Positions 1 to 64,000 of a DNA stretch of 64,000 nt are shown here, piece by piece (the stretch's first letter is position 1; every line of letters begins with the position of its first letter). The stretch is taken from positions 1 to 64,000 of the forward strand of contig QHSU01000074.1 in the NCBI GenBank assembly GCA_003220535.1. Direction: 5' to 3'. This stretch comes from Candidatus Rokuibacteriota bacterium. GTDB taxonomy: Bacteria > Methylomirabilota > Methylomirabilia > Rokubacteriales > CSP1-6. A program made the position numbers and the translations under genes. The notes below the pieces were generated by a model, which worked only from the letters and a program-made list of their open reading frames with translations, was not told where the DNA came from and did not search any database.

Positions 1-306
1 GCAAGGGTGCGGTGTCTCGCATGGAGCGCACGCCCCGCGAACCGGGGGGGCGCAAGGGTGCGGTGTCTCGCATGGAGCGCACGCCCCGCGAACCGGGGGG
101 GCGCAAGGGTGCGGTGTCTCGCATGGAGCGCACGCCCCGCGAACCGGGGGGGCGCAAGGGTGCGGTGTCTCGCATGGAGCGCACGCCCCGCGAACCGGGG
201 GGGCGCAAGGGTGCGGTGTCTCGCATGGAGCGCACGCTCGGCGAACCGGGGGGGCGCAAGGGTGCGGTGTCTCGCATGGAGCGCACGCCCCGCGAACCGG
301 GGGGGA
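1..306. repeat. 51-bp tandem repeat array, six copies
   Basis: Six head-to-tail 51-bp units begin at 1, 52, 103, 154, 205 and 256. All are near-identical; the fifth (205-255) differs around 237-241, and the last runs into unique sequence at about 306. Each unit ends in a run of seven G and holds a short hairpin-capable stretch (CCCCG, loop, CGGGG). Because 51 is a multiple of three, several frames stay open and give arginine-rich 17-residue repeats; I regard these as by-products. The array may continue beyond the left edge, so the copy number is a minimum. It lies immediately upstream of trpF. Confidence 0.95.
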
Positions 307-340
307 CATGGGGGGGGCGCCTCGCCCCACCCATGTATCA

Positions 341-997
341 ATGACCACTCGGGTCAAGATTTGCGGCATCACCAACCTGGAGGACGCGCTGACGGCCGTC
401 GACGCCGGCGCCGACGCCCTCGGATTCATCTTCGTCGAGAGCACTCCTCGCTTCGTGACGCCTGCGCAAGTGGCGCCGATCGTCCGCGCGCTGCCACCGT
501 TCGTCACGCCGGTGGGCATCTTCTGGGACCACCCGACGGGCCACGTCAAGGCAGTGGCGGAAGCATGCGGCCTGCGCGCGCTCCAGTTCCATGGCGACGA
601 GAAGCCGGAGGATCTCGAGGGCTACGCGCTGCCGGTGATCAAGACGATCAAGGTCGCGCCCCCGTCGGGTGAGCTCGAAGGGCGCCAGCCGTGGATGCCG
701 ACCGTGAAGTTCCTCCACTATCGTAAGTACGCGGCCGCGCTCCTGCTCGACAGCGCCGCGCGCTGGAGCGAGGGCGAGCGGCGCCAGCCGATCGAATGGA
801 CGATTGCACGCGACCTGGCGAGCCAGCGGTGGCGCATCATCCTCTCCGCCGGCCTCACGCCAGAGAACGTCGCTCGCGCGGTGGCGACCGCGCGCCCGTA
901 CGCGGTCGACGTGGTCTCCGGTGTCGAGGCGCAGCCGGGCCGGAAGGATCCCGACAAGGTCTGGCGGTTCGTCGCCGAGGCGAAGGGCGTGCGATGA
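341..997 (+). CDS. trpF: Phosphoribosylanthranilate isomerase TrpF
   Basis: Catalyses the Amadori rearrangement of N-(5'-phosphoribosyl)anthranilate to CdRP in tryptophan synthesis. The 218-residue protein is a normal-length TIM barrel. It opens with the KICGIT motif, whose cysteine is the family's general base. It carries a LLLD strand with the expected acidic partner, a LSAGL segment, and a C-terminal VDVVSGVE...PGRKD phosphate-binding motif. I chose ATG 341 because it gives the standard [11 protein letters not shown]-terminus; an in-frame ATG at 308 adds residues translated from repeat-flanking sequence. The stop overlaps the trpB start (ATGA). trpC is not in the window and may lie left of the repeat array. 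Confidence 0.95.
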
Positions 998-2193
998 TGC
1001 CGAAGCTCCCGGACGCGCAGGGTCACTTCGGTCGCTTCGGCGGCCGCTTCGTGCCCGAGACGCTGATGGCGCCGCTGATCGAGCTCGAGCGCGCGTGGCT
1101 GGCGGCGAAGCGCGACCGGACGTTCCAGCGTCGGCTCGCCACCCTGCTGCACGACTATGCGGGGCGGCCGACCCCGCTCTACTTCGCCGAGCGGCTCACC
1201 GAGCACTGCGGCGGCGCGCGCATCTACCTGAAGCGTGAGGATCTCTGTCACACGGGCGCCCACAAGATCAACAACGTGCTCGGTCAGGCGCTGCTGGCGG
1301 CACGGATGAAGAAGCGGCGCGTGATCGCGGAGACCGGCGCCGGCCAGCACGGCGTGGCGACCGCCACCGCGGCGGCGCTGCTCGGCCTCGAGTGCGAGGT
1401 GTACATGGGCGCCGAGGACGTCGAGCGCCAGGCGCTGAACGTCTTCCGCATGCGCCTGCTCAGCGCGCGGGTGATTTCGGTCGAGGCGGGCAGTCGCACG
1501 CTGAAGGACGCGATCAACGAAGCGCTGCGCGACTGGGTGACCAACGTGCGGACGACGTACTACCTCCTCGGCTCGGCGCTCGGGCCGCACCCGTACCCGG
1601 TCATGGTCCGGGAGCTCCACGCCGTGATCGGCCAGGAGACGCGCCGCCAGGCGCGCCGCGTCCTCCACCGGCTCCCCGACGTGCTCGTCGCGTGCGTCGG
1701 CGGCGGCTCGAACGCCATCGGGCTCTTCCACCCGTTCATCGGCGAGCGCCGCGTGCGGATCGTCGGCGTCGAGCCGGGTGGCGAGGGGATCGCGACCGGT
1801 CGCCACGGCGCCTCGATGAGCGCGGGCGCGGTCGGTGTGCTCCACGGGTGCATGAGCTATCTGCTGCAGAACGACGACGGGCAGATCGCCACGGCGCACT
1901 CCATCTCGGCCGGCCTCGACTATCCGGGGGTCGGGCCCGAGCACGCCTACTACCGCGACACCGGACGGTTCGAGTTCGCCTCGGTCACCGACGCGGAGGC
2001 CCTCGAGGGATTCGAGGCGCTGACGCGCCTCGAGGGGATCATGCCGGCGCTCGAGTCGGCGCACGCCGTGGCGTACGCGATGCGGATCGGCAAGACGCTG
2101 CCGAGGTCGAAGACGATCGTGGTGGGCCTGTCGGGCCGCGGCGACAAGGATGTCCACGTGGTCGCCAAGGCGCTCGGGAAGGCGATCGGATGA
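994..2193 (+). CDS. trpB: Tryptophan synthase beta subunit
   Basis: PLP enzyme that joins indole and serine to make tryptophan. The 399-residue length is standard. The HTGAHKINN segment carries the PLP lysine (K91); [12 protein letters not shown] and the phosphate-binding CVGGGSNA loop are intact, as is [11 protein letters not shown] near the C-terminus. The start is ATG 994, in a four-base ATGA overlap with the trpF stop. The gene is coupled downstream to trpA by another ATGA, so the alpha and beta subunits are probably made in equal amounts. Confidence 0.97.
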
Positions 2194-3014
2194 CGACGGC
2201 GCCCGCGACGAGATCCCGACTCGACGCGACGTTCACCCGACTGCGCTCGCGTGGCGAGCGCGCGCTGGTGGTCTACTTCACGGCGGGCGATCCGTCGCTG
2301 GCCGATACGCGGCGGCTCGTGGTCGAGGCGGAGCGACGCGGCGCGGACGTCGTCGAGCTGGGGGTGCCGTTCTCGGATCCGCTCGCGGAGGGGCCCGTGA
2401 TCCAGCGCGCCATGATGCGCGCGCGCGCCGCCGGCACCACCGTGTCGCGCGTCCTCGAGACGGTGGCGACGGTCCGCGCCCAGGTGAACGTTCCGCTCGT
2501 GCTGCTCACGTACTACAACCCGGTGCTCGCGTTCGGCCTCAAGGCCTTCGCCCGCACGGCTGTCGACGCGGGTGTCGACGGCGCGATCGTGGCCGACCTG
2601 CCGCCGGAGGAGGCCGAGCCGCTGGCGGCGGAAGCAGACGCCGCGGGCCTCGACCTGGTCCACCTGGTGGCGCCGACGTCGACACGCGCGCGTGTGCGCC
2701 TCATCGCGCGCCGCAGCCGCGGCTTCATCTACGTGGTCTCGGTCACCGGGGTGACCGGCGAGCGCCAGGAAATTCCCCCGGATCTTTCCGATCAAATCCG
2801 GATGCTCCGGCGCGTGACGACCAAGCCCGTGTGCGTCGGGTTCGGCATCAGCACGCCCGCGCAGGTCGCGGCGATCTGGCGCCTGGCCGACGGCGCGATC
2901 GTCGGCTCGGCGATCGTCCGGATGATCGAAGAGCGCGCCGGCTCTCCCACCCTCGTCGACGACGTCGGCACGTTCATCGCCAGCTTAAAAGAACCGCTGA
3001 GAGTACGATCATGA
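2190..3014 (+). CDS. trpA: Tryptophan synthase alpha subunit
   Basis: Cleaves indole-3-glycerol phosphate to indole and glyceraldehyde 3-phosphate. The 274-residue TIM barrel begins at ATG 2190 within the ATGA overlap with trpB. The [11 protein letters not shown] motif contains the catalytic glutamate (E56, equivalent to Salmonella E49). The second catalytic acid, normally Asp in LADGP (Salmonella D60), is Glu here (LAEGP, E67). SVTGVTG and [10 protein letters not shown] phosphate-binding segments are present. The gene is otherwise full length, so I treat the change as a natural variant of an active enzyme. Confidence 0.96.
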
Positions 3015-3026
3015 TGTTCGGTTCGA

Positions 3027-3085
3027 GCGCCGGCTTCGCCGGCGCAATCGAGGGGGGGGAGGTTCGGAAGGGGGCCGGAGCCCCC
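3027..3085. other. Two GC hairpins between trpA and accD
   Basis: The 82-bp trpA-accD gap holds two perfect short inverted repeats: an 8-bp stem with a 3-base loop at 3027-3045 and a 6-bp stem with a 4-base loop at 3070-3085. Neither is followed by a T-run, so a classical intrinsic terminator is not supported. They could attenuate read-through or stabilise the mRNA. The G/C-run composition resembles the arms of the larger inverted-repeat elements in this window. Confidence 0.55.
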
Positions 3086-3096
3086 CTCCGAGTCTA

Positions 3097-3957
3097 ATGG
3101 CCTGGTTCAAGCGCAAGGGCGAGGAGCCCGGGGGCAAGGCGACCAAGGTCGTCATCGCCGAAGGCCTCTGGATCAAGTGCGACTCCTGCAAGGAGATCAT
3201 GTACCGCGCCGAGGTGGAGCGGGCCGGACGCGTCTGCCCGAAATGCCACTATCCCTTCCGGATCTCCGCGCGCGAGCGTATCGGGCAGCTCGCCGATCCC
3301 GGCTCCTTCGAAGAGCGCGACACGGGTCTGGCGACGACCGATCCGCTCGGCTTCAAGGACACCAAGAAATATCGGGAGCGCATTCGGGCCGCCGTCCAGA
3401 AGACCTCGACGGACGAGGCGGTGATCTGCGGCATCGCGGCGATCGGCGGACAGCCTACCGTCCTCGCCGTCTTCGAGTTCGGGTTCCTCGGCGGCAGCAT
3501 GGGCTCGGTCGTCGGCGAGAAGCTCGTGCGCGCGATCGAGCTCGCGATGGACAAGCACCTGCCGGTGGTCATCGTCTCGGCGTCGGGCGGTGCCAGGATG
3601 CAAGAGGGCATCCTCTCCCTGATGCAGATGGCCAAGACGTCCGCCGCGCTCGAGCGTCTCGGGGCCAGCGGGCTGCCGTACATCTCCATTCTCACCGACC
3701 CCACCACCGGCGGCGTCACCGCGAGCTTCGCGATGCTCGGCGACGTCATCTTCGCCGAGCCGCGCGCGCTGATCGGGTTCGCCGGACCTCGGGTCATCGC
3801 CGAGACGATCCGTCAGCCGCTGCCGGAGGGATTCCAGCGCTCGGAGTTTCTCCTGGCGCACGGGCAGCTCGACATGATCGTCGAGCGGCGCGACCTCAAG
3901 GAGACGCTCCGCCGCATTCTCGGGTTCTTCGCCGACCAGCCGCCCCGTTCGGGCTAG
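3097..3957 (+). CDS. accD: Acetyl-CoA carboxylase carboxyltransferase subunit beta
   Basis: Beta half of the carboxyltransferase that moves CO2 from carboxybiotin to acetyl-CoA, the first step of fatty acid synthesis. The 286-residue protein has the N-terminal four-cysteine zinc ribbon (C28, C31, C47, C50), followed by the crotonase-like core with VSASGGARMQEG and TDPTTGGVTASFA, which form the CoA and oxyanion regions. The position between trpA and folC is a widely conserved bacterial order. accA is not in the window. Confidence 0.96.
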   Translation: MAWFKRKGEEPGGKATKVVIAEGLWIKCDSCKEIMYRAEVERAGRVCPKCHYPFRISARERIGQLADPGSFEERDTGLATTDPLGFKDTKKYRERIRAAVQKTSTDEAVICGIAAIGGQPTVLAVFEFGFLGGSMGSVVGEKLVRAIELAMDKHLPVVIVSASGGARMQEGILSLMQMAKTSAALERLGASGLPYISILTDPTTGGVTASFAMLGDVIFAEPRALIGFAGPRVIAETIRQPLPEGFQRSEFLLAHGQLDMIVERRDLKETLRRILGFFADQPPRSG

Positions 3958-3964
3958 GCCTCCG

Positions 3965-5281
3965 GTGACGTATGCCGAGGCCGTCGGCCGGCTCCTGGGG
4001 CTCCGGGGCGGCGAGCACGCGGGCATGCGCCCGGGGCTCGAGCGCATCGAGGGACTCCTCGACGCGCTCGGGCGTCCCGAGCAGCGGTACCGCCTGGTCC
4101 AGGTTGGCGGCACGAACGGCAAGGGCTCGGTGGCGGCCATGCTCGCCGCCATCCTGAAATCCGACGGCCACCACGTCGGCCTCTACACCTCGCCGCACCT
4201 GGTCTCCTTCCGCGAACGTATCCGCGTCGATGGCCAGCCCATTCCCGAGGACAGCGTGGTCGACGGCGTCGAGGCGCTCGGCACACTGGTGGCGCGCTTC
4301 GACGCGACGATGTTCGAGGCGACGACGGCGTTGGCGCTGGACCATTTCGCGCGCGAGGCCGTCGACGTGGCGGTGCTCGAAGTCGGTCTCGGCGGGCGCC
4401 TCGACGCGACGACGGTGGGGATGCCCGAGGTCGCGGTGATCACGCGCATCGATCTCGATCACCAGGCGGTCCTCGGCGCCACCCTCGCCGAGATCGCCGC
4501 CGAGAAGGCTGCGATCATCCGCGGCGGCGTCGCCGTCTCCGCGGCACAGGCCCCGGAGGCCGAGCGCGTCATCGCGGCCCGCGCCACGGCGGTCGGCGTT
4601 CCGCTCCTCCTCGAAGGCCGTGACCTGTCGGTCGCGGTCGAGAGGCGCGGGCCCGACGGCCAGCGTCTGGCCTGCGCCGGCCCGGGGTGGTCGCTGACCG
4701 GCGTCGAGCTTGGCATGCCCGCGAGCTACCAGCCGTCCAACGCCATCCTCGCCGTCGCCGCCGCGCGCGAGCTCGGCGTGCGCGAGGCCGCGATCCGCGA
4801 CGGACTCGCTCGCGCGTGGTGGCCGGGCCGCTTTCAAATCGTCCGGCGTGCGCGGGGCTTCCTCGTGCTCGACGGCGCTCACAATCCTGCCGGGGCCGGC
4901 GCTCTCGCCGCGTCCCTGCGTGACGTCTTCGGCGAGGTCCGGATCACGTTCGTGCTGGGCATATTGACCGACAAGGACGCCGCGGGCATCGTCGCGGCGC
5001 TCGCCCCATTGGCGGAGCGATTCGTCCTGGTCGCCTCGTCGAACCCACGCGCCGCGGCGCCCGACGCCCTCCGCGCCGTCGTGCCCGCCTCGGTCCGGCA
5101 CGTCGAGGTCGCCGCCTCGCCCGTCGAAGCCCTGGCGATGGCGACGCCCAGCGCGGGCACCCCCATCACGTGTGTCGCCGGCTCGCTGTCCCTGATCGGC
5201 GATATGCTCCGCCACCTCGGGGGAAGCGATAAGCCTTGCCCGCTCGAAATGGGCGCTGATAGCATGGGGCGCCTTTTTTGA
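3965..5281 (+). CDS. folC: Folylpolyglutamate/dihydrofolate synthase
   Basis: ATP-dependent ligase that adds glutamate to dihydropteroate and/or folates. The 438-residue protein has the P-loop GTNGKGSV, the LGGRLDATT segment and the DGAHNPAG motif of the C-terminal domain, all typical of FolC (Mur ligase superfamily). The start is GTG 3965, eight bases after the accD stop, consistent with one transcript. Its last codons overlap a possible terminator. Confidence 0.95.
   Translation: MTYAEAVGRLLGLRGGEHAGMRPGLERIEGLLDALGRPEQRYRLVQVGGTNGKGSVAAMLAAILKSDGHHVGLYTSPHLVSFRERIRVDGQPIPEDSVVDGVEALGTLVARFDATMFEATTALALDHFAREAVDVAVLEVGLGGRLDATTVGMPEVAVITRIDLDHQAVLGATLAEIAAEKAAIIRGGVAVSAAQAPEAERVIAARATAVGVPLLLEGRDLSVAVERRGPDGQRLACAGPGWSLTGVELGMPASYQPSNAILAVAAARELGVREAAIRDGLARAWWPGRFQIVRRARGFLVLDGAHNPAGAGALAASLRDVFGEVRITFVLGILTDKDAAGIVAALAPLAERFVLVASSNPRAAAPDALRAVVPASVRHVEVAASPVEALAMATPSAGTPITCVAGSLSLIGDMLRHLGGSDKPCPLEMGADSMGRLF
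5252..5279 (+). terminator. Candidate intrinsic terminator inside the folC 3' end
   Basis: A 5-bp GC stem (GGCGC at 5252-5256 with GCGCC at 5269-5273) and a 12-base loop are followed directly by six T residues (5274-5279). The structure overlaps the last folC codons and its stop, and lptD starts 20 bases later, so it would separate trpFBA-accD-folC from the envelope genes. The stem is short, so strength is uncertain. Confidence 0.45.
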
Positions 5282-5301
5282 CGGGGACTTTCGGGAGACC
5301 C

Positions 5302-7542
5302 ATGACGCGGGTCCGGGCTTCGAGCTTCATTCCGCTCTTCGTCGTCCTCCTCCTCGGGAGCGCCAGCCTCCCGGCGGCGCCGTTCGTCGCGGAGGCGCAG
5401 ACCCCGAGGACCGTCCAGACCGCGGGTGGCGAGGTCGCGGTCGTGGCCGACCGCTTCGAGCAGGTCGGGCCCGACAATCTGCTCGTGGCGACCGGCAACG
5501 TCGAGGTCACGCGGGGCACGGCGCGTCTGCTCGCCGACCGGGTCGAGATCAACCGCGCCACCGGCGACGCCACGGCGGTGGGTCGCGTGATCTTCTACGA
5601 CGGCGACGACCGGCTCACCGGACAACGCATCGACTACAACATCAAGACCGGCACGGGAGTCGTCTATAAGGGCGAGGCGCACGCCGCGCCGTACTACCGC
5701 ATCATGGGCGAGCGCCTGGAGCGCGTCGGCGACAGCGTCTACCGGGTCCGGCGCGGCGTCTTCACGACGTGCGAGGACGACACGCCGACGTGGTCGTTCC
5801 ACCTGGGCTCGGGGACCGCCGACCTGGAGGACTTCGTGTACGGCACGAACGTCTCCTTCTGGGTCAAATCCGTGCCGGTCATCCCGTTCTTCCCCTTCTT
5901 CGCGGCGGCCATCCGTCGTGAGCGCCAGACGGGCTTCCTCGCCCCTCAGCTGGGAAACTCCTCGCACAAGGGATTCTTCGCCGAGATCCCGTTCTTCTGG
6001 GCCATCTCGGACAGCCAGGACGCGACCCTGACCTTCGGCGCCTACGAGAAGCGCGGCTTCGGGGGCGCGGCCGAGTACCGGTACGTCATCTCGCAGGACC
6101 AGCGCGGAAAGCTGGGGGGCTTCTTCGTCGACGAGGTCTTCAAGAGCGACCTCGCCCGGGGCTTCGGGAGCGTCAAGCACGACTGGCAGATCGCCCCGTC
6201 GGTGTCGCTGCGCGCCGATTTCAACGCCGTGTCCGACGACCGTGTCCTCCGGGAGTACCAGTCCGAGCTCCAGCAGCGCTCCGCTCAGCGCGCGGAGTCG
6301 AATCTCTTCCTCACGAAGACGTGGACGAACTGGAACTTCGTGGGCCGCGCGTACTGGTACCAGGACCTCACCACCGAGCGGCCCATCGAGCTGCAGCGGA
6401 TGCCGGAGCTGACGCTCCAGGGCGTGCGGCAATCGCTGCCGGGGCTTCCGGGCTTCCTCTATCAGGTGGACACCAGCGCGGTGAACTTCTTTCGGGAGGT
6501 CGGCTCGGACGGATTCCGATACGACCTGCATCCGCTGGTCTCGCGCCCTATCCCGCTCGCCGGGTACGCGACGCTCACGCCATTCGTGGGGGGACGCGTC
6601 ACCGCCTACGACAAGACGGTCACCGGGATCCACATGCCGCTGGCCGGAGGCCCGCCGATCGAGGTCACGACGGACGAGGCGCGGGTGCGCGAGCTTCTCG
6701 AGTTCGGGACGGATGCCGAAAGCCGGGCCTCGCGGGTGTACGCGCTCGACGGGTGGGGCGGCCTCGACCGCGTGCTGCACACGATCGAACCCCGCGTGCA
6801 CTACATCCGGATCGTCGGCCACAACTTCTACGGGCTCCCCCGCTGGACCGACCAGATCGACCTGATCCCGGAGGCGAACTGGTTCGAGTATTCCGTGACG
6901 AACCGCCTCCGCGGCAAGACGATCAGCCCCGAGGACACCGAGGCGGCGCGACTCGACCTGGTCCGGTTTGTCGTGGCCAACGCCTACGATTTCCAGAACA
7001 ATCGGTTCGGCAACCTAGCCGGCGACCTGACGGTGCAGCCCAGCACGCTCCTGAGCTTCCACGCCGACACGAGCTACAACGTCGAGGGCGACGGCCTCGA
7101 GGCCTACACGGCCGACGTGACGTTGAAGGTTCCCCGCGTGACGGCGAGCGGCGGAACGCGCTACAGTCGGCAGTCGGGAGTGATCATTCCGTACTTCATC
7201 CAGGTCCCCGGCACCTTCAACCCCGGCGAGCGATTTCCCCAGAAGGCGTCCATCAACTTCCTCCAGAGCAACATCGCGGTCGAGGCGTTGACCAACCTCG
7301 TGCTGCGCGTTCGGACGAACTGGGATCTCAAGACCGACACGTTCGTCGAGAACCGCTTCGGCGTCGACTTCAAGTTCGACTGCTGGGCCCTCAGCGTCGA
7401 ATACATCAAGCGGAGCAGCGACATCCCCGGCCAGAACGCCGAGAACGAGTTTCGGTTCTCGCTGCACCTGCTCGGGCTCGGGAACGTCGTGAGCACACGG
7501 GTGGGGACGGGCGTGGCTGACTCCGGTCCGAGGTTCAAGTGA
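5302..7542 (+). CDS. lptD: LPS-assembly protein LptD
   Basis: Outer-membrane barrel that inserts lipopolysaccharide into the outer leaflet. The 746-residue protein starts with a signal peptide (basic MTRVR, hydrophobic core, cleavage near AEAQ). An OstA-like beta-jellyroll follows (about residues 45-130), then a long LptD barrel region with the characteristic GFLAPQLG and PFFWAISDSQDATLT stretches. I chose ATG 5302, with GGGAG upstream, over an in-frame TTG at 5278. Its presence shows a diderm envelope. The stop overlaps the next start (GTGA), coupling it to surface-sugar genes. Confidence 0.92.
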   Translation: MTRVRASSFIPLFVVLLLGSASLPAAPFVAEAQTPRTVQTAGGEVAVVADRFEQVGPDNLLVATGNVEVTRGTARLLADRVEINRATGDATAVGRVIFYDGDDRLTGQRIDYNIKTGTGVVYKGEAHAAPYYRIMGERLERVGDSVYRVRRGVFTTCEDDTPTWSFHLGSGTADLEDFVYGTNVSFWVKSVPVIPFFPFFAAAIRRERQTGFLAPQLGNSSHKGFFAEIPFFWAISDSQDATLTFGAYEKRGFGGAAEYRYVISQDQRGKLGGFFVDEVFKSDLARGFGSVKHDWQIAPSVSLRADFNAVSDDRVLREYQSELQQRSAQRAESNLFLTKTWTNWNFVGRAYWYQDLTTERPIELQRMPELTLQGVRQSLPGLPGFLYQVDTSAVNFFREVGSDGFRYDLHPLVSRPIPLAGYATLTPFVGGRVTAYDKTVTGIHMPLAGGPPIEVTTDEARVRELLEFGTDAESRASRVYALDGWGGLDRVLHTIEPRVHYIRIVGHNFYGLPRWTDQIDLIPEANWFEYSVTNRLRGKTISPEDTEAARLDLVRFVVANAYDFQNNRFGNLAGDLTVQPSTLLSFHADTSYNVEGDGLEAYTADVTLKVPRVTASGGTRYSRQSGVIIPYFIQVPGTFNPGERFPQKASINFLQSNIAVEALTNLVLRVRTNWDLKTDTFVENRFGVDFKFDCWALSVEYIKRSSDIPGQNAENEFRFSLHLLGLGNVVSTRVGTGVADSGPRFK

Positions 7543-8636
7543 TCCCCTTCATCGATCTGACCCGCCAGCACGCGGCGCTCCGAGACGAGCTGCTCGCCGC
7601 CGCCGCGCGGGTCCTCGACTCGAGCCAGTTCGTGCTCGGCGCCGAAGGCCAGGCGCTGGAGCGGGAGCTGGCGGCCCTCTGCGGCGTCCGCTGGGCCCGC
7701 GGCGTCGCGTCCGGCACCGACGCCCTTCGGCTGGCGCTCACGGCGCTCGGTGTCGGTCCCGGCGCCGAGGTCCTCACACCGGCCTTCTCGTTCGTCGCGT
7801 CCGCGTCCACGATCGCGATGGTCGGCGCGACACCGGTCTTCGTCGACATCGACCCGGCGACGTACGCCCTCGACGTCGCGGCCGCCGAGCGCTCGATCAC
7901 GCCCCGCACGCGCGCGATCGTGGCCGTTCATCTCTACGGCCATCCGGCGCCCATGGACCGCGTCGTCGAGCTGGCGCGCGCCCACCGGCTGGCCGTCATC
8001 GAGGATGCGGCGCAGGCGGTCGGCGGCGCGTGGGCCGGACGGCCCGTCGGCGCCTGGGGCGACGCCGCGTGCCTGTCGTTCTATCCGACGAAGAACCTCG
8101 GCGCGTGCGGCGACGCCGGGATGGTGATGACCGATCGCGCCGACGTGGCGGAGCGCATCACGCGGTTGCGGCACCACGGGGACAGCGGTCGCTACGAGCA
8201 CGTCGAGCTCGGCTCCTGCAGCCGGCTGGACGAGCTCCAGGCGGCGGTCCTGCGCGTCAAGCTCGTGCGCCTGGCGGCGTGGACGGAGGCGCGCCGGCGG
8301 ATCGCCGACCGGTACCGCGCCGCGCTCGCGGGCGTCCGGCTGGACCTCCCGACCGAGGCGGGCATGGCGCGTCACGTGTACCATCTCTTCACCGTGCGAC
8401 ACCCGCAGCGCGACGCGCTCGCCAAGGCTCTGACCGGCGAGGGGGTCTGCACCGCGGTCTACTATCCGCGCTCGGTGCCGGATCAGCCGCTGTTCGCCGG
8501 CGACGCCCAGCGGCGCTGGCCCGAGGCCTGGCGCGCATCGCGGGAGGTGCTGTCGCTGCCGTGCTTCGCCGAGCTCTCCGACGGCGAGGTCGACCAGGTC
8601 GCTGCGGCGGTGCGCCGCGTGTGCGAGCGCCTGTGA
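7539..8636 (+). CDS. DegT/DnrJ/EryC1-family sugar aminotransferase
   Basis: PLP-dependent transaminase that installs an amino group on a nucleotide-linked keto-sugar. The 365-residue protein has the FIDL...L opening, SGTDALRLAL, TPAFSFVASA, and a SFYPTKNLG motif whose lysine (K185) should form the Schiff base. It is flanked by GTGA overlaps with lptD and with a nucleotide-sugar dehydrogenase, so the substrate is probably a UDP-linked sugar for surface polysaccharide. The exact sugar cannot be read from sequence; WbpE-like activity is one possibility. Confidence 0.9.
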   Translation: MIPFIDLTRQHAALRDELLAAAARVLDSSQFVLGAEGQALERELAALCGVRWARGVASGTDALRLALTALGVGPGAEVLTPAFSFVASASTIAMVGATPVFVDIDPATYALDVAAAERSITPRTRAIVAVHLYGHPAPMDRVVELARAHRLAVIEDAAQAVGGAWAGRPVGAWGDAACLSFYPTKNLGACGDAGMVMTDRADVAERITRLRHHGDSGRYEHVELGSCSRLDELQAAVLRVKLVRLAAWTEARRRIADRYRAALAGVRLDLPTEAGMARHVYHLFTVRHPQRDALAKALTGEGVCTAVYYPRSVPDQPLFAGDAQRRWPEAWRASREVLSLPCFAELSDGEVDQVAAAVRRVCERL

Positions 8637-9943
8637 CACCGACGGCGCAGTCGCTCAAACAACGGCTGGCCGCGAGCCCGACGGTCGGGCTCATCGGGCT
8701 CGGCTACGTGGGGCTGCCCCTGGCGGTCGCCTTCGCCGAGTCGGGCGCGACCGTGATCGGCGTCGATCTCGACGTGCGCCGCGTCGCCGCCGTGCGGGCC
8801 GGCGAGAGCTTCATCGAGGACGTGCCGGCGGAGCCGCTGGCCCGTCTGGTGCGGGCCGGGCGCCTGAGCGCCCGGGACGACATCGGCGCGTTGAAGGACG
8901 CGGACGCGATCGTCATCTGCGTGCCGACGCCGCTGGGCAAGTCGAAGGAGCCCGACATCTCCTTCATCGTGGCGGCGGCCGACGCCGTGGCCGCCATCGT
9001 CAAGCGGGGCCAGCTCATCGTGCTGGAGTCGACGACCTATCCCGGCACGACGCAGGAGGTGCTCCTACCGCGCTTCCAGGCGCGGGGGCTCGTCGCGGGG
9101 CGCGACGTCTTCCTCGCCTTCTCGCCCGAGCGGATCGATCCGGGCAATCGCCGCTGGACGCTGCGCGACATCCCCAAGGTGGTCGGCGGCGTGACCGACA
9201 CGTGCCGCGACCTCGCCACGACGCTCTACGCCCGCGTGGCGCGCGAGGTCGTGCCCGTCTCCGACCCGGAGACGGCCGAGATGGTGAAGCTCTTCGAGAA
9301 CACCTTCCGGTCCGTCAACATCGCGCTGGTCAACGAGTTCGCGATCATGTGCCGGCGGCTGGGTCTCTCGGTGTGGGAGGTCATCGCGGCGGCATCGACG
9401 AAGCCGTTCGGGTTCATGCCGTTTTATCCCGGCCCCGGCCTCGGCGGCCACTGTCTTCCGTCCGACCCGCACTACCTCTCGTGGAAGGTGCGGCTCGAGG
9501 GGTACGAGCCACGCTTCATCACGTTCGCGGACGAGATCAACCGCCAGATGCCCGCCTACGTCGTGCAGCTGGTGGCGGACGCACTCAACGATCGGAGCCG
9601 GCCCCTGCGCGGCTCGCGGATCCTCGTGCTCGGGGTCGCCTACAAGGCGGGCGTCGCCGACGTGCGCGACTCGCCCGCGCTCGAGATCATCGAGGGCCTG
9701 CTCGCCAAGGGCGCGGTGGTCGGCTACCACGACCCGTACGTGCCGGGGGTGACCCTCGGCACCGGCAGGCTCGAGGCGGTCGCGTGGGGCGCCGCCGACC
9801 TCGCCTCGCGCGACGTCGTGCTGATCCTCACGGCCCACGCCGGCTACGACTGGGCGGCCATCGTCCGCGACGCGCCTCTCGTGATCGACACGCGCAACGC
9901 GACCGGAACTCTGCCGCCCGCGCCCCACGTCATCCGCCTCTAG
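8633..9943 (+). CDS. Nucleotide-sugar (UDP-HexNAc-type) 6-dehydrogenase
   Basis: NAD-dependent oxidation of a UDP-sugar C6 hydroxyl to a uronate. The 436-residue protein has an N-terminal Rossmann motif GLGYVGLPLA, STTYPGTTQEV, FSPERIDPGN, a central ENTFRSVNIALVNE helix, the catalytic cysteine in GGHCLPSD (C274), and a C-terminal GVAYKAGVADVRDSPA domain. FSPERIDPGN and the overall length fit the WbpA/WecC type (N-acetylhexosamine substrates) better than UDP-glucose dehydrogenase, by inference. The start is GTG 8633 in a GTGA overlap with the aminotransferase. Confidence 0.9.
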   Translation: MTPTAQSLKQRLAASPTVGLIGLGYVGLPLAVAFAESGATVIGVDLDVRRVAAVRAGESFIEDVPAEPLARLVRAGRLSARDDIGALKDADAIVICVPTPLGKSKEPDISFIVAAADAVAAIVKRGQLIVLESTTYPGTTQEVLLPRFQARGLVAGRDVFLAFSPERIDPGNRRWTLRDIPKVVGGVTDTCRDLATTLYARVAREVVPVSDPETAEMVKLFENTFRSVNIALVNEFAIMCRRLGLSVWEVIAAASTKPFGFMPFYPGPGLGGHCLPSDPHYLSWKVRLEGYEPRFITFADEINRQMPAYVVQLVADALNDRSRPLRGSRILVLGVAYKAGVADVRDSPALEIIEGLLAKGAVVGYHDPYVPGVTLGTGRLEAVAWGAADLASRDVVLILTAHAGYDWAAIVRDAPLVIDTRNATGTLPPAPHVIRL

Positions 9944-10034
9944 TGCCGGGGACGCGTGAGCGTGCCTTGTCTCCGAGCATCGAAGCGCTGCTGCGCGCCG
10001 CGCCGGCGGCCCTCTCCTGTTGCTGTCGAGACGC

Positions 10035-10201
10035 GGATCCGGGGGCGACGGGCGCGGGCGGGAGGGGTCGAAGGGACCCGTTCCCGCCGAGCGCCAGCGG
10101 GCGCCCGCGCGCCCAGATGGAGCTCAGCCGCCGCGGAGCAGCGCACGCGTGCCGCGTGGTCCTCTCGACCCCTCCCGCCCGTGCTCGTCGCCCCCGGCGC
10201 C
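10035..10201. repeat. Large inverted-repeat element (copy A)
   Basis: Two 44-bp arms (10035-10078 and 10158-10201) are reverse complements at 38 of 44 positions and flank a 79-bp centre that is itself rich in short GC palindromes. The inner end of each arm carries the core GGTCCC/T-n-TCGACC shared with the elements at 14255 and 59693. The element fills most of the 306-bp gap between the dehydrogenase (stop 9943) and the UbiA gene (start 10250). I see no gene in that gap. Confidence 0.9.
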
Positions 10202-10249
10202 CCACAGTCGCGAGCGTAGAGTCGCGGCCGATGGAACGCTAGCCGCGCG

Positions 10250-11134
10250 ATGGCGATGCTCGAAGCGATCGTGGTCTCGATGCGCCCGCGACAGTGGGTC
10301 AAGAATCTGTTCGTCTTCGCCGGGCTCGTCTTCTCGCAGCGGCTTTTCACCGGCGCGGCGTGGACGGCCGTCGCGGCGTTCGCAATCTTCTGTGCGCTGT
10401 CCGGCGCCATCTACCTGTTCAACGACGTCGCCGACCGCGAGCGCGACCGGCTGGATCCCCGCAAGCGGATGCGCCCGATCGCCGCCGGGCGCCTTCCCCC
10501 GGGCGTCGCCGTCGCGGCGGCCGTCATGCTCGTCGTCGCGGGTCTCGGGCTGGGCGCCTGGCTCGCGCGCCCGTTCCTGATCACCGGCCTCGCGTACGTC
10601 GTCCTGCTCGTCGCGTACTCGGTATGGCTCAAGCACGTGGTCATCGTGGACGTGCTCGTCGTGGCCGGCGGGTTCGTGCTGCGCGCCGTCGCGGGGGCGG
10701 TCGTCATCGACGTCGAGATGTCGGGCTGGCTCCTGATCTGCACGATCCTGCTCGCGCTGTTCCTCGCCCTCGGCAAGCGCCGCTACGAGTACCTGGCGCT
10801 CGAGCGAGACGCCGCCCGCCACCGTCCGATCCTCGCCGAGTACAGCCCGGCGCTGCTGGACCAGATGATCGCCGTCGTGACGGCGTCCACCGTGACGGCC
10901 TACGCGCTCTACACGATGTCGCCCGAGACCGTGGCGAAGTTCCGCACGCACCTCTTGCCGGCGACGCTTCCGTTCGTGCTCTATGGGATCTTCCGGTACC
11001 TGTACCTCCTCTACCGGCGAGAGCTCGGCGGCAACCCGTCGGAGCTGCTGCTCAACGACCGGGCGCTCCTGTTCAACACGCTTGGCTGGATCTGCGCGGT
11101 TCTGCTGATCATTTACGGCGCGCGGCTGGAGTAG
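10250..11134 (+). CDS. UbiA-family prenyltransferase, decaprenyl-phosphate phosphoribosyltransferase type
   Basis: Integral membrane prenyltransferase of 294 residues with about eight to nine hydrophobic segments. The first aspartate-rich motif is FNDVADRERDRLDP, followed by KRMRPIAAG, the pattern of the polyprenyl-phosphate phosphoribosyltransferase branch of UbiA proteins (the Rv3806c type). A second acidic segment appears near LGKRRYEYLALERDAA. By family it would transfer phosphoribose to a polyprenyl phosphate for arabinose-containing glycans; the neighbouring sugar genes agree. A different polyprenyl acceptor reaction is possible. Confidence 0.8.
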   Translation: MAMLEAIVVSMRPRQWVKNLFVFAGLVFSQRLFTGAAWTAVAAFAIFCALSGAIYLFNDVADRERDRLDPRKRMRPIAAGRLPPGVAVAAAVMLVVAGLGLGAWLARPFLITGLAYVVLLVAYSVWLKHVVIVDVLVVAGGFVLRAVAGAVVIDVEMSGWLLICTILLALFLALGKRRYEYLALERDAARHRPILAEYSPALLDQMIAVVTASTVTAYALYTMSPETVAKFRTHLLPATLPFVLYGIFRYLYLLYRRELGGNPSELLLNDRALLFNTLGWICAVLLIIYGARLE

Positions 11135-11137
11135 AAT
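11132..11137 (+). promoter_or_regulatory. -10 hexamer, leaderless-type
   Basis: TAGAAT ends six bases before the ATG of the DUF362 gene, with no Shine-Dalgarno between. It overlaps the end of the UbiA gene (stop 11132-11134). Transcription from it would begin at or next to the start codon. Confidence 0.5.
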
Positions 11138-11143
11138 GACGAG

Positions 11144-12223
11144 ATGATGCACAGCGCGGTCGCGCTCCTCCGCACGCGCCCGGAAACCGTCGTCGAGGAC
11201 TATGGGCGCCTGATGCGCCTCGTGAAGTACGACCAGGTCCTGCGCCGCGATCAGGACCTGGTCCTCAAGCTCAATCTCTCGTGGACCAAGTACTTCCCGG
11301 CGTGCTCGAGCCAGCCCTGGCAGGTCGACGGCGTGCTCACGACCCTTCTCGACGACGGCTACGACCGGCGACGGATCTTCCCCGTCGAGAACAAGACCGT
11401 CGTCACGAACCCGATCGCGGGGTGCCGGAACAACAAGTGGCACCCGGTGCTCGAGCGCCACGGCGTGCCGTTCATCCCGCTGCCCGGCGTCGAGTGGACC
11501 GTCTATAAGTTCCAGTCGCCGCTGCTGAAGCTGAACGCGATCTTCCCGGAGGGCATCGAGATCCCGAAGATGTACATCGGGAAGAATGTCTGCCATCTCC
11601 CCAGCGTGAAAACGCACGGGCACACGACGACCACCGGCGCGATCAAGAACGCCTTCGGTGGGCTGCTGAAGGAGGTGCGCCACTACGCCCACGAGCACAT
11701 CCACGAGGTGATGGTCGACCTCATGTACATGCAGCGCGAGCTCCATCCGAGCGTGCTTGCCGTCATGGACGGCACCGTGATGGGCGACGGCGCCGGACCG
11801 CGCACGATGGTGCCACGGATCGGCAACCTGATTCTCGCCTCCGCGGACCAGGTGGCGATCGACGCGATCGCGGCGCGGGTCATGGGCTTCGACCCGCTGA
11901 CGATCCCGTATCTGCGGATGTGCCAGGAGCGCGGGCTCGGCGTGGCGGACCCGAAGCGGATCGAGCTCGTGGGCGACACGGATGCCGCGTCGCTCTCGAT
12001 GGGCTTCACGACGAGCCGGAGCCTCGTGATCTGGGGCGACCAGCTGATCCGGCGGGGGCCGCTGCGGCCGCTCAAGCGGCTCCTGCTGCACTCGCCGCTC
12101 GCCGTCTGGGCGCCGTTCGCCTCGAACGTCTACCACGATCTCCTCTGGTATCCGACGATCGGGCGCGCGCGCATCCGGGCCTTCGCGTCCACCCCGTGGG
12201 GCCGGCTGTTCGAGGCCTACTGA
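11144..12223 (+). CDS. DUF362 domain-containing protein
   Basis: A 359-residue soluble protein with the DUF362 pattern: a KLNLSWTK strand near the N-terminus, LPSVKTHGHTTTTGAIKNAFGG in the middle, and VMDGTVMGDGAGP plus ADQVAIDAIAARVMGFDP near the C-terminus. Some family members carry ferredoxin-type clusters, but I see no CxxCxxC cluster motif here. The biochemical role of the family is not settled; I assign none. It lies 9 bp after the UbiA gene and 1 bp before gltX, so co-transcription with both is plausible. Confidence 0.8.
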   Translation: MMHSAVALLRTRPETVVEDYGRLMRLVKYDQVLRRDQDLVLKLNLSWTKYFPACSSQPWQVDGVLTTLLDDGYDRRRIFPVENKTVVTNPIAGCRNNKWHPVLERHGVPFIPLPGVEWTVYKFQSPLLKLNAIFPEGIEIPKMYIGKNVCHLPSVKTHGHTTTTGAIKNAFGGLLKEVRHYAHEHIHEVMVDLMYMQRELHPSVLAVMDGTVMGDGAGPRTMVPRIGNLILASADQVAIDAIAARVMGFDPLTIPYLRMCQERGLGVADPKRIELVGDTDAASLSMGFTTSRSLVIWGDQLIRRGPLRPLKRLLLHSPLAVWAPFASNVYHDLLWYPTIGRARIRAFASTPWGRLFEAY

Positions 12224-12224
12224 G

Positions 12225-13637
12225 ATGACCTCGACGGTCCGCGTGCGATTCGCGCCGAGCCCGACCGGCCACCTCCACGTCGGCAGCGCGCACACGGCGC
12301 TCTTCAACTGGCTCTTCGCGCGCCACCACCGAGGCGCCTTCATCCTCCGCATCGAGGACACGGACCGCTCGCGCTCCACCGACGAGAACATCGTCGCCAT
12401 CGTCGACGCGCTCCGCTGGCTCGGCCTGGACTGGGACGAGGGCCCGCCGGCGCCCGGCTATCGCCAGACCGAGCGCTTCGCGATCTACCGCGAGCACGCC
12501 GACCGGCTGCTCGCGGCCGGACGCGCCTACTACTGTGACTGCCCGCCCGAGCTTCTCGACCGCGAGCGGCACGTCGCCCAGCAGCGAGGCGAGACGTTTC
12601 GGTATTCCGGTCGCTGCCGCGACCGGGGTCTCGGCGCCGGCGCGCTCCGCCTGCGGGTGCCCACCGAGGGCGCCACGGTGGTGAACGACCTGATCAACGG
12701 GCCGGTCACGTTCGAACACGGGCAGCTCGACGACTGGATCCTCGTCCGCACCGACGGCACGCCGACCTACAACTTCTGCGTGGTCGTCGATGACGTCACC
12801 ATGCGCATCAGCCACGTCATCCGCGGCAACGACCACCTGTCGAACACGCCCAAGCAGATCCTCTGCTACGAGGCGCTCGACTACGCCGTGCCCGAGTTCG
12901 CCCACGTCTCGATGATCCTGGGCCCCGATCGAAGCCGCCTCTCGAAGCGTCACGGCGCGACGTCCGTCCAGGCCTACCGGGACGCCGGGATTCCCGCCGA
13001 CGCGCTGGTCAACTACCTGGCGCGGCTCGGGTGGTCGCACGGCGACCAGGAGATCTTCTCCCGCGTCGAGCTCGTCGAGCTCTTCGACATCAAGGACGTC
13101 GCCTCGTCCGGCGCCGTCTTCGACGTGACCAAGCTCGAGTGGCTCTCGCAGCACTATCTGAAGACGATGGACGGCGGGCAACTGGCCGAGCTCGTCGAGC
13201 CGTTCGTCAGGGCGGCCGGGCTCACGCCGCCCGCGGACCGTGAGCGATTCGTGGCGACGCTCGACACGCTCCGGGAGCGCGCCAAGACCCTGGTCGAGCT
13301 GGTCGAGCAGGGGCGGTTCTACTTCGAGCGCCCGTCGGCGTACGAGCCGAAGGCGGCGCAGAAGCTCTTGACCGCCGAAGGCGCCCGGCGCCTCGGACTC
13401 GTGATCGAGCGGCTCGAGCGGGCGCCTGAGTTCACGGCCACGGCGATCGAGCGCGTCGTCCGCGCGCTCACGGAGGAGCTCGGGCTCAAGCTCGTCGACA
13501 TCGCCCAGCTCGCGCGCCTCGCGGTGACGGGCCGGACCGCGTCGCCGCCGATCTTCGACGTGCTGGCCCTGATCGGCCGCGAGGAGTCGGTGGCGCGTCT
13601 GCGCCACGCGCGCGAGGTCGCGGAGCGGGCGGCGTGA
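12225..13637 (+). CDS. gltX: Glutamyl-tRNA synthetase
   Basis: Class I synthetase charging tRNA-Glu, and possibly tRNA-Gln if non-discriminating, which sequence reading alone cannot decide. The 470-residue protein has the HIGH-equivalent in FAPSPTGHLHVGSA, the LRIEDTD motif, a zinc-like YYCDCP...GRC insert, and the KMSKS-equivalent SRLSKRHGA. A helical anticodon-binding domain follows. The start is ATG 12225, one base after the DUF362 stop. Confidence 0.96.
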   Translation: MTSTVRVRFAPSPTGHLHVGSAHTALFNWLFARHHRGAFILRIEDTDRSRSTDENIVAIVDALRWLGLDWDEGPPAPGYRQTERFAIYREHADRLLAAGRAYYCDCPPELLDRERHVAQQRGETFRYSGRCRDRGLGAGALRLRVPTEGATVVNDLINGPVTFEHGQLDDWILVRTDGTPTYNFCVVVDDVTMRISHVIRGNDHLSNTPKQILCYEALDYAVPEFAHVSMILGPDRSRLSKRHGATSVQAYRDAGIPADALVNYLARLGWSHGDQEIFSRVELVELFDIKDVASSGAVFDVTKLEWLSQHYLKTMDGGQLAELVEPFVRAAGLTPPADRERFVATLDTLRERAKTLVELVEQGRFYFERPSAYEPKAAQKLLTAEGARRLGLVIERLERAPEFTATAIERVVRALTEELGLKLVDIAQLARLAVTGRTASPPIFDVLALIGREESVARLRHAREVAERAA

Positions 13638-14415
13638 GGCTCCTGCTCGCGCGCCACGGGCAGTCGGTGTGGAACCAGTCGCGGAAGTTCCAGGGCGCCC
13701 ACGACGTCGGCCTCTCCGACCTCGGTCGCACCCAGGCCGAGGCCCTCGGGCGCGCGGTCCAGAGTGGCTATCGCGCCAGGGTCGCGTACGCGAGCCCGAT
13801 GCGCCGCGCCCTGGAGACGGCGGAGATCGCGCTGGCGGGGACCGGGATCCCGCTCGTGCCGATCCCCGAGCTGCGAGAGCTATCGCTCGGCGAATGGGAA
13901 GGGTGCACGGTCGACGAAATCCGCGCGCGGGAGGGCAATCCGTACCTCGCGTGGGTCCGGTCGCCGCTGGATTGCCCGCCGCCCGGGGGCGAGCCGCTCC
14001 CGGACGTCTGCGCGCGGGTTCTCCGGGCTATCGCTCGGATCGGCGCGGACCATCGAAATGGCGACGACGTCCTCGTCGTCGCGCATGGCGGCGTGATCAG
14101 CGTCTACCTCTGCCACCTGCTCGGCGTCTCGTTCAACTCGCTCTGGCGGATGCGGATCGACAACTGCTCGCTCACGATCGCCCGGCCCCCACGCCTGGTC
14201 TCCATCAACGACACGACACATCTTCCTTCTACGCCTCGCACGGCGTGGTTTGACGTGTCCGGGGCGGGGGGGAGCCCGGGGGGGTCCCCCTCGACCCGTG
14301 TCATCAGGGTCGACCCGACCACTGCGCCCGGGACACAGACGCCGACGGTTACGGCTAGCGTGGTCGAGGGGGACACCCCCGGGCTCCCCCCCGCCCCGGA
14401 CACAGAGAGAGCGCC

Positions 14416-14419
<4 letters not shown>
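13634..14419 (+). CDS. Histidine phosphatase family protein with an element-derived C-terminal tail
   Basis: Branch-2-like phosphoglycerate mutase superfamily phosphatase: LLARHGQSVWN carries the phospho-histidine, ELSLGEWEG the acid, and VVAHGGVI the second histidine. The catalytic fold ends near INDTTHL, about residue 197. From about residue 208 the reading frame runs through a 149-bp inverted-repeat element, giving a low-complexity Gly/Pro/Ser/Thr tail to residue 261. GTG 13634 overlaps the gltX stop, and the stop overlaps the next start (GTGA), so coupling survived the insertion. The substrate is unknown. Confidence 0.88.
14255..14403. repeat. Large inverted-repeat element (copy B), inside a coding gene
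   Basis: Two 42-bp arms (14255-14296 and 14362-14403) match as reverse complements at 41 of 42 positions around a 65-bp centre. The inner arm ends carry the GGTCCC-n-TCGACC core. The whole element lies within the 3' end of the histidine phosphatase gene and is read through in frame. The near-perfect arms suggest recent insertion or active maintenance. Confidence 0.95.
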
Positions 14420-19436
<5,017 letters not shown>

Positions 19437-19440
<4 letters not shown>

Positions 19441-21992
19441 AACGACTGTTCGTCATGGACGGCCACTCACACCTCTTCCGCGCCTACCACGCGGTCGGAT
19501 ACCTGTCCACGTCCAAGGGGGTACCGAGCCACGCGGTGCTGATCCTCAGCACCATGCTGTGGAAGCTGATCCGGGAGGAGCAGCCCGACTACCTGGCGAT
19601 CGCCTGGGACCCGCCGGGCCCGACGTTCCGCGATGCGCTGTCGGCCGAGTACAAGGCGACCCGCAGCGCGATGCCCGACGACCTGGTGCGCCAGCTGCCC
19701 TACGTGCGCCGGCTCTTCGAGGCTCTTCGTACGCCGGTGCTCGAGGTCTCGGGGTTCGAAGCGGACGACGTGCTGGCCACGGTGGTCGACAAGGCCCTGG
19801 CCACCCCGGAGCTCGAGATCGTGGTCGTGAGCGGCGACAAGGACCTGCTCCAGCTCGTGGGTCCGCGCGTACGCGTGCTGAGTGTCGCGGGGCGAACCGG
19901 CGAGCCGGTGCTCTACGACGAGGCGAAGGTGCGTGAGCGATGGGGCGTGGAGCCCGGACAGATCGCCGATGTGCTCGCCCTGATGGGCGACACCATCGAC
20001 AACATCAAGGGCGTGCGCGGCGTCGGCGAGAAGACCGCGGTGAAGCTCATCGGCCAGTTCGGCTCCGTCGAGCGTCTCTACGAGAACCTGACACTCGTCC
20101 CCGGCAAGCTCCGGGAGACGCTCGCCGCCGGGCGGAAGGACGCCCTCCTCTCGCGCGAGCTCGCGCTCCTCAACCGTCAGGTGCCCGTCGCCGTCGATCT
20201 CGACGCGTTTCGCCGGGTCGAGCCCGACTGGGGCAAGCTTCGCGTGCTCTGGATGGAGATGGAGTTCTCGCGGCTCGTGAAGGAGCTGCCGCCGCCGGCG
20301 CCGGCGGCCGCCCCCGAGCCGTCGAGGCGCCTCGAAGGGCAGGCCGCGATCGCCGCGTGGCTGGGCGCCGTGCCCGCCGGGGCGCCGCTGGCGCTCGATT
20401 GGGCCGGCGAGGCGAAGCCGCCGGAGCCGCGGATCGCCGGCCTCGTCGTGTTCCACCCGGCCGCCGGCGCCGTTGAGATCGAGGCGGGCGAGGTCCCCGC
20501 GTCGCTCGGCGAGCGAGAGCTCATCGTCCACGACGCGAAGCCCCTGCTCGAATCCTGGCTCGCGCGGGGCGTCGCCGCGCCGCCTCTCCACGACGCGGCG
20601 GTTGCGGCGTACCTGCTCAACTCGGCCCGCCAGAGCTACCGGCTCGAGCAGGTCTGCATGGAGGCGTTCGGCGACTGCCCGCCGGCGGGCGATCCCGCGC
20701 GCGGCCTCGGCGCGCGCGCGACGTTCCTCTGGCGCTACTGGGAGCACGCGGCCGCCGAGCTCCGAGCCCGCGAGCTCTGGACGATCTACGAAGAGATGGA
20801 GCTCCCGCTCATCCCGGTCCTGGCCCTCATGGAGCGTCACGGGATCCGCGTCGATCCCGCCCGGCTCGAAGCGTTCGCGAAGGAGCTCGAGCGCGATCTC
20901 GACAATCTCACGCGTGAGATCTACCAGCTGGCCGGCGGCGAGTTCACCATCGCCTCGCCCAAGCAGCTCGCGACGATCCTCTTCGAGAAGCTCAAGCTGC
21001 CCCCCGTCCGGCGGACGAAAACGGGCTACTCCACCGACGCCGACGTGCTGACCGAGCTGGCGCTCGGGCACCCGCTGCCGGCCAAGATCCTCGAGCACCG
21101 GAGTCTCGCGAAGCTCAAGGGCACGTACGCTGACACGCTGCCCGGGCTCATCGATCCGCACACCGGCCGGATCCACACGACGTTCAACCAGCTGGTGGCG
21201 GCGACCGGGCGGCTCAGCTCGCAGGACCCGAACCTCATGAACATTCCGATCCGGACCGAGCTCGGCCGTCGAATCCGCGCGGCGTTCATTCCGGAGGCGG
21301 GGTGGCGCTTCGTCGCCGCCGACTATTCGCAGATCGAGCTGCGGATTCTCGCGCACCTTTCGGAGGAGCCCGCGCTGATCGAGTCGTTCGGCCGCGGCGA
21401 GGATATCCACACGCGGACGGCCTCGGAGGTCTTCAGGGTCCCGGCGGGCGCGGTGACGTCGCTCCAGCGCACGATCGCCAAGAGCGCCAACTACGCGATC
21501 CTCTACGGCGTCTCCGCGTTCGGCCTCTCGCAGGCGACGAGGATCGATCAGAAGGAGGCGCAGCGGTACATCAGCGACTACTTCGCGAGCCACCCGCGGG
21601 TGCGGGCCTTCATCGACCGGACGCTCGCCGAGGGGCGTGAGCGCGGCTACGTGAGCACGCTTCTGGGACGGCGCCGCTACCTGCCGGAGCTCGTGAGCGG
21701 TAACCCGGTCGCCCGGAACGCCGCCGAGCGCATGGCCATGAACGCGCCCGTCCAGGGCACGGCCAGCGACATGATCAAGATCGCGATGATCCGCGTGCAG
21801 GCGGCGCTCGTCGCGCGCGGGCTCCGCGCGCGGATGTTGCTGCAGGTCCACGACGAGCTCCTCTTCGAAGCCCCGCCGGACGAGGTCGGCGCGGTCGAGG
21901 CGCTCGCCCGGGACATCATGGTGTCGGCCCTGCCGCTCAAGGTTCCCGTCGTGGTCGACGTGAAGACGGGGGTCGATTGGGCGGAGGTGTGA
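19437..21992 (+). CDS. polA: DNA polymerase I
   Basis: Gap-filling and Okazaki-processing polymerase, 851 residues, starting at ATG 19437 (ATGA overlap with glnE). The N-terminal 5' nuclease domain is complete (FVMDGHSHLFRA, GFEADDVLAT, SGDKDLLQL). The middle 3'-5' exonuclease domain is degenerate: the DxE site reads LALDWAG (D321 kept, Glu lost), so proofreading is probably absent. The polymerase domain has motif A DYSQIELRI, motif C VHDELLFE, and an O-helix reading RTIAKSANYAILYG. There Tyr686 replaces the Phe that is E. coli F762, a change known to relax ddNTP discrimination. Confidence 0.95.
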
Positions 21993-22627
21993 GCGCCTCC
22001 CGGAAATTCTTGCTCGTCGGGCTCACCGGCGGCATCGCGACGGGGAAGAGCACGGTGTCCGAGATCCTCCGGTCGCTCGGCGCCGAGATCATCGACGCCG
22101 ACCGCCTCGCCCGCGACGTGGTCGAGCGGGAGCAGCCGGCCTGGAGCGAGATCGTGGCGGAGTTCGGCCGCGGCGTGGTGAGCCCCGACGGGACGCTCGA
22201 TCGCAAGAAGCTCGGCGCGATCGTCTTCGCCGATCCGGATCGGCGAAGACGGCTCGAGGCGATCACCCATCCGGCGATCCGCGCGCGGTTCCTGGCCCGC
22301 CTCGACGAGCTGGCCGCGCAGGGCTTTGCGGGCCTCGTGGTCTTCGACGCGCCCGTGATGATTGAGAGCGGCGGCTACAAGAACATGGACCGCCTGGTCG
22401 TCGTCGTCACGGACGAGGCGACGCAGGCCGCACGGCTCCGTGGCCGCGACGGCACCGACGACGCGGAGGGCCGGCGGAAGATCGCGAGCCAGATGCCGCT
22501 CGCCGAGAAGGCCAAGCTGGCCGACTACGTCATCGACAACACCGGCGACCGCGAGGCCACGGTCGAGCAGGTGCGGCGGGTCTTCAGGGCGCTCATGGCC
22601 GACCTCCGGGCGCGCTCGGCGCCGTAG
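21989..22627 (+). CDS. coaE: Dephospho-CoA kinase
   Basis: Final step of coenzyme A synthesis: phosphorylates the ribose 3'-hydroxyl of dephospho-CoA. The 212-residue P-loop kinase has GLTGGIATGKST, IIDADRLARDVV and a lid region RGRDGTDDAEGRRKIASQ. I chose GTG 21989, in a GTGA overlap with the polA stop, over TTG 21977; the polA-coaE pairing is a common bacterial neighbourhood. The gene ends six bases from the convergent 2H phosphoesterase. Confidence 0.93.
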   Translation: MSASRKFLLVGLTGGIATGKSTVSEILRSLGAEIIDADRLARDVVEREQPAWSEIVAEFGRGVVSPDGTLDRKKLGAIVFADPDRRRRLEAITHPAIRARFLARLDELAAQGFAGLVVFDAPVMIESGGYKNMDRLVVVVTDEATQAARLRGRDGTDDAEGRRKIASQMPLAEKAKLADYVIDNTGDREATVEQVRRVFRALMADLRARSAP

Positions 22628-22633
22628 GCCGCG

Positions 22634-23104
22634 TCACCGGGCGCCGAGCAGCCGAGACACCAGCTGCTTCACCGGGCGGAACTCGACGAGGCCGATCTCG
22701 AATTGATCCTTTGCGAGATCCGTGGCGAGTGTGCAATGGGGCACCCACACGCCCGGCCGAGAGTGCTCCCATGGCGCCGCGCCGATGTCGGCGGACCGGT
22801 TGTGAACGCGGGCGTGCAGATCGAGCAGCTCGGAGGTGACCGTGGCGGCGAGGAACACCGCGACGCCCGGGAACAGCCCGATGCTCGCGAACGTCAGTGG
22901 GAGCGGCGCCGTCTCGCTGGCAAACCGTGTCAGCGCGGCCTCGGCGGTGGAGGGATCGACGGTCTCCCAGACGCCGAGCGAGACGTGGGGGCGGGCGCCC
23001 GATCGCGCCATGTACGTGATGCCGGCGTCGTCCAGCTCGCGCCAGAGGTGGCGAATGGCGGCGGCCGCTGCCGCGTCGAGGGCGAGCTCGATCGCGTAAG
23101 ACAT
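22634..23104 (-). CDS. 2H phosphoesterase / 2'-5' RNA ligase-like protein
   Basis: A 156-residue 2H-superfamily protein with two histidine motifs: RPHVSLGVWE (HxS) and VPHCTLATDL (HxT). By family it would hydrolyse a cyclic phosphate on RNA ends or a nucleotide. It is less similar to canonical ThpR than the second 2H gene at 50585. It diverges from rsmA with only an 11-bp gap, so their promoters must overlap. Confidence 0.75.
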   Translation of the reverse strand: MSYAIELALDAAAAAAIRHLWRELDDAGITYMARSGARPHVSLGVWETVDPSTAEAALTRFASETAPLPLTFASIGLFPGVAVFLAATVTSELLDLHARVHNRSADIGAAPWEHSRPGVWVPHCTLATDLAKDQFEIGLVEFRPVKQLVSRLLGAR

Positions 23105-23115
23105 CGGGACGGATC

Positions 23116-23898
23116 ATGACGAAGCGCCGCGCGCTCGGCCAGCACTTTCTCCGTGACGGTGCGATCGGCCGCGCCATCGTGGATCTGGTCGCGCCGACCG
23201 CGCGCGATCTCGTCGTCGAGATCGGGCCGGGGGAGGGGGCGCTGACCGGTACCCTGGCCGGCCGCGCCGGTCGCGTCATCGCGCTCGAGGTCGACCCAGC
23301 CCTCGGCGCGGCGTTGCGAGCGCGCCTGCCGACCGTGGAGGTCCTCGACGCCGACGCGCGGACGTGGGACTACGCGCAGCTCGCGGCGCCGACGGGCGGG
23401 CGGGTGCTGATCGTCGGCAACCTGCCCTACAGCGTCGGGAAGCCGATCCTCGCGGCGCTGATCGGGGCCCGCACCGCGATTCACGAGATGGCGCTGATGC
23501 TCCAGCGCGAGGTGGCCGAGCGCGTGGCCGCCCCACCCGGTGGCAAGACCTACGGAAGTCTGTCGGTCTTCACCCAGCTCCACTGCGACGTGCGCGTGGC
23601 GCTCCGCGTGCCCCCGGGCGCGTTTCGCCCGCCCCCGCAGGTGGAGTCCTCGGTGCTCCATCTGCGTGTGCTGCAGGCGCCGCGGGTTCCGCTCGCCGAC
23701 GAACGGCGATTCGAGACGGTCGTCCGCGCGGCGTTCGCCCAACGGCGGAAGATGCTCGCGAACGCGCTGGGCGCGGGGCTCGGTCTTCCGCTCGAGGCCG
23801 TGCGCCGGGCCGCCGCAGCGGCCGGCATCGATCCCACGCGGCGGGCCGAAACCCTGAGCCTGCTCGAGTTCGCGGCGCTGACCGCGGAGCTGTCCTGA
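23116..23898 (+). CDS. rsmA: 16S rRNA dimethyladenosine transferase RsmA (KsgA)
   Basis: Dimethylates the two adjacent adenines in the 3'-terminal hairpin of 16S rRNA. The 260-residue protein has the opening RRALGQHFLRD, SAM motif I EIGPGEGALT, and motif IV GNLPYS (near residue 102). A C-terminal helical domain with FAQRRKMLANAL completes it. Full length, with no frame problems. Confidence 0.95.
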   Translation: MTKRRALGQHFLRDGAIGRAIVDLVAPTARDLVVEIGPGEGALTGTLAGRAGRVIALEVDPALGAALRARLPTVEVLDADARTWDYAQLAAPTGGRVLIVGNLPYSVGKPILAALIGARTAIHEMALMLQREVAERVAAPPGGKTYGSLSVFTQLHCDVRVALRVPPGAFRPPPQVESSVLHLRVLQAPRVPLADERRFETVVRAAFAQRRKMLANALGAGLGLPLEAVRRAAAAAGIDPTRRAETLSLLEFAALTAELS

Positions 23899-23918
23899 GG
23901 CGGGTTAGCGACCGACGG

Positions 23919-23952
23919 CCGCCCGAAGCTTCTCGTTGGCGGCTTCGGGCGG
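23919..23952 (+). terminator. Hairpin downstream of rsmA
   Basis: A perfect 11-bp inverted repeat (23919-23929 with 23942-23952) around a 12-base loop lies 20 bp past the rsmA stop. No T-run follows, so it may end transcription only with Rho or merely protect the 3' end. The rest of the 200-bp gap to the M23 gene shows no gene I can support. Confidence 0.45.
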
Positions 23953-24084
23953 ACCGACCCGGCCGCGACCCGCCGCTTGAGGTCGTTGCCCATCAAGACC
24001 ACCACGGCTGGTGTGTCGACGAGGCGCACCGCCCGGAAACGCCGAGCACCGCTGAATTTGCCGCCCTGGTCCGGCGGCTCTCGC

Positions 24085-24090
24085 TATGAT
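24085..24090 (+). promoter_or_regulatory. -10 hexamer, leaderless-type
   Basis: TATGAT ends eight bases before the ATG of the M23 peptidase gene (24099), and there is no Shine-Dalgarno. The predicted transcript would start at or very near the initiation codon. Confidence 0.5.
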
Positions 24091-24098
24091 GAAAAGCG

Positions 24099-25340
24099 AT
24101 GCACGCGCGCTCCGCGGCAGCGACGGCGCTGCTCACCGCGAGCCTCACCGGGCTCGCCGTGTCGACGTATCTCTATCTCTGGCCCGGCACGGCGCCGGCG
24201 CCCCGATGGCTCCCGGCGCCAGCACCGGCCGCCATCGTCCCGCGTCCCGCGTTTCCCGAGACGATTCGCAGCGTCGAGGTGGAACCGCGGGATACGCTCG
24301 CGCGCACGCTCGTGCGCGCAGGCCTCGAGGCGCGTGCCGCCACCCTGCTCGCCGCGCAGTTCGGGCGAAACGGCGCGGACATGCGAAGACTCCGTCCCGG
24401 CGCCGCGGTCCAGGTCACCTGGAATTTTCGGAACGAGCCGATCGAGGTCCGCTACGAAGCGAGCCCGTGGCTCTCCTTCGCCGCCCGTCCGGCGAACGGC
24501 GGCTGGCGCGTCGGACGGGCCGAGACCGTCCCCGAGGTTCGGGTCGAGGTCGTGAGCGGCACAGTGCAGCGCTCGCTGTTCGACGCGGTCGAGCGGACCG
24601 GCGAGTCGGCGCGGCTCGTGCTCGACCTGGTTGAGATTTTCTCCTCGGACTTCGACTTCACCGCCGACACGCGCGCCGGGGACCGCTTTCGTCTCCTGGT
24701 CGAGAAGCGCTACGCCGGCGACGACTTCGTCGACTACGGCCGAATCCTGGTCGCCCAGTACGCGAGCGGGGGCAAGACGCTCAGCGGCGTCGGCTTCGAG
24801 CGGGCGGCACGCTTCGGACACTACGATCTGGCGGGGGAGTCGCTGCGGAAGAGCTTCCTCAAGTCGCCGCTCGAGTTCACGCGCATCACCTCGGGCTTCA
24901 CCTACGCCCGGCCGCATCCGATCCTCGGCGGGGTGCGTCCGCATCTCGCGATCGACTACGGGGCGCCGGTCGGCACTCCGGTGCGCGCCGTCGCCGACGG
25001 CGTCGTGGTGCACGCCGGATGGAACGGCGGCAACGGCATCCAGGTCCACCTCCGGCATCGATCGGGCTACGAGACCCAGTACAACCATCTCTCGCGGATC
25101 GCCCCCGGACTCCAGGCCGGTGCGCGCGTGCGACAGAAGCAGATCATCGGCAACGTCGGCGCCACCGGACTCGCCACGGGGCCCCATCTCGACTACCGCG
25201 TCGCCAAGAATGGCACGTTCGTGAACCCGCTCGGCGAGAAGTTCATTCCCGGTGAGCCGATCCCCGCGGCGGCGCGCGCCGACTTTCAGCGCCAGTCGCG
25301 GGAGCTCCTCGCGCGTCTCGAGGCCACAGCGCCGCATTAG
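24099..25340 (+). CDS. M23 family (LytM) metallopeptidase
   Basis: Envelope-anchored cell-wall endopeptidase of 413 residues. An N-terminal hydrophobic segment (about residues 6-28) serves as signal anchor, followed by a proline-rich linker. A LysM/OapA-like region follows (DTLARTLVRAG to LRPGAAVQV), then a mixed domain. The C-terminal LytM domain carries zinc ligands in PHLAIDYG (HxxxD) and GPHLDYRV (HxH-type site, about residue 364), so it looks catalytically intact. This MepM-like layout fits opening of the murein mesh during growth. Confidence 0.87.
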   Translation: MHARSAAATALLTASLTGLAVSTYLYLWPGTAPAPRWLPAPAPAAIVPRPAFPETIRSVEVEPRDTLARTLVRAGLEARAATLLAAQFGRNGADMRRLRPGAAVQVTWNFRNEPIEVRYEASPWLSFAARPANGGWRVGRAETVPEVRVEVVSGTVQRSLFDAVERTGESARLVLDLVEIFSSDFDFTADTRAGDRFRLLVEKRYAGDDFVDYGRILVAQYASGGKTLSGVGFERAARFGHYDLAGESLRKSFLKSPLEFTRITSGFTYARPHPILGGVRPHLAIDYGAPVGTPVRAVADGVVVHAGWNGGNGIQVHLRHRSGYETQYNHLSRIAPGLQAGARVRQKQIIGNVGATGLATGPHLDYRVAKNGTFVNPLGEKFIPGEPIPAAARADFQRQSRELLARLEATAPH

Positions 25341-25366
25341 AGGTCGGAGGGGCCTCGACGGCTCCC

Positions 25367-25693
25367 TCAGAGCCCGGGCCCTCGCTGGTCGAGCGCGAAC
25401 CGCAGGGCGCGCTCGACCTCCGCGAGCTTCTCGGTGGACAGCGGACCGATCGGCTGGGTCAGCGACTGTCGCGGGATCGTCGTGATCGTGTCCAGGCTGA
25501 CGACGCAGGCCTTCGGCAGCCCGTCGTCGGACCCCAGCGAAACCTCGGTCGGGATTCGACGGATCCGCGTGGTCACCGGCGCGACGGTGACGAGCTGACG
25601 GATGACGTACGCCTCGTTACGGGACAGCACGACCACCGGGCGCCGGCCCGCGGGTGCGGGCAGGTCAGCCCACCAGATTTCACCCCGTCGCAT
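25367..25693 (-). CDS. MazF/PemK-family toxin
   Basis: A 108-residue protein opening with MRRGEIWWADLP and containing RRPVVVLSRN and VTVAPVTTRIRRIPTEV, the hallmarks of MazF/PemK endoribonucleases that cleave mRNA. The ATG follows directly after the antitoxin stop codon with no intervening base, so translation is probably coupled. It is convergent with the M23 gene, 26 bp apart. Confidence 0.88.
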   Translation of the reverse strand: MRRGEIWWADLPAPAGRRPVVVLSRNEAYVIRQLVTVAPVTTRIRRIPTEVSLGSDDGLPKACVVSLDTITTIPRQSLTQPIGPLSTEKLAEVERALRFALDQRGPGL

Positions 25694-25951
25694 CTACCAG
25701 TCGTCGCCGGACAAGAGCCGGACGGCAGCGGCTTCCGCCGCTTTCACCTCTCGCTGACTCTCGGGCCGCCGTCGATATCCGGCCTCGTACTCGCGGACGA
25801 GCGCGACCTGGGCCTGATCGTGCAGCCAGTGGCGAAGAGCCTCCTGCATGACGGCGCTCCGGCTCTTACCGCGGATCTTTCGAATCTTCTCGATCGCGCG
25901 GTAGAGATCGTCCGGGATGCTCACGGCCACCTTGGTCGCGACCTTCGCCAT
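25694..25951 (-). CDS. Ribbon-helix-helix antitoxin
   Basis: An 85-residue antitoxin. The N-terminus (VAVSIPDDLYRAIEKIRKIRG) is a ribbon-helix-helix DNA-binding unit, and the C-terminal tail is the likely toxin-neutralising part. I chose ATG 25951 because GGGAGG lies six bases upstream; an in-frame ATG at 25984 lacks such a site. Antitoxin-first order and the adjoining MazF toxin make it a type II toxin-antitoxin operon, probably autorepressed at the promoter just upstream. Confidence 0.85.
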   Translation of the reverse strand: MAKVATKVAVSIPDDLYRAIEKIRKIRGKSRSAVMQEALRHWLHDQAQVALVREYEAGYRRRPESQREVKAAEAAAVRLLSGDDW

Positions 25952-25986
25952 CGGGATCCTCCCACCGGGCTCCAGAGTATGCATGA

Positions 25987-26015
25987 AGTATAACCATAGT
26001 CATACCGGCGAGCAA
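25987..26015 (-). promoter_or_regulatory. Promoter and operator of the toxin-antitoxin operon
   Basis: Read on the minus strand: TTGCTC (26010-26015), a 17-bp spacer, then TATACT (25987-25992). An imperfect 18-bp palindrome (25988-26005, outer GTAT...ATAC symmetric) overlaps the -10 box, a natural site for the ribbon-helix-helix antitoxin to repress its own promoter. The binding itself is inference. Confidence 0.6.
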
Positions 26016-26118
26016 GCGCCTCCGTCGGCGGGCCGGCGGCGGCCGTGCCACATTCGGGAAACTTCAGCGAACCCGAGGGGGGGTGGTACGATCAACCGCA
26101 CGTCAGGAAAGGAGTTCC

Positions 26119-27773
<1,655 letters not shown>

Positions 27774-27774
<1 letters not shown>

Positions 27775-29936
27775 TGGCGACAGTCGTCTCGACGGACGAA
27801 AAGCCTCGTCGGCGCCGCAAGCGCGGGAGCGACCGTTGGCTCAGCGAGGTCAAGGGCATCATGGCGCTCCTCGCCGCGGGCTTCGGTCTCGTCGCGCTCG
27901 CGACCTTCGATCCGACCCTGACGCCCGCCGCGCAGCAAGGCCCGACCGGCCCCATCGGCGTCTGGCTCGGCTGGGCGACCTTCCAGTCCCTCGGCTACGC
28001 CGGCTTTCTCCTGCCGCTCGTGCTCGGCGCCTGGGGCGCGTCGGCGTTTCTGCGACCGATCGCCGTGCGTGGCTGGGTACCGATCGTCGGGCTCGCCGCG
28101 CTGCTCGTGAGCGCCGCCGGGCTGCTCACGCAGGCCATGGGCGTCCGCAGCGGCGCCACCGGCGGCGGCATCATTGGATACGCGACCAGCGCGGCGCTCC
28201 GCGCCGGGTTCGGCAACGTCGGCGCCTGGCTCACGCTGATCGCCGCGGTCCCGATCGGCGTGCTCTGCGTGACGCGCGTCTCGTACGCCGCCGTGGTGCG
28301 CATCACGACGGTGCGACTCGCGAGGCTCCGCCGTCGCAGGGCCTCCTCCGTGCAGGCGCCGCGAGTGGCCCTGGAGCCGGTGTCCGCTGCCGACCCCCTG
28401 GCCACGGCCGAGCTCGAGGTCGTCGCGCCGCCGCTCGTCGTCGAGCCCTCGCGCCCGCGCGGGCGCCTGGCCGAGCAGGGGCTCGCATGGCAGGAGACCT
28501 TCGACTTCGGCCGGGGCGGCGCCGAGTCCTTCCAGCTGCCGCCGGTGGGGCTCCTCAAGGTCCCCGCCGCATCCGAGCTGAAGCGAACGCGCGAGGAGCT
28601 GCAGGAGAACGCCGAGACGATCCGCCGCAAGCTCCAGGACTTCGAGGTCGAGGGACGGATCGTCCAGGTGAGCCCGGGCCCCATCATCACCTCGTACGAG
28701 TTCGAGCCCGCGCCCGGGATCAAGATCAGCCAGGTCGTGAACCTCGGCGACGACCTGGCGCTCGCGCTGAAATCGGCCTCCGTGCGGATCGTCGGGCCGA
28801 TTCCGGGCCGCGGCACCGTCGCGATCGAGGTGCCGAACGACGAGGCGGTCACCGTGTACCTGCGCGAGATCTTCGTCTCCGCGGAATTCGCCGAGTCGAA
28901 GGGGAAGCTGCCGCTGGCGCTCGGCAAGGACGTGACCGGCACGCCGATCGTCTCCGACCTGACGGCGATGCCCCATCTGCTCGTCGCCGGCGCCACCGGC
29001 AGCGGCAAGTCGGTGGGCCTCAACTCCATGATCTGCTCGATCCTCTACAAGGCGACGCCCGCCGACGTGCGGTTCCTCCTGATCGACCCCAAGCGCCTCG
29101 AGCTCAGCGTGTACGAGGGCATTCCGCACCTGCTGGCGCCGGTGGTCACCGACTCGAAGGAAGCGGCGGCGCGCCTGCGCTGGATCGTCGGCAAGATGGA
29201 CGAGCGGTACAAGCTCTTGCAGACCAAGCAGGTCCGGTCCATCGAGGGCTACAACAAGGCCGTCGGCCCGGAGGAGCACCTGCCCTACTGGGTCGTCGTC
29301 GTAGACGAGCTGGCCGATCTCATGGTGGTGTCGGCGGGCGAGGTCCAGACCTCGCTGGTGCGTCTGGCCCAGATCGCACGGGCGGTCGGGATCCACCTGA
29401 TCATCGCGACCCAGCGGCCGTCGGTCGACGTCGTGACCGGGTTGATCAAGGCGAATTTTCCGACGCGGATCGCGTTCCAGGTTGCGTCGAAGGTGGATTC
29501 GCGGACCGTTCTGGACGGGAACGGGGCGGAACAGTTGCTGGGCCGCGGCGATATGATCTTCGTCCCGCCCGGGGCGAACAAGCAGGTGCGCGTGCACGGC
29601 TCGTGGGTCGGCGACGACGAAGTCCGGGCGGTCTGCGATTTCCTCCGCCGCCAGGGCACCGCCGTCTACGAGGAGGTCGTGCTGGCGACCGAGGAGGAGG
29701 TCGCCGAGGGTAACGCCGCCGAGCGCGACGATCTCTTCTGGGACGCCGTGCACCTGGTGATCGGCCAGCGCCAGGCCTCGATCTCGTTCCTGCAGCGGCG
29801 CATGCGCCTGGGCTATCCGAAGGCCGCGCGTTTCATCGACATGATGGAGCAGGACCGCGTCATCGGCCCGGGCGACGGCGCCAAACCCCGCGAAGTCCTC
29901 GTCGGCCCCGAGTATCTCGCCAAGCGCGGGAAGTAG
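27774..29936 (+). CDS. ftsK: DNA translocase FtsK/SpoIIIE
   Basis: Septal DNA pump that clears chromosome ends and dimers at division. The 720-residue protein has four N-terminal membrane helices (about residues 22-175), a short basic linker, and the RecA-like motor with Walker A GATGSGKSVGLNS (about 405-417) and Walker B VVVVDELADLM. A C-terminal gamma winged helix (SFLQRRMRLGYPKAARFID) reads KOPS-type sequences. ATG 27774 has GGAGG four bases upstream and shares its A with the rnj stop (TGATG). Confidence 0.95.
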
Positions 29937-29956
29937 CCGACCGAGGCCCCCGGGCG

Positions 29957-30484
29957 ATGATGCGGCAAAGGCTCGCGCTTTTGGGGGCCCTCATCCTTGG
30001 TCTCCTCAGCGGGCTCGGAGCTGGCGCAGCCGCCGCCGACGAAACGAGCGAGGCGCTTCGCCCCTGCACACGCGCGGATCTCATCGGCACGTGGGCGGTC
30101 ATCCGCTTCGGGACGGCGCCCTCGGTGCGGGTCGACCCCGCGGACCCGTACTTTCACCCGCACCAGCGCTACGTCTTTCACACGAACGCGAGCATGCGCC
30201 ACCTGACCTCGACCACGCCGGTCACGCGGCAGGACCACCGCGCGATGCTGGCGGCGGCCCCCACGAGCACCTGGGCGGTCGACGACCGCGGTCGGCTTCT
30301 CGTACAGAAGGCCGGCGGTTCCCGGCCGCAGGTGGACGTCTGCCAGGTCTTCGTGATGAAGGTCAACGACCCGCGGAGCTCGGTCCCGGCGTTGCCCGGC
30401 GATCTCCTGCTGACCCACTACGACGAAGACAAAAACCCGATCGCGCGCCGTCTGCTGAGGAAGCTGGCCGAGTTCCGCGAGTGA
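29957..30484 (+). CDS. Secreted hypothetical protein
   Basis: A 175-residue protein with a clear signal peptide (MMRQR, hydrophobic core, cleavage near AAADE). The mature part contains LRPCTRADLIGTWAVIRF and, later, VDVCQVFVMK, so one disulphide between the two cysteines is possible. The LIGTWxxxxF start followed by beta-prone stretches recalls lipocalin-like calycins, but I cannot confirm this. It follows ftsK by 20 bp. Confidence 0.7.
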   Translation: MMRQRLALLGALILGLLSGLGAGAAAADETSEALRPCTRADLIGTWAVIRFGTAPSVRVDPADPYFHPHQRYVFHTNASMRHLTSTTPVTRQDHRAMLAAAPTSTWAVDDRGRLLVQKAGGSRPQVDVCQVFVMKVNDPRSSVPALPGDLLLTHYDEDKNPIARRLLRKLAEFRE

Positions 30485-30506
30485 CGGCGCGGGCGCGGTG
30501 GTCGGC

Positions 30507-30626
30507 TCAGCGTTCGCCGCGAGGCTTCGTGGGCCAGACGAGCTCGAGCACCCCGAGGATCAAGAATCCGCAGGCACCGAGGGTCGCGAGCAGGATCCCG
30601 ACCTCTTCGGAGAGCCACAGCTCCAC
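30507..30626 (-). CDS. Putative small single-pass membrane protein
   Basis: A 39-codon frame, GTG start at 30626 and stop at 30507, encodes an acidic N-terminus (LWLSEEVG), one hydrophobic span of about 22 residues ending at VLELVWP, and a basic tail (TKPRGER). Positive charge at the C-terminal end predicts that end inside. An in-frame TAA lies four codons upstream, so the gene cannot be longer. There is no clear Shine-Dalgarno, and it might be chance, but the charge-hydrophobic-charge layout is protein-like. Confidence 0.4.
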   Translation of the reverse strand: MELWLSEEVGILLATLGACGFLILGVLELVWPTKPRGER

Positions 30627-30675
30627 GTAAACGATTTAAACGGAGGGGCGCCCCGGCCACCAAGAAAATAGACGC

Positions 30676-32076
30676 CTAGAACCGGATCCGGACGCGATAG
30701 GCGATCTTGGCTGCCCCTTCCTTCGGCACCGCGATCTGGTACTTCAGCGTGTGGGCCTCGATCTTCTCGTACGAGTGGTTCGAGGCCAGGACCTGCCAGT
30801 CACCGGGCACGGGCTCGATGACGGTGACGGTCTGGGCCTGGCTCTTGTGGTTCCGGAGGCTGATCTCCCACTCGACCTCGTAGAGGTTCGAGGCGACCTT
30901 CTTGAAATCCTTCTGCGTGCGCTCGCCGACCAGGTCGAAGGCGTTGCCCATCTTGATCTTCACGCGCTCGTCCTTGGGGATCCAGTCCTCGCCGATGAAC
31001 TGCTGGCTGCCCGAGCCGTCGGCCTTGTAGACGCGGATCTTGCCCTTCGGCAGCGGCAGGCCCAGGCGGTTTTCCCGGCTGTTCTTGACCTCGAGGTAGA
31101 CCCCGACCTTCTGGTTCGAGACCGGCACGCCGTACGCATTGCGGTAGTAGTCCTGCGCGCCGTAGTAGATGAGGTCTTTCGCGATCGGCACCTCGGTCGC
31201 CGCCAGGAGCGACAGCTGCTTGGTCTGGTTATCCTTGATCGTCGTGCGGCCATCGAGCGTGTAGAGGTGATACTCGAAGAACCCCTCGGATTTGAAGTCG
31301 CGGCTCGCGTCCGCCATCGACTGCGCCTTGGCCGCCACCTCGAGCAACCGCCCGTCGCGCCGCGGCTCCGGCGCCCGGTTCACGTCGCCGGCGACGAGCT
31401 TCAGCGCGGCGTTGCCGTACGTGGCCCCGCTCTTGTTGTCGATCGTCACCCAGCCCGTCAGGTCGGAGAGCGTGTCGGCGGCGTTGAGCACCATGACGTA
31501 GTCGGCCTTCCACGTGATCCCGCCCGTGAGATACGACGCCTCGACGCGCTGGGGCCGCGCGGTCTGATTGCGCAGGAGCCAGACGAGCGTCGGCTTGGCC
31601 ACGAGGTTGTCGGGCAGCGCGGGCAAGACGAGTCGGCCGTAGTGCCCCATGTGGATCTGGCCGTTGATCTCGAAGACCGGCCCGTTGGTCGAGAGCAGCG
31701 TGGCCTCGTGAAAGGTGCCGTCGGTCTGGTAGAGGCGGACCTTCCGACCGACGTACTTCTCCATCAGCTTCTGGCTCGTCAGCAGATCGTACTCATAGTT
31801 CTGCTCGAGGATCTTGAGCCCGGGCGCATCGGTGAGCGACTTGAGGTGCACCGTCGTCGGATCGATCTGCGCGGCCACGTCCATGAACTGCACCTCGCTC
31901 ACCCCGGCGGGCAGGCGTGTCTCGCGCAGGTCCTTCACGAGCCCGAGGTTCCCGTTGTAGATCGTCACCATGACTTCACGCTGGTCGTCGTGGGTGACGC
32001 TCAGGGGCGCCGCGGCGGCGGGCCCTTCGGCGCCGAGCACGAGACTCAGGGTCAAGGCGATCAGCGGCTTGTTCAT
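30676..32076 (-). CDS. DUF4139 domain-containing secreted protein
   Basis: A 466-residue protein with a signal peptide (MNKPLIALTLSLVLG, cleavage near AAAA). The mature part opens with REVMVTIYNGNLGLVKD, includes the SYLTGGITWKADYVMVLN core, and ends in a beta-rich region (EWEISLRNHKSQAQTVTVIEPVPGDW), all DUF4139 features. The function of the family is unknown. ATG 32076 has GGAGG nine bases upstream. It lies downstream of a sigma/anti-sigma pair on the same strand and may belong to that regulon. Confidence 0.82.
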   Translation of the reverse strand: MNKPLIALTLSLVLGAEGPAAAAPLSVTHDDQREVMVTIYNGNLGLVKDLRETRLPAGVSEVQFMDVAAQIDPTTVHLKSLTDAPGLKILEQNYEYDLLTSQKLMEKYVGRKVRLYQTDGTFHEATLLSTNGPVFEINGQIHMGHYGRLVLPALPDNLVAKPTLVWLLRNQTARPQRVEASYLTGGITWKADYVMVLNAADTLSDLTGWVTIDNKSGATYGNAALKLVAGDVNRAPEPRRDGRLLEVAAKAQSMADASRDFKSEGFFEYHLYTLDGRTTIKDNQTKQLSLLAATEVPIAKDLIYYGAQDYYRNAYGVPVSNQKVGVYLEVKNSRENRLGLPLPKGKIRVYKADGSGSQQFIGEDWIPKDERVKIKMGNAFDLVGERTQKDFKKVASNLYEVEWEISLRNHKSQAQTVTVIEPVPGDWQVLASNHSYEKIEAHTLKYQIAVPKEGAAKIAYRVRIRF

Positions 32077-32171
32077 GAGGTAGTTCCTCCCGGTCGTCCG
32101 GATTTGGCGACCTGCCGAGTTAGACCGGAGAGGGTGCCCGAAGTTCCCCGGGGCGCGTCCGGGGACGGCGA

Positions 32172-33254
32172 TCAGCGGCCGATTCGTACGACGACGCGGG
32201 CCTGCGCGGGGAGCGCGGTGGGTTCTCGGGTCGGTTGCCAGCGCCCGAGACGGGCGAGCTCCCGCGCGAACTCCGCGTACGCCTCGCGGGGGATCGTGAG
32301 CTCGATGATCGGCCCCTCGGGCCCGTCGAGGCGCCGGTCCTCGACGCCACCGACCCGTGCTACCAGCTCGGCGAGGCGTCCGAGCGCCGCGTCGCGGTCG
32401 CTCACCGCCAGCCGACCCGAGACGTCGGGGGGCGCGAACGACGTCGCCGTCGACGAGCCGGTCGTGGGCCGCCGCGCTTGCGGGTCGATCCGCGACTGGG
32501 GAGCCGGCGCGAGCTGGCGTCGGGCGCTCTCCTTGTCGGCTCCCGGCTCGCGCTCGGCCGGCGCCTGTGGGGCCTGGAGCTTGCCGACGATCTGGGATTC
32601 CGCCGGAGGCGCCGGACGGCTTTCCTCCTTCTGTCCCACGAAATCCCGGGAGGCGTCCTTGAGACCGGCGGCGCGCTGCTGCGCTTCGTCTCGGGGGGCC
32701 GCCGCCGCCGCCTTTTTCTCGATGTCGTCGTTCTTCCCCGGCGTCTGGTGCTTCGCTGGCTGCCGGTCCTTTTCCGGCGCCGGGCTCGGGGTCGAAGGCT
32801 GCGGACTCGGTGTCGAAAGCTCGGGGCGTGGCGTCGAAGGCGGCGACGCGACGCCGCGCGGCGCCTCGGTCGCCACCGGCGGACTCGGCTCCAGACGGGC
32901 CGCCTGCTGGAGCTCGGGTGTGGCGCGGAAGACGTAGACGACGCCGACTGCGACGAGCACGACCGCCGCGGCTTCGATCGGGAGCTTCAGGGGCCAGGGG
33001 AGGAACAGCGAGCGCAGCAGGCGCCGAGGCCAAGGTACTGGTCGCGCGGCGGCGAGCACCCGATCCACGAAGCCCGCCGGGGCGCGGGCCGGCTCGACCG
33101 CGCGCAGCAGCGCGACGGTGTCCTTGAACCGCTGGAGCTCCCGGCGGCAGTCGGCGCACGTCGCCAGGTGGGCGTCGAAGGCGCCGCGCTCGTCGGCGCC
33201 GAGTGTCTCGTCGACCAGCGCGGAGAACAGGTCGCGCGCGTCGTGGCAAGTCAT
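32172..33254 (-). CDS. Anti-sigma factor with zinc-finger domain and periplasmic region
   Basis: A 360-residue single-pass membrane protein. The N-terminal anti-sigma zinc-binding fold has C3, H29, C33 and C36 (HLATCADC), and a transmembrane helix spans about residues 91-110. A long Pro/Ala/Glu-rich linker follows, then a compact C-terminal domain (about 270-360) that could sense an envelope signal. ATG 33254 overlaps the stop of the ECF sigma gene (ATGA), the usual order for sigma and its inhibitor. Confidence 0.85.
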   Translation of the reverse strand: MTCHDARDLFSALVDETLGADERGAFDAHLATCADCRRELQRFKDTVALLRAVEPARAPAGFVDRVLAAARPVPWPRRLLRSLFLPWPLKLPIEAAAVVLVAVGVVYVFRATPELQQAARLEPSPPVATEAPRGVASPPSTPRPELSTPSPQPSTPSPAPEKDRQPAKHQTPGKNDDIEKKAAAAAPRDEAQQRAAGLKDASRDFVGQKEESRPAPPAESQIVGKLQAPQAPAEREPGADKESARRQLAPAPQSRIDPQARRPTTGSSTATSFAPPDVSGRLAVSDRDAALGRLAELVARVGGVEDRRLDGPEGPIIELTIPREAYAEFARELARLGRWQPTREPTALPAQARVVVRIGR

Positions 33255-33811
33255 GGTAGGAGGAACCGCTCGAGCTTCTCCTTCAGGTCCATGCGCGCCC
33301 GGTGGAGCCTCGACCGCACGGTGCCGAGCTCCAGCTCGAGCGCCGCGGCGATCTCCTCGTACGAGAGGCCCTCGAGATCACGGAGCACAACGACGATCCG
33401 CCGCTCTTCGCTGAGCTCGGCGATCGCGCGGTGCAGCGCCGCCTCCAGCTCGCTCCTCTCGAGCTCGTCGGCGGGACCGGCTCGGCTCGACGCCAGCCGC
33501 GTCAGCGTCTCCTCGCCCTCGCGCACCAGGCGTCGCTCGCCCGACGCCAGCCGGTTCAGGCAGAGGCGCGACGCGATCGCGTAGAGCCACGTCGAGAGCT
33601 TCGCGTCGCCGCGGAACTCGGCGATGGCTCGGTGGACACGGAGAAAGACCTCCTGCGCGAGCTCTTCGGCTTCCGCGCGGCTGCCCAGCATCCTGAGCGC
33701 CACGCCGAAGACGCGATGCTGGTAGGCGATCACCAGCTCCTCGAAGGCTCGAGGCTCGCCCCGCCGGAGCCGGTCCACCAGGTGTGCCTCATCGCCCGTC
33801 CGCCCTTCCAT
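33251..33811 (-). CDS. ECF-type RNA polymerase sigma factor
   Basis: A 186-residue RpoE-like sigma factor. Region 2 reads AFEELVIAYQHRVFGVALRMLG to LSTWLYAIASRLCLNRL, and region 4 (LSEERRIVVVLRDLEGLSYEEIAAALELELGTVRSRLHRAR) has the helix-turn-helix for the -35 element. There is no region 3, as expected for group 4. It is translationally coupled to its anti-sigma and so probably controlled by release from the membrane. It probably activates its own promoter in the 144-bp divergent gap to the SnoaL gene. Confidence 0.92.
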   Translation of the reverse strand: MEGRTGDEAHLVDRLRRGEPRAFEELVIAYQHRVFGVALRMLGSRAEAEELAQEVFLRVHRAIAEFRGDAKLSTWLYAIASRLCLNRLASGERRLVREGEETLTRLASSRAGPADELERSELEAALHRAIAELSEERRIVVVLRDLEGLSYEEIAAALELELGTVRSRLHRARMDLKEKLERFLLP

Positions 33812-33955
33812 CCGGTTAGACCATACCGCCCGCCCCGGGTTCCCCGACGGCTAAATTCGCGATCGCCGCCCGTGGCGGCGCGTTGCGCAGGCGACTGGGC
33901 GGGCCCATACTGCCGGCAACCGCTGCGCCGTCGTCGCAGCCGCGAAAGGACGCGC

Positions 33956-34315
33956 ATGCTCAGCGAGGAAGGGGCGCGCGAGCTCGCCAGTCACTGGGTG
34001 CAGGCGTGGAACTCGCACGATCTCGACGCGATCATGGCGCACTACGACGACAACGTCGTGCTGGTCTCACCGGTCGCCGCCAGGATCCTCGACGATCTTT
34101 CCGGCATGGTGTCCGGCAAGCCAGCACTCCGGTCCTACTTCAAGCGGGCGCTCGACGTGTATCCCAACCTGACGTTCGAGCTCCTGGACGTCATGTGGGG
34201 GCTCCGGAGCGTCGTCCTCTACTACGTCAACCAGAAGGGGTCGCGAACCGGCGAATACATGGAGCTGGGGCCGACGGGCAAAGTTTCCCGGGTGGTCGCG
34301 AACTACAGCGGCTGA
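33956..34315 (+). CDS. SnoaL-like / NTF2-fold protein
   Basis: A 119-residue NTF2-like protein: ELASHWVQAWNSHDLDAIMAHYDDNVVLVSPVA is the classic N-terminal helix pair of SnoaL-type polyketide cyclase/ketosteroid-isomerase folds. ATG 33956 has AAAGGA five bases upstream. The ligand or reaction cannot be read from sequence. It diverges from the sigma operon. Confidence 0.78.
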   Translation: MLSEEGARELASHWVQAWNSHDLDAIMAHYDDNVVLVSPVAARILDDLSGMVSGKPALRSYFKRALDVYPNLTFELLDVMWGLRSVVLYYVNQKGSRTGEYMELGPTGKVSRVVANYSG

Positions 34316-34416
34316 GCTCCCGACCGGCGTGCGCTCGCGCGAGAGTCGTGGTGCATCATCCAGAAGGGTCCTCGGCGATCCGTCCATTCACGCGGGGATC
34401 GAGAAGGCGTGAGGAA

Positions 34417-35130
34417 GTGATCGGGAGGCGTTCGGACGACGGGACGGAGACGACGGGCGAGCCGCGGATCGTGCCGACGCGGGAGGGGTACGATCTCTGG
34501 TCGCAAGTCTACGACGACGAGGACAACCCCCTGATCACGCTCGAGACCGCCTTGGTCGAGCGCCTTCTCGGGGACGTGCGGGGCCTGACCATCGCTGACC
34601 TTGGGTGCGGGACCGGTCGCCACGCCCTCGCGATGGCGAGGGCGGGAGGGAGCGTCGTGGCCCTGGACTTCTCGGCCGGCATGCTGGCGAAGGCCCGCGC
34701 CAAGCCCGGCGGGACCGCCGTGCGGTTCGTACGGCACGATCTCACGAACGGGTTGCCCTTCGCGTCGCGGTCGGTGGATCGGGTCACCTGCTGTCTCGTG
34801 CTCGAGCACGTCGTCGATCTCGATGGCGCCCTGGCGGAGATGTCGCGGATCTGTCGTGCCGGCGGCTTCGTCCTCGTCTCCGACCTCCACCCGACGATGC
34901 GGCTCCTGGGAAGGCAAGCGCAATTCACCGACCCGGCGACCGGGCGCAAGATCCGGCCCGCGGCCGCGCGGCATCAACTCTCGGACTACGTGGTCGCCGC
35001 GACGCGGGCGGGGCTCTCCATCGACCACATGAGCGAGCACGTCGTGGACGAGGCGCTCGCCGCACGGTCGCCCCGCGCCCGGAAATACCTGTGTTGGCCG
35101 CTGCTCCTGCTGCTGCGGCTTCGCCCATGA
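34417..35130 (+). CDS. Class I SAM-dependent methyltransferase
   Basis: A 237-residue methyltransferase. Motif I ADLGCGTGRHALAMA, the acidic end of strand 2 (VVALDFS), and a CCLVLEHVVDLDGAL motif near the acceptor site are all present. The substrate is unknown; the PTREGYDLWSQVYDDEDNPL opening is like ubiquinone/menaquinone-type or small-molecule methyltransferases. GTG 34417 gives the longest reasonable form; GTG 34471 is an alternative. Its TGA overlaps the next start (ATGA). Confidence 0.78.
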   Translation: MIGRRSDDGTETTGEPRIVPTREGYDLWSQVYDDEDNPLITLETALVERLLGDVRGLTIADLGCGTGRHALAMARAGGSVVALDFSAGMLAKARAKPGGTAVRFVRHDLTNGLPFASRSVDRVTCCLVLEHVVDLDGALAEMSRICRAGGFVLVSDLHPTMRLLGRQAQFTDPATGRKIRPAAARHQLSDYVVAATRAGLSIDHMSEHVVDEALAARSPRARKYLCWPLLLLLRLRP

Positions 35131-35564
35131 TCTTCGACCTCGTGGCGCTCTTGTGCACGGGGGTCTTCGCCGGCGCGGCCATCTACGTCACGCTGGTCGA
35201 GCACCCCGCCCGCGTCGAGTGCGGGACCGCCCTGGCCGTCGCCCAGTTCCGGCCGAGCTACCGACGGGCGGCCGTCATGCAGGCCACGCTCGCCGCCGCG
35301 GGATGCCTGGCGGCCATCGGGGCCTGGGCCCATGGGCGAGGCGCCGTGGTGCTCGTCGCCGGGCTGCTGCTCGGTGCGCTGATTCCATTGACGCTGGCGG
35401 TGATCCGGCCGACGACCGAGCGTCTGCTGGATCCGGCGCTGGGCCCCGATTCGGCCGAAGCCGCCGCGCTGCTGGCGCGCTGGGGCGACCTCCACGCCGT
35501 CCGCAGCGTCGCCGGCGGCATCGCGTTCGTCCTGCTCGGACTCGACCTGATTCGAGCTCTCTGA
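35127..35564 (+). CDS. DUF1772 / anthrone-oxygenase-like membrane protein
   Basis: A 145-residue membrane protein with four hydrophobic segments. The EHPAR...FRPSYRRAAVMQA stretch after the first helix is the DUF1772 signature. Some relatives are anthrone oxygenases, but most bacterial ones have no known role. ATG 35127 overlaps the methyltransferase stop, so the two are made together. Confidence 0.72.
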   Translation: MIFDLVALLCTGVFAGAAIYVTLVEHPARVECGTALAVAQFRPSYRRAAVMQATLAAAGCLAAIGAWAHGRGAVVLVAGLLLGALIPLTLAVIRPTTERLLDPALGPDSAEAAALLARWGDLHAVRSVAGGIAFVLLGLDLIRAL

Positions 35565-35664
35565 GCCGCCGGCCTGCGCGATCGACCCTCGCGGCCCGTC
35601 GGTCGCGCGGACGCCGAGGACGGCGAGCGTGTCCGCCGCCGTCGGAGCATCGATCGGGTTACGG

Positions 35665-35670
35665 TAAAGT
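35665..35670 (+). promoter_or_regulatory. -10 hexamer, leaderless-type
   Basis: TAAAGT ends seven bases before GTG 35678. This spacing supports GTG 35678 over the nearer in-frame GTG 35669 as the start of the DUF2071 gene. Confidence 0.4.
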
Positions 35671-35677
35671 GAGGGTC

Positions 35678-36448
35678 GTGGCGACTGCGTCGGCCTCGAG
35701 GCGACGATCCTTTCTGACCGCGGAGTGGCGGTATCTCGTCGTACTGAACTACGCGGTCGATCCTGATGTTCTGGCGCCGCTCGTCCCGGCGGGCACGGCG
35801 CTCGACCCGTGGCAGGGAAGGTTGCTGGTGAGCCTCGTCGGGTTCCGGTTCCTGGATACGCGGGTGCTCGGCGTGCCGATCCCGTTTCATCGGAGCTTCG
35901 ACGAAGTGAACCTGCGCTTCTACGTTCGTCGCCAGCTTCCGGGCGGCGAGGTTCGGCGTGGCGTGGTCTTCGTCCGCGAGCTGGTGTCGCGCACGGCGGT
36001 CGCGCTCCTGGCGCGGCTCGCGTATCACGAGCCCTACCGCGTCGTCCCGATGCGGAGCGCGGTGCCGCCCGTGCCGGGCGAGGCGCCCGGGCGACTCACG
36101 TACGAGTGGCGAACGGGCGGCGATTGGCAGCGCGTCGCGGCGACCGCGGCCGGCCCGCCCGCGGCGCCGGACCCGACCTCGGAGGCGGCGTTCGTCACCG
36201 CCCACCACTGGGGCTACACGCGCCAGCGCGACGGGAGCACCGTCGAGTACGAGGTGACGCATCCGGTGTGGCGCGTGTGGCGGGCGACGGCGCCCGTGCT
36301 CGCCAGCGACGGGATCGGGCTCTACGGGCGAGAGCTCGCTCGGGCGCTTGCGGGGCCACCGACCTCGGCGCTGATCGCGGAAGGATCGCCGGTGATCGTC
36401 TATCCGCCGCGCCGGCTTGCAGTGACCGCCAACGGGAGCCTGGGATGA
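35678..36448 (+). CDS. DUF2071 (YqjF-like) protein
   Basis: A 256-residue protein of the YqjF/DUF2071 family: AEWRYLVVLNYAVDPDVLAPLVPAGTALD at the N-terminus, then LVSLVGFRFLDTRVLGVPIPFHRSFDEVNLRFYV, and a late GYTRQRDGSTVEYEVTHPVW segment. The family resembles acetoacetate-decarboxylase-like barrels, but no activity is established. The start was chosen from the -10 spacing. The stop overlaps an ATG (36445) that begins a short remnant frame. Confidence 0.78.
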   Translation: MATASASRRRSFLTAEWRYLVVLNYAVDPDVLAPLVPAGTALDPWQGRLLVSLVGFRFLDTRVLGVPIPFHRSFDEVNLRFYVRRQLPGGEVRRGVVFVRELVSRTAVALLARLAYHEPYRVVPMRSAVPPVPGEAPGRLTYEWRTGGDWQRVAATAAGPPAAPDPTSEAAFVTAHHWGYTRQRDGSTVEYEVTHPVWRVWRATAPVLASDGIGLYGRELARALAGPPTSALIAEGSPVIVYPPRRLAVTANGSLG

Positions 36449-36561
36449 CAGCTCACGGACCTCGGGTCGAGCCGGTTTCGCCGCCGTATCCACCGGAGCT
36501 CCAGGCGAACGGGCTCGGGCTCGCGCTCGAGCCCTTCGACGCGCCGCCACCTCCTGCGTGA
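36445..36561 (+). pseudogene. Short frame resembling the N-terminus of a carboxymuconolactone-decarboxylase-like protein
   Basis: ATG 36445 overlaps the DUF2071 stop (ATGA) and opens a 38-residue frame with VEPVSPPYPPELQA, a sequence I associate with N-termini of AhpD/carboxymuconolactone-decarboxylase proteins. No catalytic CxxC region follows before the stop at 36559-36561. I read it as a truncated remnant; a genuine small protein is possible. Confidence 0.3.
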
Positions 36562-36573
36562 TCGAGGACGACC

Positions 36574-37086
36574 ATGACGAGCGACCTCGTCCGGACCCTC
36601 TATCGTTACAGCGCGTGGGCGAATGCGCGCATCCTCGACACGGCGACACGGCTGACTGCCGAGCAGCTGTCGGCGCCGGCAGGCGCCAGCGAGGGCGCGG
36701 TGCGCGAGACGCTCGTCCACATCCTGAGCGCCCAGTGGATCTGGCTCGCCCGCTGGAACGGCACGTCACATCAGGCGATGCTGGACGCCCGACAGTTCCC
36801 GGACCTTGGCGCCATCCGCGCGCGCTGGGATCAGGTGGAAGGCGACACGCAACGCTTCGTGACGGGCCTGACCGACGGTGAGCTCGCCCGCGTCGTCGAA
36901 TACCGCAACACGCGGGGCGAGCGGTGGGCCTATCCCTTGTGGCAGCAGGTGGTGCATCAGGTCAATCACGCGACTCAGCACCGGAGCGAGATCGCCCTGG
37001 CCCTGACGCGGTTCGGCCACTCGCCGGGCGACCTGGACCTTCTGGTCTTCATCGATGAGCGCGAGCCCCTGACGCGAACACTCTGA
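36574..37086 (+). CDS. DinB-family protein
   Basis: A 170-residue four-helix-bundle protein. The metal ligands are the histidine in VHILSAQWIW and the HxxxH pair in HQVNHATQHRSE. The LYRYSAWANARIL start is typical of the DinB/thiol-transferase-like superfamily. Members are damage-inducible or act as bacillithiol/mycothiol-type transferases; the co-substrate is unknown here. ATG 36574 follows a GAGGACGACC stretch with a usable ribosome site. Confidence 0.82.
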   Translation: MTSDLVRTLYRYSAWANARILDTATRLTAEQLSAPAGASEGAVRETLVHILSAQWIWLARWNGTSHQAMLDARQFPDLGAIRARWDQVEGDTQRFVTGLTDGELARVVEYRNTRGERWAYPLWQQVVHQVNHATQHRSEIALALTRFGHSPGDLDLLVFIDEREPLTRTL

Positions 37087-37111
37087 GGCTCGTCTCGGCC
37101 GGCGGTTCGGG

Positions 37112-38026
37112 TCAGCGCGCGAGGCCGATCTCGCGGAGGAAGCGCAGCACGCCTCGATGGATGAGATCGGCGTGCGGCGCCGCGGCCAGGGTGTTCGCGG
37201 CGGTCGTCTCCTGCGCCTGGGGCAGCCGCCGGGCGAGCGCCGCCTCACCTCGGTGCAGCGCCCGGGCCAGCCGATAGGTCACGTCGTCGCCGAGGTCCGG
37301 TCGGGCGAGGACGAAGCTCCACGAGCCCACCGACGCGAGCGGTGCGGCGAGACCCGGATAGGCGCCGGCCGGCACCGTCATCGACTTGAGGAAGGCGTGC
37401 TTGGCGAGGATCCGCGCGATGCCGTCGGCGGCGGGCGCGATGAAGCGCGCGCGGGCCGGCCCCTTCGCGACCGCCTCGAATCCCGGCCAGCCCTGGCCTC
37501 CGCCCCACAGCGCCGCCACGCGGCCGTCGATCACCATCGCGGGCCCGTCGCCCGCGCGGTCGAGGTACACCGCCTGGAAATCACGCTCCGGGTCGAGGCC
37601 GAGCCCGTCGAGGACGTACTTGGCGAGAATCACCAATCCCGAGCCGCGGGCGCCGAAGGCGACCGGCCTGGCGCGCAGATCATGGAGCGTCCGATAGGGG
37701 CTGTCGGCGCGGACGACGAACATCCCCGGCGTCGAGTACATCGCGGCGACGATCGGGAGATTCGCCGGTGACCGGCCGATCCCGTTGAACGCCTCGTGGG
37801 CGACCTCGCCCTGGACGAGCGCGATGTCGAGCCGGCCCGCTTCGAGCAGCGGGACGTTCTCGGTGCTGCCCTTGGTGTTCCGTTGCTCGATCGCGAGCGT
37901 GGGCTCGGTCTCGTGGATGGTCTCGGCGAGCGCCGCGCCATACACGGGAAAGCCGCCGCCCGGTGTCGCCGTTCCCAGGACGACGACCGTCTTCTGACTC
38001 GCCGAGCCGCCGGCCGCTGTCGGCAT
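37112..38026 (-). CDS. TAXI-family TRAP transporter solute-binding protein, lacking a signal peptide
   Basis: A 304-residue periplasmic-binding-type protein of the TAXI family: VVLGTATPGGGFPVYGAALAE, then QRNTKGSTENVPLLEAGRLDIALVQG, and later FGARGSGLVILAKYVLDGLGL. Such proteins normally carry an N-terminal signal peptide, but this frame starts directly at the mature domain and the upstream sequence shows no hydrophobic segment. No TRAP membrane subunits are nearby. It may be N-terminally truncated and non-functional for uptake; upstream lies a second decayed binding-protein gene. Confidence 0.75.
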   Translation of the reverse strand: MPTAAGGSASQKTVVVLGTATPGGGFPVYGAALAETIHETEPTLAIEQRNTKGSTENVPLLEAGRLDIALVQGEVAHEAFNGIGRSPANLPIVAAMYSTPGMFVVRADSPYRTLHDLRARPVAFGARGSGLVILAKYVLDGLGLDPERDFQAVYLDRAGDGPAMVIDGRVAALWGGGQGWPGFEAVAKGPARARFIAPAADGIARILAKHAFLKSMTVPAGAYPGLAAPLASVGSWSFVLARPDLGDDVTYRLARALHRGEAALARRLPQAQETTAANTLAAAPHADLIHRGVLRFLREIGLAR

Positions 38027-38053
38027 GGCGGTTACCCTATCACGTCCGCACGC

Positions 38054-38059
38054 TATACT
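38054..38059 (+). promoter_or_regulatory. -10 hexamer in front of a decayed gene
   Basis: TATACT ends six bases before GTG 38066, the leaderless arrangement seen elsewhere here. No intact gene follows; only the remnant of a substrate-binding-protein gene lies downstream, so this may be an orphan promoter. Confidence 0.35.
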
Positions 38060-38148
38060 CGCGCCGTGCGCACCGCAGGCCGTCGTGGGGCAGGACCACG
38101 CCGTCCGGGGTGCGACACTGACAATTCCAAACAGGGGAAGAGCCGTTC

Positions 38149-38735
38149 AGCGGCGGTCTCGCCGACACCGACTTCGGCTACAACCCGGCGCTCAAGCCGT
38201 ATCCGTTCGATCCCGCGAAGGCCAGGCAGCTCCTGGCCGAGGCCGGGCGCCCGAACGGCATCGACGTGACGCTCTACGCCGGAAGCGGCACGACGACAAG
38301 TTCCTGCTCGAGACGATCGCCGACATGTGGGGCAAGGCCGGGATTCGCGCCCGGATCGAGATGATGGAGATGGGCGCACGGCAGCGCATGCTCAACGAGC
38401 GCGCCGTTCCGCCCAATGGCCTGCTCCTGGGCAATCCGCAGTCGACGCTGCTCGATGCCGACGGCAGCCTCTGGCGGCTCTGGCATCCCAACGGCTTCAA
38501 CGGCAAATACTGGGTCGGCAGCCAGAAGGGCCAACGTTTCCACGAGCTGATGGAGCAGGCGCGCTACTCGCTCGACCCGGCGAAGCGTCGAGCCCTCTAC
38601 ACCGAGGCGACGCAGATCATCCACGACGAGAAGCCGTGGCTCGAGCTCTTCCAGGAAGTGATCGTGTACGGCGCGAGCCGGCGCGTCAGCTTCAAGCCGC
38701 GGCCCGACTACCGGCTGATGTCGGTCTGGAGACGG
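38149..38735 (+). pseudogene. Remnant of an ABC peptide-type substrate-binding protein (SBP_bac_5)
   Basis: Two adjoining frames together spell the C-terminal part of a peptide/nickel-type binding protein. Frame one (about 38149-38290) has GYNPALKPYPFDPAKARQLL then EAGRPNGIDVTLYAG. Frame two (about 38285-38730) has KFLLETIADMWGKAGI, a HPNGFNGKYW segment and SLDPAKRRALYTEATQIIHDEKPW. A frameshift separates them near 38285, and the N-terminal two thirds is missing. The 3' end abuts the convergent permease gene. This is a broken gene, probably related to the intact importer at 38739-42309. Confidence 0.82.
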
Positions 38736-38738
38736 CGC

Positions 38739-39695
38739 TCAGCCGCCCTTGAGGCGCGGGTCGAGCAAGTCGCGGAGCGCGTCGCCCAGCATGTTGAACC
38801 CGAAGACCGCCATCGAGAGCGCGACCGCCGGCCAGATCGCGAGCCACGGGGCCTGGTACATGTGATCGAGCCCTGCCAGCGAGAGCATGCCGCCCCACGT
38901 CGGATAGGGCGGGGGGACGCCGAGGCCGAGGAACGAGAGGCTCGCCTCGGTCAGGATGACCGTCGAGAGGCCCGTCGTCGCGACCACGATGATGGTGGGC
39001 AGCACGTTCGGCAGGATGTGGCCCACCGTGATCCGGAGGTGGCCCGAGCCCAGGGCCCTCGCGCCCTCGACGTACGTATATTCCTTGATCGAGAGCGCGA
39101 CGCCGCGGATGATCCGCGAGTTCTGGATGCCGAACGCGACGCCGAGGACGGTCGTGATGTTCCAGACGCTCGGGCCCAGCAGCGACATGATCGACATCAG
39201 TAGCAGGAGCGGCGGGAACGCCATCCACGCATCCACCCCGCGCTGGAGCCACAGATCGAAAGGGCCGCTGAAGTAGGCCGACAGCACGCCGATCGCCGTG
39301 GCGAGCACGCACCCCAGGAGCACGGCGCCAAAGCCCACATAGAGCGAGATACGCGCGCCGTAGACCAGGCGCGTCAGGAGATCGCGGCCGAGCTGATCGG
39401 TGCCGAGCCAGTGCGCGCCGTTCATCGCGATGAACCGCTCGGAGAGGCTCGTCTGCGCGAACCCGTAGGGCACGATGATGTCGGCGAGCACGGCGGCCCC
39501 CAGCATGACGACCACGATCACACCGCCGATCGTCCCGAGGGGCTTGCGCCGCAGCATCTGGATCCAGACGTCGGCGTACCACGGACGCGTCCGCGGCGGC
39601 CGCGGCACCGCGACGGCCACCGCAGCGCCGACCGAAGACGTCGGCAGGGCCGCTCGGTGGCTATCGATATCGGATGCGCGGGTCCAGAAACGCAT
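38739..39695 (-). CDS. ABC transporter permease (DppC-like)
   Basis: A 318-residue inner-membrane permease with about six helices. LGTDQLGRDLLTRLVYGARISL is the DppC signature after the first periplasmic loop, and EGARALGSGHLRITVGHILPN is the cytoplasmic EAA loop that docks the ATPase. The N-terminal 35 residues are Pro/Arg-rich. The start (ATG 39695) overlaps the DppB gene by 35 bp. No ATP-binding genes follow, so the energising subunits must be elsewhere. Confidence 0.9.
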   Translation of the reverse strand: MRFWTRASDIDSHRAALPTSSVGAAVAVAVPRPPRTRPWYADVWIQMLRRKPLGTIGGVIVVVMLGAAVLADIIVPYGFAQTSLSERFIAMNGAHWLGTDQLGRDLLTRLVYGARISLYVGFGAVLLGCVLATAIGVLSAYFSGPFDLWLQRGVDAWMAFPPLLLLMSIMSLLGPSVWNITTVLGVAFGIQNSRIIRGVALSIKEYTYVEGARALGSGHLRITVGHILPNVLPTIIVVATTGLSTVILTEASLSFLGLGVPPPYPTWGGMLSLAGLDHMYQAPWLAIWPAVALSMAVFGFNMLGDALRDLLDPRLKGG

Positions 39696-40608
39696 ACGAG
39701 AGATCGATGAGGAGGTTGAGGCCCACGACCATCGCCGCGATGATCAGGTTCACCGACTGGACGACCGGATAGTCCAGCTTGTTGAGCGCCTCGAAGAAGA
39801 ACAGGCCGACACCCGGCAGTCGGAAGATCGCCTCGATGATGACCGAGCCGCCGATGTAGAGCGGCGTCTGCAGGCCGATCAGGCTGACCACCGGGATCAT
39901 CGCGTTCTTCAGCGCGTGGCGCAGTACGATCGTCCGCTCGCTGAGCCCCTTCGACCACGCCGTGCGGATGTACTCCTGGCGCAGCACGTCGAGCAACGAG
40001 GACCGCATGATCCGCATGATCGGCCCCGCGCGCGTCACGCCGAACACGAGCGCCGGCACCGTCATGATCTTGAGATTTTCCAGCGGGTCGCGCGTGAGCG
40101 GGACGTAGGTCCAGACCGGTGTCCACTTGAAGTAGATCGAGGGAAGCACGACGACGAGGACGGCGAGCCCGAAGTAGGGAACGGAGAGCGCCAGGATCGC
40201 CAGAATCCGGCCGACGTAGTCCGACGCGGTGTCCTGGCGAACGGCGGAGACGATGCCCACGAAGATGCCGATCACCACCGAAACGAGGATCGTCAGCGCC
40301 GCCAGCTCGAGCGTCACCGGAAACCGCCGGACGAACTCGTCCAGGATCGGCTGGCGCGTCCAGTAGGAGTTGCCGAAATCGCCCCGCAGCACGATCCCGC
40401 CGATCCACTCGGCGTACTGGACGTGGACCGGACGGTCGAGTCCGAGGTCTTTCCGCAGCGCGGCGAGCGTCGGTGCGTAGGCGTGGCCCTCGACCATGCG
40501 CGTGGCCACGTCGCCGGGCATGAGCCGCATCATCGCGAACACGATCACGCTCACCAGGAAGAGCGTCGGGATCGCGAGCGCGACGCGGCGGAGGACGTAG
40601 CGCTTCAC
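39661..40608 (-). CDS. ABC transporter permease (DppB-like)
   Basis: A 315-residue permease with the N-terminal YVLRRVALAIPTLFLVSVIVFAMM helix, an LGLDRPVHVQYAEWI periplasmic helix, and the EAA motif region RTAWSKGLSERTIVLRHALKNA. It forms the heterodimeric channel with the DppC-like protein. The gene follows the binding-protein gene by 90 bp on the same strand. Confidence 0.92.
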   Translation of the reverse strand: MKRYVLRRVALAIPTLFLVSVIVFAMMRLMPGDVATRMVEGHAYAPTLAALRKDLGLDRPVHVQYAEWIGGIVLRGDFGNSYWTRQPILDEFVRRFPVTLELAALTILVSVVIGIFVGIVSAVRQDTASDYVGRILAILALSVPYFGLAVLVVVLPSIYFKWTPVWTYVPLTRDPLENLKIMTVPALVFGVTRAGPIMRIMRSSLLDVLRQEYIRTAWSKGLSERTIVLRHALKNAMIPVVSLIGLQTPLYIGGSVIIEAIFRLPGVGLFFFEALNKLDYPVVQSVNLIIAAMVVGLNLLIDLSYAFLDPRIRYR

Positions 40609-40698
40609 GGGATGACCTCGTCGGCGCGCACGAGGTTCGTCAGACCGGCCACGTTCCCACCTGGCCGAACGCTCGCCGGTCGATCTCCGGGGCGCGGC

Positions 40699-42309
40699 TT
40701 ACTTGTCCAGCCATGTGTGGACGAGCCGCGGCCCCAGGCCGTAGCCGTCGTGAAATCTGAAGCCCTTCACGTAGGGCGGATGCGCGACGTGCCAGGCAAG
40801 GCTCGGCACATAAACGTAATAGGCCTTGTCGGCGAGGTAGCGCTGGATGTCGTCCACGATCTGCTTGCGCTTCTTCGGGTCCAGCTCCCGTCGCTGGGCG
40901 ACGAGCATCTTGTTGAGCTCCGCATCGGCCACGTTGCTCCGGTTGTTTGGCTGCTCCGGGAAGAAGGCGCCGTAGAGCCAGTCGTCCACCTCGGTGAACG
41001 GCGTCACCGGGCCCATCGCCATCTTCTCGAACTTGCCAAGATACGTCGTCGAGACGTACTTGCCGTACTCCTCCGGCTTCATCTCGACGTTGATGCCGAC
41101 CTTGCCCAGATTGTCGGCGGCCAGGTCGTAGAAGCTCCTCCACGGAGGCTGGTACCCCGGCCAGTGGAACATCGGCGTCGTGAATCCCTTCGCGAGCCCA
41201 GCCTCGGCGAGCAGCCGCTTCGCCTCGTTCGGATCGTAGCCGACCAGATACTTGGCCCTGGCCGGATCCATCTTCGACGCCTCCAGCTTCCACTCTTTCA
41301 ACGCGCACGGCACCGGCCCGGACTCGAGGCACCCCTCGCCGAAGAGCAGCGCATCGTTCCAGCTCTTGCGGTCGATGGCCAGCGACACGGCGCGCCGGAC
41401 TCGGACGTCGTTGAACGGCGGCTGGTCGGTGCGGAAGTAGATGATGCTCTGGCCCATGGCGTTGGCCGGCGTCATGACCATTTCTGGATTAGTCTTCTTC
41501 AGCGAGCGCGCCTCCTCCGGATTGGCCCAGCCCCAGAGCTGGCTCAGCTCGACCTTGCCCGACCGCAGCAGCGCCAGCCGCGCCGAGGCATCGGGCGCGA
41601 TCTCGACGACCACCCCGTCGAGGTACGGCAGCCCCTTCATGAAGTAGTCGGGGTTGCGCTCGTACGTGAGCTTCACACCCTTGTCGTATGACTTGAGGAC
41701 GAAGGGCCCGGTGCCGATCACGCTGTCGGGGTGGTTGAAGTCTTTGAACTTCTCCTCCGCCTCACGCGGCAGGATCACGCAGTACGTGGGGTTCGCGAGG
41801 TGGTTCAGGAACGGCGCGAATGGCTCCTTCAGGGTGACCCTGACCGTGTACCTGTCCACGATGTCGATGGACTGCACCGGATCGAAGCGTGACCGGAACC
41901 CCGACTTCGCCATGAACCGCTCGAGCGAGTACTTGACGTCGTCGGCCGTGACCTCGCGGCCGTTGACGGGCGGCTTGGCGTGGAACTTGACGCCCTTCCG
42001 GAGGTGGAAGGTGTACACGGTACCGTCCTTCGACGCCGTCCACCGCTCGGCCAGATCCGGGACGATCGAGAAATCCGTGGAATGCTGCTGCTCGGGACCG
42101 TACGGGAAGCGCACGAGCTGGCTGTAGACCAGGCTGACGTAGGAGTGGGTGAGAAAGCTCACCGACAGGTGCGGGTCGAGACTGGGCGCCTCCCGCTCGG
42201 CCATGCGGAGCACGCCGCCCCGCTTGGGCTGTTGCGCGGCCGCCGGCTCGGCGACCACGAGCCCGCAAACGAGAGCGAGAGACATCGCGATCGTGAAGCG
42301 TCGAGCCAT
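40699..42309 (-). CDS. ABC transporter substrate-binding protein (SBP_bac_5, peptide/nickel type)
   Basis: A 536-residue exported binding protein. The signal peptide is MARRFTIAMSLALVCGLVV with cleavage near PAAAQ; the mature part begins KRGGVLRMAEREAPSLDPH. LAERWTASKDGTVYTFHLRKGVKFH and NEAKRLLAEAG are family landmarks. I chose ATG 42309 because AAGGAAGG lies seven bases upstream; the in-frame GTG at 42354 would bury the signal peptide. The cargo, oligopeptide or another amphiphile, is unknown. Confidence 0.92.
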   Translation of the reverse strand: MARRFTIAMSLALVCGLVVAEPAAAQQPKRGGVLRMAEREAPSLDPHLSVSFLTHSYVSLVYSQLVRFPYGPEQQHSTDFSIVPDLAERWTASKDGTVYTFHLRKGVKFHAKPPVNGREVTADDVKYSLERFMAKSGFRSRFDPVQSIDIVDRYTVRVTLKEPFAPFLNHLANPTYCVILPREAEEKFKDFNHPDSVIGTGPFVLKSYDKGVKLTYERNPDYFMKGLPYLDGVVVEIAPDASARLALLRSGKVELSQLWGWANPEEARSLKKTNPEMVMTPANAMGQSIIYFRTDQPPFNDVRVRRAVSLAIDRKSWNDALLFGEGCLESGPVPCALKEWKLEASKMDPARAKYLVGYDPNEAKRLLAEAGLAKGFTTPMFHWPGYQPPWRSFYDLAADNLGKVGINVEMKPEEYGKYVSTTYLGKFEKMAMGPVTPFTEVDDWLYGAFFPEQPNNRSNVADAELNKMLVAQRRELDPKKRKQIVDDIQRYLADKAYYVYVPSLAWHVAHPPYVKGFRFHDGYGLGPRLVHTWLDK

Positions 42310-42338
42310 GACCGACCTTCCTTGTCCCGTGGGCGCGA

Positions 42339-43121
42339 TTATGCCTCCACCCACGTCGGGAAGTCACCGCCGAACTGCTCGAGCGAGAGCAGCACGATCC
42401 GGTCGTCACGACGCGCCTCCTCGCGGTCGCGGGCCGTGTTGTAGCCCCACCCGGCCAGAAAGAGCCCGACGTCGTCGAGGGCCGGCGCGCGCTTGACCGC
42501 GTCGAGGGTCTTCAGGCGATCCTCCACGAACCAGAGACTGCGTGCCGTCGAGGAGGGCTCGATCAGCTCCCGCAAGATCACGGGCTTCGGCCGTTGCGCT
42601 TCCTTGCCGTAGACGTCCTCGGCGCCGAGGTCGACGCCCTGCCGGAACAAGAGCTTCTGCGCGAACCGGCCCTCTTTCGTCGTCACGACGACGATGCGCG
42701 TCGGTCCGTTGGCCAGCCTCCGCAGCCGTTCGATCGCGCCCGGATAAAAGCGATGGTGATCGAGCCAGTCAGCCTCGTCCGCGGCGATCCACTCGTCGCG
42801 GACGCTGTCGAGCACGGCGGTGATCTCGTCGCGAGCGCGCCCGAGCTCGGCCAGGAACGCGTTCGGGCGCCACCGTTCGAGGATCTCCGCCTCGGAGACG
42901 CCCGCCAGCAGCGCCATGATCAGCAGGGGCATCTCCCAGCCCGTCTCGACGACCGGTCGCACGCGCGCGAAGCGGTCGACGAGTCCGCGAGGCGGGTCCA
43001 GCCCGACGGAGGGTCGCAGCCGGCGCCAGGTGCGCCACGCGGCCACGAAGTATTCGGCCATGCCGTCACAAACGACGCCGTCAAAGTCGAGAGCGAGGAT
43101 CGTCGGATCGCGCGCGGGCAC
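42339..43121 (-). CDS. HAD-superfamily hydrolase
   Basis: A 260-residue HAD phosphatase-like protein. Motif I is LALDFDGVVCDG (nucleophile and acid), motif II VVVTTKEGR, motif III the lysine in QRPKPVI, and motif IV WFVEDRLKTLDAV. An all-helical cap lies between motifs I and II. The substrate is unknown. GTG 43121 puts the first motif at about residue 8, as in the family. It is divergent from lolA with a 28-bp gap. Confidence 0.82.
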   Translation of the reverse strand: MPARDPTILALDFDGVVCDGMAEYFVAAWRTWRRLRPSVGLDPPRGLVDRFARVRPVVETGWEMPLLIMALLAGVSEAEILERWRPNAFLAELGRARDEITAVLDSVRDEWIAADEADWLDHHRFYPGAIERLRRLANGPTRIVVVTTKEGRFAQKLLFRQGVDLGAEDVYGKEAQRPKPVILRELIEPSSTARSLWFVEDRLKTLDAVKRAPALDDVGLFLAGWGYNTARDREEARRDDRIVLLSLEQFGGDFPTWVEA

Positions 43122-43137
43122 GGCTCGAACTCTAGTG

Positions 43138-43143
43138 TAGAGT
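43138..43143 (+). promoter_or_regulatory. -10 hexamer, leaderless-type
   Basis: TAGAGT ends six bases before the lolA ATG (43150), with no Shine-Dalgarno between, inside the 28-bp divergent gap to the HAD gene. Confidence 0.5.
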
Positions 43144-43149
43144 GAGCTC

Positions 43150-43803
43150 ATGGTCAAAGTCGTCACCGTGCTGACGCTCAGCCTGCTCGTCGCGGCCGGA
43201 TCGGCCTCGGCCCAGTCACTGGACGACGTCGTTCGCGACATCGAGGGCTCGTACAGTCGCATGACGGACCTCCGCGCCGAGTTCACCCAGACCGCGTTCA
43301 ACAAGAGCCTCAACCAGACGATTCCGGCCCGGGGAACCGTCTATCTGAAGAAGGGCGGCAAGCTCCGCTGGGAGTACACGGAGCCCACGCCCCAGGAGAT
43401 CGTCTCCGACGGCAAGAAGCTCTGGGTCTACACGCCGACCTTGAACCAGGCGAACGTGGCCGAGGCGCCCGAGGCCCTGGCCGGGCCCGCCGGGAGCTTT
43501 CTGGCCGGGCTCGGTCGCCTGCGATCCGAGTTCCAGGTGCGCTTCCTGAACCCGGCCCAGCCGAAGGACGCCGAGGGCAACTGGGTCCTCGACCTCACCC
43601 CGAAGCAGCCGCTCCCCACGCTTTCGCGCCTGGTCCTGTCGGTCGAGGGGAAGAACTGGGAGATCAGGAAGGCCGTGGTGCACGATCAGTTCGACAACAC
43701 CGTGACGATGCGCTTCACGAAGATGGCGGTGAACAGCGGTCTGCCGGACCGCACCTTCACTTTCGTCGCGCCGAAGGGCGTCGTGATCGTGCCGCTCAAG
43801 TAA
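43150..43803 (+). CDS. lolA: Outer-membrane lipoprotein carrier LolA
   Basis: Periplasmic chaperone that ferries lipoproteins from LolCDE to the outer membrane. The 217-residue protein has a signal peptide ([17 protein letters not shown], cleavage near ASAQ), then [33 protein letters not shown] and [11 protein letters not shown], the LolA beta-sheet hallmarks. With LptD it supports a classic LPS/lipoprotein outer membrane. Confidence 0.93.
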
Positions 43804-43816
43804 ACGGGGAGGCACC

Positions 43817-44314
43817 ATGGCCGCCGAGAACTCCTTCGACATCGCGTGCAAGATCGAGATGCAAGAAGTGACGAACGCGCTCGATCAGGCGCGGCGGGAG
43901 ATCGAGACGCGCTACGATCTCAAGGGCTCGAAGTGCCAGATCACGCTCGAGAAGGCCGACATCACCGTCATGACGCCCGACGACATGAAGCTCAAGGCGG
44001 TCGTCGACATTCTCCAATCGCGGCTGCACAAGCGTGGCGTGCCGCTCAAGGCGCTCACGTACGGCGAGGTCGAGCAAGCCTCCGGCGGCGCGCTTCGCCA
44101 GAAGATCACGCTCCAGCAGGGCATTCCGATCGAGAAGGCCAAGGAGATCGTCCGGATCATCAAGGACACGAAGGTCAAGGTGCAGGCATCGATTCAGGCC
44201 GACCAGGTCCGGGTGTCGGGCAAGAACCGGAACGACCTGCAGAAGATCATCGCGCTGCTGCGGGATCAGGACCTCGGGATTGCGCTCCAGTTCACCAACT
44301 ACCGCTCGGTCTAG
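43817..44314 (+). CDS. yajQ: YajQ-family nucleotide/cyclic-di-GMP-binding protein
   Basis: A 165-residue, full-length YajQ protein: [21 protein letters not shown] at the N-terminus, RYDLKG, and the C-terminal [12 protein letters not shown] then [12 protein letters not shown]. Members bind nucleotides, and some bind cyclic-di-GMP and act with transcription factors; which applies here is unknown. GGGGAGG lies close upstream of ATG 43817, a strong ribosome site. It follows lolA by 13 bp. Confidence 0.93.
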
Positions 44315-44353
44315 GCGCCCATGGCACGGCCGATCGCATCGAGGTCGCCGTCG

Positions 44354-44650
44354 ATGACGCGCTGGCGCCGGGCGTTCGTCGTGTCGTTCCTCCTGGCGGC
44401 TCTGGCGCTCCTCGTGCCGCTCGCCGACGCCAGTCCGCCCGATCCGACCTATCTGGGCGGCATCTGGGACGACGGCGACTACGACGACGTCGTCATCGTC
44501 GCCACCTCCTCGAGCGCCGTCACCGACGGCCATCTCACGAACGATTTCGCCGTCGTCCCCGTCGTCGTGGCCGTCCACCCGCCCGCCGCGCGACTGGTTC
44601 GTTCGGACCTGCGTTCGACCCGCTGCCCTCGATCTCCACCGGCCCGCTGA
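44354..44650 (+). CDS. Small secreted hypothetical protein (PPDPTYLGGIWDDGDYDDVV type)
   Basis: A 98-residue protein if started at ATG 44354: basic TRWRRAF, a strong hydrophobic core, cleavage near ADA, then a mature part opening PPDPTYLGGIWDDGDYDDVV. I recall similar short secreted proteins with an acidic WDDGD(Y/F)DDVV segment in other soil-type genomes, but know no function. The acidic run could bind a divalent metal; that is speculation. An in-frame ATG at 44321 would add 11 residues before the basic region. Confidence 0.6.
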   Translation: MTRWRRAFVVSFLLAALALLVPLADASPPDPTYLGGIWDDGDYDDVVIVATSSSAVTDGHLTNDFAVVPVVVAVHPPAARLVRSDLRSTRCPRSPPAR

Positions 44651-44763
44651 ACTCCCGACTCTGACGGCTTCGGCCACGGCGCGCGCCGCGGCGGTCGCCG
44701 ACTCTTGCACTGGGAGCAGTTTCCGGGTGCCTCATCGAAATCTTCGCAAGAGGAGTCTGAGCG

Positions 44764-45069
44764 ATGTTTGGACTTGGGTCTCAGGAGTTGCTGGTCATCC
44801 TGGTCATCGTGCTGGTGCTGTTCGGCGCGAACCGGCTCCCTCAGATCGCTCGGTCGCTCGGGTCGAGTCTCAAGGAGTTCAAGAAGGGTGTCGAGGAGGC
44901 CAAAGCGGAGGACCCTCGCGTCGTCCCGCCGAGGGACGATCGCGCCGCGCCGCCGTCCGTCGCGCGAAGCTGCGGGCATTGCGCGAGCGCGCTCGCCCCG
45001 GACTGGACCCACTGCCCCCGGTGCGGGACGGCGGCGACGCAAGAACCGGCGTCGCCCCCACGCATCTAG
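44764..45069 (+). CDS. tatA: Twin-arginine translocase TatA/E with a C-terminal zinc ribbon
   Basis: Pore-forming Tat component of 101 residues. The transmembrane helix (QELLVILVIVLVLFG) is followed by the conserved LPQIARSLGSSLKEFKKG amphipathic helix. Unusually, the C-terminus carries C70xxC73 and C84xxC87 (SCGHC...HCPRCG), a zinc-ribbon pattern ordinary TatA tails lack. AGAGGAG eight bases upstream fixes ATG 44764. No tatC is in the window. Confidence 0.9.
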   Translation: MFGLGSQELLVILVIVLVLFGANRLPQIARSLGSSLKEFKKGVEEAKAEDPRVVPPRDDRAAPPSVARSCGHCASALAPDWTHCPRCGTAATQEPASPPRI

Positions 45070-45233
45070 GTCGGCGGCAGGTGTGAATCGCGCTGCCCAC
45101 GACAGGCGGCTGACTTCATGCACCTGACACGAAAATTGCCGGTCTGCGTCGGGATCGAGAGCCGGCAGCGACGTCCGAACGGCTGTAATCGTGAGCTTCT
45201 TCCGCTGGCGTCGGTCTTGCACCTCAAGAAGGC

Positions 45234-45986
45234 ATGGAGGAGTCGGCCCGGCGCCCAGCGCGGAGGAGACGCGTGAGAGCGAACGTACGCTGGATCGTGG
45301 GCGGTGCGATCATCGCCGCGCTCGTCGCGGGCTGTGGCTGGCTCGTGCTGACGAACGCTCCCGCCTACCAGTTGCTCGTCCGTCTCTACGTGGACAAGCG
45401 CTTCCTCAAGCACACGCTTCGGGAGTGGGGCGTGCTGGCGCCCGTCGTTTTCATCGGCCTCCAGGCCTTGCAGGTGATCATTGCGCCGATCCCGGGTGAG
45501 TTGACGGGGATCCTCGGAGGCTATCTCTTCGGACAGTCGGCGGGGCTTCTCTACTCGACGATCGGGCTGACCGTGGGATCGCTCGTGGCGTTCGCCGTCG
45601 GCCGGTGGCTCGGCGCCCGCTACGTTCAGAGGCTGGTCAGCCCGGACGTCTGGCGCAAGATGGGATTCATCGTCGACGCGGAGGGGGCCATCCTCTGCCT
45701 CATCGTGTTCTTGATCCCGGGCGTGCCCAAGGACCTGGCCTGCTACCTCTTTGGTCTGAGTCCCATGCCGTTCTGGGTCTTCGGGGTGGTCTCCACGCTC
45801 GGCCGCCTTCCCAGCACCTGGGTACTCTCGGCGCAGGGCGCACGGACGGCTTCGGGCGACTATCTTCAGGTGTTCCTGCTCACGGCCATCGTCGCGGCGG
45901 TGACGCTGCCGCTCTACTACTACCGGGACCGGCTCGTCGGAAGGCTGCGCGGGAAGCCCCCGCATTCGGCTGATCGCGCCCGCTGA
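45234..45986 (+). CDS. VTT (DedA/TVP38)-domain membrane protein
   Basis: A 250-residue polytopic membrane protein of the VTT/SNARE-associated family. The core reads PIPGELTGILGGYLFGQSAGLLYSTIGLTVGSLVAFAVGRWLGARY, then the re-entrant IPGVPKDLACYLFGLSPM segment. Relatives are lipid scramblases or transporters (for example undecaprenyl-phosphate flippases). GTG 45273 is an alternative start. The 164-bp gap before it holds nothing I can name. Confidence 0.82.
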   Translation: MEESARRPARRRRVRANVRWIVGGAIIAALVAGCGWLVLTNAPAYQLLVRLYVDKRFLKHTLREWGVLAPVVFIGLQALQVIIAPIPGELTGILGGYLFGQSAGLLYSTIGLTVGSLVAFAVGRWLGARYVQRLVSPDVWRKMGFIVDAEGAILCLIVFLIPGVPKDLACYLFGLSPMPFWVFGVVSTLGRLPSTWVLSAQGARTASGDYLQVFLLTAIVAAVTLPLYYYRDRLVGRLRGKPPHSADRAR

Positions 45987-46001
45987 CCGAACTCTCCGGG
46001 T

Positions 46002-46327
46002 CTACTCGGGCCGGAGCGCTGCCCAGGTTTCTGCGTTCTCGAAGCGCAGCGACGTGAACTCGATCGCACGCCCGACTTGCGCTCGAGCCGCTCGACCCGC
46101 ACGACCCGCCCCGACGCCTCCATCTGGACCGGGGGCATCGGGTGGACGTCGTTCAGGATGAGCGAGACGCGGATCGTGGCGCCGGTCTCGATCGAGTCGT
46201 CGATCTCGAAGAACATCCCGGAGTTGCTGAGGTCGCGACACCGTCCACGGCCGTCTTCGAGCTCGACGGTGACCGAGAGGCGATGTCGCGGAGAGCGTGT
46301 TTCCGGAAGGCGCTTGCGCTTGTCCAT
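46002..46327 (-). pseudogene. PilZ-domain protein gene with a one-base frameshift
   Basis: The first frame (ATG 46327) gives a good PilZ domain: RHRLSVTVELEDGRGRCRDLS, SNSGMFFEIDD and QMEASGRVVRVERLER. It then loses the pattern. The neighbouring frame gives the missing end, AIEFTSLRFENAETWAALRPE, stopping at 46002. Restoring one base near 46060-46068 would give an intact 108-residue cyclic-di-GMP receptor. Either the gene is freshly broken or the base was lost in sequencing. Confidence 0.75.
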
Positions 46328-46384
46328 CGTCTTTCCATACTAACTGCCGGCGCGCATGGGACCAACGGATCTGTCGCGCCACGG

Positions 46385-46390
46385 TATACT
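46385..46390 (+). promoter_or_regulatory. -10 hexamer, leaderless-type
   Basis: TATACT ends 11 bases before the rimO ATG (46402), and no Shine-Dalgarno lies between. A transcript would have at most a few leader bases. Confidence 0.5.
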
Positions 46391-46401
46391 GGCTTCCGAC
46401 A

Positions 46402-47718
46402 ATGAAGATCCACTTGACAACCCTGGGCTGCCCGAAGAACCAGGTCGACTCCGAGTTGATGCTCGGGATGCTGACCGACGCCGGATTCAAGCTCGCGGAG
46501 CGGGCCGAGGACGCCGAGTGCCTCATCGTCAACACGTGCGCCTTCATCGACCGCGCGCGCGAGGAATCGGTCGACACGATCCTCGAGCTCGCCAGGCTGA
46601 AGGAGCGCGGCTCCTGCCGGGCGCTCATCGTCACCGGCTGCCTCACGCAGCGCTACGGCGGAGACATCCTCAAGGAGATGCCCGAGGTTGACGGCATCCT
46701 CGGCACCTCGAACCTGTCGCGAATCGTCGAGCTGGTCCGGCAGGCGGCGGGCCGCCACGACTGGGCGAGCTCGGCGCCCCCAGGCTACCTCTACGACGCG
46801 ACGACACCGCGCCTGCTCACCGGCCGCGTCCCCTATGCCTATGTAAAGATCGCCGAAGGGTGTGACATGGGCTGCACCTTCTGCGCGATTCCCCAGTTCC
46901 GCGGCCGTCACCGAAGCCGGGCGCTCGCCGACATCGTCAAGGAAGTCGAAGGGCTGGCGGCGCGCGGCGTGCAGGAAGCGATCCTGGTCTCGCAAGACAC
47001 GCTCGCCTACGGCCGCGATCTTCCGGGCAACGGGGACATCGCCGAGCTCCTCCTGGCCCTCGGCGAGACCCGGATTCCGTGGGTCCGCCCGATGTACCTG
47101 CACCCCGCGCACGTCAACGACCGGCTCATCGCGCGCTGGGCGCGGGCGCGCGTCGTCCCGTACCTCGACATGCCGGTGCAGCACGGCGACGACGACGTGC
47201 TGCACGCCATGCGACGCGCCGTGACGGCCAAGCGGATGAAACAGATCGTCGGTGCCTTCCGTGACGCGATCCCGGGTCTCACCGTCCGGACGACCGTGCT
47301 CGTCGGTTTTCCGGGAGAATCGGAGGCCGCGTTCCAGAACCTCCTCGAGTTCCTCGACGACGTCCGTTTCGATCGCCTCGGCGTCTTCACCTATTCGCCC
47401 GAAGAGGGGACATCGTCCGTCGCATTTCCCGACCAGGTCGCGCCCGAGACGGCGGCGGAGCGCGCCGCGATCGTCCAGGAGCATCAGGATCGCCTCGCCT
47501 GGGAGCGCGGCGCCGCGCTCAAGGGCACGGTGACGGACGTCCTGGTCGACGGCCCGAGCGAGGACCCGGCGTTCGTGTGGGAGGGGAGAACGGCCGGGCA
47601 GGCGCCCGAGATCGACGGCGTCGTGTACCTGCGCGATCCGAGCCTGCCGCCGGGCCGCTTCGCGCGCATCCGTATCGTCGAGGTCGAGGGATACGAGCTC
47701 GTCGGCGAACGCGCGTAG
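46402..47718 (+). CDS. rimO: Ribosomal protein S12 methylthiotransferase RimO
   Basis: Radical-SAM enzyme that adds a methylthio group to the conserved aspartate of ribosomal protein S12. The 438-residue protein has the N-terminal UPF0004 domain with TLGCPKNQVDSE and VNTCAF, the radical-SAM cluster C154xxxC158xxC161 (CDMGCTFC), and a C-terminal TRAM domain. ATG 46402 gives the standard MKIHLTTLGCPKN start; the in-frame upstream extension is not conserved-looking. Confidence 0.94.
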   Translation: MKIHLTTLGCPKNQVDSELMLGMLTDAGFKLAERAEDAECLIVNTCAFIDRAREESVDTILELARLKERGSCRALIVTGCLTQRYGGDILKEMPEVDGILGTSNLSRIVELVRQAAGRHDWASSAPPGYLYDATTPRLLTGRVPYAYVKIAEGCDMGCTFCAIPQFRGRHRSRALADIVKEVEGLAARGVQEAILVSQDTLAYGRDLPGNGDIAELLLALGETRIPWVRPMYLHPAHVNDRLIARWARARVVPYLDMPVQHGDDDVLHAMRRAVTAKRMKQIVGAFRDAIPGLTVRTTVLVGFPGESEAAFQNLLEFLDDVRFDRLGVFTYSPEEGTSSVAFPDQVAPETAAERAAIVQEHQDRLAWERGAALKGTVTDVLVDGPSEDPAFVWEGRTAGQAPEIDGVVYLRDPSLPPGRFARIRIVEVEGYELVGERA

Positions 47719-47728
47719 CCAGACGGCG

Positions 47729-48184
47729 ACGCTCGACCGCGTCGCGCTCGTCATCGCGACCGCCGGGGGCGCCGGCTACTCGCCGGTGGCGCCCGGCACC
47801 GTCGGGAGCGCGCTGGCCGCCCTCATCATCTGGGCGGTTCCATTCTCTCGCGTCGGCCTCGCGCTGTTCTTCGTGGGCATCACCCTCGGCGGGACCTGGG
47901 CGGCGCACCGGGCCGAGCGGGTGCTCGGGGCCAAGGACCCGGGCGCGATTGTCATCGACGAGGTGGCGGGGATGGCGCTGACCGTCCTGCCGTTCGCGCC
48001 GACGCCCGCGGTGCTGGCGGTGGGCTTCCTCCTGTTCAGGATCTTCGACATCTTCAAGCCGTTTCCGGCGCGCGCGAGCCAGCGCGTCATCGGCGGCATC
48101 GGCGTCATGGTGGATGATCTGATCGCGGGATTGTACGCGCTCGCCGTGATCGCGATCGCCCGCGCCGTCTTCGCCTGGCCATGA
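47729..48184 (+). CDS. pgpA: Phosphatidylglycerophosphatase A, start codon unclear
   Basis: Removes the phosphate of phosphatidylglycerophosphate in the inner membrane. GAGYSPVAPGTVGSALAAL, IVIDEVAGMALTV, FRIFDIFKPFPA and GGIGVMVDDLIAG are the PgpA motifs, with several hydrophobic helices. The frame is open from 47534 but has no ATG, GTG, TTG or CTG before GTG 47786, which falls inside the first conserved motif. I place the start provisionally at ACG 47729, which gives the expected RVALVIATAGG lead-in (151 residues). The gene follows rimO by 10 bp. Confidence 0.8.
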   Translation, partial: TLDRVALVIATAGGAGYSPVAPGTVGSALAALIIWAVPFSRVGLALFFVGITLGGTWAAHRAERVLGAKDPGAIVIDEVAGMALTVLPFAPTPAVLAVGFLLFRIFDIFKPFPARASQRVIGGIGVMVDDLIAGLYALAVIAIARAVFAWP

Positions 48185-49404
48185 CGGCGAGCGCCCACAT
48201 CGTGACGGTCGGGGCGATGCCGTCTGCCGGCGCCGACGGCGCGATCGTCGCGGCGGCCCTCGGCGCCGCGGGCGTGGCCGTCGTGAGCCGCGTCTTCGTC
48301 GAGGACGACGAGGGGGCGCTGGAAGGGGCGCTCGGGTCCGACGAGGCGTTGACCGTCGTACTCGCGGGCGGCGGTGGCTCGGCCGGCGACATCGTTCGTC
48401 GCGTCCTCGCGCGGGTGACGGGCACGCGGCTCGTCCTCAACGAGCGTGTCCTGGCCACGCTCCAGGAGCGCTACCGACGGCTCGATCGGCCGTTGCCGCG
48501 ACGGGCAGAACGCCTGGCCCTCCTGCCGCAGGGCGCGACGGTCTGGATGACCGCCGACGGCGAAGCCGGGTGGGCGCTCGAGAGCGCGCAGCGCGTCTTC
48601 GCCGTGCTCGCGCGTGATGCCGGTGTCCAGGTGATGATCGAGCAGCATCTGACGCCCTTCGCGCGGGCGTGGGCGAGCGGGCGCGGGGCCGCGGTCGTTC
48701 GCACGCTCCGGACGGCCGGCCTCAGCCCCGCTGATGTCGAAGAGCGGCTGGTCGACTGGCTGGGCCGGGAGGGCGAGGTGGCCGTCTCCACCATACCCGC
48801 CGACGGCGAGGTGTGGGTGAGGCTCCGCGCGCGGGCCTCGACGCCGGCGGAAGCCGCGCGGAGTCTCGCCAAAGCCGAGACCGCGATCGGCACGATCCTG
48901 GGTGACGACTGCTACGGGCGCGATGGCGACACGCTCGAGCTGGTCGTCGGCCGGATGCTGCTCGAGCGGCGGTTGACGCTGGCCGTGGCGGAGTCGTGCA
49001 CCGGCGGGCTCCTGGGCCACCGCCTGACCAACGTGCCCGGCTCCTCGGCCTACTTCGAGCGGGGCGTCCTCGTCTACTCGAACCGATCGAAGGAAGAGTT
49101 GCTCGGCGTCCCCGACTCGGTGTTGAGAACCCACGGCGCGGTCAGTGCGCCGTGCGCCGAGGCGATGGCGCGTGGAGTCGCCACGCTGACAAGTGCGCCG
49201 TGCGCGCTCGCGGTCACGGGGATCGCGGGCCCCGACGGCGGCACGCCGACGAAGCCCGTCGGCACCGTCTTCGTGGGCCTGGCCGTCCGGGGCGAGACGC
49301 TCGCGCGGCGCTTTCACTTCGCGGGCGATCGAGCGGCGGTGAAGTGGCAGTCCACTCAAACGGCGCTCGACATGCTCCGACGATCGCTGCGAGGACAGCC
49401 GTGA
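48181..49404 (+). CDS. cinA: CinA family protein with a degenerate molybdopterin-binding-like domain
   Basis: A 407-residue CinA-type protein. The C-terminal domain (about residues 255-407) is a good nicotinamide-nucleotide amidohydrolase domain: AVAESCTGGLLGHRLTNVPGSS, GVLVYSNRSKEELLGV and VTGIAGPDGGTPTKPVGTVF. The N-terminal domain keeps the fold but not the usual GGLGPTxDD signature (LAGGGGSAGD), so ADP-ribose pyrophosphatase activity is doubtful. ATG 48181 overlaps the pgpA stop (ATGA). Confidence 0.85.
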   Translation: MTASAHIVTVGAMPSAGADGAIVAAALGAAGVAVVSRVFVEDDEGALEGALGSDEALTVVLAGGGGSAGDIVRRVLARVTGTRLVLNERVLATLQERYRRLDRPLPRRAERLALLPQGATVWMTADGEAGWALESAQRVFAVLARDAGVQVMIEQHLTPFARAWASGRGAAVVRTLRTAGLSPADVEERLVDWLGREGEVAVSTIPADGEVWVRLRARASTPAEAARSLAKAETAIGTILGDDCYGRDGDTLELVVGRMLLERRLTLAVAESCTGGLLGHRLTNVPGSSAYFERGVLVYSNRSKEELLGVPDSVLRTHGAVSAPCAEAMARGVATLTSAPCALAVTGIAGPDGGTPTKPVGTVFVGLAVRGETLARRFHFAGDRAAVKWQSTQTALDMLRRSLRGQP

Positions 49405-50579
49405 GAGCGTGGATCCTCGTGCTGGCCGTGACGACGGCGGCTTGCTCGACGGTGACGCCGTTCGAGCGCGGGCAGGCGCTCTCCCGCCGGGGCGAGTACG
49501 TCGCGGCGAGAGACGCGTTCGACGAGGCCATTCGTCGCGCCCCCGGGTCGGCGCCCGCCTACGCACACCGCGGCGTCGCCCGTGCGCGCCTCGGCGACCT
49601 GAACGGCGCGGTCGCGGACTACACGAAGTCGCTGGCGCTCGCGCTGGGCGACGGCGACATCCTCTTCAACCGGGGCGTCGCGCTGATCGCGACGCAAGAT
49701 TTTCAAGGGGCGATCGCCGACTTCACGCTGGCCCTGTCGGTGAACCCGCGTCACGCCAAGGCCCTCTTCGCGCGGGGCACCGCACGGTCGCTCGCCGGCG
49801 ATCTGGACCGCGCCCACGCCGACTGGTCCCGGGCGATCGAGCTCGAGCCCGATCCCGGGGAGAAGGCGCTCATGCTCGCGGCGGTTGGGGCCATGCCGCC
49901 CGTCACAGCGGGCCCGGGGCGCTCGACTACGCCGCCCACCCCGGCGGCAGCCACGCCAGTGGCACCTCCGGTCGTTGCGGTGCCCGCCCCAGCCCTCGCC
50001 CCGCCCGCGCCTGAGCCGGCGCCCGCTCCGGCGACCGGGGCATCGCCGGCCGTGCCCATGCCCACTTCGCCTCCGGTCGTCGCCGCGCCAGTTGCGGAGC
50101 CTCCACCACCGGCCCCGGCGCCGACGCCTACGCCGGGCGCGTCCGCGACGTCGCCGGCAGAGCCGGCACCACGGCCTGCGCCCGCGACTGCGCCGGGGCC
50201 CGCGCCAGTGTCGCCTGCCGCCGCGCCACCGGCATCGGTGACGTCCCCGGCCGTCGCCGCACCAGTACCAACCCCTGAGCCTGCTCCCGCCGTCACGGCG
50301 CCCGTCCCGTCTCCAGCGGAGACGCCGCCCGCCGCCGCGTCGCCACCCGCGTCGGGTCCGACCCAGGCTCCGGCGATCGCGGCGGTGCCGAGCCCCGCGG
50401 AACCGGCGCCTCTGCCGCTCGATGCCCGAGCGCTGGCGGCCCGCGGCCTCGACAAGGAGCTCAAGGGCGATCGGGTCGGGGCGATTGCGGACCTCCGCGC
50501 CGCGCTCGCTGCGGAGACGGATCTTGATCGGCGACAGGGCATTCGCAACCTGCTCGAGCTGCTGGACCCGCGCCGATAG
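49401..50579 (+). CDS. TPR-repeat lipoprotein with a Pro/Ala-rich linker
   Basis: A 392-residue protein with a lipoprotein-type signal peptide (MRAWILVLAVTTAAC, cysteine at residue 15). Three TPR units follow (GEYVAARDAFDEAIRRAPGS, GDLNGAVADYTKSLALALGD, QDFQGAIADFTLALSVNPRH) with a fourth partial one. A Pro/Ala/Val-rich low-complexity stretch (about residues 165-340) links to a short C-terminal helix pair. By design it is a periplasmic scaffold; the partner is unknown. GTG 49401 overlaps the cinA stop (GTGA). Confidence 0.8.
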   Translation: MRAWILVLAVTTAACSTVTPFERGQALSRRGEYVAARDAFDEAIRRAPGSAPAYAHRGVARARLGDLNGAVADYTKSLALALGDGDILFNRGVALIATQDFQGAIADFTLALSVNPRHAKALFARGTARSLAGDLDRAHADWSRAIELEPDPGEKALMLAAVGAMPPVTAGPGRSTTPPTPAAATPVAPPVVAVPAPALAPPAPEPAPAPATGASPAVPMPTSPPVVAAPVAEPPPPAPAPTPTPGASATSPAEPAPRPAPATAPGPAPVSPAAAPPASVTSPAVAAPVPTPEPAPAVTAPVPSPAETPPAAASPPASGPTQAPAIAAVPSPAEPAPLPLDARALAARGLDKELKGDRVGAIADLRAALAAETDLDRRQGIRNLLELLDPRR

Positions 50580-50584
50580 CCGGC

Positions 50585-51163
50585 ATCCGCGCGTTCGTCG
50601 CGATCCTGCTCGGCGACGCCGTCCAACGAGGGCTCGGGGAGACGATCGAGCGGCTTCGCTCCGCGACGCGCGACGTCGCCTGGGTGGCTCCCGGGAATCT
50701 TCACCTCACGCTGAAGTTCCTCGGTGAGGTCGCCGAGAGTCGGATCGGCGCCATCGTCGACACTCTCAAGGGGGCGACCTCGGATGCGCGGGTCTTCGAC
50801 GCCGAGCTGCGAGGGCTCGGCGCTTTCCCTTCGGCCACGCGCCCGCGGGTCGTCTGGGCGGGCGTGTCGGAAGGCGGCGACGCCATGGTCGAGTTGGCCG
50901 GCCGCGTCGACGGAGCGCTCGCGGCGCTCGGCTTCGCCCGCGAGGGGCGGCCGTTCTCGCCGCACGTCACCCTCGGCCGGGTGCGCCAGCCCGGGCGAAG
51001 CCAGGCGCTCACCGAGGCCCTGCGGGACGGCGCGGAGTGCGAATTTGGCCGGATCCGCGTGGCGGGCGCCTCGCTCATGCGCAGTGAGCTCTCCCCCCGC
51101 GGGGCCCGTTATACCGAGCTGGCCGCCGTGCGCCTTGGCGGTGATGTCGGGCGAAGTGTCTGA
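50585..51163 (+). CDS. thpR: RNA 2',3'-cyclic phosphodiesterase ThpR, non-canonical start
   Basis: 2H phosphoesterase hydrolysing RNA 2',3'-cyclic phosphates. HLTLKFLGEV and HVTLGRVRQP are the two HxT motifs. The expected N-terminus (M-R-A-F-V-A-I-L-L) is encoded directly upstream of the first canonical start, GTG 50684, but no ATG, GTG or TTG exists between the upstream in-frame stop (50525) and 50684. ATC 50585 falls exactly where the family's methionine belongs. ATA 50576 overlaps the preceding stop as ATAG and is the alternative. Length is 192 residues from 50585. Confidence 0.82.
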   Translation: MRAFVAILLGDAVQRGLGETIERLRSATRDVAWVAPGNLHLTLKFLGEVAESRIGAIVDTLKGATSDARVFDAELRGLGAFPSATRPRVVWAGVSEGGDAMVELAGRVDGALAALGFAREGRPFSPHVTLGRVRQPGRSQALTEALRDGAECEFGRIRVAGASLMRSELSPRGARYTELAAVRLGGDVGRSV

Positions 51164-51174
51164 ATTGCCGGACA

Positions 51175-51204
51175 TTGACGCCCACGCCGGGGCCCACCTA
51201 GAAT
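51175..51204 (+). promoter_or_regulatory. recA promoter
   Basis: TTGACG (51175-51180), an 18-bp spacer and TAGAAT (51199-51204) make a near-consensus housekeeping promoter about 60 bp upstream of the recA ATG, leaving a normal leader with a Shine-Dalgarno. I see no clear LexA-type operator. Confidence 0.72.
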
Positions 51205-51263
51205 GACCGAAAGCGATAACGCAAGGTGCAGCGAGCGTGCGAGGATGATTGAAGGAGAGGCGC

Positions 51264-52283
<1,020 letters not shown>

Positions 52284-52292
52284 GAGTTCTTC

Positions 52293-53453
52293 ATGGCGAT
52301 GGAATTCGACAAGCTCCTGGTCACCGGCGTCGAGCGCGGCGCCTCTGACCTCCACCTGAAGGCGAACTCGCCCGTGGTGCTCCGGATCCACGGGCGCCTC
52401 GTGCCCCAGGGGGACCTGGGAGTGATCACCGCCGAGGACATGGACGCGATCGCTCGCCGGTGTCTCAGCGAGCGGATGTACGCCCAGCTCAAGGACGGAC
52501 GGGAAGTCGACTCGGCGTACGCCGTGCCGAACTTCGGCCGGTTCCGTGTGAACATGTTCCTGGCGCTCGGCGCCGTGCGAGCCGTGCTGCGGTCGATCCC
52601 GTCGAAGAAGCCGAAATTCGAGGAGATCGGGTTGCCGGAGGTGCTCGAGCAGCTCTCCATGGAGCGCCGCGGCCTGGTGCTGGTCACCGGCATCACGGGC
52701 TCCGGTAAGTCGACGACGCTCGCGGCGATGATCGACTACATCAATCGCACGCGGAACGACCACATCATCACGATCGAGGATCCGATCGAGTTCACCCACG
52801 ACGACATCGGCTGCGTGGTCAGCCAGCGCGAAATCGGCCACGACTCGCCGAGCTTCGCCACGGCGCTGCGCGCGGCGTTGCGCGAGGACCCGGACGTCAT
52901 CCTCGTGGGCGAGATGCGCGACCCGGAGACGATGTCCGTTGCGCTCCACGCCGCGGAGACAGGCCACCTGGTGTTCTCCACGCTCCACACGCTGAACGCC
53001 GGTGAGACCGTCAACCGGATCCTCGGCACGTTCCCGCCGCACCAGGAGCAGCAGATCCGCGACCAGCTCGCGGCCGTCATCGTCGGCATCATCTCCCAGC
53101 GGCTCATCCCGAAGATCGGCGGCGAGGGGCGCATCCCCGCCGTCGAGGTGCTCGTCGGAACCGGCGCCATCAAGGACTGCATCCGCGAGGCCAAGCGGAC
53201 GCCCGAGATCCCGGCCTTCATCGCCCAGGGTCTGTCCCAGTACGGCATGCAGACGTTCGACCAGTGTCTGTTGAAGCTCTATCGCGACGGCATCATCTCG
53301 TACGAGACCGCGCGCGAAGCGGCGACGAACGCCGACGACTTCGACCTCAAGGTCCGCGGCATCTTCTCGACGGGCGAGCAGTCGTTCGAGCAGAAGCGGG
53401 ACGAGCGGCCGCCCGTGTCGCCCACCGGCAGCTCCTTCTTCAAGAGATCCTAA
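52293..53453 (+). CDS. pilT: Type IV pilus retraction ATPase PilT
   Basis: Hexameric ATPase that depolymerises type IV pili. The 386-residue protein has the N-terminal [20 protein letters not shown] domain, Walker [11 protein letters not shown] (about residues 133-142), the Asp box TIEDPIEF, the Walker B GEMRDPET and the His box HLVFSTLHT, and the C-terminal retraction motif region ([15 protein letters not shown]). AGGAG lies just upstream. No other pilus genes are in the window. Surface retraction is the family role, inferred here. Confidence 0.95.
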
Positions 53454-53947
53454 CGGCCACGCGCGGTCCGCGCCGAGCTCTCGACGCGCGGACCGCGCGG
53501 CTCGCCGCCGTCGATCTCCTCTCGCGCCGCGACTGGACGACGCGCGAGCTGGCCGCACGCCTGCGCCGACGCGGCGCGCCCGATGCGATCGTCGCCGATG
53601 TCCTCATCGATCTCACCGCGCGCGGCTATCTCGACGACGCCGCCTTCGCCCGCCACTGGGTCGCCACCCGCTCGGCCCGCGGCTACGGCCCGGTGCGGCT
53701 GCGCGCCGAGCTCCGAGCGCGCGGCGTGGCCGGGCCGCTGGCCGACGCGGCGCTGGCGACCCTGGCCGACGACAGCGAGCTCGAGCGGGCGCGCGCCGTC
53801 GCCCGCCGACGCCTGCCGGCGCTCGCGCGCGCCGATCGCGCGCGGGCCGGCGCGCGGCTGCGCGACCATCTGCTGCGTCGCGGCTATGCCGCGGCGATCG
53901 TGGCGCGCGTCGTCCGCGAGTGCGTCGGCCTCCGGCTCGATGACTGA
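53450..53947 (+). CDS. recX: Regulatory protein RecX, start codon unclear
   Basis: Modulator of RecA filaments, three helical repeats: [40 protein letters not shown] and [17 protein letters not shown]. It lies downstream of recA and pilT as expected for its partner. There is no ATG, GTG or TTG near the expected N-terminus. CTA 53450 overlaps the pilT stop (CTAA) and ATC 53447 and ACG 53453 are neighbours, so initiation is unresolved; the first canonical codon upstream (53264) lies deep in pilT. Length is 165 residues from 53450. Confidence 0.8.
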
Positions 53948-53958
53948 AACGCGAGTGA

Positions 53959-53964
53959 TACAAT
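53959..53964 (+). promoter_or_regulatory. -10 hexamer, leaderless-type
   Basis: TACAAT ends eight bases before the alaS ATG (53973), with no strong Shine-Dalgarno. It would start a transcript at or next to the start codon. Confidence 0.5.
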
Positions 53965-53972
53965 TGGCAGCC

Positions 53973-56651
53973 ATGACTGGCGCCGAGCTCCGCGAGAGAT
54001 TTCTGCAGTACTTCGAGCGCAATGGGCACACGCGCGTGCGCTCGTCGTCGCTGGTTCCCGGCGACGACCCGACGCTGCTCTTCACCAGCGCGGGCATGGT
54101 CCAGTTCAAGTCCGTCTTCCTCGGCGAAGAGCGGCGCGACTACGTGCGCGCCACGTCGAGTCAGAAGTGCGTGCGCGCCGGCGGCAAGCACAACGATCTC
54201 GAGAACGTCGGCCGCACGGCGCGGCACCACACCTTCTTCGAGATGCTCGGCAACTTCTCGTTCGGCGACTACTTCAAGGCGGACGCGATCGCCTTCGCAT
54301 GGGAATTCCTCACCCGCGACCTCGGCCTCGACGCGCGCCGGCTCAAGGCGACGGTGTACACCGACGACGACGAGGCATTCAGGCTCTGGAAGAAGGTCGC
54401 GGGCCTGACGGACGACCGCATTCTGCGGCTCGGCGAAAAGGACAACTTCTGGGCGATGGGGGACACGGGGCCCTGTGGGCCGTGCTCCGAAGTCCACTTC
54501 CACCAGGGCGACCATCTGCCTTGCGCCGAGGTAGCCGCGGGCCGGCCGTGCCTTGGACCCGCGTGCGAGTGTGACCGCTGGCTCGAGATCTGGAACCTCG
54601 TCTTCATGCAGTTCAACCGCGACGCGCGCGGCGTGATGACGCCCCTGCCGCGCCCCTCGATCGACACGGGCATGGGGCTCGAGCGCATCGCGGCGGTCAT
54701 ACAGGGCAAGATGTCGGACTACGACACCGACCTGTTCGCCCCGCTCATCGACCGCATCTCGACCCTCGCGGGCAAGCCCTATCGGGCGCGCGCGGAGGAC
54801 GACGTCTCGATGCAAGTCATCGCGGACCATGCGCGGACGACCGCGTTTCTCATCGCCGACGGCGTGACGCCCTCGAACGAGTGGCGCGGCTACGTGCTGC
54901 GACGCATCATGCGCCGGGCCATGCGCCACGGGCGGATGCTCGGGCTCACGGACCCGTTCCTCTGGAAGACGGTCGAGTGGGTCGTGTCGATGATGGGCGC
55001 CGCGTACCCGGAGCTCGTCGCCGAGCGCGCCCGCATCCAGGACGCGGTCCGCGGCGAGGAGGAGCGTTTCGCCGAGACGCTCGATACCGGCACGCTCAAG
55101 ATCAAGGACTATCTCGAGGCCCACGCGAGCGGCACGCGGCGCGTGGTGGATGGCCGCTTCCTGTTCACGCTCTACGACACCTACGGGTTTCCCATGGACC
55201 TCGCCGAGGAGGTCTTTCAGGACGCGGGCTGGCGGGTGACCGACGCGACGCGCGCGGCCGCGGACGCCGAGATGGAGGCGCAGCGCGCCCGCGCCCGAGC
55301 CGGCGCGGCCTTCGGTGCCGGCGACGACGCGGAGGCGGCCGCGGTCTACCAGCGACTCGGCGTCCCGGCGACCGAGTTCGTCGGGTACGACTCGCTGGCA
55401 TCGCCCGCCCGGATCCTGGCGATCGTCGACGTCGGCGCCGTCGGCCCGCGGCGGCTCCCCCAGGCGGTCGAGGGCGCCGAGGTCGAGATGATCCTCGACC
55501 GCACGCCGGCCTACGCCGAATCCGGCGGCCAGGTGGGCGACACCGGCACGCTCGTCGGCCGAAGCGGCCGCGGCGAGATCATCGACACCTACTACCGAGG
55601 CTCCAAGCTGATCGTGCACCGGGTGCGGGTCGTGAGTGGCGGCTTCCACGAGAACGAGGACGTCGCCGTCAGCATCGAGACGCCCAGGCGCCAGGGACTG
55701 CGCCGGCATCACACCGGCACGCACCTGCTCCACGCGGCCCTGCGCCGGATCCTCGGTACGCACGTGACCCAGGCGGGGTCGCTCGTCGCTCCGGATCACC
55801 TCCGCTTCGACTTTTCCCACGGGGCATCGCTGAAGGACCGCGACGTCGAGCAGATCGAGGAGCTCGTGAACGAGCAGGTCCAAGCGAATGTCCCCGTCAC
55901 CCACTCCGAGATGGACCTCGACGAGGCGCTCCGGATGGGCGCGATGGCGCTGTTCGGCGAGAAGTACGGTAACCGCGTGCGCGTCATCAAGATCGGCGAC
56001 TTCTCGACCGAGCTGTGCGGCGGCACCCATCTCGATCAGACCGGAGAGATCGGCCTGCTGAAGATCGCCGCCGAGGGCGCCGTCGCCTCCGGCGTCCGCC
56101 GGGTCGAAGCGGTCGCCGGACCGGCCGCCCTCGAGAGCGTGGCCAGGAAGGAAGCGGCGCTCCGCGAGGCGGCGGAGCTCCTGAAGATCGGGCCCCTGGA
56201 GGTGCCCAGGCGGTTGCAGAAGCTCCTGGAAGAGCAGCGCGCGCTGGAGAAGCAGCTGGCGGACCTCGAGGCACGGCTCGCGCGCTCACGCGCCGAGGAC
56301 CTGGTCAAGGCGGCGCGCCAGATCAATGGGGTGGCGGTGATCGCCGGCCGGATCGACGGGCTGGATGCGGAGGGGCTCCGCTCGGTCGCGGACACGCTCC
56401 GCGATCGGCTGGGCTCCGGAGTCGTCTGCGTGGGGAGTGTCCTCGACGGGAAGGTGAATCTCATCGCCGCGGTGACCAAGGACCTGACCTCCCGCGTCCA
56501 GGCCGGCCGGCTCATCCAGGAGGTTGCGAAGGGCGTCGGCGGGGGTGGGGGCGGCCGCCCCGATCTGGCCCAGGCCGGGGGCAAGGATCCCGCCCGTCTT
56601 GACGCGGCTTTAGAGCTGGTCTACGCGTACGTGGCGCGCGCCGGGGGGTGA
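53973..56651 (+). CDS. alaS: Alanyl-tRNA synthetase
   Basis: Class II synthetase with editing. The 892-residue protein has the catalytic core (SQKCVRAGGKHNDLENVG, FFEMLGNFSFGDYFK), the tRNA-recognition region, the editing domain with HHTGTHLLHAAL and CGGTHLDQTGEIG, and a C-terminal oligomerisation part ending GGGGGGRPDLAQAGGKDP. ATG 53973 gives the standard MTGAELRERF start; ATG 53940 would overlap recX and add 11 residues. Confidence 0.97.
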   Translation: MTGAELRERFLQYFERNGHTRVRSSSLVPGDDPTLLFTSAGMVQFKSVFLGEERRDYVRATSSQKCVRAGGKHNDLENVGRTARHHTFFEMLGNFSFGDYFKADAIAFAWEFLTRDLGLDARRLKATVYTDDDEAFRLWKKVAGLTDDRILRLGEKDNFWAMGDTGPCGPCSEVHFHQGDHLPCAEVAAGRPCLGPACECDRWLEIWNLVFMQFNRDARGVMTPLPRPSIDTGMGLERIAAVIQGKMSDYDTDLFAPLIDRISTLAGKPYRARAEDDVSMQVIADHARTTAFLIADGVTPSNEWRGYVLRRIMRRAMRHGRMLGLTDPFLWKTVEWVVSMMGAAYPELVAERARIQDAVRGEEERFAETLDTGTLKIKDYLEAHASGTRRVVDGRFLFTLYDTYGFPMDLAEEVFQDAGWRVTDATRAAADAEMEAQRARARAGAAFGAGDDAEAAAVYQRLGVPATEFVGYDSLASPARILAIVDVGAVGPRRLPQAVEGAEVEMILDRTPAYAESGGQVGDTGTLVGRSGRGEIIDTYYRGSKLIVHRVRVVSGGFHENEDVAVSIETPRRQGLRRHHTGTHLLHAALRRILGTHVTQAGSLVAPDHLRFDFSHGASLKDRDVEQIEELVNEQVQANVPVTHSEMDLDEALRMGAMALFGEKYGNRVRVIKIGDFSTELCGGTHLDQTGEIGLLKIAAEGAVASGVRRVEAVAGPAALESVARKEAALREAAELLKIGPLEVPRRLQKLLEEQRALEKQLADLEARLARSRAEDLVKAARQINGVAVIAGRIDGLDAEGLRSVADTLRDRLGSGVVCVGSVLDGKVNLIAAVTKDLTSRVQAGRLIQEVAKGVGGGGGGRPDLAQAGGKDPARLDAALELVYAYVARAGG

Positions 56652-56673
56652 GGGCCGGGGGCCCAGCCTAGGG

Positions 56674-56679
56674 TAAAAT
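56674..56679 (+). promoter_or_regulatory. -10 hexamer, leaderless-type
   Basis: TAAAAT ends eight bases before the response-regulator ATG (56688); no Shine-Dalgarno is visible in between. Confidence 0.5.
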
Positions 56680-56687
56680 ACTGCCTG

Positions 56688-57365
56688 ATGACCCTCGGAC
56701 GGATTCTGGTCGTCGATGATGAGGCTCCGGTGCGCGAGGTCTTGACCGAGTACTTCGTCACCGAGGGGTACGCGGTCGAAGAGGCGACGAACGGCGCCGA
56801 GGCGCTCACCGCGATCCGCGGCGGGCGCGCGGACCTCGTTCTCCTCGACGTACGCATGCCCGGGCTCGATGGCGTCCAGGTGCTTCGGCGGATCCGTGAG
56901 CTCGACCAGAACGTTCCCGTCATCATGGTGACCGCAAACGAGGACGTCGGCCTCGCCAAGGAGACGCTCAAGCTCGGCGCCTTCGACTACGTCGCGAAAC
57001 CCTTCGACTTCGACTATCTCGATCGGGCGGTGGCCGCCGGGCTCGCGCGTGTGGGTGAGAAGATCGCCGGAGGCCCGGCCACGGACGACAACCCATGGAA
57101 GCGTCTGGCCCACGCCGTGTTCCGGGTCGCGCGCGCCATGCAGCAGACAGCGCGGACATCCACCGGCGAACGGATGGAGACGGCGGCCCTCGCCGCGGCA
57201 CGCAACGCGGCTGCCGGCAGGGGCACAGCCGCCGGCGAGCATCTCGCCGAGATCCAGCTGCTCCTCGACGTCGCCGCCGAGTTCGGTGATTTCCCGGCCG
57301 CAGACCGGGCGCTCGTGGAGTCATCGCTTGAAGCGGCGCGCCGGTCGATCCCCGTCGCCGGCTGA
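56688..57365 (+). CDS. Response regulator with an N-terminal receiver domain
   Basis: A 225-residue regulator. The receiver (residues 1-120) has the acidic pair DD10-11, phospho-acceptor D54 in LLDVRMPG, and lysine K104 in VAKPF. The remaining 100 residues are helical and Ala-rich with no DNA-binding helix-turn-helix, so output is probably by protein contact. It overlaps or abuts the GAF histidine kinase gene and is its natural partner. Confidence 0.88.
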   Translation: MTLGRILVVDDEAPVREVLTEYFVTEGYAVEEATNGAEALTAIRGGRADLVLLDVRMPGLDGVQVLRRIRELDQNVPVIMVTANEDVGLAKETLKLGAFDYVAKPFDFDYLDRAVAAGLARVGEKIAGGPATDDNPWKRLAHAVFRVARAMQQTARTSTGERMETAALAAARNAAAGRGTAAGEHLAEIQLLLDVAAEFGDFPAADRALVESSLEAARRSIPVAG

Positions 57366-58656
57366 CCGACGGCGCCGGTCGCGCGGCCGGCTCGACGTCG
57401 AGCCGCACCTCAAGATCCTCCACACGGTGGCGGAGTCCGTCAGCCGCACGCTCGACGTCGAGGAAGTGCTGCGCACCGCCGTCGGTGCGCTCACGCGCGT
57501 CACCGGTCACGAGATCGCGAGCCTCCATCTCCTGTCCGATGACGCCAGGACGCTCGAGCTGCGGGGCGACCGCGGCATGTCCGCGCGCCTGCGTGAGGTG
57601 AACCGGGTACTGCCCACGGGCGAGGGGCTCATCGGCCGTGTGGCCGTCACGGGCAAGACGGTCCGGATCGACCGGAACTACGAGGACCCGAACGTGCTGC
57701 CGAGCGCCAAGGCCGCCGTCCGCCGCGAGCAGATCCGCGGGTTCGTCTGCGTGGCGATCCACTGCCGCGGGCGGATCCTCGGCACGCTCTCGCTCGGCCG
57801 CAAGACGCTCGCCCCGTTCGACCGGCACGAGCTGGCCCTCGTCGAGGCGACCGCCTACCAGATCGGCCTGGCCCTCGACAACGCACGGCTCTACTCCGAA
57901 TCGCTGCGCCAGCTCGACGAGATCAAGCGCACCCACACGCAGCTGATCCACGCCGAGAAGCAGCTGATCCACTCCGAGAAGCTGTCGGCCGTCGGCGAGC
58001 TCGCCTCGGGGGTGGCGCACGAGATCAACAACCCGCTGACGACCATCCTCGGCCAGACCCATCTCCTGCTGACGCACCCGGAGACGAGCTCCCACGTGCG
58101 CGACCGCCTGGGGATCGTCGCCGAGGAGGCGGGGCGCGCGGCGCGTATCGTCCAGAACCTCCTGCTGTTCGCGCGTCACTACACGCCCGAGCGACGGCCG
58201 TGCTCGATCGCGGACCAGGCACGCCGGGTGCTCGAGCTGAAGGGGTACCAGCTCCAGCAGGATAACATCCGCGTGGTCACCGACTTCGCCTCGTGCCCGT
58301 TCGTGTGGGCCGACGAGAACCAGCTCCAGCAGGTGCTGCTCAACCTCGTCCAGAACGCGCACCAGGCGATGGCCAAGCACCCGGCGCATCGCGTGCTGAC
58401 GGTGCGGGTCTGGCCGTCGGATCGACACGCCTGCGTCGAGGTGCGCGACTCGGGCCCCGGGATGGCGCCCGAGGTGCTGCCGAGGGTCTTCGACCCGTTC
58501 TTCACTACGAAGCCGCCCGGCGAGGGGAGCGGTCTCGGGCTGTCCGTCTCCTACGGCATCGTCACCGAGCTGGGAGGCATTCTCCGGGCCGAGAACTGCA
58601 GCGACGGGGGGGCCTCGTTCATCGTCGAGCTGCCGCTCGGGGAGCCCGCCTCCTGA
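57328..58656 (+). CDS. GAF-domain sensor histidine kinase
   Basis: A 442-residue soluble kinase if begun at TTG 57328. A GAF domain (LKILHTVAESVSRTLDVEEVL to EATAYQIGLALDNARLY) precedes a coiled linker. The HisKA H-box is SGVAHEINNPLTTILGQ, and the HATPase boxes are ENQLQQVLLNLVQNA, RDSGPGMAPE and GEGSGLGLSVSYGI. There is no transmembrane segment, so it should sense an intracellular signal. The start is uncertain: TTG 57328 overlaps the regulator gene, and GTG 57427 would trim the GAF edge. Confidence 0.87.
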   Translation: MKRRAGRSPSPADRRRRSRGRLDVEPHLKILHTVAESVSRTLDVEEVLRTAVGALTRVTGHEIASLHLLSDDARTLELRGDRGMSARLREVNRVLPTGEGLIGRVAVTGKTVRIDRNYEDPNVLPSAKAAVRREQIRGFVCVAIHCRGRILGTLSLGRKTLAPFDRHELALVEATAYQIGLALDNARLYSESLRQLDEIKRTHTQLIHAEKQLIHSEKLSAVGELASGVAHEINNPLTTILGQTHLLLTHPETSSHVRDRLGIVAEEAGRAARIVQNLLLFARHYTPERRPCSIADQARRVLELKGYQLQQDNIRVVTDFASCPFVWADENQLQQVLLNLVQNAHQAMAKHPAHRVLTVRVWPSDRHACVEVRDSGPGMAPEVLPRVFDPFFTTKPPGEGSGLGLSVSYGIVTELGGILRAENCSDGGASFIVELPLGEPAS

Positions 58657-59690
58657 AGATCCGGCTGGCTCCGGCGCTCCTGCTGGCGCTGCTCACGACC
58701 AGTTGCGCCGGAGTCGGAGCTCCCGTGCCGGGTGCCCCGGCCCACCATCGCGAGCGCGGGTTCGCGAACGTCAATCCGTCGCACGAGGCCGCGGGCGGCT
58801 GGACGCGCTTCACGTTCTTCATCTCGCGCATCTGGGCCAGCACGTTCAGCCCACGGACCGCGAACCTCCCGTCGATCGCGAGCGACCTTGCGGCGATTCT
58901 GGACAATCGCGGCGCCGCGACCGTGACCTGGGTCGGTCATGCCACGCTGCTCATCCAGCTCGACGGCGTCAACATCCTGACCGATCCGAACTGGTCGAAC
59001 CGAGCGAGCCCGGTGTCGTTCGCCGGCCCGCGGCGCGTGTCGCCCCCGGGCCTCAAGTTCGAGGATCTGCCTCCCATCCACGTCGTCCTGATCTCGCACG
59101 ACCATTACGACCACCTGGACGAGGCGACCGTCAAACGCCTCGTCGCCGAGCACCGCCCCCGATTCCTCGTCCCGTTACGGCTCACGCAATGGTTCACCGA
59201 CCTCGGCATCACCGACGTCGACGAGCTCGACTGGTGGGACCGCCGCGCGCTCCGCGGGCTCACGTTCACGTGCGTGCCGGCCCAGCACTTCTCGGGCCGC
59301 ACGCTCTGGGATCGCAACCGTCGCCTCTGGGGCGGCTGGGTCGTCGCCGGCCGAGCCAAACGCGCGTACTTCGCCGGGGACACGGGCTACTTCGACGGGT
59401 TCAAGGAGATCGGCAAGCGGCTCGGCCCGTTCGATCTCGCCGCGATACCGATCGGCGCGTACGTGCCGGCGGTCATCATGAAGGCCAGCCACACAACGCC
59501 GGAGGAGGCGCTCCGGGCCTTCGCCGACGTCCGTGGTCAACGATTCATCCCGATTCACTGGGGGACGTTCGATCTCGCCGAGGAACCGCCAGACGAGCCT
59601 CCTCAGCGGCTCGTCGCCGAAACGCGTCGTCTGCGGCTGGATCTCGACCGCATCTGGGTTCTCAAGCACGGCGAGACCCGCTTCTGGTGA
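58653..59690 (+). CDS. Metallo-beta-lactamase-fold lipoprotein, CTG start
   Basis: A 345-residue MBL-fold protein of the UlaG/NAPE-PLD-like type: TWVGHATLLIQLDGVNILTDP, zinc motif SHDHYDHLD, then AQHFSGRTLWDRN, YFAGDTGYFDGF and FIPIHWGTFDL. The first 18 codons from CTG 58653 read M-KIRLAPALLLALLTTSC with CTG as Met, a perfect lipoprotein signal peptide and lipobox. That CTG overlaps the kinase stop as CTGA, and no canonical start lies nearby. A lipid or phosphodiester substrate at the membrane is likely by family. Confidence 0.85.
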   Translation: MKIRLAPALLLALLTTSCAGVGAPVPGAPAHHRERGFANVNPSHEAAGGWTRFTFFISRIWASTFSPRTANLPSIASDLAAILDNRGAATVTWVGHATLLIQLDGVNILTDPNWSNRASPVSFAGPRRVSPPGLKFEDLPPIHVVLISHDHYDHLDEATVKRLVAEHRPRFLVPLRLTQWFTDLGITDVDELDWWDRRALRGLTFTCVPAQHFSGRTLWDRNRRLWGGWVVAGRAKRAYFAGDTGYFDGFKEIGKRLGPFDLAAIPIGAYVPAVIMKASHTTPEEALRAFADVRGQRFIPIHWGTFDLAEEPPDEPPQRLVAETRRLRLDLDRIWVLKHGETRFW

Positions 59691-59692
59691 GG

Positions 59693-59838
59693 CGCTGGGG
59701 TCGGGGAGGGCGGGGCAGGGTCCCCGGCTCGACCCGACTGCAGCTCTGCGTGGCGGCGGAATCACTTGGCCTGACGCGAAGCAATCCTGACTACACGGGT
59801 CGAGCCGTGGCCCTGCCCCGCCCTCCCCGACCCCAGCG
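59693..59838. repeat. Large inverted-repeat element (copy C)
   Basis: Arms of 43 and 42 bp (59693-59735 and 59797-59838) are reverse complements except for one single-base indel and one mismatch, around a 61-bp centre. The inner arm ends carry the same GGTCCC-n-TCGACC core as copies A and B. It begins two bases after the MBL stop and lies in the convergent gap before rlmI. I see no gene in 59691-59894. Confidence 0.95.
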
Positions 59839-59894
59839 TCGCCCGTTGTGAGCCTCTGGGCTCCAGCAACCCCATCCCGCTCTCGCCAGCGGCG

Positions 59895-61076
59895 TCACAG
59901 CGCTTCGAGGAGGAGGCCTTTGAGGTAGCGGGTTTCGGGAACTGAGAGAAGGACGGGGTGGTCGCTCGACTGGCCGAGCCGATCGACGACGCGTAGCCGA
60001 ACGCCGGCGTCCGCGGCGGCGTCGCGACAGATCTCTTCGAAGAGCGCCTCGGACACGTGATGCGAGCACGAGAACGTGAGCAGGCTGCCGCCGCGCTCGA
60101 GCAACCGCATCGCGCGCAGGTTGATCTCCTTGTAGCCGCGCGTCGCCGCGTCGAGCGCCGACCGGCTGCGCGCAAACGGCGGCGGGTCGAGGACGATGAC
60201 GCCGAAGCGCGCCCCGCCGCGCTCGAGCCGTCGCAGCTCGTCGAAGGCGTTCTCCGCGCGGATCTCCGCCTGGGCCTCGAACCCGTTCAACGCGAGGTTC
60301 TGGCGAGCGCCCGCGATCGCCTCGGGCGAAGATTCGATGCAGACGGCTCGCCGGGCGCCGCCGCGAAGCGCGTGGCAGGCGAAGCCGGCGGTGTAGCTGA
60401 AGGCGTCCAGGACGTCGCGGCCCTGGGCTAGAGCCCCGACGCGAGTACGGTTCTCGCACTGGTCGAGATAGAGGCCGGTCTTGTGGCCGACCCCGATCGT
60501 CACCTCGAAGCCGACGCCGCCTTCGGTCACCCGAACGCTCCTCGGCCCGGAGCCGCGAGCCCACCCGAGGGCCGCCGAGAACCCTTCCAGCCGAGCGGAA
60601 GTCGCGTCGTCCATGTCGAAGACGGGCGCGTCACCGAACACGCCGGCCAGCGCGGCGATGATCATCGGCCGGGTGCGCGCCATCCCCAGGGTCAGGCATT
60701 GAGTCACGAGGACCGGCCCGTAGCGGTCGACTACCAGCCCGGGCAGCCCGTCGGCCTCGCTCCAGATCAGGCGGCAGAGCGTCGGCGGCCCGTGGACGTT
60801 GTCGCGCGAGCGCAGCGCGACGGCGCTCTCGACCCGGCGCCGAAAGAACGCGGCGTCGAGAGGCTCGTCGGTCCAGGTGAGGATGCGGCAGCAGAGGGCC
60901 GGGCGAGGGTTGTAGAAGCCGCGTCCGACGAACCGGCTGGCGGCGTCGATCACCGTGACGGCCGCGCCTGGCTCGACCTCGCTCACGTCGGCCACGTCAC
61001 CCTTGAAGATCCAGGGATGGGTGTGCGGCGCCTCGCGTCCGCGCTTGAGCCGGAGCGCCGGTTGGCCGCGCTTCAC
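59895..61076 (-). CDS. rlmI: 23S rRNA (cytosine) methyltransferase RlmI-like
   Basis: A 393-residue class I SAM methyltransferase with an N-terminal PUA domain (LKRGREAPHTHPWIFKGDVADV). SAM motif I is DVLDAFSYTAGFACHALRGGA and the NPPY-equivalent is VLDPPPFARSRSAL. A CSHHV motif near the end holds the cysteine expected for RNA m5C catalysis. GTG 61076 overlaps the stop of the upstream acetyltransferase gene (GTGA). Target assignment to 23S rRNA is by family. Confidence 0.87.
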   Translation of the reverse strand: MKRGQPALRLKRGREAPHTHPWIFKGDVADVSEVEPGAAVTVIDAASRFVGRGFYNPRPALCCRILTWTDEPLDAAFFRRRVESAVALRSRDNVHGPPTLCRLIWSEADGLPGLVVDRYGPVLVTQCLTLGMARTRPMIIAALAGVFGDAPVFDMDDATSARLEGFSAALGWARGSGPRSVRVTEGGVGFEVTIGVGHKTGLYLDQCENRTRVGALAQGRDVLDAFSYTAGFACHALRGGARRAVCIESSPEAIAGARQNLALNGFEAQAEIRAENAFDELRRLERGGARFGVIVLDPPPFARSRSALDAATRGYKEINLRAMRLLERGGSLLTFSCSHHVSEALFEEICRDAAADAGVRLRVVDRLGQSSDHPVLLSVPETRYLKGLLLEAL

Positions 61077-61615
61077 CGCCGGCGGGCCTCGGCGGTGATG
61101 GCCCAACGCTCGTGGTCCCGCCACCGCCCGAAGACCTTCAGGTAACGCGGGGAGAATCCCTCGCGCCGAAAGCCCGCTCGCCTGACCAGGCGGATCGATG
61201 CGCGGTTGGCCGGCTGGATGTTCGCCTCGAGGCGGTGCAGGCCGAGTCGGGAGAAAGCGTGACGGAGCACGAGGCGAAGCCCCTCGCTCATGTAGCCCTT
61301 CCCGATGAACGGTGCCCCCGCGTAGAAGCCGAGGTACGCGCTCTGGAAATTCCCGTGGAAGATCTGGCTCACGTTGATCACGCCTGCGATTGCGCCATCC
61401 TGAGAGCGGCAGACCAGAAACCCTCGCTCCGTCGGCCGCCGGGTTCGCCGGAGGTACACCGCGAACGCCGCTCGGTCGGCCGGCGGCTCGACCCATGGGC
61501 GGAGAGCGGAGCGGCTCGATCGCATGAGGGCCAGAAACTCGCCGCGGTGACGGACGCTCGGCGCGCAAAGAAAGACGCGGCGGCCGACTTCGACCGCGCC
61601 CCGCCGACCGGCCAC
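61073..61615 (-). CDS. GNAT-family (RimJ/RimL-like) N-acetyltransferase
   Basis: A 180-residue acetyltransferase. The acetyl-CoA loop is in YAGAPFIGKGYMSEGLRLVLRHAF, and LHRLEANIQPANRASIRLVRRAGFRREG is typical of RimJ/RimL enzymes that acetylate ribosomal-protein N-termini or small amines. GTG 61615 shares one base with the upstream methyltransferase stop (TAGTG). The substrate is unknown; its coupling to rlmI hints at ribosome modification. Confidence 0.85.
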   Translation of the reverse strand: MAGRRGAVEVGRRVFLCAPSVRHRGEFLALMRSSRSALRPWVEPPADRAAFAVYLRRTRRPTERGFLVCRSQDGAIAGVINVSQIFHGNFQSAYLGFYAGAPFIGKGYMSEGLRLVLRHAFSRLGLHRLEANIQPANRASIRLVRRAGFRREGFSPRYLKVFGRWRDHERWAITAEARRR

Positions 61616-62418
61616 TACTTCTTGCGCAGGACGACGACCATGATGATGGGGTGTCGGGAGCGCTCGAGGACCTGCTGGGGCTTGAAGCCGAAGAACCACT
61701 GGACGAACTCGAACTCGCCGGCCAGCTCGACCAGAGCCTTGAGCTCCTGCGGGAAGACCATGCGCGACAGGTGGGTCTGACGATAGAGCCGGCGCGTGCC
61801 GTTCTCGACGGCCTCGAGCGTCATTCGCTCGCGGAAGACCTGGCTCACCGGGTCGACGTCGTTCAGCGCCGAGAACGAGGCTCGGACGATCAGCCGCCCG
61901 CGCCGCTTGGACCACGACCAGCTCCGCGCCGGGTTCGTCCACGAGGACGCCATGTAGCGGTCGAAGACGTAGAGCCCGCCCCGCCGCAGACAGCGAGCCA
62001 CCGCCTTCAGGTGGGCCAGGAGCTGATCGTTCGTCAGGAGATGGCCCTGCGAGTCCTGCATGCAGATCGCCGCATCGACCGGGCGCCCGAGGCGGAAGTT
62101 CGTCATGTCGCCGACGACGAGCTCGCCCTGGTAGCCCTTGGCCGTGAGTCGCTCCCGCAGGAAGTGGATGTTCCGCGGCGACAGATCGAGCCCCGACATC
62201 TGGTAGCCCCGGTCGGCGAGCCGCATCAGGTGGGGGCCTGTGCCGCACGCGATGTCGACGACCCGGCGGACGGCTCGTCGTGAAAAGCGCCTGAAGCAGT
62301 GCTCGAGGAAGTCGACCTCGCCCTTGCGGTTGAGGTCGAAGGCGATCTCGTAGAACCGCGGCGCGCTGTACTCGCGGATGCGGCTCTTCTCCTGAAGCTT
62401 CAGCGGAGCTCTCCCCAC
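61615..62418 (-). CDS. Class I SAM-dependent methyltransferase
   Basis: A 267-residue methyltransferase: SAPRFYEIAFDLNRKGEVDFLEHCF before motif I (VVDIACGTGPHLMRLADRG), the acidic strand MSGLDLSP, and AAICMQDSQGHLLTNDQL. I chose GTG 62418; a CTG at 62403 overlaps the agmatinase stop as CTGA, like the CTG starts elsewhere in this window, and gives a tidy MKLQEKSRIREY N-terminus, so that start is a real alternative. The substrate is unknown. Confidence 0.8.
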   Translation of the reverse strand: MGRAPLKLQEKSRIREYSAPRFYEIAFDLNRKGEVDFLEHCFRRFSRRAVRRVVDIACGTGPHLMRLADRGYQMSGLDLSPRNIHFLRERLTAKGYQGELVVGDMTNFRLGRPVDAAICMQDSQGHLLTNDQLLAHLKAVARCLRRGGLYVFDRYMASSWTNPARSWSWSKRRGRLIVRASFSALNDVDPVSQVFRERMTLEAVENGTRRLYRQTHLSRMVFPQELKALVELAGEFEFVQWFFGFKPQQVLERSRHPIIMVVVLRKK

Positions 62419-63275
62419 CACGCCAGGAGCGCTTCCCGGATCACCCAGGAGGCCGCGATGCCGGTGCGGCCGGTGGGATCCCACGCATGAGCGACCTCCA
62501 CCAGGTCTCCGCCGATGACCCGGCAGCCTTCCAGCATCCTGACGATCTCGACCAGCTCCGGAACCCGGAGCCCGCCCGGCTCGGGTGAACCCGTCCCCGG
62601 CGCCTCGGCCGGGTCGAGCACGTCGACGTCGATCGTGATGTAGAGCGGATGGCGCCGGAGCTCGGGCAGGAGCCGGCGCACGACATCGACCGGATGGCCG
62701 CTGAGCATGGGATACATAGGGAAGAAGTGCGGGCGTCGGCGGTGGTATTCCTCGCGAGCGCCGGTGCGCATGCCGACCTGGTACACCCGCTCGGCGGGCA
62801 CGACGTCCATCACGCGCGCCAGGGCCGAGGCGTAGTTGTATCGCTCCCCGAGGAACTCCTCGCGCAGGTCCGGATGGGCGTCGAGGTGGAGGATGCGGAG
62901 ATCGGGAAACGCGGGCGCTAGCACCTCGATCACCGGGACGGTGGCGGTGTGGTCGCCGCCCAGCATGAACGGAATCAGCCCGGGGCGCCACCATGCGGCG
63001 ATCTGCTCGCGCGCGACGTCGAGCTGCTCCCGGGGCGGCGCGCCCGAGGGCAGCTCGCAGTCGCCGATGTCGGCGATGGGCAGGTCTTCCAGGTCACGGG
63101 TCAGCGCCGGCGAGTAGGTCTCGATCGACTCCGAGCCGAGCCGGACGTCGAGCGGACCGGCGTCGGCGCCCTTTCGAAGGTTCACCCGGCCCTCGAAGGG
63201 GATGCCGAAGACGACGATGCGGGCGTCGGAGAGGGCGAGATTGCAACCGATGAAGCTCGGAGAAACCGCGCGCAT
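62400..63275 (-). CDS. speB: Agmatinase / arginase family ureohydrolase
   Basis: A 291-residue ureohydrolase with intact dimanganese motifs: FMLGGDHTATVP, LHLDAHPDLREE and TIDVDVLDPAEAPGTGSPEPGG. By residue pattern it fits agmatinase (agmatine to putrescine plus urea), and its neighbour speD uses putrescine for spermidine. Arginase or guanidinobutyrase activity cannot be excluded. ATG 63275 is the first start and has GGAGAG upstream. Confidence 0.88.
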   Translation of the reverse strand: MRAVSPSFIGCNLALSDARIVVFGIPFEGRVNLRKGADAGPLDVRLGSESIETYSPALTRDLEDLPIADIGDCELPSGAPPREQLDVAREQIAAWWRPGLIPFMLGGDHTATVPVIEVLAPAFPDLRILHLDAHPDLREEFLGERYNYASALARVMDVVPAERVYQVGMRTGAREEYHRRRPHFFPMYPMLSGHPVDVVRRLLPELRRHPLYITIDVDVLDPAEAPGTGSPEPGGLRVPELVEIVRMLEGCRVIGGDLVEVAHAWDPTGRTGIAASWVIREALLAWWGELR

Positions 63276-63331
63276 GAACTCTCCGTCACTCTATCGACTC
63301 GTCTTCCGATTGCAAGCAGAAACTGCCGGCT

Positions 63332-63525
63332 CGGCGACGTCGGAGCGCTGCGGACGCGCTGCCGGGGAGCGGGCGCAGCGGGCTTCGCGAACCGGCGACG
63401 TGGGACCCCTGAGTCCCGTCCGCAGCTTGAAGAGCTGCGATGCGGGCGAGTGGGTGACGGAGCCGGCCGCGGAGCCCGCTGCGCCCGCTCCCCGGCAGCG
63501 CGTCCGCAGCGCTCCGAGGTCGCCG
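63332..63525. repeat. Large inverted-repeat element (copy D, distinct arms)
   Basis: Two 53-bp arms (63332-63384 and 63473-63525) are reverse complements at 52 of 53 positions around an 88-bp centre that holds smaller hairpins. It lacks the GGTCCC-n-TCGACC core and is longer than copies A-C, so it may be a separate class. It occupies most of the 415-bp divergent gap between speB and speD, and a run of seven T follows shortly (63534-63540). Confidence 0.95.
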
Positions 63526-63541
63526 GAAATGCGTTTTTTTC

Positions 63542-63570
63542 TTGCAATGGGTAAAAACGGACCCTACAGT
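63542..63570 (+). promoter_or_regulatory. speD promoter
   Basis: TTGCAA (63542-63547), a 17-bp spacer and TACAGT (63565-63570) form a near-consensus promoter in a local AT-rich patch, just after the large inverted repeat. It would give speD a leader of about 115 bases that contains a small upstream reading frame. Confidence 0.65.
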
Positions 63571-63661
63571 GAAACAAGTTTTCTTTTATAAGCGAAATTT
63601 TTTCGAAGGTTTCGAGCGCAATGGCGACGCGAATGGAAGCGTCGCAGGAGAGGTGCGGTAG

Positions 63662-63694
63662 ATGAACGGATCGAAAGGGGGACCACTGGCTTGA
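63662..63694 (+). CDS. Ten-residue leader peptide frame overlapping the speD start
   Basis: ATG 63662 opens a 10-codon frame ([10 protein letters not shown]) whose stop at 63692-63694 overlaps the speD TTG start (TTGA). A purine-rich GGAGAGG stretch eight bases upstream can serve as its ribosome site. Translation of the leader would bring ribosomes to the speD start. It could be a coupling device or a polyamine-responsive leader; both are inference. Confidence 0.45.
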
Positions 63695-64000
63695 ACGCCC
63701 TGGGACGACACCTGCTGCTCGAGATGTTCGACTGCGACCCTGACGCCATCAACAACCTCGAGGCCGTCAAGGGGGCCCTGGTCGAGGCAGCGAAGCGGGC
63801 CCAAGCGACCATCGTCGACGTCGTCTTTCACGAGTTCAACCCGTTCGGCATCAGCGGAGTCGTCGTCATCGCGGAATCCCACCTGGCGATCCACACCTGG
63901 CCCGAGTACCGATACGCGGCGGTAGACATCTTCTCCTGTGGTGAAACCCTCCAGCCGGAGGTCGCCGCCAACTACCTCGTCGAGCAGTTCGCGGCCGAAC
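63691..64000 (+). CDS. speD: S-adenosylmethionine decarboxylase proenzyme (3' end beyond window)
   Basis: Makes decarboxylated SAM for spermidine synthesis. The visible 103 residues match the short bacterial class: [15 protein letters not shown] start, [20 protein letters not shown] and AAVDIFSCG. Ser63 (pyruvoyl precursor, cleavage after Glu62), His68 and Cys83 are all in place. The start is TTG 63691; AAAGGGGG lies nine bases upstream. The gene runs off the right edge. Confidence 0.93.

Follow-up and report, generated by a model that had tools for sequence, protein, structure and literature searches.

Introduction

CTG start codons are thought to be almost absent in bacteria, partly because the common gene finders disallow them. 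One such start has been proven in the RepFIB rep gene of F-like plasmids, for which the protein's N-terminus was sequenced and the CTG was mutated to CTC; output from this CTG is low, and annotations usually misplace the start at a GTG further downstream (PMC11983097). Figures cited in that article put CTG at about ten times weaker than TTG as a start in Escherichia coli, and list it as the annotated start of 20 genes among nearly 85,000 (PMC11983097). In a mycobacterial reporter selection, CUG was not enriched as a start (PMC4633059), and an initiator tRNA variant with changed G-C pairs has been found to discriminate less against CUG (PMC11497404). As for gene arrangement, the overlap of four nucleotides between a stop and the following start is the commonest coupled organization in prokaryotes, and is described in the text available to us as ATGA or GTGA (PMC10666635). 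No report of conserved CTGA overlaps acting as starts was found in the open-licence literature.

The window analysed here is a stretch of 64,000 nucleotides, located on contig C40 of G000, a metagenome-assembled genome of 7.18 Mb from Candidatus Rokuibacteriota. An earlier note on this DNA had claimed that a gene for a lipoprotein starts in it at CTG 58653, in a CTGA overlap with the stop codon of a kinase gene. The comparison with orthologues presented below makes it very probable that the lipoprotein gene does start at this CTG.

Results

Gene organization and reading frame

The junction lies in an apparent operon, the features of which are as follows.

56688-57365, + strand: response regulator with a receiver domain (PF00072, E 1.6e-33), which opens the apparent operon.
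57328-58656, + strand: GAF-HisKA-HATPase sensor kinase (from Pfam matches, orthologue N-termini and the coding boundary), with the stop codon TGA at 58654-58656.
58627-58653, + strand: last nine kinase codons, with low synonymous variation within the genus, interpreted as the region where translation of the next gene is initiated.
58639-58644, + strand: GGGGAG, Shine-Dalgarno-like, 8 nt 5' of the CTG and invariant in 9/9 genomes of the genus.
58653-58655, + strand: probable CTG start codon, inside CTGA with the kinase TGA (from the reading of the junction and from orthologues).
58653-58703, + strand: predicted lipoprotein signal peptide of 17 aa, MKIRLAPALLLALLTTS (charged n-region, hydrophobic core, lipobox pattern; LspA in the genome).
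58704-58706, + strand: lipobox Cys (+1 of the predicted mature lipoprotein), followed by Ala; Cys in 48/48 orthologues.
58653-59690, + strand: predicted MBL-fold hydrolase lipoprotein, NAPE-PLD-like, 345 aa (PF12706, E 2.3e-44; PDB 4qn9, E 2.9e-76).
59097-59114, + strand: HxHxDH metal-binding motif (HDHYDH), in 48/48 orthologues.

For the kinase, the probable start is TTG 57328, giving an overlap of around 38 nt with the end of the response regulator gene; many relatives keep TTG or GTG at this site, and the coding boundary of the kinase offers no other canonical start codon. Directly 3' of the hydrolase gene, the window contains a perfect 28-nt inverted repeat (59693-59838), very G-rich and with its arms 90 nt apart, which was absent from every other locus fetched.

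At the other end of the kinase, its TGA (58654-58656) overlaps the CTG (58653-58655) as had been claimed, in the four-nucleotide geometry of two co-directional genes with the second in the -1 frame. The frame from the CTG reads L(M)KIRLAPALLLALLTTSC, with the signal peptide followed directly by the Cys at codon 18, and there is no in-frame ATG, GTG or TTG between the two. The next canonical start downstream in frame is a GTG 24 codons past the CTG and thus beyond the Cys, so that, in agreement with the earlier note, any later canonical start would lose the signal. The statement that no ATG, GTG or TTG lies close upstream in frame also held, the nearest being located 116 codons before the CTG, deep inside the kinase. 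When a gene finder based on codon usage and blind to start codons was applied, the boundary of the coding region was placed at 58644, within three codons of the CTG; no usable ATG, GTG or TTG is present there, and the CTG is.

These data bear on a start at a canonical codon inside the kinase, which would give the protein a long N-terminal extension of at least 116 codons. The frame is indeed open for more than 100 codons upstream of the CTG, but open wrong frames are ordinary at a G+C content of about 69%, the variation 5' of the CTG follows the kinase frame, the coding boundary is at 58644, and the extension would bury the signal peptide; we consider such a start extremely improbable.

Lipoprotein signal and hydrolase domain

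The sequence encoded from the CTG has the composition expected of a lipoprotein signal, that is, an n-region with K and R, a hydrophobic core and a lipobox with the Cys at position 18, within the 15-35 range used as criterion. It had previously been called an ideal signal, a description that holds for the broader lipobox pattern and less so in detail, since LTTSC has Thr instead of Leu at -3. The strict PROSITE-type pattern was failed by 7/26 signal peptides preceded by CTG versus 5/22 of those with canonical starts, and the lengths were alike, with a median of 18 residues in the CTG orthologues and similar values in the others. A gene for LspA (signal peptidase II) is present in the same genome (PF01252, E 1.2e-35, G000:C107).

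Beyond the signal, the protein shows a full-domain match and the metal-binding motif of NAPE-PLD-like MBL-fold proteins, its best solved relative being NAPE-PLD (PDB 4qn9), with a match that spans residues 89-344. The downstream gene would encode a lipoprotein with a hydrolase domain related to this family. A paralogue of the hydrolase, L082 (G000:C111:194034-194987), is 54% identical and apparently lacks the lipobox Cys.

Comparison of orthologues

A search of 99 relatives gave matches in 74, and the junction could be read in the right orientation for 48 orthologues, all of which keep the lipobox Cys. In 30 of these 48, the kinase gene ends in a TGA that overlaps the frame of the lipoprotein, in -1 phase and 15-27 codons 5' of the Cys. 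The base preceding the overlapping TGA makes it CTGA in 26 cases, GTGA in three, TTGA in one and ATGA in none. The 26 CTGA cases span eight genera and include 9/9 genomes of the genus to which the window belongs, which sustains the claim that the CTG is the start of the lipoprotein gene. The comparison with orthologues that had been suggested as a check thus yields eight genera with CTG at the homologous junction and the Cys 15-27 codons on; in the exceptions, the codon at that overlap is GTG or TTG (4/30) or, where overlap is missing, the start is an ordinary one. The latter group consists of 18 orthologues in which the kinase is missing, apart or in another phase, and in 18/18 of them an ordinary ATG, GTG or TTG is found 16-30 codons before the Cys.

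The absence of any ATG, GTG or TTG 14-30 codons before the Cys characterized 23/26 CTGA orthologues versus 0/22 of the others (Fisher p 8e-11, with rows that are not phylogenetically independent). In a maximum-likelihood tree, at least eight changes between CTG and canonical starts were counted, and well-supported branches make three of these unavoidable; within one clade, for instance, two loci (L098 and L106) have CTG and a third (L102) has GTG at the same site. The CTG site is thus conserved, and where it is replaced in relatives it is by other start codons only. This exchange, together with the canonical starts found elsewhere, is what a start codon, rather than an untranslated stretch, should show.

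An untranslated stretch is what would follow if the gene began at the GTG located 24 codons 3' of the CTG and encoded a cytoplasmic MBL-fold enzyme. This GTG is the nearest canonical in-frame start and a possible choice of a gene finder limited to ATG, GTG and TTG, and paralogues apparently devoid of a lipobox do exist (L082 and L007). However, the Cys and the hydrophobic stretch upstream of it are kept in 48/48 orthologues, including the 18 with an ordinary start before the signal, and the GTG itself is missing from several CTGA orthologues (e.g. L091, L094 and L095), so that we regard this start as very unlikely.

The orthologues also argue against a -1 frameshift at the kinase stop, by which kinase, lipoprotein signal and hydrolase would be fused with no need for a start codon. 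The two frames abut in the -1 relation and CTGA is conserved, as a frameshift would have it, but there is no conserved slippery heptamer and the last codons vary freely (TCC, GCC, ACC, ATC, AGC, CGC, GAC, GGC). Moreover, where the hydrolase gene is apart from the kinase or the kinase is missing, it has its own start and the same type of signal (18/18), and a cleavable lipoprotein signal within a fusion would make little sense. A frameshift appears even less probable to us than a start at the downstream GTG.

Finally, a sequencing or assembly error, with G or A as the true base at 58653, could be considered in a window that comes from a metagenome-assembled genome. The same CTG nevertheless recurs in 26 genomes, among which the flanking codons differ, and these independent assemblies exclude, for practical purposes, an ATG or GTG at this position concealed by a faulty base call; the chance left to such an error is negligible.

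The identity of the base is in itself less telling. In a first sample of G000, C precedes TGA in 107/201 other genes ending in TGA and is the commonest neutral state, and 4/85 variable columns of the kinase are as rich in C as the CTGA site. Given this background, conservation of the C is by itself only weakly unusual, and the case for selection on the C of CTGA alone is no more than suggestive.

Putative initiation region

Synonymous variation within the genus drops to 0.033 in the last nine kinase codons, compared with a mean of 0.259 over nine-codon windows, and values as low as this were found in 3/358 such windows. Upstream of the CTG the variation has the pattern of the kinase frame; past it, the pattern is that of the lipoprotein frame, and this is clearest once the Cys is reached. 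GGGGAG, 8 nt from the CTG, is a Shine-Dalgarno-like sequence at a fitting distance, as in a reinitiation pair; matches of at least 4 bases at a fitting distance were detected in 21/30 junctions versus 11/36 control CTGs, which were other CTGs in the same phase within the kinases (p 0.003). This element is predicted to be mostly paired, in a hairpin of the mRNA, and such pairing would favour initiation coupled to a passing ribosome. An Rfam search around the junction gave no match.

Other CTGA overlaps and the initiator tRNA

In 978 kb of the genome, 68 unambiguous four-nucleotide overlaps, with no other start nearby, were identified: 33 ATGA, 29 GTGA, three TTGA and three CTGA. Most CTGA junctions have an ATG, GTG or TTG within a few codons. 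A genome-wide switch to CTG starts was rejected, as only 3/68 of the unambiguous overlaps begin with CTG. These three correspond to the lipoprotein gene, to glnE (16360) and to a gene at G000:C98:31207. In glnE, the CTG at window position 16360 overlaps the TGA of an upstream PII-like gene; all the same-genus loci that were examined keep this CTGA, as do several other genera, and genus g5 has GTGA instead. The lipoprotein case had been presented as independent of glnE, and the two junctions do belong to separate gene pairs, 42 kb apart, glnE having a conserved CTGA of its own. In the third case the protein begins LITDVPGIRVGH, and we take its N-terminus (ITDVPGIRVGH) to resemble that of a P1-type peptidase.

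Also in the window, at 62402 on the minus strand, a methyltransferase-like gene overlaps the stop of an agmatinase/arginase-like gene as CTGA; it was discarded as a clean CTG case, given a possible GTG start five codons upstream. Taken as a whole, CTG starts are rare in this genome yet look real and lasting.

Control genomes gave no CTG among the unambiguous overlaps of Stenotrophomonas (6) or of a member of the same class (10), numbers that are too small to show Rokubacteria to be special. A Blastococcus control gave no valid result, since the home-made gene finder apparently settled on wrong frames at 75% G+C.

The initiator tRNA (L216, TTGGGCTCATAACCCAA) has the C1-A72 mismatch, a CAU anticodon and three normal G-C pairs. 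An altered initiator tRNA favouring CUG was discarded on account of the normal G-C pairs and anticodon, so that the tolerance of CUG is not explained by the tRNA.

Discussion

The reading that we favour, with a probability of around 0.87, is that of a genuine, weak, conserved CTG start, reached by reinitiation after the kinase and resulting in low, kinase-coupled output of the lipoprotein. Ribosomes would end synthesis of the sensor kinase at the overlapping TGA, remain on the mRNA with the aid of GGGGAG, and reinitiate in the -1 frame at the CTG with ordinary fMet-tRNA; the lipoprotein, made at a low level coupled to that of the kinase, would then be lipidated and cleaved before Cys18. We infer that translation begins at the CTG, and the anatomy of the junction is what leads us to propose reinitiation and a low level of expression. 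Against a CTG start, CUG is poor in E. coli, C is common before TGA, the Shine-Dalgarno-like element lies in a predicted hairpin, and the initiator tRNA is normal, with no special tolerance of CUG visible.

It is conceivable, though we are inclined to doubt it, that Rokubacteria actively keep CTG at a few four-nucleotide overlaps as a selected weak start. Such selection might, just as tentatively, extend from the lipoprotein gene and glnE to perhaps some twenty others per genome, fixing a low ratio of downstream to upstream product. In its favour, a single synonymous mutation would turn the CTG into GTG or ATG and such changes have rarely been taken, this near absence of ATG and GTG at the junction being the sole contrast that favours selection over mere tolerance of CTG.

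If the gene starts at the CTG, the export signal of the lipoprotein would escape any gene finder that accepts only the usual start codons, which suggests that automatic annotation strips such signals from proteins with CTG starts of this kind. What the orthologues point to is a natural CTG start that has been retained in at least eight genera and gives way to GTG or TTG at the same base, in a genome whose initiator tRNA is ordinary. This suggests that overlap with a stop codon can be enough to make even a very weak start workable, and that such starts persist over long evolutionary times; the collection of orthologues offers a ready comparative set for reinitiation at CUG.

With respect to known systems, the encoded protein resembles the NAPE-PLD and UlaG-like MBL-fold hydrolases (PF12706; 4qn9) in its full-length domain and conserved HxHxDH, and differs from them in being a predicted bacterial lipoprotein with an export signal. 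The junction shares with the ATGA and GTGA reinitiation overlaps the TGA overlap, the -1 frame, the co-directional genes and a Shine-Dalgarno-like sequence inside the upstream gene; here, however, the start would be CTG, while the consulted portion of the source names only ATGA and GTGA (PMC10666635). RepFIB rep is similar in its CTG with a GGAGG-type Shine-Dalgarno sequence, in the mis-annotation at a downstream GTG and in a weak start thought to limit expression; it differs in being a plasmid gene with a proven start, for which an overlap with an upstream stop is not described in the part of the article available (PMC11983097), whereas the CTG in the window is deduced by comparing sequences. 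Single CTG starts are thus already known, as in RepFIB rep, and it is the phylogenetically conserved CTGA start/stop overlap that is new.
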